Below are positions 1 to 64,000 of a stretch of DNA of 64,000 nucleotides, piece by piece. The DNA lies in assembly GCA_018396705.1 (NCBI GenBank), contig JAGTQZ010000004.1, positions 310,001 through 374,000 on the forward strand. Reading direction: 5' to 3'. The position numbers were made by a program, and so were the translations under genes. Each line of letters opens with the position of its first letter. Position 1 is the first letter of the stretch. Below the pieces are notes generated by a model, which was not told the origin of the DNA, did not search any database, and saw only the letters and a list, made by a program, of their open reading frames with translations. This DNA is from Candidatus Bathyarchaeota archaeon (GTDB lineage Archaea; Thermoproteota; Bathyarchaeia; Bathyarchaeales; Bathycorpusculaceae).

Positions 1-1
1 T

Positions 2-961
2 TTCTTTATCCCAAATATGTATGATAAACTAAACATAACTTGCCAGCTTACTAACCTCAACATAGCGGTTGTAGGCGAACAAAACGTTGCGGTAAAAATT
101 CCGTTTGTATCCTTAAACATTTCCGTCACCTACACCATGGATTTGGATGGTGGGAAAATTGAGAACGAAACCATCATTTCTCAGACTAATATTGATGGTT
201 ATGCACAGCTTAGGTCGCTCCTTATAAGTGCATCATATCATGTGGCAGCTCTCCGCTACGGGAAAGTTTTCAATTTAAACAATGACACTTTTCGACTGAA
301 GCCGTCCGCATGGAATAATATAACTATATTTTGTCCCGTTAGACCTTTAACAGTGAATTTAGTGGGCACCAATAATGTCCCCATATCAAACGCCCTGGTG
401 GAAGTTCAAGAAACAATGGGTGGATTGCAATATACTAATTACACAAACCAGGATGGCCGATCGTTCTTCAGCTGTGTTTTTGGGATTTATAATGTTAAAG
501 TTTCTTCTAGAGGGGTTATTCTTAATTCAACAGTAGTTGAACTCTTCGAGGGAAAAACGATAACGGTCTATTGTCCTCTGTATAACCTGCCAATATACGT
601 TAAGGTGATCGACTATTTTGGGCAACCAATTCCAAACGTTAACGTAACCCTAGAACGTGAAGGCGTACCGATAAACTCCAAATTGACAAACGCTAACGGA
701 ATAGCAGATTTCACGGAGATCGGAGGGACTCTGACAATAAAGGTTTACTTAACAGACCGAAACCAGCCAATTTATTCATTTACATGCCCGGTTGTTGAGG
801 CAAGGAATGAAATAAACCCAATTGAAGTTAAGTTGGCTAAGTATATTATTTTCGCCGGCCTCCTCGTTGAGACAGCATGGTTTGCAACAATTATCTTGAT
901 TGTAGTAGCTCTGGCGTTTTTCGTTCTACTTGAAGTAAGAATGAAACGTTTCAAAATATAA
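2..961 (+). CDS. Surface-anchored protein with CnaB/carboxypeptidase-regulatory-like beta repeats (5' end outside window)
   Basis: The reading frame is open from base 2, before the first ATG at 17, so the gene very likely begins upstream and only its C-terminal part is seen. The visible part carries about three beta-rich modules, each opening with a similar strand (NITCQLTNLNIAVV, ITIFCPVRPLTVNLV, TITVYCPLYNLPIYVKV) followed by a V/I-P-N-A/V-x-V turn and a T-N-x-D/N-G stretch. This is the usual signature of CnaB or carboxypeptidase regulatory-like domains. Many N-x-S/T sequons suggest N-glycosylation outside the cell. One hydrophobic helix near residues 285-305 followed by RMKRFKI is a C-terminal membrane anchor with a cytoplasmic basic tail. 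Probably an extracellular structural or adhesive protein; no enzymatic motif is visible. Confidence 0.7.
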   Translation, partial: FFIPNMYDKLNITCQLTNLNIAVVGEQNVAVKIPFVSLNISVTYTMDLDGGKIENETIISQTNIDGYAQLRSLLISASYHVAALRYGKVFNLNNDTFRLKPSAWNNITIFCPVRPLTVNLVGTNNVPISNALVEVQETMGGLQYTNYTNQDGRSFFSCVFGIYNVKVSSRGVILNSTVVELFEGKTITVYCPLYNLPIYVKVIDYFGQPIPNVNVTLEREGVPINSKLTNANGIADFTEIGGTLTIKVYLTDRNQPIYSFTCPVVEARNEINPIEVKLAKYIIFAGLLVETAWFATIILIVVALAFFVLLEVRMKRFKI

Positions 962-1095
962 GTTTCCCGAAAAGTTTGAGTTTAAATGTTGAGTCTAATT
1001 GGGAAAACTTTATATCAATTTCCGAGAATTCTTACAGTAACAAAAGCGTTATGGAACGGCAAGGTTTTATTGAATAGTTAAAGGTTGGTCGTCCC

Positions 1096-1383
1096 TTGGC
1101 GCAAGTGAAGATGTGTTCTCCCAAATGTGAACTTTTCAAGTGTGGCAAGAATGCTGCCGTTTTCCGTAGAGACGGTGTGTGGTGCAGATGGACTGAAGAC
1201 ATGTGTAATGTGGCGAACTGTTCATACGCACTTTGTGTTAAAAGGCGTCTACTTCCAAGGGGAGTATGCGGCGAAACAATAAGAAGGAAAACTGTGGAAA
1301 AACAACCTGAGGAAGTTGTTGGTCCAGCAATAAAGCTTCGGGGAAGAGCCCTCCGCAAGATAGGTGAAAGAGAACTGTTCTAA
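1096..1383 (+). CDS. Small Cys-rich protein of unknown function
   Basis: Not recognised. A 95-residue protein with a TTG start. Eight cysteines lie within the first 58 residues (positions 7, 11, 16, 30, 37, 42, 47 and 58), spaced C-x3-C-x4-C, then C-x6-C-x4-C-x4-C, then one more. Such density in a cytoplasmic archaeal protein suggests zinc or Fe-S binding. The last 35 residues are basic and cysteine-free. It converges with rpoP, whose stop lies 48 bp downstream, and a TATA-like stretch (CTTTATATC) lies near 1008. The opposite strand is also open, but the clustered cysteines and good codon flow favour this frame. Could be an RNA- or DNA-binding zinc protein; the function is not assigned. Confidence 0.55.
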   Translation: MAQVKMCSPKCELFKCGKNAAVFRRDGVWCRWTEDMCNVANCSYALCVKRRLLPRGVCGETIRRKTVEKQPEEVVGPAIKLRGRALRKIGERELF

Positions 1384-1430
1384 ACTCGAAAGTTCATCGA
1401 CATACTGCGAGCGCTCAATAATCTGAACTT

Positions 1431-1598
1431 TCACTTGGCTTGAATTCGCTTAACTACCGGAGGTCTTATTTTTTTTAGAACTCTGTAGCCGCAGACGGTG
1501 CATTTTATTTCTCCCCCTCGCAGTTCAAGCTCTTCCGTTGAAACCCTAGCTCCACACCTTAGGCATTCATAAACTATTCCAGGAGCTGCTTTTTCCAT
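1431..1598 (-). CDS. rpoP: DNA-directed RNA polymerase subunit P (Rpo12)
   Basis: A 55-residue protein with an ATG start, matching archaeal Rpo12/RpoP, the small zinc-ribbon subunit equivalent to eukaryotic Rpb12. It has the two zinc knuckles C12-x2-C15-G and C33-x2-C36-G-Y-R followed by the family's C-terminal tail VLKKIRPPVVKRIQAK. Known role: it helps RNA polymerase assembly and open-complex formation by bridging the large subunits. It reads leftward and diverges from the Trm5-family gene; the 79-bp gap between them holds AT-rich promoter sequence. The usual partner seen in other archaea (eL43) is not next to it here. The C-terminal motif makes the call close to certain despite the small size. 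Confidence 0.93.
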   Translation of the reverse strand: MEKAAPGIVYECLRCGARVSTEELELRGGEIKCTVCGYRVLKKIRPPVVKRIQAK

Positions 1599-1677
1599 TT
1601 TTATTCCCCGTTACAAAAGAATTTGTTTACTTTTAAGCATTTCCCCAGGAATAATATTATTTGTCTCGGCGATTAGT

Positions 1678-2547
1678 ATGAAGAAACGCCTAAAACATCT
1701 CCTTTCAACAGTGTTGCCGTCCGAGGTGGTAGCTACTATTTATAACTCTTACGATATCGTGGGCGACATAGCCATCATACGTCTTGCTGAGGATTCCCAA
1801 AAGCATGGCCAGACCATTGCTGAGGCAATAATGAAGGTTCATAAAAATGTTAAGACAGTTCTAGCTCAAACAAGCCCGGTTCAAGGAGACTTTAGACTTC
1901 GGAAGCTTGAGTACATTTCCGGAGAGAATAAAACAAGAACCGTCCACAAAGAGTCCGGATGCCTTTTCTCGGTTGATCTGGAACGCTGCTATTTTTCACC
2001 TAGGCTGTCCTATGAGAGAATGCGGGTTGCAAATCTCGTCCAAGACGGTGAAATCATCATAAATATGTTTGCAGGTGTTGGGTGTTTTTCTATAGTAATC
2101 GCTAAACATTCAAAGGTTGAAAAGATATATTCAATAGACATTAACCCTATAGCAGTCCGGTACATGTGGGAAAATATAAAACTCAACAATGTTCATGGTA
2201 AAATAGTCCCAATAGAAGGTGACGCAAAAGACGTAATCCTAGAAAGGCTCCGTGACACTGCAAACAGAGTTCTCATGCCGCTGCCTGAAAAAGCCCTAGA
2301 ATACTTGCCATATGCATTTCTGTCATTAAAAAACGGTAGGGGCTGGATACACTACTACGACTTTGAAAATGCAAAAAAGAATGAAAACCCCGTTGAGAAA
2401 GTTAAAGCGAAAGTTGCGGATAAGCTTAAAAAACTTAACGTGAACTTCGAGATGCCTTTCAGTCGAATTGTTCGGACAACAGGGCCAAACTGGTATCAGA
2501 TCGTCGTAGACATCCTATGCAAAGGCTTAAAGACTAGCAAATTTTAA
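1678..2547 (+). CDS. tRNA (guanine37-N1)-methyltransferase, Trm5/Taw2 family
   Basis: A class I SAM methyltransferase of the Trm5/Tyw2 family, 289 residues. The N-terminal part (about 1-110) has the family pattern IVGDIAIIRL and a small D1-type domain. The SAM site follows as INMFAGVGCFSIVIAKH with the acidic loop YSIDINPIAVRYMWENI. The catalytic loop, usually N-L-P or N-P-P, reads VLMPLPEKALEYL here. Known role of the family: N1 methylation of G37 next to the anticodon to prevent frameshifting, or transfer of aminocarboxypropyl in wyosine synthesis (Taw2). Length and motif order favour a Trm5b-like methyltransferase, but Taw2 cannot be excluded from sequence alone. The next gene is a Trm112-like protein 36 bp downstream, probably co-transcribed. 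Confidence 0.85.
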   Translation: MKKRLKHLLSTVLPSEVVATIYNSYDIVGDIAIIRLAEDSQKHGQTIAEAIMKVHKNVKTVLAQTSPVQGDFRLRKLEYISGENKTRTVHKESGCLFSVDLERCYFSPRLSYERMRVANLVQDGEIIINMFAGVGCFSIVIAKHSKVEKIYSIDINPIAVRYMWENIKLNNVHGKIVPIEGDAKDVILERLRDTANRVLMPLPEKALEYLPYAFLSLKNGRGWIHYYDFENAKKNENPVEKVKAKVADKLKKLNVNFEMPFSRIVRTTGPNWYQIVVDILCKGLKTSKF

Positions 2548-2583
2548 TAAAGAGTTGTAAAAACCATATGCGTTGGGGTTGCC

Positions 2584-2859
2584 ATGAAAAGGAAGCTTAT
2601 GGAGATATTGGCCTGTCCAATAGATAAACATCATCCCCTTGAATTATATGTTTTCGAAGAAAGAGAAGAGATCGTTGAAGGATTGATTGTCTGCCCGGAA
2701 TGTTTACGTTGGTACCCTATAAGGGATGAGATTCCAGAGATGCTTCCGGATGAGCTTAGAAAGGAAATTGAGGATCTGCCTTTCTTGAAAAAATGGAAGG
2801 AGAAAATTCCGGAAAAGATTCTGCTCGAGGGAAAACCATTCAATCTTAAAAAAAGTTAA
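2584..2859 (+). CDS. Trm112-like methyltransferase activator
   Basis: A 91-residue zinc-ribbon protein of the Trm112 / UPF0434 family. The N-terminus has the typical KLMEILACPIDKHHPLEL and the second half the typical ICPECLRWYPIRDEIPEMLP. Cysteines in ACP and CPEC supply metal ligands. In archaea and eukaryotes Trm112 binds and stabilises several SAM methyltransferases acting on tRNA, rRNA and release factor. It sits directly after the Trm5-family gene, a plausible partner context, although classical Trm112 partners are Trm9, Trm11, Mtq2 and Bud23 rather than Trm5. The start ATG at 2584 follows the sequence GGGGTTGCC, a weak ribosome-binding site. Confidence 0.85.
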   Translation: MKRKLMEILACPIDKHHPLELYVFEEREEIVEGLIVCPECLRWYPIRDEIPEMLPDELRKEIEDLPFLKKWKEKIPEKILLEGKPFNLKKS

Positions 2860-2862
2860 AGC

Positions 2863-3813
2863 CTACTTTATTCTTACGAGTTTGCTAGTTCTTGAAGATT
2901 TCAGTGCGGCTTCAGCAATTTTCAAGGCTTTTAATCCGTCCTCTCCAGTTATTAAGGGTTTTTCCTTCCCTAGGATACAGTTTGTGAAGTGTTTAAGCTC
3001 AAGTTTTAGCGGCTCCTGCCAAGGGATTCTCGGCTGAACAGTCTCTTTCGCATTCTCTATAGTCAACTCCTGTGTGATATAATCAAGTTTTACTATTGCC
3101 TCGCTTCCAGTTACCACTAGCACTCGCGTTTTGTAAGGAGTTAGCCAGTTGGATTCTATGAAGGCGTTTTTTCCGCCTTCAAAAGTGAGCATGATGTGGG
3201 CGTAATCCTCAAAGCGCTTGTGTCTCATGTTTCCAGTTTTCGCGTAAACTGCTATCGGGTCATCGTTAAATAAGTAGCGTGTTATGTCTATATCGTGAAT
3301 CGCTAAATCTTTTACAACGCCAATGTCTCCTATTCTCTCCGGCCATTGGGAAACTCTTTTAGCTGTTGCACAAACAAGCTCGCCTATACTTTTATTTTCA
3401 ATAGCATTTTTTATGTATTGTACTCCTGGAATGAAACGCATCAAGAAACCAACCGAAAGGTATAACCCTTCTTTTTCCGCCGTCTCTATTAATATTTCAG
3501 CCTGTTTAGAGTTTGCAGCCATTGGCTTTTCAACCAAAACATGTTTTCCAAATTTTAATGCTTTCAATGCTTCTTTTGCAAGACTTGTTGACCACGTACA
3601 TACACTTACCGCTTCGATTTCCTTTTTTTTCAGCATCCTTCCGGCTTCCGTATATGCTTCAACACCGAGCTGTTTTGCAACAGTTTTGGCTCTTTCAGCG
3701 TCTATGTCACAAACAGCTATGAGCTCCGTTTCCTCTAGTTCCCTGAAGATCCTTGCATGGTTTTTCCCCCAAAAACCAGCACCGATAACGGCTACCCCGA
3801 GTTTTTTATCCAT
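2863..3813 (-). CDS. Gfo/Idh/MocA-family NAD(P)-dependent sugar dehydrogenase
   Basis: A 316-residue oxidoreductase with an N-terminal Rossmann fold (VAVIGAGFWGKNHARIF), the hallmark LVEKPMAANSKQAE loop carrying the catalytic-site EKP, and the DLAIHDIDITRYLF segment with the conserved D-x2-x-H-D pattern. Closest by pattern to UDP-N-acetylglucosamine (or GlcNAcA) 3-dehydrogenases that make 3-keto sugars for 3-amino or diacetamido sugars. Last gene of a leftward four-gene nucleotide-sugar operon; its first codons overlap the end of the upstream dehydrogenase by 8 bp. Expected substrate is a UDP-sugar made by the upstream enzymes. No aminotransferase or N-acetyltransferase for the next steps is present in the window. 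Confidence 0.85.
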   Translation of the reverse strand: MDKKLGVAVIGAGFWGKNHARIFRELEETELIAVCDIDAERAKTVAKQLGVEAYTEAGRMLKKKEIEAVSVCTWSTSLAKEALKALKFGKHVLVEKPMAANSKQAEILIETAEKEGLYLSVGFLMRFIPGVQYIKNAIENKSIGELVCATAKRVSQWPERIGDIGVVKDLAIHDIDITRYLFNDDPIAVYAKTGNMRHKRFEDYAHIMLTFEGGKNAFIESNWLTPYKTRVLVVTGSEAIVKLDYITQELTIENAKETVQPRIPWQEPLKLELKHFTNCILGKEKPLITGEDGLKALKIAEAALKSSRTSKLVRIK

Positions 3814-5203
3814 TCTTCCGTAACCCCCTACCTAAACCTCGGTATACAAAGCCTTCGGATTCAACCTTCACCGGGTCTAAGATACCCTCAAAATCAACAA
3901 TCGCCGCTGGCATTTTCATTAGAAGTTTAAGCTTTTTTAGATTTAACCGTTTAAACTGGTCGTGGCCGGTGAATATTACAACACAGTCTGCGCCTTCTAA
4001 TGCCTCCGTCAAATTTTCCTTAATAGGCGGCAACTCTAATTCCGTTGAAAATTTCTGCGGTAAATATGGATCATAAAGGCTTAGTTTAACACCCCTTCTT
4101 TCAAGCATCCCAACAAACATTTTCAATGAGTTTTTTGGTGTGTCCATGATGTTTCGGTTTTGAGAAATACCTAGTAATGCAACCCTTGCTCTTCTCGTAG
4201 TTTTTCCGCAACTTTTTAACGCCTCTTGAATGAGGGCAACAGCGTGTCTTAACATTTCTTTATTGCTTTCTAAGGACACAGCCAAAGTTCGAAGTTTAAT
4301 GTTATGGCTTTCCGCATCTTCCGAGAGTATCAGGAGTTCATTGTCGACCGTGCAGTCTAATGTAGGCTGCACAAACTCACCAAGATCCGCTGTTAACAAG
4401 CTTTGAACAGTTAAGTAGTCAACGCCAATTTTCTCGCAGAAGAATGCAAACTCGTTAGCTAACACAGAACCAATTTTTCTCCTCATAGCCTCAAGTAATA
4501 TAGCCGTTTCGGCCGCCCTTACATCCATGGTTTTAATAGGCAGAGTTTTTGTGACAGAGCCAAGAAAATCCGATGCTTTTTCCAAACTATTTTCATCAAA
4601 GGCTGCAACGATTCGTTTATAATTTGCCAGACTTTTGAGCGTGTGTGTCTTCCAATCTAAAACCGGACTGTACGCAAGATAAAAGTCTACACCCAATTTC
4701 AGCCCAGATGTGTTCTCAAGAACTTCTTTTAAGATGTTCTCAGTAACATTAACTCCTACAACGCTTGTAATAATGACTAACGTGTTCTTGCGGAGGTTTA
4801 AACCTATTCTCTTAAGATTTTTTTCAATGTTTGAGTAGTCCACCCTGTCCTTTTCGTTTATTTCTGTTGGTGTTGTAACGACTATAATGTTGCTTAGGGT
4901 TACCGCTCCCTCCAAATTGCTTGTGACCCTAAGCCTTCCATCGTCCAAGTTTTTTCGCAGAACGGGTTCCACTTCTTGTCTTAAAAATGGAACTCTGCCT
5001 TTCGAAACGCGTTCCACTAAGGTTCGATCCTCATCAGCACATATTACATTAACCCCCGCTTCAACGAAAAGACATGCATGGAGAATCCCGCTTCGTCCAC
5101 AACCTACAACACATACTGTAAACTTTTCGCATGGTTCAGGATCTTTGCTTTCCTTGATTGCCGCGTCTGACATCATCATATTTTCTCCAGATTTTAGATG
5201 CAT
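3806..5203 (-). CDS. Nucleotide-sugar dehydrogenase family protein with degenerate active site
   Basis: A 465-residue protein with the three-domain layout of UDP-glucose / UDP-ManNAc dehydrogenases: N-terminal NAD fold (VCVVGCGRSGILHACLFVEAG, VVTTPTEIN), a central helical domain and a C-terminal UDP-binding domain (VALLGISQNRNIMDTPKNSL, SLYDPYLP, VIFTGHDQF). Key motifs are altered. The central A-E-x2-K-x3-N-x2-R becomes AETAILLEAMRRK, so the catalytic Lys is Ile235 and the Asn is Ala. The G-G-x-C-x-P-x-D loop becomes PTLDCTVDN, keeping a Cys (C284) without its surroundings. It lies between the phosphohexomutase and the Gfo/Idh gene. It may have changed chemistry or be non-catalytic. An ATG slightly inside (residues 9-11) is also possible as start. 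Confidence 0.8.
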   Translation of the reverse strand: MHLKSGENMMMSDAAIKESKDPEPCEKFTVCVVGCGRSGILHACLFVEAGVNVICADEDRTLVERVSKGRVPFLRQEVEPVLRKNLDDGRLRVTSNLEGAVTLSNIIVVTTPTEINEKDRVDYSNIEKNLKRIGLNLRKNTLVIITSVVGVNVTENILKEVLENTSGLKLGVDFYLAYSPVLDWKTHTLKSLANYKRIVAAFDENSLEKASDFLGSVTKTLPIKTMDVRAAETAILLEAMRRKIGSVLANEFAFFCEKIGVDYLTVQSLLTADLGEFVQPTLDCTVDNELLILSEDAESHNIKLRTLAVSLESNKEMLRHAVALIQEALKSCGKTTRRARVALLGISQNRNIMDTPKNSLKMFVGMLERRGVKLSLYDPYLPQKFSTELELPPIKENLTEALEGADCVVIFTGHDQFKRLNLKKLKLLMKMPAAIVDFEGILDPVKVESEGFVYRGLGRGLRKNG

Positions 5204-5212
5204 TCCTCAACT

Positions 5213-6601
5213 TTAGCTTTTTACGCTGTCAATTATCCTTTTAAGCTTTAGACTAAACTCTCGGACAAGTTCCTCAGCCCTTTCCTTTGTTTTTGCCTCC
5301 GCGTAAATTCTGTAAAGTGGTTCGGTTCCGCTGGGCCTCATCAAAATCGAGCTTTTATCTTCAAACCATATTTTAATTCCATCGATTGTCTCTATGTTTA
5401 GCCCCTTTGTTTCCGCGATGAGATTTTCTAAGACTTTCTCCTTAAGTTTGTTGGGGCATTCGACCTTACCTTTCTCAATAAAATACCTTGGAAGCTCGCC
5501 AAGTAATTGAGAAAGCTTCTGGCCGGTTTCAGCCATTATGTCCAGTATTAGAGCTGTTGCCATTCCCCCATCTCTAACAGCTTGATGAGGTCCATAAAAG
5601 ATTCCTCCATTTTCTTCTCCACCCAGCTTTGCGTTTAGTTTTTTCATGGTATGCGAGACAGTTACGCTTCCAACTTTTGTCCAGACAACTTCTCCACCGT
5701 AAGCTTCTGCTATATCTCTAATCAGCGTTGATGAGCTAACTGGTGAAACAACTTTCTCGCCGGGATTCCTCATTAAAAAGTATTTTTCAACTAGGGCGAA
5801 GGTTTTATCACCCCAGTGAATTTCTCCAGTCTCGTCAACAAATATGGAGCGGTCAGCGTCTCCGTCAAATGCAACTCCGACATCGGCGTTTACCGCTTTA
5901 ACCGCTAATGCCAAATCTTTTAGGTTTTCAGGACGAGGTTCCGGAGGCCTTCCCGGGAAAGTTCCATCAATGTTCGCGTTTATTGTTGTAACTCTGCAGC
6001 CTAAGTCCCTCAAAATTTTGGGAACTGCAAGAGCGCCCACGCTGTTAGCCGCGTCCACGACGACATGGTAACGCTTGTCTGCTATTTTATTAATGTCGAT
6101 ATGCGCCTTTATGGCTTCCATGTATTCATCAATTATTCCTATGAGTGGCCGTGTTTCTCCAATTTTACACCATTCAGCGTACTGCACCCTTTCTTCAAAG
6201 AAAATGTTTTCAATCTCTATTTCTTGTTCTCGTGAGATTTCTATTCCATCGTTCCATACAACCTTTATTCCATTATACTCCGGAGGATTATGGGAGGCGG
6301 TTATTATAACTGCCCCGTCTACTTTGTGTTTTTTAGTGGCATATTGTAATGCCGGGGTTGGTGCCATACCGGCGAATAAAACATTGCAACCAGTTGCATT
6401 TAACCCGGAAATAACAGCTTTGGCAAGCATCGGACTACTCGTTCTAGCATCATGTCCAACTATTAACTTACCTTTCTTGAAGAAGGTCCCTATCGCGCTT
6501 CCGATTTTTGCTGCAAGCTCTGGGGTTAACTCTTTGTTTGCTATTCCCCGAATACCGTTTGTTCCAAACAATCTTCCAGCGTTTATCATTCTTCTGGACA
6601 C
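5213..6601 (-). CDS. glmM: Phosphoglucosamine mutase / phosphomannomutase family
   Basis: A 462-residue alpha-D-phosphohexomutase. Visible landmarks in order are the N-terminal LFGTNGIRGIANKELTPELA, the phosphoserine loop TASHNPPEYNG, the metal-binding loop AFDGDADRSIFVDETG, the sugar-recognition region GEENGGIFYG (about residue 330) and the phosphate-binding MRPSGTEPLYRIYAEA near the C-terminus. Known reaction: interconversion of hexose-6-phosphate and hexose-1-phosphate (GlcN or Man/Glc). GEENGG resembles phosphoglucosamine mutases, but archaeal enzymes are often mixed in specificity. It lies between the pyrophosphorylase (10-bp gap) and the dehydrogenase (9-bp gap), so one transcript very probably covers the set. 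Full length for the family. Confidence 0.9.
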   Translation of the reverse strand: MSRRMINAGRLFGTNGIRGIANKELTPELAAKIGSAIGTFFKKGKLIVGHDARTSSPMLAKAVISGLNATGCNVLFAGMAPTPALQYATKKHKVDGAVIITASHNPPEYNGIKVVWNDGIEISREQEIEIENIFFEERVQYAEWCKIGETRPLIGIIDEYMEAIKAHIDINKIADKRYHVVVDAANSVGALAVPKILRDLGCRVTTINANIDGTFPGRPPEPRPENLKDLALAVKAVNADVGVAFDGDADRSIFVDETGEIHWGDKTFALVEKYFLMRNPGEKVVSPVSSSTLIRDIAEAYGGEVVWTKVGSVTVSHTMKKLNAKLGGEENGGIFYGPHQAVRDGGMATALILDIMAETGQKLSQLLGELPRYFIEKGKVECPNKLKEKVLENLIAETKGLNIETIDGIKIWFEDKSSILMRPSGTEPLYRIYAEAKTKERAEELVREFSLKLKRIIDSVKS

Positions 6602-6611
6602 CTTCTGAAGC

Positions 6612-7697
6612 TTAGAGTATGCATGTCGAAGTTGTCACGCTTTCATAAACCTCTTTCGCTGGACAGATTGTTACTCCTCTTGCTAGCTTAACATGATCCC
6701 CGATGACAACGTGATCTCCAATGACGCAATTCTCGCTTATTTCGACGTTTTCTCCGATGATTGCGTTTTCACCAATTATTGCGCCGTTGATGATGCATGA
6801 GTCCGCTATAGAGACACCTTCAAATATTACCGAGTTTTTTATCTGCACATTTTTTCCAATGTTAACGTTTCTTCCTAATACCGTGTATGGTCCAATTACG
6901 GATCCTTCTCTAATGGAAGAGCGTTCACCACAAAATGTTGGTTGAATAATTTTGCCCACTCCTTTTACTGTGTTTTGCCATCTATCGTTGACTTTTCTAA
7001 GTAAAATCCTATTTACATTTAAATAGTCCTCGATCTTGCCTATATCCGTCCAAAATCCATCAAACATGTAGCCGTAAAGTTTCCCCTCTTTTACAAGTTT
7101 TGGAAAAACTTCCCGTTCTAAGGAGACTTTCATTCCTTCCGGGATATAACTGAAAATTTCCGGGCTAAAAACATACACGCCGGCGTTTATGAGGTTTGAT
7201 GGCGAGAATTCTCTTGGAGGTTTTTCGATGAAATTTTTTATTCTACCGTCTTCTGTTAACTCTGCAACTCCATATCTGCTTGGGTCTTTAACACGATGAA
7301 GTGCTATCGTTGCAACGGCGTTTTTCTCTTCGTGCATTTTAATAATTTCTAGATAATTTATATCTGCAAAAATGTCTCCATTAATGACCAAGAATTTTTC
7401 CTTGCCTAAGATTCTCTCTGCTCTTTTTATTGGACCGCCGGTTCCTAATGGTTTTCTAGGAGGATCGCATGAATAAACGATTCTCATTCCGTTTCTTGAG
7501 AACTTTGCTTGTCTTAGATGGAATGCTGTTTGACCATTGACAGCGAATATCACCTCTTTAAAATTGCTTTCATAAAGCTTTTCGATAATCCATTCTACAA
7601 GAGGCTTATTGATTATTGGAAATAAAATCTTTGGTCGCGTGCAGCTTAACGGCCTAAGCCTTGTTCCGAATCCACCGGCAAGGATTAAAGCCTTCAA
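6612..7697 (-). CDS. Sugar-1-phosphate nucleotidyltransferase with left-handed beta-helix tail
   Basis: NDP-sugar pyrophosphorylase of about 361 residues. The N-terminal catalytic domain shows KALILAGGFGTRLRP, then TRPKILFPIINKPLVEW, and the metal-binding VINGDIFAD. The C-terminus (about residue 265 on) is a run of hexapeptide repeats typical of a left-handed beta-helix (IIGENAIIGENVEISENCVI). It resembles mannose-1-P guanylyltransferases and the archaeal glucose- or GlcNAc-1-P uridylyl/thymidylyltransferases; substrate is not settled. The frame is open to 7790, but a TTG at 7697 has GGTGAG about 6 nt upstream and places the start at the conserved K-A-L-I-L-A-G-G; a GTG at 7706 is the alternative. 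The longer version would overlap the divergent gene. First gene of the sugar operon. Confidence 0.87.
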   Translation of the reverse strand: MKALILAGGFGTRLRPLSCTRPKILFPIINKPLVEWIIEKLYESNFKEVIFAVNGQTAFHLRQAKFSRNGMRIVYSCDPPRKPLGTGGPIKRAERILGKEKFLVINGDIFADINYLEIIKMHEEKNAVATIALHRVKDPSRYGVAELTEDGRIKNFIEKPPREFSPSNLINAGVYVFSPEIFSYIPEGMKVSLEREVFPKLVKEGKLYGYMFDGFWTDIGKIEDYLNVNRILLRKVNDRWQNTVKGVGKIIQPTFCGERSSIREGSVIGPYTVLGRNVNIGKNVQIKNSVIFEGVSIADSCIINGAIIGENAIIGENVEISENCVIGDHVVIGDHVKLARGVTICPAKEVYESVTTSTCIL

Positions 7698-7757
7698 AGA
7701 ACTCACCGCCAATTTGGCTGCAAGCTTATATTCAAAGCCTTCTAATAAAACAGTTTC

Positions 7758-8531
7758 GTGATGGGAAATCCTATGAAGGTTCTGCTTCATGAAATGAGTT
7801 GGGTTGAGGCCAAGGAGTATTTCAGCAAAAATGATATTGCTATACTCCCAGTGGGTTCAAACGAGCAGCATGGTCCGCATGGCCCTCTTGGAACAGACAA
7901 TTTTATTGCTAAGGCGATTGCCGAAGAAGTTGCCAAACGTACCGGCGTTGTGTGCCTTCAAGTTATACCATTCGGTGTAAGTCATCAACACAGACAATTT
8001 TGGGGCACAGTTTTCGTTTCGCCAGAAACTTTCAAAAACTATGTTAAGGAGGTTTGCCTATCCCTAAACTATTATGGCGTTAGAAAAATTGTCATAGTTA
8101 ATGGACACGGCGGAAACTTAAACGCCTTAACTGACTTAGCAAGGGAACTTAGAGAAATCGGTATTTTTGTATCTGTCTTCCAATGGTGGCCAGCAGCTAG
8201 CAAGCTTTTGCCTGATATTTTTAGATCAGAAGAAAGGGGACACGCGGGGTCTGAAGAGACTTCAATGAACTTAGCTTTGTTTCCACACTTTGTTAACATG
8301 GACAACGCTGTTGACGAAGAGGTCCATAGATCCTTCGCAGAAGTGGAGGGCTTAACTCTTCCATTAGATACAGCTGACCAAACTAGACTAGGAGTGTTTG
8401 GTAAGTCAACAACAGCTTCTGCAGAAAAAGGAAGAAAAATCTTTGAAACTGTTGTTAACGAATTGATTAAACATGTTAATTGGCTTAAGAATGCGAATAT
8501 CAAAGACTTAAAGGCTAAGCCTAAAGCTTAA
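7758..8531 (+). CDS. Creatininase-family amidohydrolase
   Basis: A 257-residue creatininase-fold metalloenzyme. It shows the metal-binding motifs LPVGSNEQHGPHGPLGTDN, VSHQHRQFWGT, IVNGHGGNLNAL and the late RGHAGSEETSMNL with a conserved Glu. The family includes creatininase, the mycofactocin peptidase MftE and the archaeal ArfB-type formamide hydrolase of riboflavin/F420 synthesis. ArfB-like or another amide hydrolase role is possible here, and sequence alone does not decide. It diverges from the sugar operon. GTG at 7758 and ATG at 7761 and 7773 are candidate starts; the last gives MKVLLHEMSW, nearest to relatives. No neighbour supports a specific pathway. Confidence 0.85.
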   Translation: MMGNPMKVLLHEMSWVEAKEYFSKNDIAILPVGSNEQHGPHGPLGTDNFIAKAIAEEVAKRTGVVCLQVIPFGVSHQHRQFWGTVFVSPETFKNYVKEVCLSLNYYGVRKIVIVNGHGGNLNALTDLARELREIGIFVSVFQWWPAASKLLPDIFRSEERGHAGSEETSMNLALFPHFVNMDNAVDEEVHRSFAEVEGLTLPLDTADQTRLGVFGKSTTASAEKGRKIFETVVNELIKHVNWLKNANIKDLKAKPKA

Positions 8532-8656
8532 GCGATGTATACCCAGTGGCCTAGTCCAATAATAAAGCGTCCTCCCTTTTTGTATTGTAAACCCGTTAAG
8601 CCTAAGAAAGGGAAAACTTAATTCTACTGATAAGTTAAAGATAGCAAGATACAAGT

Positions 8657-8768
8657 GCGGGGGTTGCCAAGCCTGGCCAAAGGCGCAGCCCTGAGGCGAG
8701 GCTCGTCCAAAAGCTTCGCGGAGCGGCTGTCCCGTAGGGGTTCGTGGGTTCAAATCCCACCCCCCGCA
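8657..8768 (+). tRNA. tRNA-Leu (anticodon GAG) with a 27-nt intron
   Basis: The acceptor stem GCGGGGG (8657-8663) pairs with CCCCCGC (8761-8767), followed by discriminator A. The D arm has GCC/GGC with a GG-containing loop. The anticodon stem CAGCC (8686-8690) pairs with GGCTG (8725-8729). The loop gives anticodon GAG at 8693-8695. Between position 37 (8696) and 38 (8724) lie 27 extra bases (8697-8723), the standard archaeal intron site. The long variable arm with a CCC/GGG stem is that of class II tRNA-Leu, followed by T stem GTGGG/CCCAC around TTCAAAT. Spliced length is 85 nt. The exact intron ends are inferred from the canonical 37/38 position. CCA is not encoded. Confidence 0.95.
8697..8723 (+). 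other. tRNA-Leu intron (canonical 37/38 site)
   Basis: Twenty-seven bases interrupt the anticodon loop between G37 and C38. Removing them restores a 7-base loop CTGAGGC closed by five base pairs. Archaeal tRNA introns are cut by the EndA-type splicing endonuclease at a bulge-helix-bulge. The bulges were not modelled, so the end points may shift by a base or two. Confidence 0.8.
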
Positions 8769-8911
8769 CTAATTTACTATTAATCATTGTCGTTTAAGCT
8801 CAATAATCACGGAGGAGCTGTTCATAAGAAAATAAATGAGCGTAGGCCCCATAGTGCTAAAACTTGAGACCGTTGTTTTGGTTCGTTGTTTCTGTAAGTA
8901 AGGTTTATTAA

Positions 8912-8939
8912 GTAATACTTTTGTTATTAAAAGTATTAC
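8912..8939. promoter_or_regulatory. Perfect 11-bp inverted repeat, NikR-like operator upstream of nikM/cbiM
   Basis: GTAATACTTTT (8912-8922) and AAAAGTATTAC (8929-8939) are exact reverse complements separated by 6 bases. Read as half-sites, the layout is GTAATA-N16-TATTAC, the same N16 spacing as the E. coli NikR site GTATGA-N16-TCATAC. It ends 10 bases before the ATG of a nickel/cobalt transporter gene and follows a TATA-like TTTATTAAG at about 8904-8912, so a bound protein would cover the transcription start. Metal-dependent repression by a NikR homologue is inferred; no nikR gene is in the window. Confidence 0.65.
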
Positions 8940-8949
8940 AGGTGTTGCA

Positions 8950-9612
8950 ATGCACATACCCGACGGCTATTTAAGTCTTGAAGTTTCAGTTTTAATGAGT
9001 GTTGTATCTGTGGCTTTTCTTGTTTTGTGTTGGAGAAAGGTTAAGGCTGCTTATCCAAAATCTTTCGCTTCGTTGTTAGCCGTCTCCAGCGCTTTCGTTT
9101 TTGTGGCACAAATGATCAACTTTCCAATAACTTACGGAACTAGTGGGCATCTGGTTGGTGGCACTTTTCTCTCCGTTGTTCTTGGACCTTATGCGGCTGT
9201 CATAAGCATGACCATTGTTTTGTTGATACAAGCGTTATTTTTTGCGGATGGGGGAATATCTGCTTTGGGTGCAAACATTTTTAATATGGCTATAATAAGT
9301 GGGTTAAGCTTTTTCTTAGCGAAGCTTATCGCAGGCAACAATATAAGAGGCAAACGCTTTGTCATGGGAGTTTTTGCAGCTTCATGGCTTTCAGTTGTTT
9401 TAGGAGCTTTGGCATGCGGCTTAGAAATAGGTGTGTCCCCAGCTTTCTCGCAAGCTGGTGGCGTTGCTGTGACGGTTCCAACAATGCTTTTCTGGCATGC
9501 CTTAATTGGATTTGGCGAGGCAATAATAACAACAACTTTTATAACTCAACTTTCCAAGCTTCAAGCGGTTGTCCTAAATGGTTTAACTTTTTTCAGGAGG
9601 GATGCTGTTTGA
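8950..9612 (+). CDS. Nickel/cobalt ECF-type transporter S component (CbiM/NikM)
   Basis: A 220-residue membrane protein with the family's invariant N-terminus MHIPDGYLSLEVS. His2 and the free N-terminus bind Ni2+ or Co2+ in characterised NikM/CbiM. Six or seven hydrophobic helices follow, with conserved INFPI, GTSGHLVGG, QALFFADGGISALGANIFNM and a late WHALIGFGEAIITT. It is the substrate-binding subunit of an energy-coupling-factor importer. The next gene encodes the PDGLE partner, but the transmembrane (CbiQ) and ATPase (CbiO) subunits are not adjacent. The operator-like repeat upstream and the hyp genes elsewhere in the window favour nickel over cobalt. Metal specificity cannot be read from the sequence. 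Confidence 0.92.
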   Translation: MHIPDGYLSLEVSVLMSVVSVAFLVLCWRKVKAAYPKSFASLLAVSSAFVFVAQMINFPITYGTSGHLVGGTFLSVVLGPYAAVISMTIVLLIQALFFADGGISALGANIFNMAIISGLSFFLAKLIAGNNIRGKRFVMGVFAASWLSVVLGALACGLEIGVSPAFSQAGGVAVTVPTMLFWHALIGFGEAIITTTFITQLSKLQAVVLNGLTFFRRDAV

Positions 9613-9893
9613 GCGGATACGTTAAAGCTTTGATACTGATACTAGCTGGTTTTGTGGTTCTGTTGCCTTTCACCTCATCTTATCCGGATGGGCTGGAAAC
9701 AGTAGCTGAAGCTCTTGGCGTCAGAGAACACGAGCCTCTATGGACTGGACTAATGCCCGATTATGTTCTTCCAACGGTTGAGAATCCATATCTTTCAACT
9801 TTGATTGCAGGCTTTTTAGGGGTGTTTCTTATCCTGATCTTATCGTTTGCTCTTGGAAAGGTAATATCAAAAACCAGCCAATTAAAAAGCTGA
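9609..9893 (+). CDS. PDGLE-domain partner of NikM/CbiM (NikN-like)
   Basis: A 94-residue protein with two hydrophobic helices flanking an extracellular loop that contains the signature SSYPDGLETVAEALG. PDGLE proteins are the small accessory subunit of NikMN-type metal importers. The frame is open further upstream inside nikM, but the TTG at 9609 has a perfect AGGAGG (9595-9600) 8 nt upstream and overlaps the nikM stop as TTGA, so translational coupling is likely. The C-terminus ends shortly after the second helix. Probably acts with the upstream protein to bring Ni2+ or Co2+ to the importer. Confidence 0.87.
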   Translation: MSGYVKALILILAGFVVLLPFTSSYPDGLETVAEALGVREHEPLWTGLMPDYVLPTVENPYLSTLIAGFLGVFLILILSFALGKVISKTSQLKS

Positions 9894-9899
9894 GGAATG

Positions 9900-10568
9900 C
9901 TATTCTCGACTTGAGAGAATCACTATGTAATCGGCCGTATCCGCACACATGTCAGCAGCATGCTCAATAAATTCCACTAAATCATCGAAAATAACCATGG
10001 ACCCGCTGTCTATTTCCCGTCCATGCTTAATGAACAAAGCTTTTGTTTTTAAATATTCTTCATCTATTTTCTTTTCAATTTCTTCAACCTTTTTGGCCCC
10101 ACTTATGGCTGCAGCAGAGTCAACTGCAATTTTTTCAATACTGCTTCTCAAAGCGTGAGCACAGTTTAAAAGGAAAGCTGTCGTACGGGCTGTGCTTTCC
10201 CATAGCTCTTTTGGTATTTTTGCTTCTTCAAGCATCTTTATGCATCTTGCAGCGTCTTTCACGTGGTCAGCCAGAGTGTCAAGCCTTTTCACTAAATGCA
10301 TTAAATCCTCGCGGTATTCTGCAAAAAGCGCCACACCTTTGGAAAGCTCCTTGAAAACTTCCGTTCGCAGTCTGTCAACCTCTTTTTCAACTTTGAAAAT
10401 GTTCTCTATATATTGCATAGCTTCCTTTTTGTTGTTTTCAACCATCTTTTGCATGGATTGATGGAGAAGCGTTACAGTGTCAAGAGCTTTTGTGATTTGT
10501 TCCTGCGCTAGGTCCAGGGCTTTGGCTCTTCGCCTTCTTTCAAACCATGCATAACTCTTACTTTCCAA
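9900..10568 (-). CDS. DUF47 / PhoU-like protein
   Basis: A 222-residue, entirely helical protein of the DUF47 family, related to PhoU. It has heptad-like helices with the conserved acidic pattern around VEKEVDRLRTEVF, a mid-protein LVKRLDTLADHVKDAARCI and a late DDLVEFIEHAADMCADTADYI, corresponding to the two PhoU-type E/D-x3-D metal-binding bundles. The family usually sits beside PitA-type phosphate transporters and is thought to modulate phosphate uptake; no transporter is adjacent here. It converges with the PDGLE gene with a 6-bp gap. Function beyond family membership is inference. Confidence 0.85.
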   Translation of the reverse strand: MESKSYAWFERRRRAKALDLAQEQITKALDTVTLLHQSMQKMVENNKKEAMQYIENIFKVEKEVDRLRTEVFKELSKGVALFAEYREDLMHLVKRLDTLADHVKDAARCIKMLEEAKIPKELWESTARTTAFLLNCAHALRSSIEKIAVDSAAAISGAKKVEEIEKKIDEEYLKTKALFIKHGREIDSGSMVIFDDLVEFIEHAADMCADTADYIVILSSRE

Positions 10569-10622
10569 GACTTCTCATCCCGTCACATAATTTTATGGAT
10601 TGCTTAATAACACTTTTCAAAA

Positions 10623-11078
10623 TTACCTTTCCTCTTTCTCGGCAACCCAGTAAGCTTTTATTTTTCCGTTTCGTGCGACAACATACTCCTTCTTAAAGAT
10701 TGGGGCTTCCTTCTTGTATCTTTCAACGGCTTCCCTTAAAACTGGAAAAACATTTTCCCTATGAGAACCTGCAACTAAAACGTAAACAAGATCCTCACCC
10801 ACATTGAACTCGCCGGAAAAATGGTGAATTTGAACGTCTACAACACCTTTTTTCATTTTTAAGTCTTCACGTATCCCTGATAAAACCTCATCGGCTTTTT
10901 CCTCGTAAGCCTCTATCTCCAGCTTTTGAACTTTCTCGCCTTCCATGTTTTCTCCACGAACAACACCCACGAAAATGGCTATGGCACCTGCCTTTTGAAA
11001 GTCCGGTTTATTTTTTACTTCTGCAAGCAACTTCTCAAGGGACAATGTGCCCTTTTCGTGAACATATTTAGCACACAT
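10623..11078 (-). CDS. moaE: Molybdopterin synthase catalytic subunit MoaE
   Basis: A 151-residue protein with the MoaE pattern GAIAIFVGVVRGENMEG, LEIEAYEEKADEVL, IHHFSGEFNVGEDLVYV, AGSHRENVFPVLREAVERYK and APIFKKEYV. Known reaction: it inserts two sulfurs from thiocarboxylated MoaD into cyclic pyranopterin monophosphate to give molybdopterin. In anaerobic archaea the product is used mainly for tungsten or molybdenum enzymes. The MoaD-like gene in this window lies about 20 kb away. No other cofactor gene is adjacent. A short intergenic gap separates it from the leftward dehydrogenase-like gene upstream. Confidence 0.92.
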   Translation of the reverse strand: MCAKYVHEKGTLSLEKLLAEVKNKPDFQKAGAIAIFVGVVRGENMEGEKVQKLEIEAYEEKADEVLSGIREDLKMKKGVVDVQIHHFSGEFNVGEDLVYVLVAGSHRENVFPVLREAVERYKKEAPIFKKEYVVARNGKIKAYWVAEKEER

Positions 11079-11130
11079 TTTGCATCACAGCTTGAAATTA
11101 TGGCAAAAATATTCTGCGGCAATCTACTAT

Positions 11131-12180
11131 TTAGTTTTTAGCTATTAAGTCACTTTTTATGTATCTTCGCATGTCTTCCAACGCGGCTGAAGGAACCGGT
11201 AAATCTTTCATGGTGAGCAATCCGGCTGGCGCGTTAAGCACTTTTGGAATAGTGTTAATCATCAATGCAACCGTGCCTACATCTCCATGAATACATGGTT
11301 GTATCTTTTGGTTAACTGTTGGCACACCCGTAATCCTTATGGCGTCGTATTCTTCTTCGGCGCCAATGTAAGCTTGGAAATCTAGAACTATTACTTCTCT
11401 GCCTTTCATGAAACCTCGTGCAACTTGTCTTAAACCAGCTACTTTTCCAGCCTCAACTTTTACTGCTTCACTTTTCACTGGAACCTTTGCAATCACTGGC
11501 TCGACCGAATCAGCTTCTACTTTCTCCAGTTCCCATGCTAGAGCGTCGGCGATCATGGAAATAGACTGCTCAAGTCCCACATGTCCTGTAATCTCCTTAG
11601 CCTCAATTTTTTGTCTGAACTCCTCCACGGTTAGCCCTGCACCTATTTTTTTCTGGAAGGGCAATCGCCTCGTGGCGGCATTCATCACTCTAATCGCCTC
11701 AATTTTTTCTATTTTCTGGCAGACTGCAGTTAAGGTTATCACAAGAGTATCCATAAGGTAACCTGGGTTTATCCCCGTCCCTAAAACCGTTACATTATGC
11801 TTTTTGGCTAAGGCATCTAGCTCTTCTGCGATTTTAGGCTCTGAATAATACGGATACGCAAGTTCCTCACAAGTAGATATTACGTTTACTCCGTGTTCTA
11901 TTAGTGAAACTATTTGCGGATAAGTTTCTTTAAGATAGGATGAAGTTGCATGAATCGCTACATCAGCTGTTGTTGCTGAAAATAAACGGTCAACATTCCT
12001 GTAAATTTTTACATTAAGTCGCTTTTTTAAGCCCAATACCTCGCTTAAATCCTTGTCTACCTTATCCTTTGCTACATCCACAGCGCCTACAATTTTCAAG
12101 CCCTTCCTTTCCAATAAAGCCTTAGCAATTAAACTACCGAGGGCTCCGACTCCGTACAAAACAACCTTTATTTCTTTCAT
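11131..12180 (-). CDS. DapB-like NAD(P)-dependent oxidoreductase (2,4-diaminopentanoate dehydrogenase-like)
   Basis: A 349-residue protein with an N-terminal Rossmann fold (KVVLYGVGALGSLIAKALL) like dihydrodipicolinate reductase, then an alpha/beta domain with VLGTGINPGYLMDTL and VMNAATRRLPFQKKIG. This layout matches 2,4-diaminopentanoate dehydrogenase (Ord, ornithine fermentation) and related amine or amino-acid dehydrogenases. No other ornithine-degradation genes (oraE/oraS, ortA/B) are nearby, so the exact substrate is open. It diverges from the 2-oxoacid:ferredoxin oxidoreductase operon, which could use the keto acid it yields; that link is inference. Confidence 0.75.
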   Translation of the reverse strand: MKEIKVVLYGVGALGSLIAKALLERKGLKIVGAVDVAKDKVDKDLSEVLGLKKRLNVKIYRNVDRLFSATTADVAIHATSSYLKETYPQIVSLIEHGVNVISTCEELAYPYYSEPKIAEELDALAKKHNVTVLGTGINPGYLMDTLVITLTAVCQKIEKIEAIRVMNAATRRLPFQKKIGAGLTVEEFRQKIEAKEITGHVGLEQSISMIADALAWELEKVEADSVEPVIAKVPVKSEAVKVEAGKVAGLRQVARGFMKGREVIVLDFQAYIGAEEEYDAIRITGVPTVNQKIQPCIHGDVGTVALMINTIPKVLNAPAGLLTMKDLPVPSAALEDMRRYIKSDLIAKN

Positions 12181-12214
12181 TTGCGCCCCTCACTTTTGCA
12201 GATTTATTTAATCT

Positions 12215-12232
12215 CCAATTTATAAAAGATAA
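12215..12232 (+). promoter_or_regulatory. Likely promoter of the 2-oxoacid oxidoreductase operon
   Basis: An AT-rich element with the TATA-like core TTTATAAAAG lies about 45 bases before the first possible start codon of the rightward operon. It is the only strong TATA candidate in the 91-bp gap to the divergent dehydrogenase-like gene. Its position was judged by eye. Confidence 0.4.
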
Positions 12233-12271
12233 CTTGCTATATTAGAACCGGGTAATAGGAGCGAAAATTAA

Positions 12272-12478
12272 ATGTATGAAGGACCCGATCTGCAAACTTA
12301 CATAAACCAAGCAGTAAATTCAAACTCAAACATTTCAAAAGCAACAATGCCTAAAATAAATGTGTTTCTTCTTCAGAGAAACGCGCGAAATAATGACGGA
12401 ATAAATCTACAAAAGTTTTGGCAGGGTTGGAGGCATCTAAATGACAACAAAATTCTGGAAAATATCCCTAGAGACTGA
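12272..12478 (+). CDS. Possible leader peptide gene ahead of the Kor operon (doubtful)
   Basis: A 68-codon frame begins with ATG about 10 bases after AGGAG and overlaps the start of the ferredoxin subunit gene by 38 bases in another frame. The product is rich in Asn and Lys, has no recognised motif and could be random open frame in an AT-rich 5' leader. The spacing of the AGGAG and the otherwise unexplained 170-base leader are the only support. Confidence 0.2.
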   Translation: MYEGPDLQTYINQAVNSNSNISKATMPKINVFLLQRNARNNDGINLQKFWQGWRHLNDNKILENIPRD

Positions 12479-12719
12479 AAAAGCCTCCAAATCAAAGGCT
12501 GAAGTCCACATACTAAAAAATCAGTGTAAAGGATGCGGTTATTGTATATATTACTGCCCTAAAAGGGTCTTAGAAGAATCGGATGAAATTAACACGAGAG
12601 GGGTTCATCCCCCTAGGGTCGTTAACGAGGAAGCGTGTATCCTTTGCAGTTTCTGCATGGCTGTTTGCCCAGATTTTGCAATTTTCGTTAAAGAAAAACA
12701 ATGCAAGGATGGATGTTGA
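12441..12719 (+). CDS. korD: 2-oxoacid:ferredoxin oxidoreductase delta (ferredoxin) subunit
   Basis: A 92-residue two-cluster ferredoxin with CKGCGYCIYYCPK and CILCSFCMAVCPD, two C-x2-C-x2-C-x3-C-P motifs for two [4Fe-4S] clusters. It carries electrons from the thiamine-diphosphate site of the oxidoreductase to soluble ferredoxin. A GGAGG lies 8 nt before its ATG. Its stop overlaps the start region of the alpha subunit. The order delta-alpha-beta-gamma is that of 2-oxoglutarate-type (Kor) and some 2-oxoisovalerate-type (Vor) enzymes. A 20-residue N-terminal extension precedes the first cluster. Confidence 0.9.
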   Translation: MTTKFWKISLETEKASKSKAEVHILKNQCKGCGYCIYYCPKRVLEESDEINTRGVHPPRVVNEEACILCSFCMAVCPDFAIFVKEKQCKDGC

Positions 12720-13873
12720 AAGTGGCTGAAAAAAAAGCTGTTTTATCTGGCGTGCATTTCATGAGCGGTGATATTGCATGTGCGGAGGGCGCCATAGCCG
12801 CTGGATGCAGATTCTTCGCCGGGTACCCCATAACACCAGCAACCGAAATAGCTGAGCATATAGCCTCTAGAATGCCGAAGGTTGGCGGAATCTACATTCA
12901 AATGGAAGACGAAATAGCTTCGATAGCAGCCGTCATAGGTGCCTCTTACGCAGGGTTAAAAGCCATGACTGCCACATCTGGACCCGGATTTAGCCTAATG
13001 CAAGAGAATATCGGTTTAGCCGTTATGACCGAAGCTCCATGTGTTATTGTGGACGTTATGCGGGGTGGTCCCAGCACCGGGCAACCAACACTTCCAGGAC
13101 AACAGGATGTTATGCAAGTTAAGTGGGGTTCCCATGGAGACTATGAAATAATAGCCCTAGCTCCATCGTCAGCTCAGGAAATGTTTAACTTAACCATTGA
13201 GGCCTTTAACTTAGCTGAAAGGTATCGTGTTCCAACTTTCATAATTACGGACGAAGCTGTAGCCCACACGTGGGAAAAAGTGGTCATACCGCCACTTGAA
13301 GAGATAAAAGTTGTTAACCGTAAAAAACCGGACATGCCGCCAAGTAAGTACATGCCTTTTATGCCAGACGACGATTTGGTTCCGCCAATGGCGTGCTTTG
13401 GTGAGGGATACCGTTTTCATGCGACAGGCTTAGCTCATGACGAGTATGGTTACCCACGGACACAAGATTCTGAAGTTCAAACAAGGCTTGTCCGCAGGTT
13501 GTGCGACAAGATAAGAAAGAATGCTGACAAAATAGTTCGTGTAGAAAAAGCATTCTTAGATGATGCAGAAGTTTTAGTTGTTGCTTATGGAATAGTAGCC
13601 AGAGCCGCCCTTGGCGCCGTGAAAAAAGCTAGAGACCAAGGGATTAAAGCTGGGCTTCTTCGCTTAATCACCCTCTGGCCTTTTCCTGAAAAACATGTGG
13701 TGGAAGCGGCGGCGAATGCAAAAGCCATAATCGTTCCAGAAATGAACTGCGGCCAAATGGTGCGGGAGGTTGAAAGGGTTGCAAAAACAACGCCGGTATA
13801 TCCTGTTCCAAAGCTTGGAGGGGCGCCCCATACACCCCTTGAAATTTTTGAAGCATTGAGGAGGCACAGTTAA
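12713..13873 (+). CDS. korA: 2-oxoacid:ferredoxin oxidoreductase alpha subunit (KorA-like)
   Basis: About 386 residues. The pyrimidine-binding domain opens with IACAEGAIAAGCRFFAGYPITPATEIAEH and continues with QMEDEIASIAAVIGASYAG and MTATSGPGFSLMQENIGLAV, the standard thiamine-diphosphate half-site of this family. RGGPSTGQPT, the conserved substrate-side loop of Kor/Vor alpha subunits, is intact. The C-terminal domain (VLVVAYGIVARAALGAV) matches domain II. Reaction: oxidative decarboxylation of a 2-oxoacid with CoA and ferredoxin. Precise 2-oxoacid is inferred as 2-oxoglutarate. ATG at 12701 and 12713 are in frame, and a GTG at 12722 is also possible; 12713 fits family N-termini best. Confidence 0.9.
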   Translation: MLKVAEKKAVLSGVHFMSGDIACAEGAIAAGCRFFAGYPITPATEIAEHIASRMPKVGGIYIQMEDEIASIAAVIGASYAGLKAMTATSGPGFSLMQENIGLAVMTEAPCVIVDVMRGGPSTGQPTLPGQQDVMQVKWGSHGDYEIIALAPSSAQEMFNLTIEAFNLAERYRVPTFIITDEAVAHTWEKVVIPPLEEIKVVNRKKPDMPPSKYMPFMPDDDLVPPMACFGEGYRFHATGLAHDEYGYPRTQDSEVQTRLVRRLCDKIRKNADKIVRVEKAFLDDAEVLVVAYGIVARAALGAVKKARDQGIKAGLLRLITLWPFPEKHVVEAAANAKAIIVPEMNCGQMVREVERVAKTTPVYPVPKLGGAPHTPLEIFEALRRHS

Positions 13874-14706
13874 TGGCGAAAATTGTTGAGCATCCATTCG
13901 CAAAGTATTTGAGAGCTGCGATGATGCCTCACATTTGGTGTTCTGGATGTGGAAACGGCATAATCTTAAACGCCTTTATACATGCCTTGGACGAGCTGCA
14001 AATAGACTTAAATAAACTTGTGGTAGTTTCCGGAATAGGTTGCATAGGGCGGGCAGCTGGTTATATAAACGTGGACTCATTCCACACAACCCATGGTCGG
14101 CCAATAGCCTTTGCCACCGGCGTCAAACTTGCAAAACCAGAGCTAGAAGTGGTGGTTATAAGCGGCGACGGCGATCTATTCTCTATAGGCGGAAACCATT
14201 TTATCCATGCAGCGAGAAGAAACATTGGTATAAAGGTTATTTGTGCAAATAATTTCAATTATGGAATGACTGGCGGTCAAGCGGGACCGACAACACCGCT
14301 GGAAGCCTTAACCACTACAACTCCTTATGGCAATATAGAACATCCCTTTAACCTTGTACATCTTGCAGCGGCTGCCGGGGCGACCTATGTAGCTAGGTGG
14401 ACAACGCTGCATGTGCGCATGTTGACGATGTCGATAAAGAAGCTACTCCAACGGAGGGGATTTTCCTTCATAGAGGTTGTATCACCATGTCCAGAAATCT
14501 ATGGACGCCGCAACAAGATGCAGTCGGGTCTAGAAATGATGGAATGGTTCAGAAAAGCCTCTGTAACAGCGAGTTTCTCAGACACGGCGAAGGCGGAAAT
14601 AACACCTGAAAAAATTGTTGTTGGGGAATTTGTAGACATAGAGAAGCCGACATATGAACAGTTGCTCTACACAAAAATTGCTCAAATCATGAATGTACAG
14701 AAGTGA
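13873..14706 (+). CDS. korB: 2-oxoacid:ferredoxin oxidoreductase beta subunit
   Basis: A 277-residue TPP-binding subunit. It carries HIWCSGCGNGIILNAF at the N-terminus, THGRPIAFATGVKLAKPEL, and the diphosphate/Mg-binding GDGDLFSIGGNHFIHAARRN followed by the conserved NNFNYGMTGGQAGPTTP. It forms the active site with the alpha subunit. The ATG overlaps the alpha stop codon by one base (TAATG) and the stop overlaps the gamma start, so the genes are translationally coupled. Full family length with no missing motif. Confidence 0.92.
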   Translation: MAKIVEHPFAKYLRAAMMPHIWCSGCGNGIILNAFIHALDELQIDLNKLVVVSGIGCIGRAAGYINVDSFHTTHGRPIAFATGVKLAKPELEVVVISGDGDLFSIGGNHFIHAARRNIGIKVICANNFNYGMTGGQAGPTTPLEALTTTTPYGNIEHPFNLVHLAAAAGATYVARWTTLHVRMLTMSIKKLLQRRGFSFIEVVSPCPEIYGRRNKMQSGLEMMEWFRKASVTASFSDTAKAEITPEKIVVGEFVDIEKPTYEQLLYTKIAQIMNVQK

Positions 14707-15257
14707 GCCAAATGCGCTTAGAAATAATGTTTGCAGGTTTCGGCGGACAGGGGATAATAAGATCTGGGATTATGCTAGCCATGGCGGCATGCATATATGG
14801 CGGAAAACACGCCGTGCAAACTCAGTCGTATGGGCCGGAGTCACGTGGAGGCGCGTGTAGGTCGGAGGTTGTAATTTCGGACGGTGAAATAGATTTTCCA
14901 AATGTCATGGAACCTGACATTTTGGTTCTAATGTCCCAGCACGCCTACAACGAGTACGCAGGAAACGTGAAAGAGAACGGAATAATAATCCTTGATCCAG
15001 ATATGATTCCCAATGAGAAAAAGCTTGGAAACGTGAAAATTTTTCGTGTACCTGCCACGCGGATAGCAGAGGAGTTTGGAAATAAGATTGTGGCAAACAC
15101 TGTCATGCTCGGGGCGTTAACTGCCATAACTGGTATTGTGGACAAGGAAGCTATAAAAAAGTCAATAGCAGCTAATGTTCCAAAAGAGACAGAAGAACTG
15201 AATTTAAAGGCTTTTGAAAAGGGCTATGAATATGGCGAAAACCTTGTTAAAGGTTAA
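14703..15257 (+). CDS. korC: 2-oxoacid:ferredoxin oxidoreductase gamma subunit
   Basis: A 184-residue gamma-type domain with LEIMFAGFGGQGIIRSGIMLA, QTQSYGPESRGGACRSEVVIS and NTVMLGALTAITGIV, all standard for this subunit, which helps bind CoA. The GTG start overlaps the beta stop as GTGA. Last gene of the operon; it converges with the eS1 ribosomal protein gene and the two overlap by 4 bp, so the transcripts must terminate against each other. No T-run terminator is obvious. Confidence 0.92.
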   Translation: MSQMRLEIMFAGFGGQGIIRSGIMLAMAACIYGGKHAVQTQSYGPESRGGACRSEVVISDGEIDFPNVMEPDILVLMSQHAYNEYAGNVKENGIIILDPDMIPNEKKLGNVKIFRVPATRIAEEFGNKIVANTVMLGALTAITGIVDKEAIKKSIAANVPKETEELNLKAFEKGYEYGENLVKG

Positions 15258-15868
15258 GTTTGTTCTACGCTTTGAAGAGGTACTTGCGCCTGGACTACTT
15301 GAGTTAAAAGTTTAGATTTCCTGACACCAACGTGTCGCAATGGAACAATTTTCTTTGCCTCATTATAAACGTCTGAAGCGATTTTTCCCAAAACCATTTC
15401 TTGGACAAACTGGTCCATTGTTAAAGTTCTGCTTTTTTCTTCAACAATCTTTGCCATAACTTTGCGTATCGCTTCCTCTTGTGAAGTTTTAATCCTTGAA
15501 AGGGTGAAAGCGCAGACGGCGATCCTAAGCCTATATCCATCTTTTGTTACAATGTTAAATATACCGTCAACCTTTGTTGTTCTTCGACGTACCAGACTTC
15601 GCAGATAATCCCTTGAATATTCATGTCCTTTAAACATGGTGTGCGCATTTTTTCCATCAACTCTTGTTATTTGAAAATAGATTTTCAGGTATTGGTGAGA
15701 GAAATCTCCTGTGATATCATAGAGGGTTGACTCCACAACCCTTCCGATAAGCTTCCCCGGTTCATCTGCTGGAATCGACCCAAGTTCCACATTTCCAAAA
15801 TATGGTGGTGCCACTATCATATACCATGTTTTGCTACGCCATTTGTCTCGAACCTTTTTTGCAGACAC
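15254..15868 (-). CDS. Small-subunit ribosomal protein eS1 (S3Ae)
   Basis: A 204-residue archaeal/eukaryotic ribosomal protein eS1. Recognised by the N-terminus VRDKWRSKTWYMIVAPPYFG, the DITGDFSHQYLKIYFQI segment, GHEYSRDYLRSLVRRRTTKVDGI and the late VRKSKLLTQ. Located at the 30S platform near the mRNA exit. The GTG start is at 15868. It is the last gene of a leftward cluster that begins with kae1 near 22.9 kb. The C-terminus is a little longer than in many relatives. Confidence 0.94.
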   Translation of the reverse strand: MSAKKVRDKWRSKTWYMIVAPPYFGNVELGSIPADEPGKLIGRVVESTLYDITGDFSHQYLKIYFQITRVDGKNAHTMFKGHEYSRDYLRSLVRRRTTKVDGIFNIVTKDGYRLRIAVCAFTLSRIKTSQEEAIRKVMAKIVEEKSRTLTMDQFVQEMVLGKIASDVYNEAKKIVPLRHVGVRKSKLLTQVVQAQVPLQSVEQT

Positions 15869-15916
15869 GGCGGCCCTCCATTTAGCGGAGAAAGTTGCAT
15901 CGTAGAATATTAAACT

Positions 15917-17206
15917 TTACTTCTTTGGAGATATTTTCTCTACGCCCATCATGTATTTTTTCAAAACTTCTGGAATAATCACGGAACCGTCTTCTTGTTG
16001 GTAGTTCTCTAAGATGGCGACGATAGTCCTTCCAGTAGCCAGTGCTGTGGAGTTCAATGTGTGTACGAAGCCTTTGGGCGGTTCGCCCTCTTTTTCTCTG
16101 TAGCGAATGTTAAGTCTCCTCGCTTGGTAGTCTGTGCAGTTACTGCATGATATTATTTCTCTATAAGCATTTTGAGCGGGCATCCAGACTTCTATATCGT
16201 ATTTTTTGGCGGCAACTTTTCCAATATCGCCGGTACAAACATTGACAACCCGGTAAGGTAAACCGAGCTTTTGTACAAGCTCCTCAGCGTTTCTCAAGAG
16301 TTCCTCATGAATTTTCCAAGAATCTTCTGGCTTACAAAAAACAAACTGTTCCACCTTGTTAAACTGGTGGGTGCGGAATATCCCCCGTGTATCCTTGCCG
16401 TGAGCTCCAGCTTCTTTTCTAAAGTTTGTGCTTACTCCAACAAATTTTATGGGTAATTCCTCAGCCTTCAAGATTTCATCCATATACATGGCTGCCATTG
16501 GATGTTCCGAGGTAGCGATCAGGTATAGATCTTCGCTTTCAACTTTGTAAAGGTCGTTTTCGAAGTCGCCGAGTGCTATAACACCTTCATATGGCCTGCG
16601 TCTCATAAGCAAAGGGGGCTCAATAGGTGTGAATCCCTTTCTAATCATTTCTTCTAAGGCAAAATTCATCAAAGCCATATCTAATAGTACACCTTCCTTT
16701 TTCAAATAGAAGAATCTGGCACCCGCAACTTTTCCAGCTCTTTCAATATCCATTATATCTAGACTTAAACCTAAATCGATGTGGTCTCTGGGCGTGAAAT
16801 CAAATTTCGGTATTTCTCCCCATGTTCTGATGGTGACATTTTCTGTCTCATCCCTGCCGATTGGAACTGATTCGTGGAGAAGATTTGGAAGCAACATGAG
16901 ATAGTTGCGTACTTTACCTTCATATTCAGCAACAAGTCCCTCAAGCGTTTCTATTTCCCTATCCACCAATTTAGCCTTTGCAAGGATGGCAGTTACGTCT
17001 TCTCCCCTTTTTTTAGCTGCTGCAATTTCAGCGGTTACTTTGTTCCTTTCACGTCGTAGCTCGTTAAGCCTTGTTAAATGTTGTCGCCATAACTTGTCGC
17101 ATTCAATAAGCTCATCAAGCATCTTTAGGTATTCAGGGTCACCCCTTCTTGCGAGGTTTTCTCTCACGAGTTTAGGGTTTTCTCTGATAAGCCTTATGTC
17201 TAGCAT
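15917..17206 (-). CDS. serS: Seryl-tRNA synthetase
   Basis: A 429-residue class II synthetase of the ordinary type, not the rare methanogen type. The N-terminal coiled-coil arm (about 1-110, RRERNKVTAEIAAAKKRGE) holds the tRNA-Ser long variable arm. Motif 2 appears as FRKEAGAHGKDTRGIFRTHQF and motif 3 as NSTALATGRTIVAILENYQQ. It charges tRNA-Ser, and tRNA-Sec if one exists. Upstream is the pcc1 gene 42 bp away, with eS1 downstream; the block is probably a single transcription unit. Confidence 0.95.
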   Translation of the reverse strand: MLDIRLIRENPKLVRENLARRGDPEYLKMLDELIECDKLWRQHLTRLNELRRERNKVTAEIAAAKKRGEDVTAILAKAKLVDREIETLEGLVAEYEGKVRNYLMLLPNLLHESVPIGRDETENVTIRTWGEIPKFDFTPRDHIDLGLSLDIMDIERAGKVAGARFFYLKKEGVLLDMALMNFALEEMIRKGFTPIEPPLLMRRRPYEGVIALGDFENDLYKVESEDLYLIATSEHPMAAMYMDEILKAEELPIKFVGVSTNFRKEAGAHGKDTRGIFRTHQFNKVEQFVFCKPEDSWKIHEELLRNAEELVQKLGLPYRVVNVCTGDIGKVAAKKYDIEVWMPAQNAYREIISCSNCTDYQARRLNIRYREKEGEPPKGFVHTLNSTALATGRTIVAILENYQQEDGSVIIPEVLKKYMMGVEKISPKK

Positions 17207-17247
17207 TCACATTCACTGCCGTATAGAGAAGTACATATGTGATCTTA

Positions 17248-17508
17248 TTATTCAAGTTTCCGTGCGATTCTTAGAGTTTTCTCCGCCGTCGAAATGGTGG
17301 ACAGCAAATCATCAACCGTTGCAATAAATGTTTTGAAGCCTTTTTTACATTTTATATAAGTCCAGACAGTACTATTCCTCCTTTCGGTTCTTACGTATAA
17401 ACCCGTTGGCAATTTGTTATTGTCCGGAGAAACCGCTTCCGTAATTGCCCTAGCAGTCTCTTCATCTTCATAAAGAATCGTTATTTCAGCTTCCAATTTT
17501 TTCTCCAC
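17248..17508 (-). CDS. pcc1: KEOPS complex subunit Pcc1
   Basis: An 86-residue protein matching archaeal Pcc1: AEITILYEDEETARAITEAVSPDN at the N-terminus and VDDLLSTISTAEKTLRIARKL at the C-terminus, the two helices of the small alpha/beta dimerisation fold. KEOPS (Kae1-Bud32-Cgi121-Pcc1) makes t6A37 on ANN-decoding tRNAs; Pcc1 dimerises the complex and helps bind tRNA. The GTG start overlaps the end of the RecJ-like gene by 23 bp. Kae1 and Bud32 are about 4 kb upstream in the same direction; Cgi121 is not seen in the window. Confidence 0.88.
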   Translation of the reverse strand: MEKKLEAEITILYEDEETARAITEAVSPDNNKLPTGLYVRTERRNSTVWTYIKCKKGFKTFIATVDDLLSTISTAEKTLRIARKLE

Positions 17509-18946
17509 TCAGCTTCCTGCCAACTAGATCATTAACAAGTTTAATGAAAGTTTCCACGTTTTCGATGGGAACCTGCGCCCCTGCTGCCACATCGTGGCCC
17601 CCGCCTTTTCCAAGACACTTTTCAGCCGCTATTTGCATGATTTCCCCAAGGTTAACGCCTTTTGCAACAACGGCATCCACTGTTCTAGCGGACACCTTTA
17701 TCAATCCCTCTTCTTTCACGTTTGCATAAGCGATTAGGGGTTTGTCTGGTTTCGGTAACGATGTTGAGAGAATGGAGGATATAGCACCCACTATCTTGTC
17801 ATCTATGAAGTCTTCGCCGTAAATAACGTAGATGTTCTCAAGCTCTTTTATTCTTTCAGGTTTCTCCATAAGCCATCCGAGATATTTATTGATGGTTCGC
17901 CTGTATTCATCTAGAATTTTGTTTGCTTCGTCGAGAGCTGCGCTTCTATCACCCATGCATACTGCGATGCCTACACCTGGTTTATTCATGCGCCCAGTTG
18001 CATTAAGCAAGACGGCAAACTCCCTTCCATCTCTTAATGGCGTCCAAGGCTCCTCATGTGTTAGTGTATAAACGTGTCCTATGAGGTCAGATACCTTATA
18101 ATGTAACCCCTTCGACAGTAGGTAGTCTGCTAGGGCTGTGCAAAGTCTCTTCTTTTCATCTTCTGTGAGGTCCCTTAAGGCCCGCCACTTGTCGTTGTGT
18201 TTTGGTTTAATGTCAAGGCTGACTAGGAAGGCTAGGCTTTTGTCCTCCTCACCGCTTATTCCGGGAATAAATGGGTTTGTTGTGGACGCTAAAGTTTTAT
18301 GAATTGGGCGTGTTTCTCTTCCAAAAAATATCAAGTCTTTTTCAACGGCTAGCAGTCCTTGGTTTTTAGCATCGTTAACTATTATTTCATTTAAACCGCC
18401 TAACATTCGCTGATCGTACTTATCTTGCAAATCTCCGAGTGCTCCTACAATAGCTATTGGAGCCAAATCCATGTTCGTTTTGTTCAACGCCCTTGCAACA
18501 AAATAAGCTATGCCTGAACTACTTATATCCCGTGCTCCATCGATGTTGTGAAGATGTGGATTAACGCATGGAAATTCTTTTTGTGCTTCGCTGCCCATTT
18601 GGTGATGGTCTAAAACGACGACTTTCATTTCTTGGGTTTTGCGTCTCAAAATGTTTGCACAGTCACTTCCTAGGTCCGTGAAAATGACAATGTTGGGCTT
18701 TTCTTTAAGAATTTCATTTGCGAGTTTCTCGTCAGCCCACTGAGTTATTCTAACACGGAATCTTGCGTCCAGCCTATACAAAGCTTTACAGATGATTCCC
18801 GCTGCAGCTACACCATCTGCGTCTAGATGGGAAAAAACGTGGATGTAACTATCTTCCTTGACTGCCTCTAAAATTATTTGAGATGCTTTTGAGACGCTTT
18901 CGAAGAAGCTGGAAATTTGTTCCTCACTTAGCGTCATTCTCATCAC
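17486..18946 (-). CDS. Archaeal RecJ-like DHH-family nuclease
   Basis: A 486-residue DHH/DHHA1 phosphoesterase. The catalytic acids appear in HVFSHLDADGVAAAGI, IVIFTDLGSD and VVLDHHQMG, and the C-terminal substrate domain ends with the DHHA1 motif GKGGGHDVAAGAQV. Relatives include the GINS-associated nuclease (GAN) and RecJ-like single-strand exonucleases that take part in DNA replication or repair, and in some archaea RNA turnover. It lies between uS15 and pcc1, an arrangement shared by several archaea. Full length. Whether it binds GINS here cannot be told from sequence. Confidence 0.87.
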   Translation of the reverse strand: MMRMTLSEEQISSFFESVSKASQIILEAVKEDSYIHVFSHLDADGVAAAGIICKALYRLDARFRVRITQWADEKLANEILKEKPNIVIFTDLGSDCANILRRKTQEMKVVVLDHHQMGSEAQKEFPCVNPHLHNIDGARDISSSGIAYFVARALNKTNMDLAPIAIVGALGDLQDKYDQRMLGGLNEIIVNDAKNQGLLAVEKDLIFFGRETRPIHKTLASTTNPFIPGISGEEDKSLAFLVSLDIKPKHNDKWRALRDLTEDEKKRLCTALADYLLSKGLHYKVSDLIGHVYTLTHEEPWTPLRDGREFAVLLNATGRMNKPGVGIAVCMGDRSAALDEANKILDEYRRTINKYLGWLMEKPERIKELENIYVIYGEDFIDDKIVGAISSILSTSLPKPDKPLIAYANVKEEGLIKVSARTVDAVVAKGVNLGEIMQIAAEKCLGKGGGHDVAAGAQVPIENVETFIKLVNDLVGRKLSGEKIGS

Positions 18947-19020
18947 AGTAGTGTCTGTGAGGTTTCACTTAGAATAGTAAGTTAAAAAACCTAGTGTTTG
19001 CATGAATGAAACATTTGCCC

Positions 19021-19461
19021 TTACGCTATGGAGGCAGCTTTAGGCTCATACTTCCATTCTGGAGGCAATATTCCCTCTTGCCTATAATAATCTGCCAGCC
19101 TGTGAATCTTGGCTTCAATTAGCTGAAGAGCCCTCTTATTATGAAGGTCTTTTCTATGCTTTTCAAGGTGGGCTGAAAGTCGTGCGGCCTTTTTGAGAAG
19201 ATTTCCTAAATCTTCAGGTATGGGAGGTGCAAGTCCTGCTTCGCGGAGAATTTGTGTTATGGGCTTTCCGGTCAACGGTTTAACAAGTGGAATTGAATAC
19301 TGGTCCCTTAAAATCGTGCCTATTCTACTTGGGGGATGGCCTTCCCTAGCCAGCTTAATAACCAATGCCTCTACTTCTTCAGGCTGATACTTGCACCAGC
19401 TTGGTGGACGCTTACTTACCGGCCTGGTTGAATGGGATTTTCCCTTTTCCTGTTTCGGCAT
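19021..19461 (-). CDS. Small-subunit ribosomal protein uS15
   Basis: A 146-residue archaeal uS15. It has the archaeal N-terminal extension rich in Lys/Ser, then PPSWCKYQPEEVEALVIKLAREGHPPSRIGTILRD, and the rRNA-binding core LSAHLEKHRKDLHNKRALQLIEAKIHRLADYY. It binds the three-way junction h20-h22 of 16S rRNA. The ATG at 19461 is preceded by a short leader. It stands between the PH-domain membrane genes and the RecJ-like gene. Confidence 0.95.
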   Translation of the reverse strand: MPKQEKGKSHSTRPVSKRPPSWCKYQPEEVEALVIKLAREGHPPSRIGTILRDQYSIPLVKPLTGKPITQILREAGLAPPIPEDLGNLLKKAARLSAHLEKHRKDLHNKRALQLIEAKIHRLADYYRQEGILPPEWKYEPKAASIA

Positions 19462-19503
19462 ACTTACCCCGTGGACTCTGTAAGAGCGAGGATAGACGGA
19501 TAT

Positions 19504-20100
19504 TTAAGACCTTCGATTTAAACTTTCATCTGAACTATGAGTTCTTGTTAAATCGAATAGTTGACTTACAATTTTAAACGGGTTGCTAACATCCTTTAAT
19601 TCAACTCTTGCATGTGACGGTTTTCTAAAATAAGGGTATGGAAGAGCGTATAAACCTCTAACCCCGGGGCTTAACGGTGTTATGGAACCATAATTTAACC
19701 ACCTAGCAAGAGGCCCTTGATTCACAATAAGGTCTGTTATTTCATGGTATGTTAGTTCTCTCACGGATATCATGACAAATTTTCTGAACAGAATTATGCG
19801 TCTATTGGTCAGAATGTAAAGATGTCCTCTAACGTAAAAGTAGCCGAGAAGCAACATTAACACGAAAACGCAGACAATAGCAAATATCACACTATAAATG
19901 AGAGTGAACAGCGTTTCCATCAAAAAGCCGGAGTACTGAACAATATAGCGGACAATCGACCACCAATATACGAGAAGCATGAATCCAGCTGTTGATAGAA
20001 TAGATGAGAATACAGAAGGATAGCGTCTCTGCAGCGTCATTAAAACTTCTTCATCTCGAAGGAGTTTTACATACTTCTGGGTAAGCTTCGCTGCTTCCAT
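19504..20100 (-). CDS. Membrane-anchored PH-domain (bPH2) protein, copy 1
   Basis: A 198-residue protein with two hydrophobic helices (about residues 30-50 and 60-88) followed by a bacterial-PH (YdbS-like) domain: YVRGHLYILTNRRIILFRKF, ITDLIVNQGPLARWLNYGSI. It is a paralogue of the next gene upstream; the two share V-R-G-H-x-Y-I-x-T-N and I-T-D-L-I-V-N-Q-G-P. The family is widespread and its role is largely unknown. The separation between genes is 7 bp, so they are co-transcribed. Likely located in the cell membrane with the PH domain facing the cytoplasm (inferred). The C-terminus diverges from the paralogue. Confidence 0.8.
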   Translation of the reverse strand: MEAAKLTQKYVKLLRDEEVLMTLQRRYPSVFSSILSTAGFMLLVYWWSIVRYIVQYSGFLMETLFTLIYSVIFAIVCVFVLMLLLGYFYVRGHLYILTNRRIILFRKFVMISVRELTYHEITDLIVNQGPLARWLNYGSITPLSPGVRGLYALPYPYFRKPSHARVELKDVSNPFKIVSQLFDLTRTHSSDESLNRRS

Positions 20101-20107
20101 CAGCTTT

Positions 20108-20635
20108 CTACCCTTTCGATTGAGTTTCCTTCACAAGCTTTGCAATGGCGTCCCTAACTTCATATGGATTTCTAACACCTGAAATTGAGAAAATTGCCGC
20201 TCCCATAGGCATAATCATGCCAGCTGTAATTGGAGAGATTCTACCGTAATTGCAAAGTCTTCCAATAGGCCCTTGGTTCACAATTAGATCTGTAATCTTG
20301 TCGTGGGTTACGGTTCTCATTAGAATTCCAATGAATTTTCTGAACATTATTATGCGTTCATTTGTGATTATGTAACGGTGTCCTCTGACGTAGATGTAGC
20401 CTAAGCCATAAACCAGAACTGGAAGAACCAGAAACACGAATACTAGCATTGGAAATTTGATCAATCCGTATTCCGGCGGCAGCGCTAGTGTAATGCTGGC
20501 TGTGATAAACCATATTACTATGAGACCTATGGTTGCGACAGTCACATATGAGACATAATGCCTCTTCAATATCATGAGAACCTTCTCGTTCGGCGCTATT
20601 ACAACCTCTTTTGGAATGTCTTGTTTTTCATTCAA
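20108..20635 (-). CDS. Membrane-anchored PH-domain (bPH2) protein, copy 2
   Basis: A 175-residue paralogue of the downstream gene. Two hydrophobic segments (about residues 28-53 and 60-85) precede YVRGHRYIITNERIIMFRKF and ITDLIVNQGPIGRLCNYGRI, the core strands of the bPH2 fold. The two proteins probably form a hetero-oligomer, as tandem YdbS/YdbT pairs do in bacteria (inference). Situated between the ITPase gene (34 bp away) and the first copy. No catalytic residues. Confidence 0.8.
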   Translation of the reverse strand: MNEKQDIPKEVVIAPNEKVLMILKRHYVSYVTVATIGLIVIWFITASITLALPPEYGLIKFPMLVFVFLVLPVLVYGLGYIYVRGHRYIITNERIIMFRKFIGILMRTVTHDKITDLIVNQGPIGRLCNYGRISPITAGMIMPMGAAIFSISGVRNPYEVRDAIAKLVKETQSKG

Positions 20636-20669
20636 AGGAAAACCTCCACGAATTTTTAACAGTTCAATT

Positions 20670-21257
20670 TTAAATTTTTAAGCTTTTATACCATTTCGAG
20701 AATTTCCGGAGGGCTTTAGCCCTATGCGAATACTTATTCTTTTCATTCACACTCATCTCAGCAAAAGTTTTCTCGCTACCCATGGGCTTAAAAATTGGAT
20801 CAAAACCAAAGCCTGAACATTCACTTCGTATATTTTCCGTTATTTCTCCAACGACTTCTCCCCTAAAACAAATAGGAGTTTCCAACTCTTCAGAGAAGTA
20901 GGCCACCACTGATTGAAAAAGTGCCCTCCTGTTGGCGTTTCCCTTCATAATCTTCAACAAACCTTCATTTCCGATGGTTTTGTAAACATATGCTGCATAT
21001 GGTCCGGGGAAACCGTTTAAGGCCTCTATAAATAGACCGGCATCCTCAACTATGACCGGGAGGCGGCAGTGTTGGAAAGCGTGAACAACGCTTGTTTTTG
21101 CAATTTCCTCGAGGCTATCGCTTTGAATTTCAAGAGTTTTCACCCTTAACATGCCTGCGGCTATTTTGTAGCGGCTTAGAACCTTGCGTGCCTCATTGAA
21201 TTTGTTAATATTGTTCGTAGCAAAAAATACAACTTTACCTTTTAATTGGAAAGTCAT
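20670..21257 (-). CDS. Non-canonical purine NTP pyrophosphatase (Ham1/RdgB)
   Basis: A 195-residue ITPase. Motifs in order: FATNNINKFNEARKVL (substrate loop), IVEDAGLFIEALNGFPG (Mg2+ and base contacts), GFGFDPIFKP and KNKYSHRAKALRKF. It hydrolyses XTP, ITP and dITP to monophosphates and protects nucleic acids from deaminated purines. It follows bud32 by 6 bp in the KEOPS cluster, an association often seen in archaea. Length is normal. Confidence 0.93.
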   Translation of the reverse strand: MTFQLKGKVVFFATNNINKFNEARKVLSRYKIAAGMLRVKTLEIQSDSLEEIAKTSVVHAFQHCRLPVIVEDAGLFIEALNGFPGPYAAYVYKTIGNEGLLKIMKGNANRRALFQSVVAYFSEELETPICFRGEVVGEITENIRSECSGFGFDPIFKPMGSEKTFAEMSVNEKNKYSHRAKALRKFSKWYKSLKI

Positions 21258-21263
21258 TTACGA

Positions 21264-21923
21264 TCACGTTTCGCCTTTGTTCCTTTTAGTTATGTACCTG
21301 CCTCTCATCTCTATCTCCCTAATCTTATCTAAAACGTTTTTCACCGTTTCAGCGTCAAAAACACTCGCATATCCTTCAATTACATTTTTAAAACATTCTT
21401 CTGCAAACTTGAAGTGAGTGCTTTGCAAAGCCCTTTTCATTAAATGGAGATCCACCCCTCTAGCCTCAAGCTCATTTGTCTTTTCACCTAAACCAAAATC
21501 CACAAAGAAAATTTTTCCGTCTGCTCTTTGAATCATGTTTGAGGTCGTTAGATCACCATGAACTATTCCATACTTGTGGAGTTTGCCGATTAACTCGCCA
21601 ACTTTACGGCATAAACGCACTCTATTCTCCTCTGTAACTTCGTTAAGCAGTTGTTTTAGTTGTTTTCCATCAATAAACTCCATTACTATCGTGGAATTTT
21701 TTGTATCAACAAAAAATATTGTCGGAGTTGGCACCCCAGCCTTTTTCGCTTCATGCAGTAATTGGGACTCATGGATGGTTCTATATGTTCTAATTCGTTC
21801 ATCTAACGTTGGGATTCTATACTTTTTGGGCAAGCGTATTTTCAACACGACTTTTTTGCCATGCCACTCTGTAAGAAATAAATGTGCCTCTGCGCCCTTT
21901 TTGATGAGAAACAACCGACTCAT
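21264..21923 (-). CDS. bud32: KEOPS kinase/ATPase subunit Bud32
   Basis: About 219 residues. The minimal Rio-like kinase fold shows the Ala/Lys motif KKVVLKIRLPKKYRIPTLD, the hinge IVMEFIDGKQL, the catalytic loop GIVHGDLTTSNMI and the metal-binding FVDFGLG. It phosphorylates or hydrolyses ATP in support of Kae1 during t6A synthesis. The frame opens at a TTG at 21932; the ATG at 21923 overlaps the kae1 stop as ATGA and is preferred. Kae1 and Bud32 are separate genes here, not the fusion found in Methanocaldococcus. Confidence 0.92.
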   Translation of the reverse strand: MSRLFLIKKGAEAHLFLTEWHGKKVVLKIRLPKKYRIPTLDERIRTYRTIHESQLLHEAKKAGVPTPTIFFVDTKNSTIVMEFIDGKQLKQLLNEVTEENRVRLCRKVGELIGKLHKYGIVHGDLTTSNMIQRADGKIFFVDFGLGEKTNELEARGVDLHLMKRALQSTHFKFAEECFKNVIEGYASVFDAETVKNVLDKIREIEMRGRYITKRNKGET

Positions 21924-22942
21924 TTCACCCAAGGGACTTCAACCTCTTCCAGACGCCATCTTAGTCGTACGAAACTTTCCTCTATAGGTGTTGTAACACC
22001 GTGAGTGAATGCCAAAACACCAGTCCACGCGATCATAGCTCCATTGTCGATGGCGAATTCGCTTGGAACGGTGCAGAATCTGGCGTTATGCTCTTCCGCT
22101 ATGGAGTGCACCATTTCCTGAAGCCTTTTATTTGCAGCGACGCCGCCTGTCAACAATACTTCCCTTTTCTCTGTATGGGCTAAGGCTCTTTCAGTAACTT
22201 CAACAACCATTGAAAATGCTGTTTCTTGGAGACTATAGCACAAGTCTTCCAACCTGTACTCGCCTTTTTGGAGGACTTTTATGGCAGCTGTTAAAAGTCC
22301 ACTAAAAGACATGTCCATACCTTTGACGGTGTAAGGCAATGGTACAAATTGCCTTCCGCTTTTTGAGAGTTTCTCAATAACGGCTCCAAACGGCTCTCCG
22401 GGCTTTTGCTTTAGTCCAGCTTCTCTTGCAAAAACATCTAAACAATTTCCCAAAGCAATATCTAATGTTTCGCCAAAAACTCTGTACCGACCAGCGTCAA
22501 AAGCCGCTACTATAGTGTTTCCGCCTGAGACATAAAGCGTAACCGGATCCACCGCTCCAGTTTTCAGTTTTCCTATTTCAATGTGAGCTATGCAGTGATT
22601 AACACCGACAAGTGGAACACGTAGATAAGAGGCCAACGCCCGAGCCACGGTGGCACCAGTTCTCAAGCAAGGTCCAAGCCCTGGACCTTGTGAAAACGCG
22701 ATAACCGTTAAATCCTTTGGTTTTATGCCGGCTGTTTTGAAGGCTTCTTCAATAACTTTGCCTGCGACTTCAGCATGGTGTTGCGCGGCCTCCCTTGGAT
22801 GAATGCCCCCCTCCGGCGGGATGTAGGCGTTTATTATGTTAGCTAGTATTTCGCCCCTAAAAGTGGCAATTCCAACGCTGAAATCGTCAGCTGTACTTTC
22901 TATTCCTAAGCAGTAGCCGTCACTAGTTTTTTTCAGTCTCAT
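21920..22942 (-). CDS. kae1: KEOPS catalytic subunit Kae1 (t6A synthesis)
   Basis: A 340-residue ASKHA-fold protein of the TsaD/Kae1/Qri7 family. Metal ligands sit in VNHCIAHIEIGK (His116 and His120). Nucleotide loops appear as LGIESTADDFSVGI, VTLYVSGGNTIV and LLTGGVAANKRLQEM. It transfers the threonylcarbamoyl group from TC-AMP to A37 of tRNA. First gene of a long leftward cluster (kae1-bud32-ITPase-PH-PH-uS15-recJ-pcc1-serS-eS1). It diverges from the TFE-beta gene, and the 103-bp gap holds both promoters. Confidence 0.95.
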   Translation of the reverse strand: MRLKKTSDGYCLGIESTADDFSVGIATFRGEILANIINAYIPPEGGIHPREAAQHHAEVAGKVIEEAFKTAGIKPKDLTVIAFSQGPGLGPCLRTGATVARALASYLRVPLVGVNHCIAHIEIGKLKTGAVDPVTLYVSGGNTIVAAFDAGRYRVFGETLDIALGNCLDVFAREAGLKQKPGEPFGAVIEKLSKSGRQFVPLPYTVKGMDMSFSGLLTAAIKVLQKGEYRLEDLCYSLQETAFSMVVEVTERALAHTEKREVLLTGGVAANKRLQEMVHSIAEEHNARFCTVPSEFAIDNGAMIAWTGVLAFTHGVTTPIEESFVRLRWRLEEVEVPWVK

Positions 22943-23045
22943 TTTAGAATCCTAACCCCAACTGTGACCTAAATTATTTTATGTTCGGATGAGCATATTT
23001 TATTTGAGAATGCCTATATATTTGCGTGGAGATTGAAAGGGTAAG

Positions 23046-23423
23046 ATGCCGAAACCCAACGACTTAGAACAGAAAGCGTTGCAAATAATAATGAATGCTG
23101 GAAACGATGGCTTACTGCAGTCTGAATTATGGCGGAAGTTGGGTGCAAGCAGCAGGGAGGGCTCAAGAATAGCCCTAAAACTTGAGAGTAAAGGGCTTAT
23201 TCGACGCGAAAAGGAACTCCGCAACGGCAGATGGACTTATAGACTTTATCCGAAAAGGCTTCCCGCGTCAATAAATTCTATAGTTGACTGTCCATGCGTA
23301 ATGTGTCCTGACAGTGCAAAATGCGGGCCCACGGGCAACGTTACACCACAAGGCTGTGAAAGACTTACTGAATGGCTTTTCCACATTGCCGAATCCAAAC
23401 AAAACATTTTAGGTGACAGCTAG
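23046..23423 (+). CDS. Transcription factor TFE-beta / Rpc34-like (winged helix plus Fe-S domain)
   Basis: A 125-residue protein. The winged-helix domain spans about residues 5-75 (LEQKALQIIMNAGNDGLLQSELWRKL, SRIALKLESKGLIRREKEL). A compact Cys domain follows: CPCVMCPDSAKCGPTGNVTPQGC, cut here into CPCVMC, AKC and GC. Archaeal TFE-beta, the homologue of RNA polymerase III subunit RPC34/39, has this same layout and carries a [4Fe-4S] cluster. It partners with TFE-alpha to stabilise the open complex. Followed by an FtsJ-type methyltransferase 2 bp later. Small size compared with eukaryotic RPC34 is normal for archaea. Confidence 0.85.
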   Translation: MPKPNDLEQKALQIIMNAGNDGLLQSELWRKLGASSREGSRIALKLESKGLIRREKELRNGRWTYRLYPKRLPASINSIVDCPCVMCPDSAKCGPTGNVTPQGCERLTEWLFHIAESKQNILGDS

Positions 23424-23425
23424 TC

Positions 23426-24052
23426 TTGCCCAAAGCTTGGATTCAAGAACGCAAAAGAGATTATTACTATAAGAAGGCGAAAGAAGAAAAGTACCGTTCA
23501 AGAGCGGCTTACAAGCTGTTTCAAGCGGCAGAGAAATATCATTTCATAAAAAAGGGCGACGTTGTTGTAGATTTGGGCGCTGCACCGGGCGGCTGGACCC
23601 AAGCTGCAAGAAAAATTGTTGGATCAAAAGGTTTTGTTTTGGGGGTTGACTTAAAGCCTGTAGAACCGTTTTCAGAACATAATGTACGGACGATTATCGG
23701 TGACATAACTGAGGAGGGAATAGTTGGGCAAATCTGTGAAAAACTCCCTAAAAAGGCTGAGGTAGTTATTTCAGATGTGTCACCAAATATTTCTGGAATT
23801 TGGGAGTTAGATCACGCTCGTCAGATTGATTTAGCTCAAAAAGCTTTGGAAATAGCTCTTGAAATCCTTAAGCCTAACGGTAACTTTTTTGTGAAGGTTT
23901 TTCAAGGCGACATGCTTGACGACTTTGTAGCTAAAGTTAAACGGTATTTTAGAGAGGTGAAAGTTATAAAGCCGAAAGCTAGTAGGGCGAGAAGCTCGGA
24001 GCTTTTTGTTTTGGGCGTTCACCTTAAGGCTTCAAGTTTTCCTCATGGATAA
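23426..24052 (+). CDS. FtsJ/RlmE-type 2'-O-ribose RNA methyltransferase
   Basis: A 208-residue SAM methyltransferase. The N-terminus DYYYKKAKEEKYRSRAAYKL carries the first catalytic Lys, then VVDLGAAPGGWTQAARKIVG (SAM site), SDVSPNISGIWELDHARQ (Asp of the K-D-K-E set) and NFFVKVFQGD with the late Lys. RlmE in bacteria methylates U2552 of 23S rRNA; eukaryotic relatives act on tRNA and rRNA. The TTG start lies two bases after the TFE-beta stop, preceded by GGTGA. Substrate in archaea is not established by sequence alone. Confidence 0.92.
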   Translation: MPKAWIQERKRDYYYKKAKEEKYRSRAAYKLFQAAEKYHFIKKGDVVVDLGAAPGGWTQAARKIVGSKGFVLGVDLKPVEPFSEHNVRTIIGDITEEGIVGQICEKLPKKAEVVISDVSPNISGIWELDHARQIDLAQKALEIALEILKPNGNFFVKVFQGDMLDDFVAKVKRYFREVKVIKPKASRARSSELFVLGVHLKASSFPHG

Positions 24053-24093
24053 AGCGGTAAAAGCTAAATTCCTATACGGTTTATTAATGAGAT

Positions 24094-24807
24094 GTGGAAT
24101 CATTGAGGATAGTTGCCGCTGATTCTTCTTCGGCTATTTTAAACGAGAAGTTTGAACCATTAACTATCGTGGCAACTGCCGCCGTCTTAGTGAAGTCTCC
24201 TTACAGAGAACCAAGCGAATGTTTAGCTAAGCCGATTTTTGCGGATGCTGAAAACAGCCACGAGGTTATACTGCATGAAGCTGAATTGTGTAAACAACTG
24301 CTTGCAAAAGTAGAGGCGGAAGCGGATGTTATTCATCTTGACATGTCTCTTGGGGCGGTCTCCCTTGAACAGCTTTCCCCAATACAATTTTCTAACATGA
24401 AAATCTCTAGCAGGGCAAGAAGCAACCTTGTAAAGATTCTGCCCAAGCTTAGGAAAATCTCTGGAGAGATTTCGCAGAAATATGGCGTAGATGTCCTAGC
24501 CATAGGAAAGGCAAGTATCCCAGTGAGAATTGCTGAACTGACAGCTGGGGCTCATGCCATAATATATGCTTCAGAAAAAACACTAAAGCAGAATGAACCG
24601 TTAATACTTGGGCTTCCGTTGAAATGTCAACCAAAAATATTAGGCGACAAAGTGTATGTTTACTCTTTAATGGCGGCGGAACACGATGTTCTAGGCTGCG
24701 CGACCGACACTAACGGAGTTTTGAAAAAAGTTAATATTACCGAGATATTGAATCCATGCGCAAGGGGGTTCAGAACTTTGAAAATAACCCCCTCTAACCT
24801 AACATGA
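24094..24807 (+). CDS. Conserved archaeal protein, possible RNase H-like fold (DUF4152-like)
   Basis: A 237-residue protein with a GTG start (TTG at 24103 possible). The N-terminal strand IVAADSSSAIL, the strand DVIHLDMSLGAVSLEQL and several later acidic positions recall RNase H-like folds. It looks like the archaeal DUF4152 family, recalled by pattern rather than by search. It lies downstream of the FtsJ-type methyltransferase and before a SpoIIM-family protein. No catalytic role is known to me. A nuclease or nuclease-derived role is only an inference from the fold-like pattern. Confidence 0.6.
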   Translation: MESLRIVAADSSSAILNEKFEPLTIVATAAVLVKSPYREPSECLAKPIFADAENSHEVILHEAELCKQLLAKVEAEADVIHLDMSLGAVSLEQLSPIQFSNMKISSRARSNLVKILPKLRKISGEISQKYGVDVLAIGKASIPVRIAELTAGAHAIIYASEKTLKQNEPLILGLPLKCQPKILGDKVYVYSLMAAEHDVLGCATDTNGVLKKVNITEILNPCARGFRTLKITPSNLT

Positions 24808-24824
24808 TTGGAGGAGTTTAAAAG

Positions 24825-25379
24825 TTGACATCAAGCATTTGGAAAGGCTTTCCAACAAAAGTGAAACGCATTCTCACGGTATTGATTTTCTTCCTTGTTT
24901 CGATTGCTGTGACGGTTGCGGGTGTTTCGACTCCACTCACCGAGAGGGAGGCATCTGAGATAAACGAAGAACTTGGCGAGATGCAAGACTACCTTTCAAC
25001 CGCCGATCTGTTTCGTGGAGCCACTTTAATCTTCGGCAACAATTTTGTTTTGTGTCTGTCCTTTTTTGTCCCCTTTATTGGACCTATATTTGGGGTTTAT
25101 GTGCTTTATAGCACTGGTGTTGTGATTGCTGCACAAAGCATCTGCAACGGTGTAGATCCCCGCTTAGCTTTTTTGTTGCTGTTCCTTTTCCCTTTCACTT
25201 GGCTTGAGTTTTTAGCATATTCTGCGGCATTTGCTGAAAGTGTTTGGTTGGGCTGGCGTATTATAAGGCATAATTGGAGAAGGGAAATCATAAATGCATG
25301 TATTATGATTTCTATATGCGCGGTGATACTGCTGGTGGCTGCCTTCATTGAAATAGCGCTAATAAAAGCCTTCACCTAG
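24825..25379 (+). CDS. SpoIIM-family (DUF95) membrane protein
   Basis: A 184-residue integral membrane protein with about five hydrophobic helices. SpoIIM-family features are the large hydrophilic loop after the first helix (residues 38-60), then NNFVLCLSFFVPFIGPIFGVYVLY and FLFPFTWLEFLAYSAAFAES. In bacteria SpoIIM takes part in septal peptidoglycan degradation; archaeal homologues are of unknown role and may help membrane remodelling or export. A GGAGG lies 8 to 12 nt before the TTG start. It converges with nadC, with an 8-bp overlap. Confidence 0.8.
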   Translation: MTSSIWKGFPTKVKRILTVLIFFLVSIAVTVAGVSTPLTEREASEINEELGEMQDYLSTADLFRGATLIFGNNFVLCLSFFVPFIGPIFGVYVLYSTGVVIAAQSICNGVDPRLAFLLLFLFPFTWLEFLAYSAAFAESVWLGWRIIRHNWRREIINACIMISICAVILLVAAFIEIALIKAFT

Positions 25380-26241
25380 TCTTCTCAACGTTTGTGATCT
25401 CCAAGCTTATGTTTAGAGCTTTTATGCTATGGGTTATTTCACCTAAACTTATAATGTCTACTCCTTTCGAAGCGTAATCAAGGATGTTGTCTGCCGTTAT
25501 GCCACCGCTGGCTTCTAACATCACTTTTCCATAATATCCAGCTTTTTTCAAGAGTTTGATAGCCTCTTCCACTTGTTCTGGTGAAAAATTGTCAAGCATT
25601 ATTATGTCTGCCCCGGCTTCAGCAGCCTTGAGAACATCTTCAACTTTAGCCACTTCAACCTCGATTTTCTTGCTGAAAGAGGTTTTTTCCTGGACCGCTT
25701 TAACAGCTTTTCTAACGTCTCCGGCTATGGCGATATGATTGTCCTTTATCAGAATCATGTCGTCCAGATGAAGTCTATGCGTGTCTCCTCCGCCAGTGGC
25801 GACAGCTTTTTTATCTAAGTATAGTAGTCCAGGCGCAGTTTTCCTTGTGCAAGCAACCTTCGTTTTATATCCCGCTTTTTGGATTTTCTCTATAAGCTTT
25901 CTCGTCGCCGTGGCTATGCCACTCATCCGCGATAAAATGTTGAGAAGAGTGCGCTCAGCCGAGAGTATTGTTCTTGCGTCCCCGTAAACCTTTAACAAAA
26001 CTTGTTTAGGTGTTAGTTCGTCACCGTCTCTAACGTAAGATTCAAATTTTAAGCCTAAACTTTCAAGAAGCACTTTTGCTTCCTCTATTCCCGCAGCTAT
26101 TCCTGCTTCTTTGGTTATTATCTCCGCTTCTGCAGTGCAACCTTCTGGAACTATTAGGGATGACGTTACATCACCTTGCCCAAGGTCTTCTGTAAGCATC
26201 TGTAAGAGCTTTTCTTCGAGAACTTTTTTAGGGAGGAACAT
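25372..26241 (-). CDS. nadC: Nicotinate-nucleotide pyrophosphorylase (carboxylating)
   Basis: A 289-residue quinolinate phosphoribosyltransferase. It shows EDLGQGDVTSSLI at the N-terminus, the active-site basic stretch KVACTRKTAPGLLYLDKKAV, THRLHLDDMILIKDNH and IMLDNFSPEQ, and the phosphate-binding EASGGITADNILDYA. Reaction: quinolinate plus PRPP to NaMN, CO2 and PPi in de novo NAD synthesis. NadA and NadB (or aspartate dehydrogenase) are not adjacent; NadM, a later salvage/de novo enzyme, is 4 kb away. Full length. Confidence 0.95.
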   Translation of the reverse strand: MFLPKKVLEEKLLQMLTEDLGQGDVTSSLIVPEGCTAEAEIITKEAGIAAGIEEAKVLLESLGLKFESYVRDGDELTPKQVLLKVYGDARTILSAERTLLNILSRMSGIATATRKLIEKIQKAGYKTKVACTRKTAPGLLYLDKKAVATGGGDTHRLHLDDMILIKDNHIAIAGDVRKAVKAVQEKTSFSKKIEVEVAKVEDVLKAAEAGADIIMLDNFSPEQVEEAIKLLKKAGYYGKVMLEASGGITADNILDYASKGVDIISLGEITHSIKALNISLEITNVEKTR

Positions 26242-26327
26242 AATTTACCGTTTTATCATCCCTTTGCTTTTTATTTAACAATTTTGCAGAGCAACCAAAA
26301 TAAATGGCATAAGCCTCACTATGAATT

Positions 26328-27473
26328 ATGCGTTTAATGCTAAGCTGCTCAGAGCTCGGATTAGGGCATGTTTCTAGGCTTATGATTTTGGGAAAAAAGC
26401 TAGCAGCAAAGGGAAACGAGCTTTTCTTTTTCTCCGGAGGAAACGCCTATACTCTTCTAAAAAGGGAGTTTAAAAATGTTTATCATTGCACGCCTGTCAG
26501 ATGGTATGAAAACGCCTATGGCATAGTTTTTTCTGCTTCTATTTTAAACATCTTTTTTCCGTTGCTGCGTATTAACCCAGAAAATAGGAAGCTCGAAATA
26601 AAATCCCCAAGTGGCATAGAAACAATGCATCGTTACTATGACCTCAGAAGAAACATTCTGAAAATAAAGCCTCATGTAATTATATCGGACGGTGATCTAC
26701 ACACACTACGTTTAGCTTGGAGATGGCGTTATCCCTCGGTATATGTAACAAATTTTATTCGCCCAAGCTGCGGTTTTTCTCCCTTGCTTATTCCTGGTGA
26801 AAGATTCACTGAACGCTATGTGAGAAGCTGTTCAAAAATAATTATTCCAGATATCCCTCCACCATACACCATTTGCGAATACAACTTAGGCAATCTGGAA
26901 GATGTCGGAGTTGCGGACAAAACTGAATTTGTAGGAAGCTTTATTGAGATAACGTCTGTAAAAGGTGGAGAAAACCATATTTTTGCTCCAATAAGCGGGC
27001 CGGCTGGAACAAGGGCTCGATTGAAACGAATTATTATTCCAGTTTTAAGTTGCTTGAGAACAAAAAGTATAGTCAGCCTTGGAGAACATGGCGAAAAAAG
27101 GATGGCAAAAATCGGAAATTGCGTAGTTTACACGTGGCTTTCACCACAGGAAAGAAACGAGTTTATGGCGAACGCTAAGCTTGTGATTTTCAGTGGAGGA
27201 CACAACACTTGTTTTGAAGTTGTGAAGTATGCAAAACCGAGTATATGTATCCCAACTCAGCTCGAGCAGTTTGCAAATGCAAAGAAACTGCAAGACATGC
27301 ATTGTTCCATAATCGCTAAGAACGAGAGTCAATTGGCTCAAGCCATTGGTGGGATGGAGAAAAACATAGACATTTACAAGAAAAACGTGCAGAGGTTAAA
27401 CCAGTATGCTAGCAAGTTTAAAGGCGTTGACAGAGCTGTTAACATTATCGAAAAAGTTGCACAGGACGGTTGA
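26328..27473 (+). CDS. Glycosyltransferase family 28-like protein (MurG-type fold)
   Basis: A 381-residue GT-B protein. The N-terminal loop SELGLGHVSRLMILGKKLAAKG matches the G-x-G-H-x3 acceptor loop of MurG-like enzymes. The C-terminal half has a nucleotide-sugar binding site, VIFSGGHNTCFEVVKYAKPSIC. In archaea such enzymes take part in lipid-linked oligosaccharide or glycolipid synthesis. No signal peptide or membrane helix is present, so it is probably cytoplasmic or peripheral. It stands alone between nadC and AMMECR1 on opposite strands. Donor and acceptor are unknown. Confidence 0.75.
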   Translation: MRLMLSCSELGLGHVSRLMILGKKLAAKGNELFFFSGGNAYTLLKREFKNVYHCTPVRWYENAYGIVFSASILNIFFPLLRINPENRKLEIKSPSGIETMHRYYDLRRNILKIKPHVIISDGDLHTLRLAWRWRYPSVYVTNFIRPSCGFSPLLIPGERFTERYVRSCSKIIIPDIPPPYTICEYNLGNLEDVGVADKTEFVGSFIEITSVKGGENHIFAPISGPAGTRARLKRIIIPVLSCLRTKSIVSLGEHGEKRMAKIGNCVVYTWLSPQERNEFMANAKLVIFSGGHNTCFEVVKYAKPSICIPTQLEQFANAKKLQDMHCSIIAKNESQLAQAIGGMEKNIDIYKKNVQRLNQYASKFKGVDRAVNIIEKVAQDG

Positions 27474-27485
27474 AAGTAAGACGGT

Positions 27486-28106
27486 TTAGGTGAGGGCTTT
27501 ACGTTTAACCTCGCCTTTTGGTTTTTCTTCCTCGAATATTATAGCTTGAAACTTGTAGACTTTTGTGCCTTTCATAAGCCAGCAGTCCGGTGGGAGTCCG
27601 GCCTTCAAACAGCATTGGCATAGGAACTCTTCTTCATCCCAACTCCATTCAACTGGCACTTGAGGAAGCAAAAGTCCCCTGTAGAAACCTCTTTCTATGA
27701 TCAGCCCATCAACACCCACTTTTATTTTCGATGGGTATTCGCTTGGACTTTTCACTTCCACTAGTTGTGGGGGTGTGAGCACGCTGACCTCAAAAACCAC
27801 ATCGTCTAACTCTTCTAGAGATAAGGGGTAAAACCTCGGGTCTTGGGTTGCCGAGCTTATAGCAGATTCTATGACAGCCTCCGCCAAAGGTGTTGTTGGG
27901 TAGGGAAGGCCGATGCATCCCCGTAATTCTTTTTCTCTTCCCTTAACACTATTTATCGTCACGAAAACTCCGCATGGTTGCATAAGCTTCTGTGGAAGTC
28001 CTTCCGGCAATCGAATGCGTTTTCTAGTTTTTAGGTACTCTTCTACGGCTCTTCTAGCAAGCCCAACCAGCAGTTTTCCTTCCTCTAGGCTAAGGTCGAA
28101 AGACAA
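27486..28106 (-). CDS. AMMECR1-domain protein
   Basis: A 206-residue AMMECR1 protein. The conserved LRGCIGLP, here ELRGCIGLPYPTTPLAEAV, is present, followed by SATQDPRFYPLSLEELDDVVFEVSVLT and DGLIIERGFYRGLLLPQV. The family is found in nearly all archaea and in eukaryotes; in bacteria and archaea it is often paired with a MEMO protein. Its biochemical role is unresolved. It converges with the glycosyltransferase gene 12 bp away and lies 15 bp downstream of the proteasome subunit gene. Confidence 0.9.
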   Translation of the reverse strand: MSFDLSLEEGKLLVGLARRAVEEYLKTRKRIRLPEGLPQKLMQPCGVFVTINSVKGREKELRGCIGLPYPTTPLAEAVIESAISSATQDPRFYPLSLEELDDVVFEVSVLTPPQLVEVKSPSEYPSKIKVGVDGLIIERGFYRGLLLPQVPVEWSWDEEEFLCQCCLKAGLPPDCWLMKGTKVYKFQAIIFEEEKPKGEVKRKALT

Positions 28107-28121
28107 TGGAGATTAACCCTT

Positions 28122-28742
28122 CTAGAACTTTATGGATTCCTCGCGTGTTCCGTCTTTTGTTATAAATAGAAAGTCGATGCCGTCGCCGCTCATAATGTCT
28201 CGACTAATGGCGGATTTTATAGCTCTGACGACGAGGTTTTTTCCCTCTTCTATGCTTAAGCCTTCCCGATAGCCTTCTTCCAGCACTCCCATGGCGATCT
28301 CTGTTCCGGAACCAACAACCGCGTACTTGTCTGGTATAACCGAACCTAAAACGTCCAAAACGTATAGTGAAGAGCCTTCATCATCTATGCCTCCCACAAT
28401 TGTTTGAGTTATTAACGGAGCTAATCTATTAGCAAAAAGCAGGTTAGACATAAGCTTGGCTGCAGACCTGACTGATATGGGTCTGCCGACATCCATGCTG
28501 TAAAGGTTTGCATAAGCCTCAACTTCGCGAACCAGAATTTGCATGTCTGATACAAGCCCGGCGCAGGCTGCACCTATATTATCTGTTATTTTGAAGACTT
28601 TCTTCCCTCCTCTGCTAACAACCAAATACCCGTAGGAAACCCGCTTTTCAGAGGCCAATATGACACCGTCTCTGCATACTATGCCGACCGTAGTGGCGCC
28701 TGGAACCCACAAATATTGAGGCATTTGCCCTTCTCTTTCCAC
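28122..28742 (-). CDS. psmB: 20S proteasome beta subunit, predicted non-catalytic (Ala at Thr1 position)
   Basis: A 206-residue archaeal beta subunit with a short 15-residue propeptide. Active subunits mature to T-T-T-V-G-I; here the site reads PGATTVGIV, so the nucleophile position (residue 16) is Ala, codon GCC at 28695-28697. Other active-site residues are kept: Glu32 (position 17), Arg34 (19), Lys48 (33) and the RDIMSGDGID loop. The pattern resembles the Sulfolobus beta-1 subunit, which also lacks Thr at this place. It probably forms mixed rings with a catalytic beta subunit encoded elsewhere. Followed by the AMMECR1 gene 15 bp later. Confidence 0.9.
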   Translation of the reverse strand: MEREGQMPQYLWVPGATTVGIVCRDGVILASEKRVSYGYLVVSRGGKKVFKITDNIGAACAGLVSDMQILVREVEAYANLYSMDVGRPISVRSAAKLMSNLLFANRLAPLITQTIVGGIDDEGSSLYVLDVLGSVIPDKYAVVGSGTEIAMGVLEEGYREGLSIEEGKNLVVRAIKSAISRDIMSGDGIDFLFITKDGTREESIKF

Positions 28743-29255
28743 GATCTTTCACCCTTTGCACGTGATATATGAACGCAACCTATTAAACTTAATGTCTTCG
28801 AAGTTGTGAACAATCGCCTCTCAGTTTTCATATCAAATTCCGGGAGCTTATTAACACGGCATGATGGTTTAGCTACGATTTCTTTAACCTCAAACCATCG
28901 AAAAGTTCATACTGCATGCTGTTTTCATAATCAACGCAGTGTCTAACCTTTATATGTACTGCGCATGATGCTATCTCTTCGCCTTCATTTACTTCCTTGA
29001 CGTCAGTCGCCATAACCGCTGCTTACACGGCTATTTTAGTGCCAGCTCCAAAAATCTCAAGAGTTTATCAATAACACCATCCAGTGTCAGATAACCCCCC
29101 AAGAAATAAAACACGAAGGCAGAGCAAAAGGTCCCTGCTCCTTGAACAATTTTACAACAGCCTCACAGCAATGTCTAAAATGGATTGTCTTCCTTTCATT
29201 TACCTCCACAAGAGCTAAAATATTTCAAACTCTTAACACTTTAACGAGGAACAAA
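28743..29255. other. About 500-bp gap with no confident gene
   Basis: Between the proteasome subunit and the ogt start there is no recognised coding region. It holds the proteasome promoter region, one 46-codon leftward frame (28873-29013) listed separately, and AT-rich sequence leading to ogt. A short frame upstream of that small gene (about 29040-29080, leftward) ends in a stop before it, so a decayed gene is possible. No RNA structure, repeat or terminator is evident. Confidence 0.5.
28873..29013 (-). CDS. Possible 46-residue protein or gene remnant
   Basis: An ATG-started leftward frame of 46 codons. The product is MATDVKEVNEGEEIASCAVH at its start and ends YELFDGLRLKKS, with plausible coding composition but no known motif. 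Upstream in the same direction an in-frame stop is close, so it may be the tail of a decayed gene. It lies in the gap between the proteasome subunit and ogt. Kept at low confidence because nothing outside composition supports it. Confidence 0.3.
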   Translation of the reverse strand: MATDVKEVNEGEEIASCAVHIKVRHCVDYENSMQYELFDGLRLKKS

Positions 29256-29837
29256 ATGTTAGCGCTTTATGCCAAGAAGATTGAAAACGTATGGTTTGGG
29301 GTTGCATATGAACGCGAGAAGATTTTCGCAACAGCATTTGCGTTCGAAAAGAGCCAGATTCTTAGAAGTTTGCTTAAAAACATCCCCTTTAACATTCCTT
29401 TTCAACATTCAGAAGAATCAACGGAGTTCGCTGAAAAAGTAATCTATTCCCTTGCAGGTATCTATGGTGGCCAAGGTTGCAGTGAAACGTTTCCCCTTGC
29501 CGAAGATCTTTTAACTTGCTATTCACAGAAAGTCCTTAAAGCTGCCTCTTTAATTCCCGTTGGCTACGTGTCTTCTTATGCCTCAATAGCGAAAGCTATT
29601 GGCGGAAGCCCTAGAGCTGTTGGGCGAGCTATGGCCTCAAACCCCTTTCCGCTACTTATTCCATGCCATCGAGTTGTGGCTTCAGATTTTTCTCCAGGCG
29701 GGTATGGCGGGGGTTTGCATGTAAAGTTAGAGATTCTAAAACGTGAAAAGAGAGGCTACACAACAACTAAAGAAATTAAAGTGAATGGCGGTGTTCTACG
29801 AATTTTTCCAGTGGAATTTGTTCTGAAAAATTTGTAA
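29256..29837 (+). CDS. ogt: Methylated-DNA--protein-cysteine methyltransferase
   Basis: A 193-residue O6-alkylguanine transferase. The C-terminal domain has the helix-turn-helix YASIAKAIGGSPRAVGRAMASN with the arginine finger, the acceptor motif LIPCHRVVASD with the reactive Cys, and GGYGGGLHVKLEILKRE. It removes alkyl groups from guanine O6 by suicide transfer. The frame is open upstream to 29142, but the ATG at 29256 has GAGGA 6 nt upstream and begins the family N-terminus, so it is preferred. It stands alone before nadM. Confidence 0.92.
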   Translation: MLALYAKKIENVWFGVAYEREKIFATAFAFEKSQILRSLLKNIPFNIPFQHSEESTEFAEKVIYSLAGIYGGQGCSETFPLAEDLLTCYSQKVLKAASLIPVGYVSSYASIAKAIGGSPRAVGRAMASNPFPLLIPCHRVVASDFSPGGYGGGLHVKLEILKREKRGYTTTKEIKVNGGVLRIFPVEFVLKNL

Positions 29838-29894
29838 AAAATAGGCGCAAATAATAAAAGCTTGATATCTAAATCTGTGAAGAGGCGATTTTCA

Positions 29895-30419
29895 ATGACT
29901 AAGCGTGGGCTTTTTGTTGGGAGATTCCAGCCCTTCCACAAAGGACACCTCCATGTAATAAAAGAAATTTTAAGCGAAGTGGACGAACTTGTAATCGTTG
30001 TTGGCAGCGCTCAATACAGTCATCGCATTAATAACCCATTCACAACAAGCGAAAGGCTTGTAATGATAAGGAAAGCCTTAGAAGAGGAAGGGATTGATCT
30101 AAGACGCGTCTGGATTGTGCCCGTGCCCGATGTGCACATCCACATGGTTTGGGTTTCAGCCGTTGAAGGTTATGCCCCCCGCTTTGATGTGGTTTACTCC
30201 AACGAACCGCTTACGCGTAGACTCTTCATGGAAGCTGGATACCCTGTTAAATCCATACGCTTTCATAAGCGCGAAATATACTCCGCCACAGAAATAAGAG
30301 AAAGAATGCTAAAGGGCGAAAACTGGGAGGAACTTGTCCCCAAAAGCGTAGCCGATTTCATAAAAGAGATAGGTGGTGATGAAAGAATCAGAGATCTTGT
30401 AAAGAGCGATAAAGTGTAA
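29895..30419 (+). CDS. nadM: Nicotinamide-nucleotide adenylyltransferase
   Basis: About 174 residues. The class I nucleotidylyl-transferase signature is GLFVGRFQPFHKGHLHVI (H-x-G-H), followed by VVGSAQYSHRINNPFTTSER and the late ATEIRERML (the ISSTxxR-type motif). It makes NAD from NMN and ATP. The frame starts at 29862, but the ATG at 29895, with GAGGCG upstream, gives the conserved N-terminus. Its 3' end overlaps the convergent SAM hydroxide adenosyltransferase gene by 32 bp. NadC in this window supplies the same pathway. Confidence 0.93.
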   Translation: MTKRGLFVGRFQPFHKGHLHVIKEILSEVDELVIVVGSAQYSHRINNPFTTSERLVMIRKALEEEGIDLRRVWIVPVPDVHIHMVWVSAVEGYAPRFDVVYSNEPLTRRLFMEAGYPVKSIRFHKREIYSATEIRERMLKGENWEELVPKSVADFIKEIGGDERIRDLVKSDKV

Positions 30420-31200
30420 CTGGGTCTCCGACTTTCACGTTAAAAAATTTGGCTGCGTTACCCATGTTTATGGATATTTCAAGAAAATCATGGCTTCCCA
30501 TTATAGCCAAAGGCCTTTGGGCTTTCTCGTCTGCATAAGCCTTACAAAGCCTTAATGTTAACTTCCTATCCCCTATCTTTACATGTACAGAATCCTTGAT
30601 ACCCAAAGCTTCAAGATGTTCGCTTGTGAAATTTGTTATGACATTCCCAAAACTGTCAACATGAATAACCTGACCAGATAATGTGTCGTCCTTTTTAACG
30701 ATTCTTGCGAACCTTGGCGTAACAATTTTATGAATTTCCGGCCCAAAATCTGATGGTTTTGCCCCTTTTGAAAGGAACGCCGCTGCCGGAGCAAATATAT
30801 CTCTCCCATGGAAAGTTTTGGATATTTTGGGAAGCATAAACTTTGGGTTTGCTATTTCATAAATATGTTTTATTCCTTGGTTTTTTGCTGCTAGAGTCAA
30901 TATGCCGTTGTCTGGACCTATGAAAAAGTCTTTCGCAGTCTCTATCAAGATGGGTTTTCGTTTCGCTCCAACACCGGGGTCGACAACCGCCACATGTATT
31001 GTGCCCTCTGGGAAATATTGAGATGCAGCGGCAAGCACGAATGCACCATTTCTAATGTTGAACTTCTCTATCTGATGTGTTATGTCAACTATTCTTACAT
31101 TGGGATTTATTCCCAAAATAACCGCTTTCATTTCAGCAACATAGGGATCAATCAATCCAAAATCCGTAGTCAGCGTTATAAGTTGCAACGGTGTCTTCAT
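30388..31200 (-). CDS. SAM hydroxide adenosyltransferase (DUF62)
   Basis: A 270-residue member of the DUF62 / fluorinase-like family. Family motifs are TLTTDFGLIDPYVAEMKAVI, DITHQIEKFNIRNGAF, HVAVVDPGVGAKRKPILIE, FIGPDNGILTLAA and the C-terminal DSFGNVITNFT. Characterised archaeal members hydrolyse SAM to adenosine and methionine using an activated water. Why the cell does this is not clear. The upstream gene encodes a MoaD-like protein 2 bp away. Its end overlaps nadM on the other strand. Confidence 0.92.
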   Translation of the reverse strand: MKTPLQLITLTTDFGLIDPYVAEMKAVILGINPNVRIVDITHQIEKFNIRNGAFVLAAASQYFPEGTIHVAVVDPGVGAKRKPILIETAKDFFIGPDNGILTLAAKNQGIKHIYEIANPKFMLPKISKTFHGRDIFAPAAAFLSKGAKPSDFGPEIHKIVTPRFARIVKKDDTLSGQVIHVDSFGNVITNFTSEHLEALGIKDSVHVKIGDRKLTLRLCKAYADEKAQRPLAIMGSHDFLEISINMGNAAKFFNVKVGDPVTLYRSLQDL

Positions 31201-31202
31201 AC

Positions 31203-31490
31203 TTATCCGCCATGAGAAACTGGAACAAAGACTATTTCATCTCCATCTTTAATGATGGTTTCTAAACCATTTAGAACGCTTATCTCCTTCTCATTCACGA
31301 TTATAAGAGTGTTTGGCTTCGGATTCTTCAACTCTGGATCAAGCAAGACATTTGTTTTAGGAAAGTCTTTGATAATCATGTCTATAATCTCCTTTAGCGC
31401 TTTTTCTCCATCAACTTTTAATGTAATTCTACCTCTTCCAGTCAAGTTGCGTAAACTTCCGACGAACTTTACAGTTACACTCATACTCAA
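31203..31490 (-). CDS. MoaD/ThiS-family ubiquitin-like sulfur carrier
   Basis: A 95-residue beta-grasp protein ending in the exposed Gly-Gly (VFVPVSHGG) needed for thiocarboxylation by an E1-like enzyme. Core pattern: VTVKFVGSLRNLTGRGRITL and the late DGDEIVFVPV. It may serve MoaE in molybdopterin synthesis, donate sulfur to TtuA for 2-thiouridine at tRNA position 54 (TtuB role) or act as a SAMP-type modifier; the sequence does not separate these. It precedes the SAM hydroxide adenosyltransferase gene. Both possible partners (moaE, ttuA) are in this window. Confidence 0.85.
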   Translation of the reverse strand: MSMSVTVKFVGSLRNLTGRGRITLKVDGEKALKEIIDMIIKDFPKTNVLLDPELKNPKPNTLIIVNEKEISVLNGLETIIKDGDEIVFVPVSHGG

Positions 31491-31648
31491 ATTTCTCCAT
31501 TTTTATTAGAACTCTATAAGGGTTGGATTGATATGTCGTTTACGTTTTGCCTTCGAATTTATCGGATCCCATGTTCGAAAAGGCTAAAAAGGTTATGAAA
31601 GCTTTAGAAGGATGGGCTAGGGTATAGAAACTTTAAAGGCATTCTTTC

Positions 31649-32023
31649 TTAATTTTCTGCTTTCTCTCCAGTAAGAGTTTCAACAATTTCCGAAGCTGTT
31701 TGGATTAAATTATCTGCTTGTTTTATGGCTTTCTCCCCGTCCATTTCCTCCAATTGCGCTAGTTGCAGCATAATTTCTTCAATTTCTACCAGACACTTTA
31801 AAACCGGGTCATTTCCTATTTGGGCTTTTTCCATGACATCGCGTACAACGTTTTCAATGAAGGCTGGTTCGCCTAGGCTGTAATATATGGCATTTCTAGC
31901 TTTTCTTATGGCTTCAAGAATTAAGCTTGGAGCCATGTATGGTAATTTTCTAGCAGCCTCAAGCTCCGCTTTAGCTTCTCGCAAATATCTTAAAGCCCAC
32001 CCCCGCCTATAATGATCCATCAT
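31649..32023 (-). CDS. HEPN-like helical protein of unknown role, downstream of eS17
   Basis: About 124 residues, all alpha. The frame is open to 32137, but the ATG at 32023 (or 32020) has AAGGTGAT about 6 to 9 nt upstream and removes an improbable N-terminus. The first helices (YRRGWALRYLREAKAELEAARK, then ILEAIRKARNAIYYSLG) resemble HEPN domains, which bind RNA or nucleotides and are often parts of toxin or DNA-damage systems. The catalytic R-x4-6-H of active HEPN nucleases is not present. It follows eS17 by 55 bp and may be co-transcribed. Function unknown. Confidence 0.55.
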   Translation of the reverse strand: MMDHYRRGWALRYLREAKAELEAARKLPYMAPSLILEAIRKARNAIYYSLGEPAFIENVVRDVMEKAQIGNDPVLKCLVEIEEIMLQLAQLEEMDGEKAIKQADNLIQTASEIVETLTGEKAEN

Positions 32024-32078
32024 TGTGCAATCACCTTTCAGCCTCCAGAACTTTCTAGATGTGAAAGCATTTAATAAG

Positions 32079-32309
32079 CTACTCGCTTGCGTCCTCATTT
32101 CCATTTTCACTTTGAGAGGGAACCTCGATACCGCCATAAGCGTGTGTTATATAGCCTGCAATCTGATTTCGCACTCTTGTTGTAGCCCCTGGAACAAGCA
32201 TGGCAACCAAACGTTTGTTTTCCTCAAAATTTCTGGAAAACCTATCCGGAAATCGTCTGATTAGTTCTTTGGCTGTACGTTTAATCTGCTCTGTTCGAAC
32301 TTTTCCCAA
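32079..32309 (-). CDS. Small-subunit ribosomal protein eS17
   Basis: A 76-residue eS17. The frame extends further upstream, but the family begins G-K-V-R-T, and a TTG at 32309 gives MGKVRTEQIKRTAKELI directly; this start is chosen. The body has RRFPDRFSRNFEENKRLV and RVRNQIAGYITHAYG. It is found in archaea and eukaryotes only. The upstream gene is TatD (84 bp away). The last residues are acidic (NGNEDASE). Confidence 0.9.
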   Translation of the reverse strand: MGKVRTEQIKRTAKELIRRFPDRFSRNFEENKRLVAMLVPGATTRVRNQIAGYITHAYGGIEVPSQSENGNEDASE

Positions 32310-32392
32310 CCAATCGACTCCTCCAGCGGCATTCGAGACTAACCACGCTGTTAAACACGTATGGTGGAATGAACATTTCATAAACACAAATC

Positions 32393-33202
32393 CTAATTTA
32401 ACTTTACGTTCTTTGAATTAAACTTCAACCCGAAAAATTCCTCGAAATTTTTCAAGATTTGCTCCGCAACTTCATCAACATTTCTTTTCTTAACCTCAGC
32501 TATAGCGTTAACAACCGTCGGCACGAAAGCTGGACTTGTTAACTTACCCTCGAAGGGATTTCTGAAGTACCGCACAGGCCCATCAGTTTCTGTCAAGAGA
32601 TTTTCTAGAGGAACGCGTCTCACAACCTCTCTTATACCATTAGAATAGGCAACCGGCGGCCCTTCGCTTATGTAATATCCGTTGTCTATAGCTTTCGTTA
32701 ACGCGCTTATCGGATTGCTGAACCAATGGAGAAGAACCTTTTTTAAACGGTAAGACGGAAGCATTTCAACTACTTGTGCGGTTGTCCCACGGGAATGAAT
32801 TATAACCGGCAGATTCATCTTCTCAGCTAACCTAAGCATTTCATCAAAGACTCTCAGCTGCTTATCCCATATTTTCTCATACTTGTAGTCTAAGCCAACC
32901 TCTCCAATAGCCACCACCGCCTTATTCCGTTGTTGTCCCAATATAAACTCAGAAGTTTCATGCAACTCTTCCTCTAGCATAGTGTTTACATTCCACGGGT
33001 GAATTCCCAACGCAGCATAGACTAATCCCTTAAATTGTTCGGCTAATTCTACACTTTTTACGCTGGTTTCAAGATCCATCGAGTTGGAAACAAGCGCAAT
33101 AACATTGAAATTTTTTGCTTCAGAAACAATCTCTTCAACTTTCCCCTCATACTCCTCATCTGAAAGATGTATGTGAGCATCAATATATCTCAGAGCTTTC
33201 AT
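32393..33202 (-). CDS. TatD-family metal-dependent hydrolase
   Basis: A 269-residue TIM-barrel hydrolase. The metal-binding motifs are YIDAHIHLSDEEYEGK (D-x-H-x-H), VAIGEVGLDYKYE (Glu ligand), PVIIHSRGTTAQV, VLLHWFS and TETDGPVRY. Known relatives act as Mg2+-dependent 3'-5' exonucleases or deoxyribonucleases, and others in D-aminoacyl-tRNA deacylation. The frame opens at 33232; the ATG at 33202 gives the usual N-terminus and is preferred. It precedes eS17. Confidence 0.85.
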   Translation of the reverse strand: MKALRYIDAHIHLSDEEYEGKVEEIVSEAKNFNVIALVSNSMDLETSVKSVELAEQFKGLVYAALGIHPWNVNTMLEEELHETSEFILGQQRNKAVVAIGEVGLDYKYEKIWDKQLRVFDEMLRLAEKMNLPVIIHSRGTTAQVVEMLPSYRLKKVLLHWFSNPISALTKAIDNGYYISEGPPVAYSNGIREVVRRVPLENLLTETDGPVRYFRNPFEGKLTSPAFVPTVVNAIAEVKKRNVDEVAEQILKNFEEFFGLKFNSKNVKLN

Positions 33203-33302
33203 GCTGTTCACTTTTGGCACATAAAGTATCATCCGGAAGCTTTTATAATTTCCTAAATTTCAATTAAAGAAAATCCGGTTTTAGAGTTGATTTTTGGAAG
33301 AT

Positions 33303-33360
33303 GAAGCGCAATAAACATTAAATATTGCTTCAAATACAAAAAGACGCTACGGAGGAGTCT
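33303..33360 (+). promoter_or_regulatory. Histone gene promoter with imperfect inverted repeat
   Basis: TTAAATATT at about 33318-33326 is a good TATA element, about 40 bases before the ATG. Around it GAAGCGCAATA (33303-33313) and TATTGCTTC (33323-33331) form an inverted repeat that is broken only by a 2-base insertion. GGAGGAG lies 5 bases before the ATG. A repressor, or the histone itself, could bind the repeat; this is inference. Confidence 0.45.
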
Positions 33361-33362
33361 CT

Positions 33363-33584
33363 ATGGCAGATTTAGAGTTGGCAATTGCTCCTATGCATAG
33401 ACTCTGTAAAAAGGCCGGAGCTGAAAGAGTAAGTGAAGCAGCTGCAAAGGAACTCGCCAAGGCTCTAGAAGAAATTGGAATTAAAATAGCCAAGGAAGCT
33501 CTTGATTTTGCGATGCACACTGGAAGAAAAACAATAAAAGCTGAGGACATTGAAATCGCTGCAAGAAAAGTTATGGGTAGATAA
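33363..33584 (+). CDS. Archaeal histone
   Basis: A 73-residue single histone fold. Helix 1 [15 protein letters not shown], loop 1, helix 2 [30 protein letters not shown], loop 2 [16 protein letters not shown]. The R-K-T-I and T-x-x-A-x-D-I loop and L2 dipeptides are those of tetramer- or hypernucleosome-forming archaeal histones. It has no N- or C-terminal tail. Followed by eS25. The strong GGAGGAG site points to high expression. Presence of a histone excludes most Crenarchaeota of the Sulfolobales kind. Confidence 0.96.
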
Positions 33585-33699
33585 AATAAAGCACCCACCC
33601 TTTTTCCTTTCCCCTAAAGCATGCCTCATGTTTGCAATAGATATATAAGGAAGGGAGCTGAGAATATTCCGGTAAACACCGAAAAGGTGGAAATGCACT

Positions 33700-34020
33700 G
33701 TGGGTGGGAAAAAGAAGCTAAGCTTGAAACAGATGGAACGCATGCAAATGCGAAAAAGCGAAGAAGAGAAAAAGAAGGAAAAAGAAAAGGCAGCTCCAAA
33801 AGAGAAAAAGGCAGCTGGAATACTGATTCCCGACATTAAAGGCGGAAAAATGCTGGATGAATTGAAAAAAATGCGGGTTTTAACACCTTACGCAGTGGCT
33901 TCAAAATTTAACATAAGGATAAGCGCTGCAAAAGATCTGCTAGAGCAGCTTGAAGACGACGGACTAATTCAGCTAGTTTCAGGTAACCATGACATCAAAA
34001 TATATAAGACTTTGGATTAA
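33700..34020 (+). CDS. Small-subunit ribosomal protein eS25
   Basis: A 106-residue eS25. The very basic and acidic N-terminal tail (KQMERMQMRKSEEEKKKEKEK) is followed by the winged-helix core ILIPDIKGGKMLDELKKMRVLTPYAVASKFNIRISAAKDLLEQLEDDGLIQLV, cut here into ILIPDIKGG and FNIRISAAKDLL. eS25 occurs in Crenarchaeota, Thaumarchaeota, Korarchaeota and Bathyarchaeia but not in Euryarchaeota, a useful lineage marker (from knowledge). The GTG start is at 33700. It follows the histone gene by 115 bp. Confidence 0.93.
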   Translation: MGGKKKLSLKQMERMQMRKSEEEKKKEKEKAAPKEKKAAGILIPDIKGGKMLDELKKMRVLTPYAVASKFNIRISAAKDLLEQLEDDGLIQLVSGNHDIKIYKTLD

Positions 34021-34093
34021 CAAACTTTAAAGTAGGTTGGCTTTCTATTTTGTTTGAGGCGACTTTAATCTGTCGTTTCCGGAAAAGATTTCC

Positions 34094-34546
34094 ATGAAAG
34101 AAGATGTTAAAGAAGTCGGGGAACGTGTCAAGCGAAACTATCGACATTATATAAGAGTTCAGGGAAGCCCTGAGTTTAAACAGAAAGTGAAAGAAGCCAT
34201 TAAACTTGTGAAAACGGCTGGTTATTACGATTTTCTTAGGACTTATATTAAGGAGATAATTGAAATAGATGGCTTCACACAACTCCGTGAAACAGAGGCA
34301 GTTATTTGGGCGAATAAGTATGCTGTGGCAAACCCTGTTGATGCTGCCAGTTTGTTTATACAAAAGGCTAATCACATGAAGGATTATCTTGAGGGTAAAC
34401 TATATTACGGTGGTGAGGCTGAAAGACGATCTATAGAAAAGCGCATAGAATTTCTTGAAGTTTTGAAAAATAGAAGTAGAAAACGTGAAGTTATAGAAGA
34501 ATGTGAAAAACTTCTGAAAAGCTGGAGCGAGAGCGTGTACCTATAA
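34094..34546 (+). CDS. Helical protein of unknown function
   Basis: Not recognised. 150 residues, predominantly helical and highly charged (about a third Lys, Arg, Glu or Asp), with stretches such as EVGERVKRNYRHYIRVQG and IEKRIEFLEVLKNRSRKREVIEE. No Cys, signal peptide or membrane helix. It has an ATG start at 34094 about 70 bp after eS25 and may be co-transcribed with it. It ends 6 bp inside the convergent cyclophilin-like gene. RNA or protein binding is plausible but unsupported. Confidence 0.7.
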   Translation: MKEDVKEVGERVKRNYRHYIRVQGSPEFKQKVKEAIKLVKTAGYYDFLRTYIKEIIEIDGFTQLRETEAVIWANKYAVANPVDAASLFIQKANHMKDYLEGKLYYGGEAERRSIEKRIEFLEVLKNRSRKREVIEECEKLLKSWSESVYL

Positions 34547-34927
34547 TTTCTCTACTTTGATTACTGTGCCACTTTTCACTTTGCTGAAGAGTTCAAGATT
34601 TCTTGTTATCTTTCCAATAATGTTGACTGGGCTATAAGGCTGTGATTCGCCATAAAATATGCAGAGAGCGCTTCCCATGGGCCAGAAAGCTATGGTGCCC
34701 TTCTCTACGGTGCTTTTGGCTTTTTCCTCCCCCATTTTAACTGGAATTTCAAAATAAACTTCTTCTTTCCAGAGGGCTGCTCTTCCTTCGAAGGGAAGTT
34801 TTCGAACAACCATATCTACTGTTCTTGGAGCTAGATGCCGAATTAATTCACCTTCAGCCTCACCTAAACCTTCGATTATTAATTTAACTTTTATCCTTGA
34901 TATTTCTGGTGTTTCTTCAATTCCCAC
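34541..34927 (-). CDS. Cyclophilin-like fold protein (TM1367-type)
   Basis: A 128-residue beta-barrel protein matching the cyclophilin-like superfamily exemplified by Thermotoga TM1367: KVKLIIEGLGEAEGELIRHLAPRTVDMVV, PFEGRAALWKEEVYFEIPV, cut to GEAEGELIRHLAPRT. It lacks the peptidyl-prolyl isomerase Arg/Phe set, so isomerase activity is unlikely. It follows the cyclic-DPG synthetase gene with an 11-bp overlap, hence one operon. A role in stabilising or binding a small molecule is possible; function unknown. Confidence 0.75.
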   Translation of the reverse strand: MGIEETPEISRIKVKLIIEGLGEAEGELIRHLAPRTVDMVVRKLPFEGRAALWKEEVYFEIPVKMGEEKAKSTVEKGTIAFWPMGSALCIFYGESQPYSPVNIIGKITRNLELFSKVKSGTVIKVEKL

Positions 34928-36287
34928 TTTTACCCCTCCTCTTAAGGAAATCGTCTAGAACATGGTCGAGTGATATGGGTCCCAAAACTTTCAACTCATA
35001 TTTAACTCTAACGGTGGGCTTGTTTATTGTCATAACTCTTCTTAGGTCAACGGGGGTTCCAATTACAACAACGTCACACGGTGTACGAGCAATCGTTTCA
35101 TATAGTTCGGCCATTTGCTTTTCACCGTAGCCCAAGGCCGGAAGCACCAAGCCGAGATGGGAGTATTTCTCATATGCCTCCTTTATTGAGCCAACAGCAT
35201 AAGGTCTGGGGTCTACGAGTTCAGCATCGAGCTGTTTAGCCAGTAATGTTGCAGCACCATAAGGCATGTCTCCATGAGTTAATGTTGGCCCGTCTTCTAT
35301 GACTAAGACGCGTTTTCCTTTGATAAGGCTTGGATTATCAGCGGTTATTGGTGATGCTGCTTCTAGGATTAAGGCGTTTGGGTTCACTTTCTTAATGTTC
35401 TCCCTGATGTGGTTAATGTTCTCTAAGGGTGCTGTATCAACCTTATTTATTATCACCACGTTTGCCATTCGTAGGTTCGTCTCTCCGGGATGATATGCTG
35501 TTTCGTGTCCAACTCTATGAGGATCGGTGACAACTATATGCAAGTTGGGTTTATAGAAGGGTATATCATTGTTCCCTCCATCCCAAACAATTATGTCAGC
35601 TTCTTTTTCCGCCTCTTTCAAAATTTTTTCATAGTCTACCCCAGCGTAAACGATCACTCCATTATCTAGATGAGGTTCATATTCTTCTCTTTCTTCTATT
35701 GTACAGTTATATTTGTCAAGGTCTTCATGTGTGGCGAAGCGTTGGCAGATTTGCCTTCGTATGTCACCGTATGGCATTGGATGCCTTATTACAACAACAT
35801 TTAAACCTTTATTCTTCAAGATTTTTGCAATTTGCCGTGATGTTTGACTTTTGCCGCAACCTGTTCTAACGGCTCCAACGGATACGACTGGAACACTGGC
35901 TTTTAACATCGTTGTCTTTGGCCCCATTAACCTAAAGTCCGCACCTTTAGCTAACACTAGAGATGCTTTATGCATCACATATTCATGGGAGACATCACTA
36001 TAAGCGAAAACAACTTGGTCTACATCATATTCTTCTATCAGTTTTTCTAAATCATCTTCGGGATAGATGGGTATACCCTTTGGATAGTTTTTGCCTGCAA
36101 GCTCCGGTGGGTAAATTCTTCCCTCTATTCCTGGAATCTGCGTAGCTGTAAAAGCCACAACCTCATACACCTCGTTGTTTCTGAAGTAAACATTAAAGTT
36201 GTGGAAGTCTCTGCCAGCAGCACCCATTATGATGACACGTTTCCTGCTGTGAGTAGAGGATAATAAGTTGTCAGAGGACATAATCAA
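34917..36287 (-). CDS. Cyclic 2,3-diphosphoglycerate synthetase
   Basis: A 456-residue P-loop enzyme. Nucleotide site VGAVRTGCGKSQTSRQIA; other landmarks KRVIIMGAAGRDFHNFNVYFRNN, VIWDGGNNDIPFYKPNLHIVV and LTHGDMPYGAATLLAKQ. Known reaction in Methanothermus and relatives: ATP-dependent ring closure of 2,3-bisphosphoglycerate to cyclic 2,3-DPG, a thermoprotectant and phosphate store. The enzyme family is found in thermophilic methanogens and Bathyarchaeia-type genomes. 2-Phosphoglycerate kinase, the preceding step, is not in the window. Product assignment is by family. Confidence 0.88.
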   Translation of the reverse strand: MIMSSDNLLSSTHSRKRVIIMGAAGRDFHNFNVYFRNNEVYEVVAFTATQIPGIEGRIYPPELAGKNYPKGIPIYPEDDLEKLIEEYDVDQVVFAYSDVSHEYVMHKASLVLAKGADFRLMGPKTTMLKASVPVVSVGAVRTGCGKSQTSRQIAKILKNKGLNVVVIRHPMPYGDIRRQICQRFATHEDLDKYNCTIEEREEYEPHLDNGVIVYAGVDYEKILKEAEKEADIIVWDGGNNDIPFYKPNLHIVVTDPHRVGHETAYHPGETNLRMANVVIINKVDTAPLENINHIRENIKKVNPNALILEAASPITADNPSLIKGKRVLVIEDGPTLTHGDMPYGAATLLAKQLDAELVDPRPYAVGSIKEAYEKYSHLGLVLPALGYGEKQMAELYETIARTPCDVVVIGTPVDLRRVMTINKPTVRVKYELKVLGPISLDHVLDDFLKRRGKSGN

Positions 36288-36434
36288 ACTTCCAAATTAA
36301 GACTTTGAATCTAGAAAGTTAAAATAACGCCCAGATTCTATAAAACTATTTTGGGTTCTCTTATTGTGGCGTATTTTGAAGTATGAAATGAAATGTTTTT
36401 ATTAACGATACAGCATTGAGCGATTGAAAAGGTT

Positions 36435-37358
36435 ATGCCTGTAACTTGCGTAAAATGTCGTTCAGCCAGCGCTGAAGTGCATATTCCCTATGCCCGACTA
36501 AGCTTGTGCCCTAAATGTTTCGCCGACTTTTATGTTGCAAGAATCAGAAAAACTGTTGAAGAATTTAACATGTTCCATAAAAGTGCCTTTGTTGGCATTG
36601 CGGTTTCTGGAGGGAAAGACAGCGCCGCCCTTCTTCATGCTCTGCGAAAAGCTTACCCAGAAGTTAGGCTTGCGGCTCTGCACATAAACCTTGGAATACC
36701 TGAATACTCGGAACATTGCCAGGCCAAAGTTGAAAAACTAACTGACATGTTGGGAGTTAAACTTCACGTTTTTGATCTCCATAAAGAATTAGGTGTAAAA
36801 ATAGTTGATTTTAAGGAAACTTCATTCAAAAGAAAACTTTGCTCTGTTTGCGGAACTATAAAAAGGCGAATTTTTGAGGAAATGGCAATGAAGGCTAAAG
36901 TTCACGTTTTGGCAACGGGACACAATTTGGAAGACGTTACGGGCGTATTGCTTAACAATTTTCTGTATGGACGCTGGGAACAGTTTGTTAGGCTTAAGCC
37001 AGTTTTGCCACCGCTTGCGGAAGGAATGGCTTCAAAGGTTAAACCGCTTTTTCGCAGCCCGGAAAACGAAAACCTTCTTTATTGCCTATACGAGACTGTC
37101 CCTTTCAGAGAAATCGACTGTCCCTTCTCCACTAGAACTGGTGTGCGAAAAAGAATGGAAATTCTTGAAACCTTAGCTAAATATAATCCATACTTTAAAC
37201 AACAACTTTTAAACCGATTTTTAGAAATCATGCCATTGCTAGAAAACGTTAAGGCTAAACCGCCGCTTGTTAAATGCAAACTTTGCGGTTTTCCCTCATC
37301 AAGTGAAATATGCGCTTTTTGTAAACGTATAAAACTTGTAAAAATGGACAAAGTTTAA
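36435..37358 (+). CDS. ttuA: tRNA 2-thiolation enzyme TtuA/Ncs6 family
   Basis: A 307-residue PP-loop ATPase. N-terminal zinc finger CVKCRSASAEVHIPYARLSLCPKC is cut here to CVKC and CPKC; the PP-loop is VSGGKDSAALLHAL. Fe-S ligand cysteines appear in LCSVCGTIKRRIFEE and DCPFSTR, and a C-terminal zinc finger has CKLCGFPSSSEICAFCKR. TtuA puts sulfur on U54 (making s2T) in tRNAs of thermophiles using a TtuB ubiquitin-like donor; Ncs6 thiolates wobble U34. The Cys pattern with both N- and C-terminal fingers favours TtuA. No TtuB/C gene is adjacent. Confidence 0.88.
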   Translation: MPVTCVKCRSASAEVHIPYARLSLCPKCFADFYVARIRKTVEEFNMFHKSAFVGIAVSGGKDSAALLHALRKAYPEVRLAALHINLGIPEYSEHCQAKVEKLTDMLGVKLHVFDLHKELGVKIVDFKETSFKRKLCSVCGTIKRRIFEEMAMKAKVHVLATGHNLEDVTGVLLNNFLYGRWEQFVRLKPVLPPLAEGMASKVKPLFRSPENENLLYCLYETVPFREIDCPFSTRTGVRKRMEILETLAKYNPYFKQQLLNRFLEIMPLLENVKAKPPLVKCKLCGFPSSSEICAFCKRIKLVKMDKV

Positions 37359-37383
37359 AATTTAAAGACGTGGAGTTTTACAT

Positions 37384-38016
37384 TTGATGCGCGATATTGC
37401 GGAACCCTTATACCGTTATCTTGTCAAAAACCTTAGGGGAATAGTTTATTTTTCAAGGGAGGTTTGTCCAAAAACCGAATTCGACTGGCTCAAACGGAAG
37501 TTTAGATACAGAGAACTTGGAATTTCTGAAAACTTGCAACTCAATTTGAAGTGGAAGAAGCTTTTAAGACTGCCAAAAATCGATGACAACCCTGCTTTGG
37601 ACTCGCTTTTGCAAGCATCCAATTTTATTTGCCCACTAATCGTTCTGAAGGAGCAAAGCCTAAAGGACTTCGGAAACGCCATAGTCGCTGTTTTAAAAAC
37701 ACTGGAGTCTCTAAATGATAAAGACTTGAAGTTTAACTTACGACTCGTAAACTATTCTATAACCGATTTTTACCTTAAATCCATAGAGTTTGCAAAAAGG
37801 TCCGATATGGAAAGCAGAAAGAGGTTAGCTGAGAGAGACTTGAAACGGTTCTGGAGGGTTAAGGCTGATACGAATGGGAAAACCCTAATCGCCTACATCG
37901 ACCCACTTTTGATAAAAAGCGATATTAATAACCCTACATACATGAGTTTGGTTCCATGCCTAGTTATTGACTTTAATGGTCCTTTGAACAGAGCAGACTT
38001 CAGTGGATCTAGGTGA
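37384..38016 (+). CDS. Protein of unknown function downstream of ttuA
   Basis: Not recognised. 210 residues, helix-rich and basic, with a TTG (37384) or ATG (37387) start 25 bp after ttuA, so it is probably in the same transcript. The N-terminal half has FDWLKRKFRYRELGIS-type charged helices, and the C-terminus contains VPCLVIDFNGPLNRADF. A comparison with the PriL/PriS, Ncs or tRNA-modification accessory families gave no fit by eye. No transmembrane helix or signal. Worth a structure-based search. Confidence 0.75.
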   Translation: MMRDIAEPLYRYLVKNLRGIVYFSREVCPKTEFDWLKRKFRYRELGISENLQLNLKWKKLLRLPKIDDNPALDSLLQASNFICPLIVLKEQSLKDFGNAIVAVLKTLESLNDKDLKFNLRLVNYSITDFYLKSIEFAKRSDMESRKRLAERDLKRFWRVKADTNGKTLIAYIDPLLIKSDINNPTYMSLVPCLVIDFNGPLNRADFSGSR

Positions 38017-38032
38017 ATCTCTACATCAAATA

Positions 38033-38614
38033 CTAGCCGATCAAAATCTCTTTTGCGGCCTCCTTGTAGATTTCAAAGTCACGTTTGCTGAATAAAACAA
38101 GCACAACCTTATCGATCTTATTTTCTTTTTCTAGGAACTCTTTAACCGTTGTCAATGCTACCTTACACGCTTTTTCAATTGGGTATCCATAAGCTCCCGT
38201 GCTGATCGAGGGGAACGCTATGGTTTTAAGCCCTTTTGAAACTGCTAGCTTTAAAGAGTTACGGTAGGCTTCAGCCAAAAGCTCCGGCTCACTTTGGCTT
38301 CCACCACGCCAAATTGGTCCAACTGTGTGAATGACATATTTAGCCTTCAAATTGCCTCCTGTGGTAATGACGGCTTTCCCCGTCGGAAGGCCTTCGGGAT
38401 ACTCCGTTGCCCTTATCCGTTTACATTCTTCAAGAATTTTTGGTCCACCTTTGCGGTGGATTGCTCCGTCTACTCCACCTCCCCCCATAAGAGATGGATT
38501 TGCTGCGTTGACAATAGCATCCGTGTCCATCTCAGTTATGTCGCCCTGCACAATACAGATTTTCGCCTTTCCAATATGGAATTCGCAGACGTTCTCATTC
38601 ATTGTCTTAGACAC
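38033..38614 (-). CDS. Macrodomain protein (ADP-ribose binding)
   Basis: A 193-residue macrodomain of the MacroD/YmdB class. Motifs are IVQGDITEMDTDAIVNAANPSLMGGGGVDGAIHRKGG, cut here to DAIVNAANPSLMGGGGVDGA, and IAFPSISTGAYGYPIEKA. The family hydrolyses O-acetyl-ADP-ribose or removes mono-ADP-ribose from proteins and nucleic acids. It converges with the unknown gene downstream of ttuA and stands alone otherwise. All binding residues of active members appear to be present. Confidence 0.92.
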   Translation of the reverse strand: MSKTMNENVCEFHIGKAKICIVQGDITEMDTDAIVNAANPSLMGGGGVDGAIHRKGGPKILEECKRIRATEYPEGLPTGKAVITTGGNLKAKYVIHTVGPIWRGGSQSEPELLAEAYRNSLKLAVSKGLKTIAFPSISTGAYGYPIEKACKVALTTVKEFLEKENKIDKVVLVLFSKRDFEIYKEAAKEILIG

Positions 38615-38743
38615 CGTTATAATGCTTGCGAATTTTGCCTTTTAAAGATTTAAGTTTCAGTTACGCTCTAGAAGCGACGCTCAAATAGAAACTTGCAAGG
38701 ATGTTTAATTTACAAGCGTGACACAAATCTAACAGTTAGCGTT

Positions 38744-39373
38744 TTACCATAACAAGGCTGAAGCGATAAACCATAAACCAAAAATCGCTAAAACTACAAA
38801 GCAAAAAGCGAACACAATATTGAACACCTTTTGAGTCCAAAAACACCGCGACTTAAAAACAGTTACAGATACGAAAGTGTCCCAAGCTAGGTCGCAGAAC
38901 CAATGAACAATTGCAAATAAGCCAACCCCGATATAACCAAACAAGGAAGCCTTACTGATTAGAGCCGAACCTGCAAGGACCCACCAGAGAAAGAAGTATG
39001 GGTTCGCAGCCGTTGTAACAAAACCCGCGGCAAACGAGGTATACCTTGAGCGTTGAGGCTTTATGCTTGCTTTTCCACGGTTCCTGAAAATTTCAAAGCC
39101 CATGTAAATCATAATTAGTCCTCCTAAAAAGCTTATGGCTTTATTAATTAAAGTAGAACGGAAAAATTCCGAGAGGCCAAAATATAAGAGGATTATCAAG
39201 GGAAACTCTACTGCACCGTGGCCGAGAGCTATTAGAACTCCTGCTTTTTTGCTTTCATATCCCTTCGCGACGGTCACTGCAAAAACCGGTCCAGGTGCCA
39301 TAACCCCGGAGAGAGAGATTAAAGCAACAGAAGCCAAAAAGAGGGGCAAATCAGCTGCAGAGTCCATTTCCAT
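38744..39373 (-). CDS. LysE-family transporter
   Basis: About 209 residues with five or six hydrophobic helices. The N-terminal helix LFLASVALISLSGVMAPGPVFAV carries the family's P-G-P motif, followed by GVLIALGHGAVEFPLIILLYFGLSE and GGLIMIYMGFEIF. LysE/RhtB proteins export amino acids or other small molecules. The frame opens at 39460, but the ATG at 39373 (or 39367) begins the family N-terminus; it overlaps the tsr3 end by 23 bp. Substrate unknown. Confidence 0.82.
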   Translation of the reverse strand: MEMDSAADLPLFLASVALISLSGVMAPGPVFAVTVAKGYESKKAGVLIALGHGAVEFPLIILLYFGLSEFFRSTLINKAISFLGGLIMIYMGFEIFRNRGKASIKPQRSRYTSFAAGFVTTAANPYFFLWWVLAGSALISKASLFGYIGVGLFAIVHWFCDLAWDTFVSVTVFKSRCFWTQKVFNIVFAFCFVVLAIFGLWFIASALLW

Positions 39374-39971
39374 TCCCGTGTAAGAGTTGTTCGTGTTTCT
39401 GTGCTTCTGAGGCGCGCCTAGATTGTTTAAACTCACTTTTGTTAGTCTTGAGGGCTTCAATAAATTTTTTCTGCATTTCCACTATTTCACCGCTGTCCTT
39501 TGCCTTGGCATACTCTTCAAGTTTTTCCTTGTTTAACTCTATGAAAGTGTGTCCCCATTTGAAAATGCTTAGCAGTTTGTGGGCTTCTTCTCTAAATCCG
39601 GATATGTAAAGAGCTGAAGCTAAAGCTTCAGCCGTGCTTAATTTTGTAGGGTATCCAAAGTTAACGGGGTTTCCTGCAACCAAGTATGGCAAACATCTAG
39701 ACGCCCCTTTAACGTTTTTCATTAATGGTTTTTCAGCGTATTCCCAACTAAAGTCTAAAGCCGCTAACCCATACTTTTCGATGCGTTCCCGGTCAGCCGG
39801 TGAAAAAGCTATTTTCGAAAAAGGATTCAAGATCACAACTCCTCTTGGTAAAAGCTTAATTTGATGGACCAGGCGGATGAGCCCATGGCGCTTAAGCTTT
39901 AATGCTGTGCATTTTTTAGGGTCGCATTGCCCAGCGTGATAGACAACAACTCTAAGTTTACTTTGCTGCAC
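39351..39971 (-). CDS. tsr3: rRNA aminocarboxypropyltransferase Tsr3
   Basis: A 206-residue DUF367/Tsr3 protein. Signature regions are HAGQCDPKKCTALKLKRHGLIRLV, KLLPRGVVILNPFSKIAFSPADRE, LDFSWEYAEKPLM and RCLPYLVAGNPVNFGYPTKLSTAEALASALYI, cut here to LDFSWEYAEKPLM and NPVNFGYPTKLSTAEA. It transfers the 3-amino-3-carboxypropyl group from SAM to the hypermodified pseudouridine-derived base in the small-subunit rRNA decoding region. Its ATG overlaps the end of nnr by 14 bp. Confidence 0.92.
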   Translation of the reverse strand: MQQSKLRVVVYHAGQCDPKKCTALKLKRHGLIRLVHQIKLLPRGVVILNPFSKIAFSPADRERIEKYGLAALDFSWEYAEKPLMKNVKGASRCLPYLVAGNPVNFGYPTKLSTAEALASALYISGFREEAHKLLSIFKWGHTFIELNKEKLEEYAKAKDSGEIVEMQKKFIEALKTNKSEFKQSRRASEAQKHEQLLHGNGNGLCS

Positions 39972-41505
39972 TTGTCCTTTGCACCTGCAAGTGGCTCATG
40001 GGGTCATCTAAAACTTTGGGAATCCATTCAAGAAGATCCGAAGCCATCATGTGGTATCCTTTCTCCCTAAAAACAAAGTCTCCAGCAGCACCATTAACAA
40101 AAGCTCCAGCAACAGCTGCCTCAAAGGGGTCAGCGCCTTGCGCTAAGAAGGCTCCAACAATTCCTGAAAGCACGTCTCCAGTTCCGCCAACAGTCATCCC
40201 AGGGTTCCCGGTAAAATTAAATTTAATCTTTCTTTCATGAGCAATCACATCCACCGGGCCCTTAAGAAGTATTACGGCGCCAAGCTCGACTGCAGTTTTC
40301 TGAACTTCTAGAGCTTTTTCTTTTAAGTTTTCCGGCAGCTTCTTTCCTGTTAGTATAGCGTACTCTCCAGCGTGGGGCGTTAGAACTAATGACGTGATGA
40401 GTTTCCTTTTAAATTCTGCAAAGGCCTTCAGGCCGTCAGCGTCTAGCAATAACGGTTTACCAAGACTTTCGACAACTTCAATTAAGGCTTTAGCAGCTTC
40501 TCTGGTTTCCGGGTGAAGCCCTAGTCCAGGGCCGATGACAGTTGCGTCCACCTTCTCTATATACGGTTTTAGTGTCGAAATGTTCCCGGTGTTCAAGTGT
40601 TCTCCATCAAGTTTTATGGTTATCAGGTCCGGTGACATTGCTGCGATGGTATAAGCTGTTTTTTGTGGCGCAGCAACGTAAACCAAATCAACACCTGTTC
40701 TTAGCGCAGCAAGCGCCACTAATGCTGGAGCCCCTGAGAATGTTTCACTTCCGCCAATAACCAATAATCTTCCATGATCTCCCTTGCGAGACCCAGAGGT
40801 GCGTGTTTTTACAACGAGTTTGACGTCCCCCGGTCCCGCATAGTTTTCAAGTTCTGCAGGAAGCCCGATGTCTCTAACCACCAGTTCGCCAGTGTATTCC
40901 TTCGCTTTTTCCAATCCGGTTTTTGTTTTGTAAAAAGTTACTGTGAGGTTCGCTTTCACAGCTGTTCCCAAAACTTCACCGGTATCAGAGTCAATGCCCG
41001 TCGGCACGTCAACGGCCACTTTAAAAGCGTTTAACGAGTTAATTTTTTCAACAAGTTGCTTTATAGGCGGCTTTAGTTTGCCTTTTGTTCCGGTTCCGAG
41101 GAGAGCGTCTATGATTATATCTGCGTCTATGTCCGGTAGAAGCGTGCTGTCGTAAGCTTCATGGATTGTTATGCTTTCTTTTAGAAATTGCAAGCTTCTC
41201 CAGTTTTCTTGGGCTGCTTTGTGGGAGATCTCACTCGCTTTTCCGGCAAGAATCACGGTTATCTTAAAACCCATAGCTGCAAGATGTCTAGCTGCAACGA
41301 ACCCGTCTCCTCCGTTGCCGCCTAAACCGCAGAAAACTGCAACCTTTTTGTTTGGTGGAAATCTTGAGGCTACTTCCAATGCTAAGTTTCGCCCGGCATT
41401 CTCCATGAGTTGAAGCCGAGAAATCCCGAAATATTCTGCGTTAAACTCCAAAGCTCGCATTTCACGGCTCATAATAGAATTTTCGAAGATATTTTTCGTT
41501 GACAT
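39958..41505 (-). CDS. nnr: Bifunctional NAD(P)H-hydrate epimerase / dehydratase
   Basis: A 515-residue fusion. The N-terminal YjeF_N epimerase domain (about 1-215) has GLGGNGGDGFVAARHLAAMG; the C-terminal ADP-dependent dehydratase domain (about 230-505) has GGSETFSGAPALVALAALRTG, TPHAGEYAILTG and MTVGGTGDVLSGIVGAFLAQG. Together they repair damaged NAD(P)HX. It leads into tsr3 and the LysE gene (overlaps 14 and 23 bp), so these form one leftward operon. No motif is missing. Confidence 0.94.
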   Translation of the reverse strand: MSTKNIFENSIMSREMRALEFNAEYFGISRLQLMENAGRNLALEVASRFPPNKKVAVFCGLGGNGGDGFVAARHLAAMGFKITVILAGKASEISHKAAQENWRSLQFLKESITIHEAYDSTLLPDIDADIIIDALLGTGTKGKLKPPIKQLVEKINSLNAFKVAVDVPTGIDSDTGEVLGTAVKANLTVTFYKTKTGLEKAKEYTGELVVRDIGLPAELENYAGPGDVKLVVKTRTSGSRKGDHGRLLVIGGSETFSGAPALVALAALRTGVDLVYVAAPQKTAYTIAAMSPDLITIKLDGEHLNTGNISTLKPYIEKVDATVIGPGLGLHPETREAAKALIEVVESLGKPLLLDADGLKAFAEFKRKLITSLVLTPHAGEYAILTGKKLPENLKEKALEVQKTAVELGAVILLKGPVDVIAHERKIKFNFTGNPGMTVGGTGDVLSGIVGAFLAQGADPFEAAVAGAFVNGAAGDFVFREKGYHMMASDLLEWIPKVLDDPMSHLQVQRTSAAK

Positions 41506-41644
41506 GCCCGAACCTTAAGACTAATATCATAGATTACACATAAGAACGTTTTCAATCTTTAAGCTGAAGTTTAATGCTCCTCCAGTTTTCAACAACAAAA
41601 TATTTTAATGCATTAAGCTGAGACAGTATTATGAGGAGGTTTAA

Positions 41645-41887
41645 ATGCCGAAAGCATTTGTATTAATCAACACAGAAATAGGTTCAGAAGCCGATGTCTT
41701 AAAGGACCTAAAGAAGATTGAAGGTGTTGAGGAAGCCTTTGCTGTTTATGGAGTATATGACATAATTTGCAGAGTTAGCGCCGAAACTATGGATAAACTT
41801 AAAGAAATTGTGACATGGCGCATAAGAAGACTTGACAAGGTTAGATCAACCCTTACAATGATAATAATTGAAGAATCACCAAAATAG
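41645..41887 (+). CDS. Stand-alone Lrp/AsnC RAM-domain protein
   Basis: An 80-residue protein consisting only of the alpha/beta effector-binding (RAM) domain: KAFVLINTEIGSEADVLKDL and VEEAFAVYGVYDIICRVSA, with the C-terminal strand TLTMIIIEE. No helix-turn-helix is present. Such stand-alone RAM domains bind amino acids or modulate full-length Lrp proteins. An excellent GAGGAGGT site lies 5 to 6 nt upstream. It precedes TiaS in the same direction with a 100-bp gap. Confidence 0.9.
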   Translation: MPKAFVLINTEIGSEADVLKDLKKIEGVEEAFAVYGVYDIICRVSAETMDKLKEIVTWRIRRLDKVRSTLTMIIIEESPK

Positions 41888-41987
41888 CCCATCATCCCCC
41901 TATTTTATCCAACAAACTTAAGCGATTTCCTTAACGAGACAAATACTCTTTCAGTTTGAAGCGTTTATCCTTCTCAAGGATGCATAA

Positions 41988-43328
41988 ATGGCTCTAAAAT
42001 ACTTGCATATAGGCTTTGATGACACTGATTCACCCCGGAAAGGATGTACAACCTACATCGCAGCCCTTTTAGTGGAAAAATTGGAAAAACTCGGAGTCAG
42101 TTTCACCGATTATCCGAATCTCATTAGATTAAATCCTAATGTCCCATGGAAAACTAGGGGAAACGGAGCACTCTGCTTGAGGATAAAATGCAACGAAAAC
42201 ATTGTAGACAGAATCAAAGAGACAGTCATAGACACTATAGAAGAAAACTCAGACTTATCTTATAGAGGCACAGAACCCGGCGTAGTCTTCTATACAGAAG
42301 CCGAAATCCCAGAGCAAATTCAAACATTCGCTAAAAAAGCCATCACCGGAATTGTAAGCATTAAAGATGCCTTTAAACTTTTAAAAAGGTTTAAAGCGGA
42401 GGCGTTTGGGTTCAAAAGCTGGCGTGGTATAATAGGTGGCTTGGCAGCGGTCGGCGAAACCTTGCAGGGTGACTATACATTTGAAATAATTGCCTATCGC
42501 ACACCGGAAAACTGTGGCACTGAAAGAAAAATAGATAAGGCGTCAGTTATAGAGATGGACCGAGCTACTGCTCCTTACACATTTAATAACATCGACCCGG
42601 AAACTGGCAGAATTTTGATAGCACCCCACGGACCTGACCCGATTCTTTTCGGCATAAGGGGTGAAAACCCTGAAATTGTCAAGAAAGCTTTCCAAATGGT
42701 TAAGCCCCTTGAGCCTATAGAACGCTGGGTTATTTTCCGGACAAATCATGGCACGGATGCCCACTTGAAGCGCGTTAAACAGTTAAGCGAAATTAAGCCC
42801 TATAATCCAGTAATCGCCAAAGGAATGGTAGCATCAAATCCGCGAATAGTTCCTAGAAGGCATGTTATCTTCACGATTGAAGATCAAAGTGCCAGTGTTG
42901 ACTGTGCAGCCTATGCGCCAACTGGCGCTTTGAGAAAAATAGCAAGCAAGCTTATTGTTGGTGATCACATTGAAGTTTATGGTGGTGTTCGTCCACCTTC
43001 CAAAAATCGGCCGATGACCATTAACCTTGAAAAATTGCGTGTATTGAAGCTTGCCCCTCAAGTGGCTTACCATAATCCAGTTTGTCCGCAATGTGGCAAA
43101 CATCTAAAGTCTATGGGTAAAAGTAAAGGTTTTAGATGTGAAAGGTGCGGTTTGCGTTTTCCCACTCTCACCAAGGTTGCTGTTCAAGTCAAGCGGAACT
43201 TGGGTGAAGGGTTGTACATCACTTCACCTAGATCCCAGAGACATCTTACAAAACCCCTAACACGCTACGGTATGGAAAAGCAGGGGGGTTCAAAGGTTAA
43301 ACTTATTGAAGAATGGCATTTCCCATGA
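41988..43328 (+). CDS. tiaS: tRNA(Ile2) 2-agmatinylcytidine synthetase TiaS
   Basis: A 446-residue TiaS. N-terminal catalytic region HIGFDDTDSPRKGCTTY, mid-protein GFKSWRGIIGGLAAVGETL, the OB-fold around residues 290-365 and a C-terminal zinc ribbon CPQCGKHLKSMGKSKGFRCERCG, cut to CPQCGKHL and CERCG. It modifies C34 of tRNA-Ile(CAU) with agmatine so that AUA is read as Ile; essential in archaea. ATG start at 41988. The gap upstream holds a weak TATA. Agmatine-producing enzymes are not in the window. Confidence 0.95.
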   Translation: MALKYLHIGFDDTDSPRKGCTTYIAALLVEKLEKLGVSFTDYPNLIRLNPNVPWKTRGNGALCLRIKCNENIVDRIKETVIDTIEENSDLSYRGTEPGVVFYTEAEIPEQIQTFAKKAITGIVSIKDAFKLLKRFKAEAFGFKSWRGIIGGLAAVGETLQGDYTFEIIAYRTPENCGTERKIDKASVIEMDRATAPYTFNNIDPETGRILIAPHGPDPILFGIRGENPEIVKKAFQMVKPLEPIERWVIFRTNHGTDAHLKRVKQLSEIKPYNPVIAKGMVASNPRIVPRRHVIFTIEDQSASVDCAAYAPTGALRKIASKLIVGDHIEVYGGVRPPSKNRPMTINLEKLRVLKLAPQVAYHNPVCPQCGKHLKSMGKSKGFRCERCGLRFPTLTKVAVQVKRNLGEGLYITSPRSQRHLTKPLTRYGMEKQGGSKVKLIEEWHFP

Positions 43329-43457
43329 GTAACTGTATTCTATGAAGACTTTGATAAGCTACTTTCACCCCTAGAATTGTCATATCTATTTATTTGGAGA
43401 GGTAATAATAAAGTTTAAAGGGGGTAGCAAACTTGTCTGATGCTTGGAGAATCGCAG

Positions 43458-43766
43458 ATGAGTGACGCTTTATCGTTAATTGTTAATGAGTTGGGCTTGG
43501 GTGGCGTAGGTGGCTTTATAGTGGGGTTTGCTGTCAAAAAGTTGAGTAAATTTGTACTCTTTTTGATGAGCTTGTTGATAGGCTCTCTAGTTTATCTTAG
43601 TCTAAGGGGTGTTTTGAGCGTGAATTATGAGGCACTTTTTAAGCTTGTAGGCGACTTTTTAGGAGCTGCTGGCAGTGCACTTTCTTGGCTTATTCATACC
43701 GTGGCTTTGTTGCCTTTAGCCGCAAGCTTTGTCATCGGTTTTCTTATAGGGTTTAAACTTGGATAG
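43458..43766 (+). CDS. FUN14-like small membrane protein
   Basis: A 102-residue hydrophobic protein with three probable helices. The N-terminus LGLGGVGGFIVGFAVKKLSKF and the C-terminal FVIGFLIGFKLG match archaeal members of the FUN14 family. In eukaryotes FUN14 is a mitophagy receptor; the archaeal role is unknown. The frame is open from 43440, but the ATG at 43458 has GGAGA about 7 nt upstream and is preferred. It precedes alaS by 80 bp. Confidence 0.78.
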   Translation: MSDALSLIVNELGLGGVGGFIVGFAVKKLSKFVLFLMSLLIGSLVYLSLRGVLSVNYEALFKLVGDFLGAAGSALSWLIHTVALLPLAASFVIGFLIGFKLG

Positions 43767-43847
43767 TAAAATGGTTTAAATGTCGGAAACTACTCTATCC
43801 ATTGAAAAAGTCATCAACTGCTCATAAGCCAGTCTAGGAGCCTTGAG

Positions 43848-46649
43848 ATGTTGGAAAGATTTCCAGCCGAAGAGTATGCGCTTCCCTTTTTCAAAGAGCA
43901 AGGATACATCAGAAAATTTTGCCCCACGTGCAAGACATACTTCTGGACTCTAAATCCAGAACGAGAGACATGCGGCGAGGCTAGGGTTGAAGGATGCTCC
44001 ACTTATACCTTCATAGGTGATCCACCGACAAGAAAAAGCTACACGTTACGTGAAATGCGTGAAGCATTTTTGTCGTTTTTTGAAAGACATGGCCACACCC
44101 GCATAAAGCCATATCCTGTTGTGGCAAGGTGGAGAGACGACATTTACTTGACGCATGCCAGCATAATAGATTTCCAACCATATGTAACGGAGGGAATTGC
44201 ACCTCCACCAGCAAATCCTCTGGTTATAGCTCAGCCATGCATTCGCTTAGTTGATATAACTAACACCGGGCCAACCTTTGGTAAGTATTTAACAATTTTC
44301 GAGATGGGCGGGCATCACGCATTCAATTACCCAGACAAAGAAGTTTACTGGAAAGATCAGACAGTGCGGTATCATCACGCCTTCGCTACTGAAGAGCTCG
44401 GCATAAAACCCGAAGAAATAACTTATAAGGAGGAAATATGGTCTGGCGGCGGAAACGCTGGACCATGCCTTGAATGCATAGCCCGAGGCTTAGAAGTTGC
44501 AACACTAGTGTTTATGCAATACAAAGTTGTCAATGATCAATTCATCAAATTACCAATAAGAACCGTTGACACTGGCTATGGCATAGAGCGCTATGCTTGG
44601 CTTTCGCAAGGCGCCCCAAGCGCCTTCCACACTATATACGGAGAACTTCTGAATAAGATCCTTGAAATGGCTGGAATAACCCAAATTGACATGAATTTGC
44701 TGGCAAGAGTTGCAAGAGTCTCCCCCCTTGTCGGTTTGGGAAAAACGATCAGCCTAATGGAGGCTAGAAAGAAAATAGCTAACATTTTGGGCATAGATGC
44801 CGCTATGCTGGATAATTTCTTGTCCCCTATAGAAAATGCATTTGCCATAGCAGACCACACAAAATGTTTAAGCTTTATACTTTCTGAGGGTGTTGTTCCC
44901 TCGAATATTCAAGAGGGATATTTAGCTAGACTTTTATTTAGGAGAATTTATAGGTTATTAAGACTCTTGGGGATTTCGGACAAGCTTTATGATATTTTTG
45001 ATATGCAAATCAATTATTGGTCTGTGGATTATCCACATCTCATGGAAATGCGAGATGAGATAATTGAGATGCTTCACGTAGAGGAGGAAAAATTCAAAGA
45101 GACTATATCAAGGGGAAGCAGCCTTGTAAAACGCATAACCGAAGACTTAAAGTCAAGAAATCTCAACAAAATCCCCATTGAAACGCTGACTGAGCTCTAT
45201 GATTCGCATGGTCTTCCACCGGAAATTGTCAAGGAGATGGCGGAAGCTGAAGGTGTAACTGCTGAGGTTCCAGCGAACTTCTACAGTTTGATTGCTGAAA
45301 GGCACATGCAAACCTCAAAACCGACTGAGGAGATTGAACACGAGAAATGGATTGAGAATGAAGTGGCTGGTCTTCCCCCAACAGAGGAGCTTTACTACAA
45401 GGATCAGTATATGAAAAGCTTTGAGGCAAAAGTTCTCAAAGTGTTTAAGAATCAATATATAGTTCTGGATAGGACATGTTTTTATCCGGAAGGCGGAGGG
45501 CAGCCTGCTGATACTGGTTTTTTAACGTTTGACGGCGGAAGGGCTGAGGTTGTCTACGTGCAAAAAATAGGCAAAGTTATTGTTCACCAGATTAAAGGTG
45601 GAAAGCCTCCTGCTGAAGGAAGTCTTGTGAAAGGTTTCATAGATTGGGATAGACGATATGTATTAATGAAAAACCACACAGCAACGCATGTGGTCAATGC
45701 TGCCGCGCGGCGCGTTCTTGGACAGCATGTTTGGCAGTTTGGCACACAGAAGGGCGTCGAAAGCTCAAGGCTTGATATTTCCCATTACCGGCGCCTTACA
45801 CGAGAAGAATTGCAGAAAATAGAGCTTTTAGCCAATGAGGCGGTCTTTCGCAACATTCCAGTTGAAATTTCATGGATGCCTCGAACAGAAGCTGAAAACC
45901 TTTATGGCTTTAGGCTGTACCAAGGTGGTGCTGTTCCTGGAAAAGAAATTCGTGTGGTTAAAATTGGAGACTGGGAAGTGGAGGCTTGCGCTGGAACACA
46001 TGTGCTTAGCACCGGGGAGATAGGTCTTATCAAAATAATACATTCAGAAAGGATACAAGACGGTGTGGAACGTCTAGAATATTCTGTTGGAATACATGCC
46101 TTAAAGGCTATACAGCAAAATGAGGCGCTGCTTTGGCGAGTTTCAGAGATTCTGAATGCTCCGCTAGAAAAACTAGATAAGACTGCGGAGAAGATGGTTA
46201 AAGACTTAAAGGAAGCCAATGCTGAAAGAAGAAGACTATTAAAGGAGATAGCGAGGCTGGAGAGTCTCAGCGTAGACACAAAGGCGGAAGCAATAAACAT
46301 CCGTGAAATCGATGACGTTAAACTTGTCATGCGTGACTTTGGAGAGGACGCTGATGTCAACCGCATGATACAAACGGCAAACGAAATAGTGAAAAGGGAC
46401 GAAACCACAGTCACAGTCTTTTACGGCGTTGATGGAAAAACTGCAAGAATACTTGTCATGGCCGGGCAAAAGGCTGTGGAAAGGGGTATAAACGCTGGCG
46501 AAATAGCTAGAGAAGCCTCAAAAATAATAGGTGGAGGGGGAGGAGGAAGACAAAATTTCGCTCAGGGTGGAGGGCCATTGACCGAAAAATTAAGGGAAGC
46601 CATTAAAAGGGCCGCGGAAGTCTTGGAGAATCAACTTAAACATAAATAA
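43848..46649 (+). CDS. alaS: Alanyl-tRNA synthetase (archaeal type)
   Basis: A 933-residue class II synthetase. The archaeal N-terminal extension has a zinc-like motif FCPTCKTYFWTLNPERETCG. The catalytic core includes ARWRDDIYLTHASIIDFQPY and MGGHHAFNYPDKEVYWKDQT. The editing domain keeps both metal motifs NHTATHVVNAAARR and VEACAGTHVLST. The C-Ala tail ends with GGGGGGRQNFAQGGGPL. It charges tRNA-Ala and clears mischarged Ser/Gly. No domain is missing, and the size is normal for archaea. Confidence 0.96.
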   Translation: MLERFPAEEYALPFFKEQGYIRKFCPTCKTYFWTLNPERETCGEARVEGCSTYTFIGDPPTRKSYTLREMREAFLSFFERHGHTRIKPYPVVARWRDDIYLTHASIIDFQPYVTEGIAPPPANPLVIAQPCIRLVDITNTGPTFGKYLTIFEMGGHHAFNYPDKEVYWKDQTVRYHHAFATEELGIKPEEITYKEEIWSGGGNAGPCLECIARGLEVATLVFMQYKVVNDQFIKLPIRTVDTGYGIERYAWLSQGAPSAFHTIYGELLNKILEMAGITQIDMNLLARVARVSPLVGLGKTISLMEARKKIANILGIDAAMLDNFLSPIENAFAIADHTKCLSFILSEGVVPSNIQEGYLARLLFRRIYRLLRLLGISDKLYDIFDMQINYWSVDYPHLMEMRDEIIEMLHVEEEKFKETISRGSSLVKRITEDLKSRNLNKIPIETLTELYDSHGLPPEIVKEMAEAEGVTAEVPANFYSLIAERHMQTSKPTEEIEHEKWIENEVAGLPPTEELYYKDQYMKSFEAKVLKVFKNQYIVLDRTCFYPEGGGQPADTGFLTFDGGRAEVVYVQKIGKVIVHQIKGGKPPAEGSLVKGFIDWDRRYVLMKNHTATHVVNAAARRVLGQHVWQFGTQKGVESSRLDISHYRRLTREELQKIELLANEAVFRNIPVEISWMPRTEAENLYGFRLYQGGAVPGKEIRVVKIGDWEVEACAGTHVLSTGEIGLIKIIHSERIQDGVERLEYSVGIHALKAIQQNEALLWRVSEILNAPLEKLDKTAEKMVKDLKEANAERRRLLKEIARLESLSVDTKAEAINIREIDDVKLVMRDFGEDADVNRMIQTANEIVKRDETTVTVFYGVDGKTARILVMAGQKAVERGINAGEIAREASKIIGGGGGGRQNFAQGGGPLTEKLREAIKRAAEVLENQLKHK

Positions 46650-46767
46650 TCAACACGCTACAAAGCTTCTTCATAGTTGAACCATGTTTTAAGAAGAATA
46701 TTTTTAGCAAAAATTATATGAAAACGAAGTGTGAACAAGATCACCGAATATAAAGGAGAGAATAGAT

Positions 46768-47556
46768 TTGGACATCATCGTCTGTGTTAAACATGTTCCA
46801 GAAACTGCTGAAGCAGAACTGAAAATAGACGCAACTGGTAAGGGCATAGAAAAAACTGGACTGGTCTTCGACATAAACGAGTGGGACGACTACGCTTTAG
46901 AAGAGGCGGTGCGCATCAAGGAAAAATTCGGCGGGACTGTAACAGCGATAACAGTTGGCCCAGAAGATTCTGACAATACTCTGCGAAAGTGTTTAGCGCG
47001 TGGCGCAGACAAAGCCATACGTGTAACAGATTCAAAGTTTGCCGGCTCAGACGCGTATGCCACAGCAAAAATTCTTTACAGCGTCATTAGAAACATGCAT
47101 TTCGACTTAATCCTAACTGGAGCACAGGCCGGTGACGATGGAAGCGCTGTCGTCGGCCCAGTTTTAGCGGAGTTTCTTGGGGTGCCGCATGCCACCATGG
47201 TAAAAAAGATAGTGTTGGATGGAGACAAAGCAATTGTTAACCGTGAGCTTGAGGGTGGTTTCGAAGAAAGGTTGGAGGTTAAACTGCCAGCGCTTTTCAC
47301 AGTTCAGACCGGGATTAATGAACCACGCTATGTTTCCATCATGGGAATACGTAAAGCCATGCAAAAGGAAATAAAGGTCATGAGACTGGCTGATATAGGC
47401 TTAAGCGAAAACGATGTAGGCGAGACTGGTTCATGGCTGGTAATAGAAAAACTCTATCTTCCACCAGTTGAGAAGCAAACAGAGTTTCTGAAAGGAAGCC
47501 CGGACGAGATAGCTGCTAAAGTTATAGAAATTCTGAAGTCAAGGGGGCTGATCTAA
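46768..47556 (+). CDS. etfB: Electron transfer flavoprotein beta subunit
   Basis: A 262-residue EtfB. It has IVCVKHVPETAEAELKIDATGKG at the start and GAQAGDDGSAVVGPVLAEFL with the AMP/FAD-binding D-G-S loop. ETF takes electrons from acyl-CoA dehydrogenase; here the acyl-CoA dehydrogenase is 2.3 kb downstream. The TTG start has AAAGGAGAG about 7 nt upstream. Whether this ETF bifurcates (group with NADH and ferredoxin) or feeds a quinone cannot be read here; no ETF-quinone oxidoreductase is in the window. Confidence 0.92.
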   Translation: MDIIVCVKHVPETAEAELKIDATGKGIEKTGLVFDINEWDDYALEEAVRIKEKFGGTVTAITVGPEDSDNTLRKCLARGADKAIRVTDSKFAGSDAYATAKILYSVIRNMHFDLILTGAQAGDDGSAVVGPVLAEFLGVPHATMVKKIVLDGDKAIVNRELEGGFEERLEVKLPALFTVQTGINEPRYVSIMGIRKAMQKEIKVMRLADIGLSENDVGETGSWLVIEKLYLPPVEKQTEFLKGSPDEIAAKVIEILKSRGLI

Positions 47557-47557
47557 A

Positions 47558-48550
47558 ATGGCTGAGATATTTGTGTTAGCTGAACACAGGCAAGGAGCGC
47601 TTAGAGATATAACCTTCGAAATGCTGACTAAAGCCAGGGAAATCGCTGAAAAGACAAACGCTAATTTGACAGCTGTTTTGCTGGGCAAGAATGTTAAGGA
47701 ACACGCGAAAACGTTGGCGGAGTATGCCAAAAATGTTTTGCTGATTGAGGATAGTAGGCTTGAAAACTTTAACTCTGACGTGTACCATAAAGTTCTTTCA
47801 CATTTAATCAGGCAACGTAAACCAGTTTTAACAATTATTGGCCACACTTCCTATGGTGTGGAGCTTGCTCCAAGGCTGGCAGCAGCCTTAAACATTCCAT
47901 TAGCAACGGATTGTATAGACTTTGATTTCGAGGGTGAAAGGTTTACAGTAACTCGACAAATATACGGCGGAAAAGTGAATGCAAAAGTTGTACTACGGAA
48001 GTCTGAAAGTTACATGGTTACGCTGCGGCAAGCTGCCTTTCAAGCTAAAAAACCACCTATGCCGTTAAACGGGCAAATAGAAGAGATCCAACCACCTCTA
48101 ATCGAGGAAGTAACCGCTAAACGCTTCTTGGAATATGTGCCACCGCCCCCGGGAGGAGTTGATATAACAGCTGCAAGTGTATTGGTGGGTATTGGAAGGG
48201 GCGTAAAAGACCAAAGCAACATACCAATTGTGGAGGAGTTGGCGAAATCCCTTGGCGGCGTTTTAGCATGTTCTCGTCCAGTAGTAGATAAAGGATGGCT
48301 TCCAAACGACAGGCAAGTGGGTACTTCCGGGAAAATTGTGAAGCCGAAACTTTACATAGCCTTGGGAATTAGCGGAGCCTTCCAACATGTTTTAGGAATG
48401 AAAAACTCCGACCTAATAATAGCTGTAAATAAAGATCCAAAAGCGCCAATATTCAGCTTCTCAGACTACGGCATTGTCGAAGACCTTTTCAAGATAGTAC
48501 CAGCCCTTAAAAACAAGATTAACGAACTTAAAGCCCAAAAAGTAACATAG
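47558..48550 (+). CDS. etfA: Electron transfer flavoprotein alpha subunit
   Basis: A 330-residue EtfA starting 1 bp after etfB. The C-terminal FAD-binding domain has ASVLVGIGRGVKDQSNIPIV, SRPVVDKGWLPNDRQVGTSGKIVKPKLYIALGISGAFQH, cut to DRQVGTSGKIVKPKLY, and IAVNKDPKAPIFSFSDYGIV. It carries no additional ferredoxin domain. It pairs with etfB as the electron acceptor of the acyl-CoA dehydrogenase in this cluster. Confidence 0.93.
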   Translation: MAEIFVLAEHRQGALRDITFEMLTKAREIAEKTNANLTAVLLGKNVKEHAKTLAEYAKNVLLIEDSRLENFNSDVYHKVLSHLIRQRKPVLTIIGHTSYGVELAPRLAAALNIPLATDCIDFDFEGERFTVTRQIYGGKVNAKVVLRKSESYMVTLRQAAFQAKKPPMPLNGQIEEIQPPLIEEVTAKRFLEYVPPPPGGVDITAASVLVGIGRGVKDQSNIPIVEELAKSLGGVLACSRPVVDKGWLPNDRQVGTSGKIVKPKLYIALGISGAFQHVLGMKNSDLIIAVNKDPKAPIFSFSDYGIVEDLFKIVPALKNKINELKAQKVT

Positions 48551-48701
48551 TTCAGTCGATGAAACATGTGGGGATATATCAGCGAAATCCAAAAATCACG
48601 AATGTTTTCTTTTCCCTCTTTTTAATTATGGCTTTAGAGTTTTGTAAAAGTTTATACCTCTTAGCCCAAGTAGCATATTCTAAACCTTTAGGTGGCCCCG
48701 T

Positions 48702-49886
48702 TTGGCTAGGGAAGTTAAAGAAGTAGCCGTCATTGGGTCTGGTACAATGGGGCATGGAATAGCGCAAATTCTAGCAATGAATGGTTTTCAAGTGGCGATG
48801 GTGGATGTTAGCCAAGTTTTTCTCGAAAAAGCCTTGGAGAAAATTAAATGGAGTCTGAGTAAATTCGTAGAAAAAAGGCGTATAAGACAGGAAGACGCGG
48901 ACGCTGCTCTTGCAAGAATACATGTAACGACAAGTTATGAAGAAGCCGCGATGAATGTAGATGTTGCCATAGAAGTTGTTCCCGAAAACATTGAGCTTAA
49001 AAAGAAGGTTTTCAGTGAACTTGACAGGGTGGCGCCGCCTTATGCGGTTTTAGCCTCTAACACTTCGACGTTGAGTATAACAGAACTGGGTAAGGCGACA
49101 AATCGTCCCGACAAGGTTGCGGGAATGCACTTTTTCAATCCCCCTCAATTAATGCTGCTGGTAGAGGTTATCAAGGGTGAAAAAACAAGCGATGAAACAA
49201 TAAATACTCTTGTTAAATTGGCTGAAAAACTCAGAAAAACTCCAATTATCGTAAAGAAAGACGTACGAGGCTTCATAGTCAACAGAGTTTTGGTTGCTGT
49301 TTTCATCGAGGCCTTTTGGGCTTATTATCGCGAGGAGGCAACGAAGGAGGGCATAGATGCGTCACTAAAATACCGTGGGGGTTTCCCAATGGGGTTGTTT
49401 GAACTAGCTGATTTCGTTGGGTTAGACTTGGCCTATGAAATCTGGAAAATACTCTATGAAGCCTATGGTGAGCGCTTTAAACTTTGCACCGAACTAATTG
49501 AGCCGCTTGTAAAAGCGGGAAAACTTGGACAAAAGGTTGGCGTGGGCTTTTACGATTGGACCAAAGGAAGGCCGAGGATACCCTTCAGCCTAATGGAGGA
49601 GTACGACGTTGAGAGATCTTGGGCTGTAGCTGTAAACGAGGCAGCTTGGCTTGTACATGAGGATGCTGCAAGCCCAGCAGATATAGACACGGGAATGAAG
49701 CTCGGTGCAGGTTGGCCTTCAGGTCCATGTGAATATGCGGACAGAACCGGTTTAGACGTTATTGTTAAAAATTTGAATGAACTTCATGCCAAATATAAGA
49801 TGGAACTCTATAAGCCATGTCCGTTGCTTGAGGATTATGTTAGTAAAGGTTGGTTAGGAAGGAAAGCTGGAAGGGGGTTTTACTAG
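48702..49886 (+). CDS. 3-hydroxyacyl-CoA dehydrogenase
   Basis: A 394-residue NAD-dependent enzyme. The Rossmann domain shows AVIGSGTMGHGIAQILAMNGF, the catalytic HFFNP region is GMHFFNPPQLMLLVEVIKGEKTS with the His and Glu pair, and two C-terminal helical dimerisation domains follow. Reaction: L-3-hydroxyacyl-CoA to 3-ketoacyl-CoA. Unlike many archaeal homologues there is no fused crotonase domain; a separate enoyl-CoA hydratase gene is downstream. The TTG start is at 48702. The stop overlaps the start of the next gene by one base. Confidence 0.94.
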   Translation: MAREVKEVAVIGSGTMGHGIAQILAMNGFQVAMVDVSQVFLEKALEKIKWSLSKFVEKRRIRQEDADAALARIHVTTSYEEAAMNVDVAIEVVPENIELKKKVFSELDRVAPPYAVLASNTSTLSITELGKATNRPDKVAGMHFFNPPQLMLLVEVIKGEKTSDETINTLVKLAEKLRKTPIIVKKDVRGFIVNRVLVAVFIEAFWAYYREEATKEGIDASLKYRGGFPMGLFELADFVGLDLAYEIWKILYEAYGERFKLCTELIEPLVKAGKLGQKVGVGFYDWTKGRPRIPFSLMEEYDVERSWAVAVNEAAWLVHEDAASPADIDTGMKLGAGWPSGPCEYADRTGLDVIVKNLNELHAKYKMELYKPCPLLEDYVSKGWLGRKAGRGFY

Positions 49887-51040
49887 TGGATTTTGAATTA
49901 ACTGAAGATCAAATTGGAATAAGGAATGCTGTAAGAGAGTTTTGTGAAAAAGAGTTCAAACCGGAACTTGCCCTAGAACTTGATTGCAAAGAAGAGTTTC
50001 CAATGGAACTTTATAAGAAGGCTGCAAAACTCGGCTTTACAAGCATGTTTTTCCCGCGGGAGTACGGCGGGCAAGGTTATGGATTCCTGGAAACCTGTCT
50101 TGTGATAGAGGAAATGTGTAGGGCTGATTCCTCTCTTGGCGTAGCAGTTTCAGCTGGAAATTTTGGCAGTGAATTAATTTTGGAGTATGGCAGTGAAGAG
50201 CAAAAGGAGAAGTATTTGCCGCCAATTTGCAGAGGCGACTATATCTCAGCTGCGGCCTTCACCGAACCAAACGTTAGCGGAAGCGATATATCTCGCATAG
50301 AAACAACCGCCATAAAATATGGAAGCGAATGGTGGATAAACGGAACAAAAATCTTCATAACAAACGCTCCAATAGCTGACTTTATTGTGGTTTTAGCTCA
50401 GACGGACACAAAAGTTAGACCAGCTTACAGAGGTGAGACACTGTTTGTTGTTGACAAGGATACTCCAGGATTAATGATAACGAAAATTCAAAACAAGATG
50501 GGCATTAGGTGTTCCTTAATTGGCGAAGTCAGGTTTGACAACGTTAAGGTTACTGACTGGCATATTGTCGGCGAGCTTAACAGAGGCTTCTATTATTCAA
50601 TGGAGTTTTTTGATAAAACAAGAGTGGGAGTGGCTGCTCAAGCCGTCGGCATGGCGCAGGGTGCGTGGGAAATAGCCTTCAAATACGCAAAACAGAGGGA
50701 AGCCTTCGGACAGCCCATAATACAACATGAGGCTATAGGTTGTACCTTGGCCGAGTTGGCCGCCAAAATAGAAGCTGCAAGACTTTTGACCTATAAAGCT
50801 GCTTGGCTTATTGATGTTGGAAAAATGGATCCAATGGTTACTGCAATGGCAAAGCAGTATGCAAGCCGCGTTGCCATGGAAACTACAGACTTCGCAATTC
50901 AAACCCTTGGAGGATATGGTTATCTGGGAAAATACCGTGTCGAAAGGTATCATAGAGACGCAAAAGTAACTGAAATCTATGAGGGCACAAGCGAAATCCA
51001 GAAGCTTACAACGCTCAAGTACCTTCTCAGAAAGTTCTGA
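49886..51040 (+). CDS. Acyl-CoA dehydrogenase
   Basis: A 384-residue FAD flavoprotein. The chosen GTG at 49886 overlaps the previous stop by one base and begins VDFELTEDQIGIRNAVREF, the standard N-terminus. Motifs are YISAAAFTEPNVSGSDI, WWINGTKIFITNAP, FDKTRVGVAAQAVGMAQGAWE, and the C-terminal YEGTSEIQKL with the catalytic Glu. It introduces the 2,3-double bond into acyl-CoA and passes electrons to ETF. Chain-length or branched-chain preference is not decided. Confidence 0.95.
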   Translation: MDFELTEDQIGIRNAVREFCEKEFKPELALELDCKEEFPMELYKKAAKLGFTSMFFPREYGGQGYGFLETCLVIEEMCRADSSLGVAVSAGNFGSELILEYGSEEQKEKYLPPICRGDYISAAAFTEPNVSGSDISRIETTAIKYGSEWWINGTKIFITNAPIADFIVVLAQTDTKVRPAYRGETLFVVDKDTPGLMITKIQNKMGIRCSLIGEVRFDNVKVTDWHIVGELNRGFYYSMEFFDKTRVGVAAQAVGMAQGAWEIAFKYAKQREAFGQPIIQHEAIGCTLAELAAKIEAARLLTYKAAWLIDVGKMDPMVTAMAKQYASRVAMETTDFAIQTLGGYGYLGKYRVERYHRDAKVTEIYEGTSEIQKLTTLKYLLRKF

Positions 51041-51098
51041 AAAAGTTCCAAAGAGCAAATATAAAGCCGTGCTGAGAACATAGCTTTGGTGAAAGGTC

Positions 51099-51887
51099 AT
51101 GAGTAAGGAATATGAAACAATAAAGATGGAGAGGGAAGAAAACGTTTTGTGGCTGATCCTAAATAGGCCGCATAGGCTTAACGCTTTCAATGACGTTTTA
51201 ATGGAGGAGCTTGCAGACGCCCTGGACACTGCTGAAAAAGATCAGTCAATAAGGTGTGTTGTAATAACTGGTGAAGGAGACAGAGCTTTCAGCGCCGGTG
51301 CGGACATTACAATGTTTCCGAAGGTCACCCCCGTAAAGGCTGAAGAGTTCTCCAGAATGGGACAGAAGGTTTTCAGCAAGATAGAGGAAATGTCAAAACC
51401 CGTTATAGCAGCCATAAATGGTTTCGCCTTAGGAGGTGGCTTAGAGCTTGCTTTGGCTTGTGATTTTAGAATAGCCGCTGAACACGCAGAACTTGGGAGT
51501 CCGGAAATAACTTTGGGCCTTATCCCGGGCTGGGGTGGGACTCAAAGACTTGTGAGAATTGTCGGCTTAGCAAAAGCTAAGGAAATGGTTATGCTTGGAA
51601 CACGGCTTAAGGCTGAGGAGGCGCTCAAAATAGGCTTAGTTCATAAGGTTGTACACTATGAAGACCTTAGGAGTGAGGCTCGTCAACTAGCTAAAAAACT
51701 GTGCGAGGGCCCGCCAATAGCCTTAAAGTATGCTAAATACGCCTTGAACTTTGGCACGCAAGTACCCTTAGAAGCTGGATTGCATATAGAGTCTGCACTT
51801 ATGGCTTTAACTTTCTCCACCGAGGATATAAAAGAGGGCATAGAAGCCTTTATGTCAAGGCGGAAAGCCGAATTTAAGGGGAAATAG
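51099..51887 (+). CDS. Enoyl-CoA hydratase
   Basis: A 262-residue crotonase. Oxyanion-hole segments are FSAGADITMFPKV and AAINGFALGGGLELALACDF. Both catalytic glutamates are in place (GGGLELAL and LGSPEITLGLIPGWGGTQRL). Reaction: hydration of trans-2-enoyl-CoA to 3-hydroxyacyl-CoA. It sits 58 bp after the acyl-CoA dehydrogenase and 16 to 43 bp before the thiolase. Length and motifs are standard. Confidence 0.94.
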   Translation: MSKEYETIKMEREENVLWLILNRPHRLNAFNDVLMEELADALDTAEKDQSIRCVVITGEGDRAFSAGADITMFPKVTPVKAEEFSRMGQKVFSKIEEMSKPVIAAINGFALGGGLELALACDFRIAAEHAELGSPEITLGLIPGWGGTQRLVRIVGLAKAKEMVMLGTRLKAEEALKIGLVHKVVHYEDLRSEARQLAKKLCEGPPIALKYAKYALNFGTQVPLEAGLHIESALMALTFSTEDIKEGIEAFMSRRKAEFKGK

Positions 51888-51930
51888 CTCAAATCCTTTA
51901 TTTTTGAAAGACCTTGCGCGGCGTGATGTA

Positions 51931-53103
51931 ATGAGGCGAGTAGCAGTCATAGGTGTCGGGTGCTCAAAGTTTGGTGTTAGAAATGACGTGAATGTGGCGG
52001 AGTTGGCTTTCGAAGCATTCAAGCCCTCAATTGAAGATGCTGGAATATCCCCAGCAGATATAGAGTTTGTGGCTGTAGGTTCGGTGGGAGCGGGAGCATG
52101 GTATGAGGAACTTCTTCCTGCTGTTGTTTTTGCTGAATATTGTGGTTTAACTGGCGCTGGACTTGTGCGTTGTGAAGCTGCATGTGCAAGTGGAAGCGCC
52201 GCATTCGCAACTGCTTACTGGGCTGTGGCAAGCGGACAGGCTGATGTTGCAACTGCTTTGGGTGTTGAAAAAATGAGAGAGATAGACACACCCACTGTTA
52301 TGGAGTGGATTGGCAGGGCTGGGCATTACCTTTGGGAATTCCACAATTTTGGCATGACCTTTCCAGCCTATTATGCGTTGTACGCAACTGCCCACATGGC
52401 CAAATTTGGAACAACCGAGGAGGATTTAGCGTTAGTTGCCGTTAAAAACCATAAGTATGCTTCCATGAACCCAATAGCCCACCTGCAGAATAGAATATCT
52501 GTTGACGATGTTTTGTCGTCGTCGATTGTCGCTGCTCCATTAAAACTTTACGATTGCTGTCCAGTATCCGACGGAGCGGCATCGATAATTCTTGCCTCGG
52601 AAGAAAAAGTTAAAGAATTGAAAATCGACACGCCTATCTGGGTTGCTGGAGTAGGCTACGCTTCCGGAACTGCAAACATTAGCAAAAGGCTTGATTATTT
52701 AGGGCTGGAGGCAAGCGTTCTAGCCTCGCAAAAAGCCTATAAAATGGCTAAGGTTACGCCTGAACAGCTTGATGTCGCTGTGGTGCATGATTGCTTCACA
52801 ATAGCTGAAATAATGGCCTACGAAGACATTGGACTTTGCAAAAAAGGCGAAGGTGCTAAACTAATCCGAGAAGGACAAACCGAGATAGGTGGAAAAATTC
52901 CTGTAAATGTGGATGGAGGCTTAAAAGCGAAGGGCCATCCAATAGGTGCAACGGGTTGCTCAATGATCTACGAGTTAACAAAACAATTAAGAGAAGAAGT
53001 AGCTGAGAAAGGGAGACAAGCATCAATGAAGAATTACATAGCCCTAGCCCACAATGTAGGTGGAACCGGCCACTATTGTTATGTTATTATTTTGAGGAGA
53101 TGA
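51931..53103 (+). CDS. Thiolase (SCP2/archaeal acetyl-CoA acetyltransferase type)
   Basis: About 390 residues. The nucleophile Cys is in RCEAACASGSAAFATAYWA, further active-site residues in VVHDCFTIAEIMAYEDIG and GGLKAKGHPIGATGCSMIYE, and the C-terminus has NVGGTGHYCYV instead of the second-Cys loop of bacterial thiolases. It cleaves 3-ketoacyl-CoA or forms acetoacetyl-CoA. It is followed directly by a DUF35 protein, which in archaea forms a complex with thiolase and HMG-CoA synthase. The frame opens at 51904; the ATG at 51931 is preferred. Confidence 0.92.
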   Translation: MRRVAVIGVGCSKFGVRNDVNVAELAFEAFKPSIEDAGISPADIEFVAVGSVGAGAWYEELLPAVVFAEYCGLTGAGLVRCEAACASGSAAFATAYWAVASGQADVATALGVEKMREIDTPTVMEWIGRAGHYLWEFHNFGMTFPAYYALYATAHMAKFGTTEEDLALVAVKNHKYASMNPIAHLQNRISVDDVLSSSIVAAPLKLYDCCPVSDGAASIILASEEKVKELKIDTPIWVAGVGYASGTANISKRLDYLGLEASVLASQKAYKMAKVTPEQLDVAVVHDCFTIAEIMAYEDIGLCKKGEGAKLIREGQTEIGGKIPVNVDGGLKAKGHPIGATGCSMIYELTKQLREEVAEKGRQASMKNYIALAHNVGGTGHYCYVIILRR

Positions 53104-53109
53104 TTTCGT

Positions 53110-53541
53110 ATGGCGACAATGCCGCATATAAAATCCAGAGAAATAAAAGTTGTGCAGGATATACCAATAAGCAAAACTTTGCCCTTTTGGGAAGGTATAA
53201 AGCAAGGAAAAATTTTGGCTACAAAATGTAAGAAATGTGGGAAACTATATTTTCCACCGGTTGCTGATTGTTCAAAATGTTTTTCCTCAAATATGGAATG
53301 GATTGAACTTAGCCGTGAAGCAACCATCGAAACTTTTACGCATGTTGTCGTCAGACCAAGAAGTTTCCAGCAGGAAAAACCCTACACTGTTGCCATTGGC
53401 AAGTTGCAGGAGGGCCTACGGGTGCTTGCTTGGCTGACGGGCTTCAAGCTTTCGGAAATAAAAGTAGGCATGAAAGCTAAACTCGTAGCAAAAATTACCC
53501 ATGAAGGAGAACCTACCTATGAGTTCACTCGACCAGAATAA
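53110..53541 (+). CDS. DUF35 zinc-ribbon/OB-fold partner of thiolase
   Basis: A 143-residue DUF35 protein. The N-terminal helix precedes a zinc ribbon CKKCGKLYFPPVADCSKC, then an OB fold with THVVVRPRSFQQ and LAWLTGF. In archaea this protein bridges thiolase and HMG-CoA synthase so the acetoacetyl-CoA passes between them (established for methanogens). No HMG-CoA synthase is next to it here, so it may serve the thiolase in beta-oxidation. The start is 7 bp after the thiolase stop. Confidence 0.92.
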   Translation: MATMPHIKSREIKVVQDIPISKTLPFWEGIKQGKILATKCKKCGKLYFPPVADCSKCFSSNMEWIELSREATIETFTHVVVRPRSFQQEKPYTVAIGKLQEGLRVLAWLTGFKLSEIKVGMKAKLVAKITHEGEPTYEFTRPE

Positions 53542-53620
53542 AGAGGGTAATGCTGCAAAATTTCACTTGCGGAAAGCATTATTACTTCCAAGCCATGCAT
53601 GTCTACCGTAGGGGCCTGTT

Positions 53621-55342
53621 ATGTCGGCTAAAAGGAAAAAGAAAGTTGAAAAAAAGCCAGAAGAAAAACCATGGTACAAGTTCTATCCTCCAGGCGTTAG
53701 AAGACATATAGTCTATCCGGAAATACCCCTCCATGAACTTTTGAGGAATGCAGCCCAAAAATATGCTGATAAAACGGCGATTATCTACTTTGACCGTAAA
53801 ATAAGCTACAAAGAGCTTAACATGCTTACTGATAAGTTTGCCGCATCCCTAGCAAATTTGGGGATAAAAAAGGGAGACAAAGTTGCCATACTGCTTCCAA
53901 ATATTCCTCAGTTTGTAATTTCATATTACGGCACATTGAAGGCCGGCGCTGTTGTCACAACCATCAACCCACTATACAAAGAACGGGAAGTTGAACATCA
54001 ACTGAACGATTCAGAAGCTGAAACAATAGTTGTTCTTGATCTAGTATATCCAATCGTTGAAAAAATATGGGAAAAAACCAAACTTGGAAATGTTATTGTA
54101 ACGTCCATAAAAGATTACATGCCGCCATTTAAGGCTGCTCTCGGATCTTTGTTGGGAAAAGTTCCAACTCGTAAGGTGAGGCAGAAGACAAACCTATACT
54201 TTTTTACAGAATTGATTGCAAAATATGAGGCTACGCCACCTAAAGTTGAAATAAATCCAAAAGATGATTTGGCTGCTCTGCAGTACACTGGTGGAACCAC
54301 AGGAATTTCCAAAGGAGCGATGCTTACGCATATGAATCTCGTTTCGAACGCTCTTATGTGTAAAGAATGGTTGCAAGCCAGCGAAGGCGAGGAGGTCGTG
54401 TTGGCTGCTCTACCGCTCTTTCACATTTATGGCATGACAACAAGCATGAACGCGCCAATATCATTCGCCGGAGCAATGGTTTTACTACCTCGCTTTGATC
54501 CGGCAAACGCCCTGCAAGCTATCCAAAAATACAGAGTAACCGTTTTCTGCGGTGTGCCGACGATGTACGCTATGCTTTTAACTCATCCGAAACTCAAAAA
54601 GTATAACCTTAATTCGATAAAGTTCTGCGTGTCAGGTGCGGCGCCGCTTCCACCTGAAATTCAGAAAAAGTTTATAGAGGTTACGGGCGGCGTTTTAGTT
54701 GAAGGTTATGGTCTCACTGAAGCGTCACCAATTACCCATGTTAATCCTTTTGATAAAAGCATGCGAACAGTGAAAATCGGCTCGATAGGCATACCCTGGC
54801 CTGACACGGATGCTAAGATAGTTGATATGGAAACTGGTGAAAGAGAGCTACCGCCGGGAGAGGTTGGTGAACTAGTAGTTAAAGGCCCACAAGTTATGAA
54901 AGGTTATTGGAAAATGCCGGAAGAAACGTCTGCGGTCTTAAGAAATGGATGGCTTTACACGGGCGATATTGGAAAAATGGATGAGGAGGGCTACTTCTAC
55001 ATAACAGATCGCAAAAAAGATCTAATCAAGTTTAAAGGTTACAGTGTTTATCCAAGGGAGCTTGAGGACGTTTTATATGAGCATCCAGCGGTAAAGCTTT
55101 GTTGCGTAGTCGGCAAACCTGACCCGGTTGCAGGAGAGGTTCCGAAGGCCTTCGTGGTCCTGAAAGAGGGTGTAACCGCTACTGAAGAGGAACTGATGAG
55201 GTTTGTAAACGAGAGGGTTGCACCTTACAAAGCAATTAGAGAATTGGAACTTAGAACGGAGTTGCCGTTAAGCGCCGTGGGCAAGGTTCTCAGAAGGGTT
55301 TTACGGGAAGAGGAAATTAGAAAGGCGGCCGCTAAGACTTAA
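53621..55342 (+). CDS. Long-chain acyl-CoA synthetase (AMP-forming)
   Basis: A 573-residue adenylate-forming ligase. The P-loop-like motif is LQYTGGTTGISKGAMLTH, followed by VEGYGLTEASPITHVNP, WLYTGDIGKMDEEGYFYITDR and DLIKFKGYSVYPRELEDVL. The catalytic Lys is near the C-terminus in AVGKVLRRVL. It activates fatty or other carboxylic acids to CoA thioesters at the expense of ATP, the entry step of the cluster. A 20-residue basic N-terminal tail (AKRKKKVEKKPEEKPW) is present. Confidence 0.93.
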   Translation: MSAKRKKKVEKKPEEKPWYKFYPPGVRRHIVYPEIPLHELLRNAAQKYADKTAIIYFDRKISYKELNMLTDKFAASLANLGIKKGDKVAILLPNIPQFVISYYGTLKAGAVVTTINPLYKEREVEHQLNDSEAETIVVLDLVYPIVEKIWEKTKLGNVIVTSIKDYMPPFKAALGSLLGKVPTRKVRQKTNLYFFTELIAKYEATPPKVEINPKDDLAALQYTGGTTGISKGAMLTHMNLVSNALMCKEWLQASEGEEVVLAALPLFHIYGMTTSMNAPISFAGAMVLLPRFDPANALQAIQKYRVTVFCGVPTMYAMLLTHPKLKKYNLNSIKFCVSGAAPLPPEIQKKFIEVTGGVLVEGYGLTEASPITHVNPFDKSMRTVKIGSIGIPWPDTDAKIVDMETGERELPPGEVGELVVKGPQVMKGYWKMPEETSAVLRNGWLYTGDIGKMDEEGYFYITDRKKDLIKFKGYSVYPRELEDVLYEHPAVKLCCVVGKPDPVAGEVPKAFVVLKEGVTATEEELMRFVNERVAPYKAIRELELRTELPLSAVGKVLRRVLREEEIRKAAAKT

Positions 55343-55359
55343 ATGCCCCTCATTAGCGA

Positions 55360-56889
55360 TTATACCGGCTCGTTCAGCTTTTTACCTGTTTTTGCAACCC
55401 ATTCGTTGGCTGATATGGCGAATTGCTTTTCCACGCTGGTTCTGTGGAAGCTGTTGTAGGTGCAGAATGGTCTAATTTTTCCGTCTGGTGTTGCATAGTG
55501 AATGACGCATTTTTGAACTCTGTCTAAGTCGAAGTTCCAAATGTCCATGAAATGCATGATTCCTATCATCACAATTCTCCGCATGAATTTTCCAAGTGCC
55601 TCATAGCTGCCTTTAGTTACGACGTCTTTAATTAAGCCTCTAACCAGTGAGGATTTCACCATGGGCAGTAACTCTAACATTTTCATTTTCGCCATGGTTC
55701 TCTTGCCCTTTACGCCAGAGTAGTGGATGTCCCAAAAGACTTCTGCAAACTTGTCTACATCTAAATACTGGGTGATAGGTTTGTAGGAACCATCATCCTC
55801 AACAACTATGAAGGTTGCAGCCCCGCACATGGGGTGCATTGTAAACTCTGGGTAAACGCGGTTTTTAATAATCTCCATACCTCTTGATATTGGTACAGGC
55901 CAGTTAACGGGGCGCCAGTCCCAACGGGTTATGGTTCCGTTTGTCTGCTCCTCTATCAGTTTTATAGCGTCGGGTACTGTTATGCGCATTTTTCGCATTT
56001 CATCCTTCCGGGCTCTTCCAGCCATAGAGATTGGTTGAATGTTCACGCATCTAATAACGTCATGGTTTTCTACAGCGTAGCGGATTATTTCTCCCAAGTC
56101 TTTGTCGTTCACTTCTTTTGCAAGTGTGACAACGAGGACTATTGAATCTAAGCCAACTTTTCTGGCGTTTTCCACAACTTTTTGTTTTACTTGGACAACG
56201 TCTGTTCTGCCTCTTGTTTTCTTGTAAATTTCCTCCTTCAAGCCGTCAAACTGAAGGTACAGTGTGCTTAAACCAGCATCTAAAAGCTTTTTGAAATAGT
56301 CTGTGTCTTCTGCGAGGCGCAAGCCGTTGGTGTTAACTTCTACGTGGCGTATTCCAGCCTTTTTTGCTTCCGCGATAAGCGCTGGCAAATCGTTCCTTAA
56401 TGTTGGTTCTCCCCCGCTGAACTGAAGCGAGTTACAGGCCCAAGGCTTATTGTTTCTAAGAAGTTTAATCATGTCCACCAGTTGCTCGTAGCTTGGTTCA
56501 TAAACGTAGTTTACCGCTCCTGCATATGCAAAACAGACTGGGCAAGCCATATTACATCTGTTTGTGACGTCTATTATGCCTAAAACAGTGTGGGATCTGT
56601 GCTGAGTGCATAATCCGCAGTCGTAGGGGCAACCCTTGGCAGGTTTTGTGTGAGGGTTCTCTAATCCAACTCCGCCATATTTTGCGCTATACCAGCCCTT
56701 GTAAAACCACTTGAAAAGCTCAGCGTCTCCCCAATAGATATCCTCAAACTTTCCGTGTTCAGGGCAAGTTTTTTCGAGATAAATTACATTATTTTCCTCG
56801 TAAATTCTCATGGGGACTCTTTTTAGGCATTCTGGGCAGACGCTCGTTGAGTAAGTTTCGAATGTTGTCTCTTCAATTATTGATGTCAT
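55360..56889 (-). CDS. tes: Radical SAM tetraether lipid synthase (Tes / GDGT-MAS) family
   Basis: A 509-residue radical SAM enzyme of the MJ0619/Tes family. The N-terminal zinc-like domain reads VCPECLKRVPMRIYEENN and EKTCPEHGKFEDIYWGD; a further Cys cluster KGCPYDCGLCTQHRSHT follows, and the radical SAM triad is NRCNMACPVCFAYAG. SAM contacts are in LQFSGGEPTLRNDL. Characterised homologues join two archaeol tails to make GDGT tetraether lipids. No lipid genes are adjacent. It diverges from a TrmB-family regulator; the gap has a perfect inverted repeat. Confidence 0.87.
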   Translation of the reverse strand: MTSIIEETTFETYSTSVCPECLKRVPMRIYEENNVIYLEKTCPEHGKFEDIYWGDAELFKWFYKGWYSAKYGGVGLENPHTKPAKGCPYDCGLCTQHRSHTVLGIIDVTNRCNMACPVCFAYAGAVNYVYEPSYEQLVDMIKLLRNNKPWACNSLQFSGGEPTLRNDLPALIAEAKKAGIRHVEVNTNGLRLAEDTDYFKKLLDAGLSTLYLQFDGLKEEIYKKTRGRTDVVQVKQKVVENARKVGLDSIVLVVTLAKEVNDKDLGEIIRYAVENHDVIRCVNIQPISMAGRARKDEMRKMRITVPDAIKLIEEQTNGTITRWDWRPVNWPVPISRGMEIIKNRVYPEFTMHPMCGAATFIVVEDDGSYKPITQYLDVDKFAEVFWDIHYSGVKGKRTMAKMKMLELLPMVKSSLVRGLIKDVVTKGSYEALGKFMRRIVMIGIMHFMDIWNFDLDRVQKCVIHYATPDGKIRPFCTYNSFHRTSVEKQFAISANEWVAKTGKKLNEPV

Positions 56890-56931
56890 CTTTATCCCGC
56901 AACGTTTAGTGGTTAGGTTTCTGCTAAAGCT

Positions 56932-56958
56932 ATATTAAAATTTCCATAATTTTAATAT
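56932..56958. promoter_or_regulatory. Perfect 10-bp inverted repeat between tes and trmB-like gene
   Basis: ATATTAAAAT (56932-56941) and ATTTTAATAT (56949-56958) are exact reverse complements separated by 7 bases. The rightward half holds a TATA element (TTTTAATAT) whose centre lies about 28 bases before the ATG of the regulator, fitting a leaderless transcript. The leftward half holds the mirror TATA about 47 bases from the tes start. The repeat may therefore be two symmetric promoters, an operator for the TrmB-family protein, or both. Confidence 0.55.
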
Positions 56959-56981
56959 GGTGAAAAGTATTATTCTTATAT

Positions 56982-57755
56982 ATGAGCGGTAAAGTGAACT
57001 TTTTTCTTAAAAAAGTCGGATTAACCGATTATGAGGTGAATGCTTACTTAACACTTTTGGAGAAAGGCGCCTTAACAGCCAGACAAATAAGTTATGGAGC
57101 ACAAATACCCCCCTCAAAAGTGTATCAGGTCTTAAATAGCTTGGAAAAGAAGGGATGGATAGAAGTTTCGAGGAAAAGGCCGAGCAAATATTTTCCAAAG
57201 TCGCCTGAAACAGCCCTAAAAACGGCTAAAGCAATTTTAGATGATGAATGGTTACAAATTGAAAAAGTCGTGTCAGATAAGTTGACACCGCTCTACGAAA
57301 AGATTGAAGCCAAGGAAAAATATGACATCTGGATTCTGAGAGGGTCGTCGAACATAGCTTCTAAGTTTAAGGAGATGGCTAAAAACTGTCGGGAAGAGTT
57401 GCTGGTGGCGCTTCCATACGTTAAAGAGGATTTTCTTTTAGAATTTTACCAGTTGTTTCATTCCTTTTTCGGAGAGAAAATTCAAGTGCGGGTTATGGTT
57501 TCGAAGGAGTTAAGCGCAAATGTCCTTAGAATCCTTTCAAAAGTTGGTGAAGTAAGATTCAAGGACAAAATGTTCGGCGGCGGAGCCATATCCGACAGTC
57601 GTGAAGTTCTGCTTCTCTTCAGCGATGGAAAAGGGGAAACAACTGCCATATGGTCAGATCATCCGGGTCTGGCTGGACTAGCTAAGGACTATTTTAACTA
57701 TTTGTGGAAGGAAGCTGAGGTGAACCTTAAAATTCACCATGACAATTATGTTTAA
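56982..57755 (+). CDS. TrmB-family transcriptional regulator
   Basis: A 257-residue regulator. The N-terminal winged helix matches TrmB: KKVGLTDYEVNAYLTLLEKGALTARQIS, then VYQVLNSLEKKGWIEVSRKRPSKYF, cut here to TDYEVNAYLTLLEKG. A helical linker (DEWLQIEKVVSDKLTPLYEKI) leads to a C-terminal domain (about 108-257) with a PLD-like alpha/beta effector fold (IWILRGSSNIASKF). TrmB proteins sense sugars or other metabolites. It lies between tes and hypF and may control one of them. Its own promoter appears leaderless. Confidence 0.85.
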   Translation: MSGKVNFFLKKVGLTDYEVNAYLTLLEKGALTARQISYGAQIPPSKVYQVLNSLEKKGWIEVSRKRPSKYFPKSPETALKTAKAILDDEWLQIEKVVSDKLTPLYEKIEAKEKYDIWILRGSSNIASKFKEMAKNCREELLVALPYVKEDFLLEFYQLFHSFFGEKIQVRVMVSKELSANVLRILSKVGEVRFKDKMFGGGAISDSREVLLLFSDGKGETTAIWSDHPGLAGLAKDYFNYLWKEAEVNLKIHHDNYV

Positions 57756-57770
57756 CAGCCTAGGCAAGAG

Positions 57771-60059
57771 ATGACGCTGGTGCGAGTGAGGGTTAGGGTT
57801 ACTGGCATAATTCAAGGAGTAGGCTTCCGCCCGTTTATATATCGTATAGCAGTAAAAAACAATCTCAAAGGATATGTCCGTAACATGGGCGACGCTGGTG
57901 TGGAAATTCTTCTAGAAGGTGAAGAAAATGCCATTAACAATTTTCTAATGGACTTGAAAACCAAAAAGCCATCCTTGGCGCAGATCCACGAAGTCATTAC
58001 AACCGAAGTTAAAGGACAATACGAATACACCGACTTTAAAATTATCGAAAGTTCTGATAAGGCTGAACTTTCTGGTTCTGTAATTCCGCAAGACGTGGCT
58101 ATATGCAACGAATGCCTAAAAGAGCTTAGAGACAAAAGCAACCCCAGATACAACTATTTCTTCATTACATGCACTGATTGCGGTCCAAGATATACCGTTA
58201 TTGAAAGACTTCCATATGATCGAGAGAACACTACGATGCGAGACTTCCCCATGTGCAGTTTCTGCCAAAACGAGTATAGGAACCCGTTAAACAGACGTTT
58301 CCACGCCCAAACCGTAGCTTGTCCAAGGTGTGGTCCAAAGGCTTATTTAACAACAAGCAATGGCGAAATTATTCCGTTTATGGACCCCATACGAGAGGCT
58401 GGCAAACTGATAGCTGAAGGTTTCATCGTGGCTGTTAAGGGCTATGGAGGTTTTCATGTCGCGACTTCAACCTTAAAAGATGAACCTCTAGAAAGGCTTA
58501 GAAAAGCAAAGCATAGAAAGCAGAAGCCTTTCGCCATTATGGCGCGAAGCTTAGACGCTGTGAAATCGTTCGCCGAAGTGGATGCTAAAGAGGCTGAGCT
58601 TTTAACCTCCTACACGCGTCCCATAGTGTTGCTGAGAAAAAGCGCCGATTACTATCTTTCAGATTTGGTCGCTCCAGGCCTACACAATGTTGGAGTCATG
58701 CTTCCATATACGGGTTTACATTACCTGCTCTTTGACGACGTCGACGATCCAGCTTTTGTGATGACCAGTGCTAATCCGCCTAACCAGCCTATAGTCAAAG
58801 ACGACCTTGAAGCTTTGAAAGCGCTTGGCGGCGTAGTCGACTATTTTCTGTTCCATAATAGACGGATTGCTCACCGTTGCGACGACTCAGTGATGCGTGT
58901 GCATGGTGAAAAACAAGTTTTCATCCGACGTTCAAGGGGTTATGCTCCAGCACCTTTAATGTTAAGGGAAAAGGCTGAAAAATGCGTTTTAGCTTTGGGC
59001 GGCGAACTTAACAATACTGCCTGCATTTTGAACGGCGACAAAGCTTTTATATCTCAGCACATAGGTGACGTTGAAAACATTGAAACCAGAGATTTTCTTA
59101 AAAACACTGCTGAACATTTGGCTTATCTAACTAACAGTAGGATCGAAGTAGTTTCATGTGACTTGCATCCGAAGTTCACTACGACAAGACTTGCTCAGGA
59201 TTTGGCTGTCCAACATGGATGGCAACTTATCCAAGTGCAACATCATTTTGCCCACGTGGCCGCTTTAATGGCTGAACATGGCGTTGACGAAATAATATGC
59301 ATATGTTGCGATGGGTACGGATATGGAATTAACGGTGAGGCATGGGGCGGCGAAATAATATTCGCTTCACGAAACTCCTACGAAGTAAAACGCGTTGCTC
59401 ATCTTGAGGAACAACCAATGCCTGGGGGAGACTTGGCAACACGCTACCCACTGAGAATGGCCGCCGGGATTCTTCATAGAAAAATAAACATGAGGGAGTG
59501 GCTTATGCAGAATGGGTCACGCTTCCCATACGGAGAAAAGGAGGTTCATCTAATTCTTCAGCAACTGGAAAAGAGGCGTGGTGTGATTGAAACAACGAGT
59601 TGTGGAAGAGTTCTGGATGCTATTGCAGCTATTCTTGGTGTTTGTTATGAGCGTACATATGAGGGTGAACCAGCCATGAAACTTGAATCAGCAGCTATAA
59701 ACGGTAAAGATGTTTTGCAATTGAAACCCATAATACAGGGGGATGCTTTAGAAACGACAAGCATGGTTCTTGAAATATTTGAAAAACGAGAAAAGTGCGC
59801 AGTGGCTGATTTGGCTTTTTCCACTCATGTATATTTGGCTAGGGGCTTGGCTGAGCTTGCGGTTGAAAAAGCCTTAGAAAAAGGCGTCAAAATTATTGGC
59901 TTTTCGGGTGGAGTTGCATGCAACGAAATACTTGCTGGAATTATGCGGAAAACCGTGGAAGCTGCCAATCTCCGTTTTCTAGTTCACGAGGCTATTCCAC
60001 CTGGCGACGGAGGTTTATCTTTCGGTCAAGCTGTTTATGCCGGTTTTTTTCATTTCTAA
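57771..60059 (+). CDS. hypF: Carbamoyltransferase HypF ([NiFe] hydrogenase maturation)
   Basis: A 762-residue HypF. Domains in order: acylphosphatase (RVRVTGIIQGVGFRPFIYRI), two zinc fingers (CNECLKEL, CTDCGPRY, CSFCQNEY, CPRCGPKA), YrdC-like (VAVKGYGGFHVAT, MTSANPPNQPIV) and a Kae1-like transferase domain with VQHHFAHVAALMAEHG and CDGYGYGINGEAWGGEI. It converts carbamoyl phosphate to carbamoyl-AMP and passes it to HypE for CN ligands. The ATG is 15 bp after the regulator. All four domains are intact. Confidence 0.96.
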   Translation: MTLVRVRVRVTGIIQGVGFRPFIYRIAVKNNLKGYVRNMGDAGVEILLEGEENAINNFLMDLKTKKPSLAQIHEVITTEVKGQYEYTDFKIIESSDKAELSGSVIPQDVAICNECLKELRDKSNPRYNYFFITCTDCGPRYTVIERLPYDRENTTMRDFPMCSFCQNEYRNPLNRRFHAQTVACPRCGPKAYLTTSNGEIIPFMDPIREAGKLIAEGFIVAVKGYGGFHVATSTLKDEPLERLRKAKHRKQKPFAIMARSLDAVKSFAEVDAKEAELLTSYTRPIVLLRKSADYYLSDLVAPGLHNVGVMLPYTGLHYLLFDDVDDPAFVMTSANPPNQPIVKDDLEALKALGGVVDYFLFHNRRIAHRCDDSVMRVHGEKQVFIRRSRGYAPAPLMLREKAEKCVLALGGELNNTACILNGDKAFISQHIGDVENIETRDFLKNTAEHLAYLTNSRIEVVSCDLHPKFTTTRLAQDLAVQHGWQLIQVQHHFAHVAALMAEHGVDEIICICCDGYGYGINGEAWGGEIIFASRNSYEVKRVAHLEEQPMPGGDLATRYPLRMAAGILHRKINMREWLMQNGSRFPYGEKEVHLILQQLEKRRGVIETTSCGRVLDAIAAILGVCYERTYEGEPAMKLESAAINGKDVLQLKPIIQGDALETTSMVLEIFEKREKCAVADLAFSTHVYLARGLAELAVEKALEKGVKIIGFSGGVACNEILAGIMRKTVEAANLRFLVHEAIPPGDGGLSFGQAVYAGFFHF

Positions 60060-60103
60060 ACGCAACCATTTTATTGATGTGTGCTTGCATTTCAATGAGA
60101 ACA

Positions 60104-60340
60104 ATGTGTTTAGCTATTCCTGCGAAGGTTGTAAAAGTTCAGAACAGTAAAGCTCAAGTTGACTTTGGAGAAGGTGTTCTGAGAGAGGTTGATGTTTCCC
60201 TTGTGGATGTTAAGGTTGGCGACTATGTTTTGGTACATGCTGGTTACGCCATCCAAGTGTTAAGCCGGGAAGAGGCTGAAGAAACACTACGTTTATGGCG
60301 TGAAATCTTAGAGGTTGAGAGCACGTTAGGACCAAAATGA
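60104..60340 (+). CDS. hypC: HypC/HupF hydrogenase maturation chaperone
   Basis: A 78-residue HypC. The N-terminus MCLAIPAKVVKV has the essential Cys2, which needs the Met to be removed; so the ATG at 60104 is chosen over the in-frame ATG at 60095 and over longer upstream frames inside hypF. The body is a small beta-barrel (VDFGEGVLREVDVSLVDVKVGDYVLVHAGYAIQVL, cut to VGDYVLVHAGYAIQVL). HypC binds the iron with HypD and delivers it to the hydrogenase large subunit. Confidence 0.95.
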   Translation: MCLAIPAKVVKVQNSKAQVDFGEGVLREVDVSLVDVKVGDYVLVHAGYAIQVLSREEAEETLRLWREILEVESTLGPK

Positions 60341-60361
60341 TGTGGCGTGTTGCTGGTCAAT

Positions 60362-61441
60362 ATGTTTGAACAATTAAAGTTTAGAGACCAAAATTTGGCC
60401 AGTCGAATAGCTGCGAAAATACAGGAAATCGCACCTAAAAATGATGTTGTGAAAATATGTCACGTTTGCGGCACTCATGAGTGGACAATAACCCATTACG
60501 GCCTGCGAAGTTTGCTTCCTCCAACTGTTGAGGTTATCGCCGGGCCGGGATGCCCGGTCTGTGTTACACCGGCTTCGGAGGTGGATGAGGCTGTAGTCCT
60601 TGCCATAAAAGGAGTCGTTGTCACGTGTTTTGGGGATGTTCTCCGCGTTCCAGGCTCTGAGCAATCTCTTTTAGATGCTAAAGCTAAGGGCGCTGACGTC
60701 CGAGTTGTTTACAGCGTTTTAGACGCTGTCCGAATGGCTGAAAAAGAACCGAGTAAGGAGTTCGTTTTCTTTGCCATCGGTTTTGAAACCACAGCACCTT
60801 CAACGGCTATAGAAATCTTAAGGAAACCTCCTAAAAACCTTAGTTTTCTTGTTTCTCATCGTCTCATTCCGCCAGCTATGGAGCTTCTGCTGGGAATAGG
60901 CGACCTTCATATAGACGGTTTCATCGCCCCTGGACATGTGAGCACTGTTATAGGGTTAAAGGCTTATGAAATCTTTCCAAAAGCTTACCGCATGCCCACC
61001 GTCGTTGCTGGATTCGAACCACTAGATGTGTTATTCGCCATCTACATGGTTCTGAAACAACTTAGGGAAGGCGTAGCGAGACTTGAAAACGAGTATGTTA
61101 GGGCTGTAAGTTGGGAGGGCAATACTAAAGCTCAAGAAGCCATGTATAAAGCCTTTGACATCGTGGACGGTGAATGGCGAGGACTGGGAAAACTGCCATC
61201 GTCAGCGTTCAGGCTAAAAGATGAGCATGCGGCTTTTGATGCAAGAGAAAAGTTTAGAGTACGTATCACTCGTGGTAGGGATTTGCCGCCCGGGTGTCAG
61301 TGTCACCTCGTTATGATTGGAAAAATTAGGCCTACCGAGTGCCCTCTTTTCATGAAAATTTGCACCCCGCAGAAACCTGTGGGGGCATGCATGGTAAGCA
61401 TGGAAGGAACATGTCGGATCTGGGCGAAATCCATCAGATAA
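60362..61441 (+). CDS. hypD: HypD hydrogenase maturation protein
   Basis: A 359-residue HypD. The Fe-binding site shows ICHVCGTHEWTITHYGLRSLL with C-x2-C-G-T-H, and GPGCPVCVTP. The C-terminal [4Fe-4S] cysteines are in LPPGCQCHLVMIGKI, ECPLFMKICTP and GACMVSMEGTCRIW. It assembles the Fe(CN)2CO group with HypC and HypE. The frame is open from 60347, but the ATG at 60362 gives the family start. It lies 21 bp after hypC. All expected cysteines are present. Confidence 0.95.
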   Translation: MFEQLKFRDQNLASRIAAKIQEIAPKNDVVKICHVCGTHEWTITHYGLRSLLPPTVEVIAGPGCPVCVTPASEVDEAVVLAIKGVVVTCFGDVLRVPGSEQSLLDAKAKGADVRVVYSVLDAVRMAEKEPSKEFVFFAIGFETTAPSTAIEILRKPPKNLSFLVSHRLIPPAMELLLGIGDLHIDGFIAPGHVSTVIGLKAYEIFPKAYRMPTVVAGFEPLDVLFAIYMVLKQLREGVARLENEYVRAVSWEGNTKAQEAMYKAFDIVDGEWRGLGKLPSSAFRLKDEHAAFDAREKFRVRITRGRDLPPGCQCHLVMIGKIRPTECPLFMKICTPQKPVGACMVSMEGTCRIWAKSIR

Positions 61442-61497
61442 AGCTTTTATTCAGAATGCGATATAACATGAATCGCCTCTAAGCGAGGTTAAAAACT

Positions 61498-62121
61498 ATG
61501 AGTCTTGAATCAAACAAGGCGTTAGGCGGTGTAGGTGCAATACTGATGGTTATAAGTCTTCTCGGCTTATTCAAATCAGCTTACACATTGTTTCTACTGA
61601 TTGTTGGAATTATTCTGGTTTTGATTGCGTTAAAGGGTTTCGCGGATCATTACCAAGACGGTGGCATATTTAACAACGCTCTTTATGGAGTTATCGCCAT
61701 AATTGTCGGCATAGCGGCAACCACAACCATATTCGTAATGCTTGCCCTGCAAGTGCTAGCTATGGGATTAAATTGGGCCAATCTTTTAGAAGTTCAACAA
61801 TATTTTATGGGCCATATGGATATTCTTTGGCGAATTGTTGGAACCGTTATAGGAGCTCTCCTAGTATTCTACATTGCTGGTATTGTCTCAGCAATACTGT
61901 TTAGAAAATCGTTAAACGCGCTTTCTGCAAGGTCAGATGAGAAACTTTTTGGAACCGCCGGTTTAGTCTGGCTTATAGGTGCCGTGATACCACTAATAGG
62001 CATTATTATAGTTTGGATTTCATGGATACTTATGGCTGTAGGCTTTTTCTCCATAAAAACAGCGCAGGCACCAATTCAACCGGCAGCTATCCAATCATCG
62101 CTACAACCCCCCTCACCCTAA
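61498..62121 (+). CDS. DUF996 membrane protein
   Basis: A 207-residue protein with five to six hydrophobic helices, recognised as the archaeal DUF996 family by the N-terminus LESNKALGGVGAILMVIS and the late TAGLVWLIGAVIPLIGIIIVWISWILMAVGFF, cut here to LIGAVIPLIGIIIVWISW. The C-terminal tail is Pro/Gln-rich. The function of the family is unknown. It sits between hypD and a small zinc-ribbon gene, on the same strand, with its own 56-bp leader. Confidence 0.85.
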   Translation: MSLESNKALGGVGAILMVISLLGLFKSAYTLFLLIVGIILVLIALKGFADHYQDGGIFNNALYGVIAIIVGIAATTTIFVMLALQVLAMGLNWANLLEVQQYFMGHMDILWRIVGTVIGALLVFYIAGIVSAILFRKSLNALSARSDEKLFGTAGLVWLIGAVIPLIGIIIVWISWILMAVGFFSIKTAQAPIQPAAIQSSLQPPSP

Positions 62122-62200
62122 CTAGCCTTTTTCTCTGTTCATTTATTGGTTAAGCTTAAACACTGGAAAATTCAAACTGTATAGAGGCGTGTGTTCGAAG

Positions 62201-62410
62201 ATGAGCGGTGAAAGCGATAGGGCGTACACAGGTAAATGTGTTGACTGCGGCTCACCTTTGGTTTTATATGAAATGGATTTCGAGAAAGGGCGCCGAGTTA
62301 TGCAATGTAGCCGTTGTGGCTTATTCCACTTTTACAAGAAGGATTTCTTTGGCAGATGGAAACTTGTTAAGGCTGGAAGAGTTTCAGACCTCTGGAGAAA
62401 ATCCAAATAG
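62201..62410 (+). CDS. Small zinc-ribbon protein
   Basis: A 69-residue protein. Two C-x2-C knuckles, GKCVDCGSPLVLY and VMQCSRCGLFHFY, form a zinc ribbon. The remainder is basic (KLVKAGRVSDLWRKSK). The frame is also open to a GTG at 62189; the ATG at 62201 is chosen. Function unknown; it may bind RNA or protein, and it converges with hypE 4 bp away. Confidence 0.8.
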   Translation: MSGESDRAYTGKCVDCGSPLVLYEMDFEKGRRVMQCSRCGLFHFYKKDFFGRWKLVKAGRVSDLWRKSK

Positions 62411-62414
62411 TCTC

Positions 62415-63482
62415 CTAGCAAATCCTTGGGACAGGATCTCCAACGGGTCTCGGAATTATTCTTTTCCCGCCAACGACGGTTTGCATAGCAACTCCTGCAA
62501 AGGCGTCTGTAGCTTCGCCTATCATTTCGGCTCCCCTCCCTTCCTCTGTTGTTCTCAAAAGTTCTAGAAGTTCTTCGGCTTTCTCTTTCACGACGCCTAT
62601 AACTATCTTACCCTCATTCCCAACTTCCAACGGATCTAAGCCTAGCATTTCGCAAGCTGCCCTAACATCGTTTCTAATAGGGATTTTATCCTCATAGATT
62701 ATGATCCCTACGTTGGATTTTTCGCTGAACTCGTTGAGAGCGTCAGCTAAACCGCCACGGGTGGGGTCTTTCATGGCTGTTATGCCACCCACCTCGCAGA
62801 GCATGCGCTGGATTAGACGGTTTAAAGGTTTGACATCTGATTTTATGTCGCTTCCGAAGCTTAAGCCTTCTTGGGCTGACAGAACCGCCAAGCCGTGGTC
62901 AGCAATGGTTCCAGACAAGATTATTTTGTCGCCGGGGCTGAGGTTAGAGTCCAAAATCCACCGTGCCTTGAAGTCGCCTCTAAAACGTTTCACAACATTT
63001 AAATTCTTTTCTAAGGCTTCGGTTCTCCTACCTATGCCTGAAACGTTTATGACGCATCCGCCTAAGTTGCCCTTCTCTATAACCTTTGTGTCGCCTGTAA
63101 TTATGCTCACGCCTGCCTCTTGGCATGTCTGATGCATGCTTGCCAAAATCCTTTCGAAATCGGATAGTGCTAGTCCTTCTTCAAGGATGAAGCCGCATGC
63201 CAAAGCGTAGGGTTCAGCTCCCAGAACAGCGATATCGTTTACTGTGCCGGAAACAGCTAAGCGCCCGATGTCTCCACCCGGAAAGAATATGGGTTTTACG
63301 GCGTGGGAGTCGCTTTTCAAAACAATGTCGCCAACAGCCGCCGCGTCATCAAGTGCTTCGAGAGGGACTTCTGCGTTGCTAAAACCGCCAAAATACTTTA
63401 CGATATAGTTTCTGACAAGTTCATGCATTATTGTTCCGCCAGCACCATGTAACATGGTTATGACGCCTTTACTCGCACTCAA
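62415..63482 (-). CDS. hypE: HypE hydrogenase maturation protein
   Basis: A 355-residue AIR-synthase-like ATPase. N-terminal MLHGAGGTIMHELV, then LEALDDAAAVGDIVLKSDSH, ISGIGRRTE-like region and the C-terminus PVPRIC. The terminal Cys receives the carbamoyl group from HypF, which is dehydrated to a thiocyanate and transferred to iron in HypCD. It is on the opposite strand to hypF, hypC and hypD and converges with the small zinc-ribbon gene. Full length with the essential terminal P-R-x-C. Confidence 0.95.
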   Translation of the reverse strand: MSASKGVITMLHGAGGTIMHELVRNYIVKYFGGFSNAEVPLEALDDAAAVGDIVLKSDSHAVKPIFFPGGDIGRLAVSGTVNDIAVLGAEPYALACGFILEEGLALSDFERILASMHQTCQEAGVSIITGDTKVIEKGNLGGCVINVSGIGRRTEALEKNLNVVKRFRGDFKARWILDSNLSPGDKIILSGTIADHGLAVLSAQEGLSFGSDIKSDVKPLNRLIQRMLCEVGGITAMKDPTRGGLADALNEFSEKSNVGIIIYEDKIPIRNDVRAACEMLGLDPLEVGNEGKIVIGVVKEKAEELLELLRTTEEGRGAEMIGEATDAFAGVAMQTVVGGKRIIPRPVGDPVPRIC

Positions 63483-63663
63483 GGGCTATCACCGCCTCTG
63501 GATACTAGGAGGTCGCCGGAGATAAAGGAATCGCAACACTTTGACGGTGAACCAAAACCAATGGCTCTCTCCTACACCTTTCACTGCTTTTTGGATTCTT
63601 GAAGGCTTAAGTGTGCTTTTGGCCAGTAGACCTTCTGGAAACATCTTTAACTAAATGGAAAAC

Positions 63664-63704
63664 CATATAAATCGCCATGTAGCTGTTCAATTGCACAGTT
63701 GGAG
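63664..63704 (+). promoter_or_regulatory. Promoter and ribosome-binding site of rpl22
   Basis: CATATAAAT at about 63664-63672 is a TATA element about 45 bases before the GTG start. A GGAG at 63701-63704 lies 10 bases before the GTG. The preceding 180 bases to hypE show no coding pattern. Confidence 0.5.
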
Positions 63705-63714
63705 AGTCTATTAA

Positions 63715-64000
63715 GTGCCAGAGTGGGGATATTCAATACCTGAAGAAGCATTAGACCCGGAAAAAACGGTTAAGGCTAGCGGGCGGGAGGTTAGAGTATC
63801 CCCTAAATCAGCCCGCGAAATATGTAAAACCATCAAGGGAATGACCCTTAACGAAGCTAAAAGATTTCTACTGGATGTTATAGCCAAAAGGAGGGCCGTT
63901 CCTTTCACGCGGTTTAAAAAGAAGGCGGGACACCGTCACGGTCTAGAAAAAGCTTATGCTGGCAGATATCCAGTCAAAGCAGCCAAGCAGATCTTAAAGA
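63715..64000 (+). CDS. rpl22: Large-subunit ribosomal protein uL22 (3' end outside window)
   Basis: The frame opens with GTG at 63715 and runs past the window end; 95 residues are seen. The archaeal uL22 pattern is clear: YSIPEEALDPEKTVKASGRE, SPKSAREICKTIKGM, EAKRFLLDVIAKRRAVPFTR and GRYPVKAAKQI. In most archaea uL22 follows uS19 in the S10 operon; here it starts its own transcription unit after hypE. It lies near the polypeptide exit tunnel of the large subunit. Confidence 0.93.
   Translation, partial: MPEWGYSIPEEALDPEKTVKASGREVRVSPKSAREICKTIKGMTLNEAKRFLLDVIAKRRAVPFTRFKKKAGHRHGLEKAYAGRYPVKAAKQILK

Follow-up and report, generated by a model that had tools for sequence, protein, structure and literature searches.

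A predicted NikR operator before an orphan nikM-PDGLE pair in a bathyarchaeal genome, and a candidate nickel uptake system behind the same type of site

The perfect palindrome at positions 8912-8939 of the 64-kb stretch of bathyarchaeal DNA analysed here (the window; G000:C4:310001-374000, from a genome of 1.71 Mb in 9 contigs) is very probably the docking site of the regulator NikR in front of a nikM-PDGLE gene pair, and NikR control of this pair is well supported by comparison of sequences. Our explanation as a whole, to which we give a probability of roughly 0.88, is the following. When nickel is plentiful, Ni-loaded NikR would bind the two GTnnnAC half-sites of the palindrome and would sit just downstream of a TATA-like box, probably over the transcription start, where it would block initiation of nikM-PDGLE; when nickel is scarce, the operon would be expressed. 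NikM would then capture Ni2+ via its N-terminal Met1-His2 and His67, the PDGLE subunit would help to feed it into the cell, and import would most likely be energised by a single ATPase-ATPase-EcfT (CbiQ) module that is encoded elsewhere in the genome. What is new about the operator is the lineage, as a NikR site it is ordinary; the orphan NikM-PDGLE pair is a variant. Sites of the same type also led to two small membrane proteins, here termed A and B, which are treated in the last section.

Table 1. Features at the nikM locus of the window, and A-B loci of relatives
Feature	Position	Strand	Remarks
TATA-like element TTTATTAA	8904..8911	+	abuts the 5' end of the operator; from sequence
Predicted NikR operator GTAATAC-N14-GTATTAC	8912..8939	.	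perfect 11-bp inverted repeat, N6
Short leader, possible ribosome-binding site AGGTG	8940..8949	+	from sequence
nikM, substrate-binding S component, 220 aa	8950..9612	+	PF01891, E 2.8e-53
PDGLE-domain subunit (NikN-like), 94 aa	9609..9893	+	PF13190, E 1.5e-11
PhoU_div, convergent neighbour	9900..10568	-	PF01865; synteny marker, outside the operon
MoaE, convergent neighbour	10623..11078	-	PF02391; synteny marker, outside the operon
A-B pair with NikR-type site in shared promoter	L109:2668-3405; L114:2749-3491; L104:5948-6701		relatives

The gene pair and its energising module

The gene identities that a first-pass annotation of this DNA had assigned, NikM followed by a PDGLE subunit, are confirmed by the profile matches in Table 1, and the PDGLE ORF overlaps the nikM stop codon. 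NikM matched 11 NCBIfam models, in every case below the cut-off. Its Met1, His2 and His67, which we take to be the metal ligands of the N-terminal site, align with those of 4m58 in a PDB alignment that is gap-free up to residue 67. The four neighbours scanned by profile are a creatininase, PhoU_div, MoaE and a diaminopentanoate-dehydrogenase-like protein (Pfam); neither CbiQ nor CbiO is among them, as the annotation had stated. It had also seen a nickel theme in the window, and hypF-, hypD- and hypE-like ORFs are indeed visible at 57771-63482; since these were named by eye and lie 48 kb from nikM, the theme is weak.

Two further observations concern the surroundings of the pair. Positions 8654-8770 of the window resemble, by eye, a tRNA-Leu with complementary ends, and ARAGORN called no tRNA in the window. 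In G003, a genome of the same genus, two contigs break off at this palindrome (L106:3046-3073 and L107:2993-3020), and a short ORF appears by eye to fuse the start of nikM with the end of the PDGLE gene; either the pair was deleted there or the assembly is at fault.

The orphan state of NikM-PDGLE is a clade trait. In a set of 60 relatives, the own genome included, 15 genomes encode a NikM of at least 57% identity (again with the own genome); PDGLE is present at the nikM locus in all 15 and CbiQ in none. CbiQ does lie at the locus in all four genomes with 36-43% NikM identity (G004, G013, G020, G037); both CbiQ counts come from coordinate comparison and leave out G015, where nikM is a pseudogene. 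The pair is thus not of the group I NikMNQO type, in which nikQ and nikO are encoded together with nikM, CbiQ being absent from the locus in 15/15 genomes. NikR-controlled nikMNQO operons were reportedly described by Rodionov in 2006.

What had to be amended is the notion that NikM lacks an energising module altogether. CbiQ is present in 60/60 genomes of the relatives set, and the window's genome has a solitary ATPase-ATPase-CbiQ operon. Its only CbiQ match (C6:47504-48121) lies on another contig than nikM, where it seems to form an operon with two ABC ATPases, no S component being recognisable next to it; 13 of the 15 genomes have one CbiQ in all, and G006 and G034 have a second one beside a distant CbiM. 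A CbiQ with two ATPases and no adjoining S component presumably serves unlinked S components. Its presence in all 60 relatives, taken with its absence from all 15 nikM loci, suggests that a shared ECF module probably energises NikM-PDGLE. In group II ECF transporters an EcfAA'T module is shared among S components, and the present arrangement resembles theirs in that the S component is encoded apart from a solitary A-A'-T operon; it differs in that NikM, as a rule, belongs to the group I S components and has its own module, which here would be replaced by a shared one.

NikM-PDGLE might instead be a solo importer that works without a shared EcfAA'T module, given that no CbiQ is found at the locus in any of the 15 genomes and that CbiMN has been reported to retain basal activity without its ATPase. 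We regard this as unlikely, because all 60 relatives possess CbiQ, which in the window's genome is accompanied by two ABC ATPases and adjoined by no recognisable S component. Sharing of the solitary module is the economical explanation, and most likely the right one.

The operator, its regulator and its conservation

The palindrome, GTAATACTTTTGTTATTAAAAGTATTAC, has arms of 11 nt each (8912-8922 and 8929-8939) that are 100% complementary around a 6-nt centre (GTAATACTTTT-N6-AAAAGTATTAC), just as the annotation had claimed, and it ends 10 bp 5' of the nikM ATG at 8950. The description GTAATA-N16-TATTAC given there is arithmetically correct; GTAATAC-N14-GTATTAC is a better one. A scan for sigma-70 promoters and terminators found none, which is uninformative for an archaeon.

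Its likeness to the E. coli NikR site, also put forward in the annotation, is only partial. The spacing of two half-sites is of the NikR type, and the E. coli nikABCDE operator is likewise a 28-bp two-half-site element with the same overall spacing; the half-site bases differ, however, and the E. coli site controls an unrelated transporter. Among the signals given in PMC545781, which include the enterobacterial GTATGAT-[N13/14]-ATCATAC and the delta-proteobacterial GTGTTAC-[N13/14]-GTAACAC, the latter is the closest, in its 'reversed' form: half-sites GTAACAC-[N13/14]-GTGTTAC stand upstream of a putative nickel operon of D. psychrophila, and the window operator differs from them by one base per half-site. 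Compared with the NikR-controlled nikMNQO operons of the same source, our locus has in common two GTnnnAC half-sites with an N13/14 spacing before nikM and a NikM with a NikN/PDGLE partner; it differs in having no NikQ or NikO among its neighbours, with a solitary ATPase-ATPase-CbiQ operon elsewhere, and in the 'reversed' type of its operator, GTAAYAC-N14-GTRTTAC. Many of the nikM sites in these archaea have or approach this form and others have direct half-sites, the conserved core being two GTnnnAC half-sites that lie 21 bp apart from centre to centre.

The regulator presupposed by the annotation is encoded in the genome, in single copy. The one NikR_C match (C9:68257-68484, PF08753, E 1.4e-28) belongs to a nikR gene at G000:C9:68083-68493 for a protein of 137 aa. 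Of its solved relatives, the nickel responsive regulator 2bj1 scores best (E 1.8e-29), and the two sequences align around the metal-site His, His-x-His and Cys; these positions are presumably the ligands. A genome-wide search for the palindrome that tolerated up to 3 mismatches put the window site first with 0 mismatches and a site at C9:67998-68025 second with 1. The latter lies 85 bp before nikR and 11 bp before a divergent ORF of 177 aa, which has a sub-cutoff ECF S-component match (E 0.0061) and is followed by an FmdE-domain gene (PF02663, 3.7e-21). The same NikR probably controls both its own gene and this S-component-like/FmdE pair (L001:261-1230 on G000:C9), which have the site in common, and the pair may serve nickel too. 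Of 30 nikR loci, 9 have both genes in divergent orientation to nikR; the own locus is among these 9, and so are those of four genomes with no NikM match (G023, G033, G007, G059). A third site of the genome (C3:118723, 2 mismatches) was dropped; it is inside a gene that by eye is of the RNA-binding type.

The identity of the metal could be questioned. A NikR-family sensor of cobalt or zinc might bind the site, since a zinc-sensing role has been proposed for a methanogen NikR homologue that is encoded next to a zinc transporter (PMC3087415), many relatives have two NikR paralogues, and a ZnuABC-like operon (by eye) lies near a site in G008. Such a sensor is nevertheless quite improbable here: the window's genome has only one NikR match, nikR stands divergently beside nikM in 10 genomes (G005, G008, G009, G014, G017, G057, G084, G085, G086, G118), the metal-site residues of NikM align with 4m58 as described above, and hydrogenase or maturation genes occur in 11 of 80 A-B loci (the best 80 of 233).

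Palindromy by itself was rejected as evidence. Perfect inverted repeats with arms of at least 11 and loops of 3-20 occur 2 times in the window, as against 0-6 times in each of 12 first-order Markov simulations of a 64-kb sequence, so that it is the comparison with relatives that decides. The full 28-bp pattern with both arms has a single match in the window at up to 3 mismatches, and 0 in 100 shuffles.

Of the 60 relatives, 24 have NikM homologues and 47 have NikR. The site is present upstream of 20/20 nikM homologues with at least 36% identity (at most 2 mismatches; 19 with N14 and one with N15), whereas 0/9 distant CbiM paralogues (at most 34% identity) have it, none reaching better than 4 mismatches; one of these nine, that of G053, aligned only from residue 31. 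This count allowed at most 2 mismatches and a spacing of 13-15 and covered 29 of 31 matches, the second fragment of G018 and a G006 paralogue without a locus being excluded. The conservation in orthologous promoters for which the annotation had asked also holds across the order (162 genomes), where 26 of 28 nikM loci with at least 44% identity carry a perfect GT[AG][AT][TC]AC-N14-GT[AG][AT][TC]AC. The 28 loci are those left of 30 after exclusion of G004 and G020, both of which have the site in the upstream-region count. The two loci that lack it are G120 (2 mismatches), with an in-frame stop in nikM, and G102 (6 mismatches), for which 59 bp of upstream DNA were examined. Across the nikM loci, the half-sites and the N14 spacing are kept and the letters of the spacer vary. 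By eye, many of the 28 loci have an AT-rich, TATA-like stretch just 5' of the operator, and a GAGG-type motif follows 3' of it in many relatives, which would place the operator over the transcription start.

The site is also found before nikR, at up to 2 mismatches in 21 of 30 loci and at that threshold not in the other 9; in five of the 21 (G005, G008, G009, G014, G017) it is the site of the divergent nikM. Counted over the whole of the 60 genomes at up to 1 mismatch, the pattern shows little excess (76 as against 62 in the control), and thus only the position of a site is informative.

That the palindrome is a chance AT-rich inverted repeat, as its frequency in simulated sequence would allow, or a regulator-free RNA hairpin can hardly be right, because half-sites and N14 are kept in 26/28 nikM loci despite a varying spacer, the same element recurs in nikR and A-B promoters, and the direct half-sites of many A-B promoters (GTGTTAC-N14-GTGTTAC) cannot form that hairpin.

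A membrane-protein pair behind the same type of site

Sites away from nikM and nikR, fetched in 20 stretches, led to several types of genes: FmdE-type proteins (three loci, two of them Pfam-confirmed), a PF01497 periplasmic binding protein, a P-loop ATPase that is CooC-like by eye, and the small membrane proteins A (~121 aa) and B (~98 aa), which were first met via the site in G010, G015, G024, G031 and G035. Sites at RHH genes of G035 and G023 were disregarded, since they probably serve as operators for the RHH genes themselves. At L100:833-4960 of G053, LarB/LarC/LarE-like genes (by eye) lie upstream of a NikR-type site, beyond which a CooC-like ATPase and then a PF01497 binding protein follow; nickel-pincer cofactor and CODH genes may therefore belong to the regulon. 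Genes named by eye as LarB, LarC and LarE are also seen in the A-B locus of G015 and in some others. In L102 (G047) and L101 (G053), a NikR-type site with 1 mismatch precedes a RecA-like ATPase gene that adjoins an ammonium-transporter-like gene (both named by eye).

We consider A-B a tentative candidate for a NikR-repressed nickel uptake system. The wider proposal, that it is a previously undescribed and widespread NikR-controlled nickel importer which has displaced NikM-PDGLE more than once, is one to which we would give somewhat less than even odds. Gene A occurs in 17/162 genomes of the order; the window's genome is not one of them. The site lies 38-47 bp upstream of each of the 18 A genes and, when rescored by eye, departs from the degenerate form by no more than 1 mismatch; 12 of the 17 genomes were not found through the site, and yet it stands upstream of A there too. 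In a scan of one genome per species (84,980 species), 233 stretches encode a relative. The best 80 of these, some of which are the same contigs as in the order, come from archaea (Bathyarchaeota, Methanomethylicota, Aigarchaeota and related groups, Desulfurococcales and other crenarchaea, Archaeoglobaceae, Thermoplasmata) and bacteria (Elusimicrobia, Dehalococcoidia, one Clostridia MAG). Within this best 80 of 233, B adjoins A in 78, the contig ending at that point in L151 and L206, and the site (N13-15, at most 1 mismatch) precedes A in 48 of the 79 loci with 150 bp upstream, as against 10/3416 random windows and 5/536 upstream regions of other ORFs. The remaining 31 loci divide into 10 with 2 mismatches and 21 with at least 3; the latter are mostly from crenarchaea and Chloroflexi/Dehalococcoidia, also from Elusimicrobia, Clostridia and one member of the Thermoplasmata, and include three with B first on the same strand. 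In the same best 80 of 233, nikR (located by tblastn) is found in 20 A loci, in 19 of them within 1.2 kb, and the 11 loci mentioned above carry genes that by eye are of hydrogenase, protease-like or HypC/HypD-like type.

A comparison of their profiles with hhalign shows A and B to be homologous (probability 95.6%). All full-length members of the best 80 of 233 (78/78) have Ala/Gly, Cys, Phe and Pro at positions 2-4 and 7 of A, and E47, H48, H51, E53 and E76 are invariant in the 82 sequences of alignment A5, from which the A copies of L218 and of two loci with short ORFs (L167, L193) were omitted and to which five copies from the order were added. Alignment A6 omits a few B copies that were short or had an unclear start, and in L179 the start of A was placed one codon further upstream. 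An AlphaFold model of A made from 82 rows has three long helices (pLDDT 87.4, pTM 0.74); an earlier one from 16 rows was poor (pLDDT 68.9, pTM 0.38). Foldseek found no match of the model in the PDB at E<=0.001, a second fold search gave a designed 3-helix bundle as the best hit (Z 4.2), and a PDB sequence search with A returned no match. Against Pfam, 82 A members gave one weak match (E 0.0084) and one B gave only matches below the cut-off; against NCBIfam, one A gave none and 73 B gave scattered weak ones. A-B thus has no confident match in Pfam or NCBIfam, and may all the same belong to a known family. The accessible part of the open-access literature yielded no description of the pair.

Nickel superoxide dismutase has a Ni hook. 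The N-terminus of A, which after removal of Met would expose Ala/Gly-Cys-Phe-x-x-Pro, recalls this hook as well as the Met1-His2 of NikM, and could catch nickel with the help of the invariant Glu-His-x-x-His-x-Glu.

Several loci suggest that A-B may have replaced NikM-PDGLE. G035 has A-B plus a relic of nikM beside nikR; along 287 bp, the DNA of the relic shares 83% identity with the beginning of the G005 nikM region, with no match beyond, and G005, which is of the same genus, keeps nikM intact and does not appear among the A matches. In G015, A-B lies beside a nikM with two stops, and in G083 A and an uninterrupted nikM stand side by side. In one genome, G031, the replacement would have taken place beside the neighbours that nikM has in the window, A-B lying ~1.1 kb, or two ORFs, from PhoU_div and MoaE, which lie right next to nikM-PDGLE in the window as well as in G001, G002, G006, G018, G029, G126 and G127. 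Among the 162 genomes, those with A (17) and those with NikM of at least 35% identity (44, without the G015 pseudogene and a partial match in G116) overlap in 1, a weak statistic that ignores phylogeny (hypergeometric P 0.027). Within the order, genomes with A show no enrichment of NikR (14/17 vs 130/162).

A also goes together with [NiFe]-hydrogenase. A PF00374 match is present in 55/56 genomes with A (all but G196) and in 198/341 without it (397 genomes of the phylum, overlap read by eye, Fisher P 4e-11), and by genus in 22/22 vs 105/149 (P 9e-4), with shared ancestry and anaerobic life as obvious confounders of this association. Alternatively, A-B may assist another transporter as an accessory subunit, or act as a hydrogenase partner in the membrane. 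With A-B as a nickel importer, the order would have three interchangeable NikR-controlled modules, namely NikM-PDGLE, the S-component-like protein with FmdE, and A-B.

The present analysis provides a NikR operator and the outline of a regulon for a bathyarchaeal order, together with a NikM-PDGLE pair that is cut loose from a module of its own. Used as a lure, the operator exposes an unannotated pair of membrane proteins that extends from Bathyarchaeia to Thermoplasmata, Elusimicrobia and Dehalococcoidia. This pair is the part of the finding that most deserves experiment: if A-B imports nickel, it would explain the nickel supply of hydrogenase-bearing archaea without NikM.
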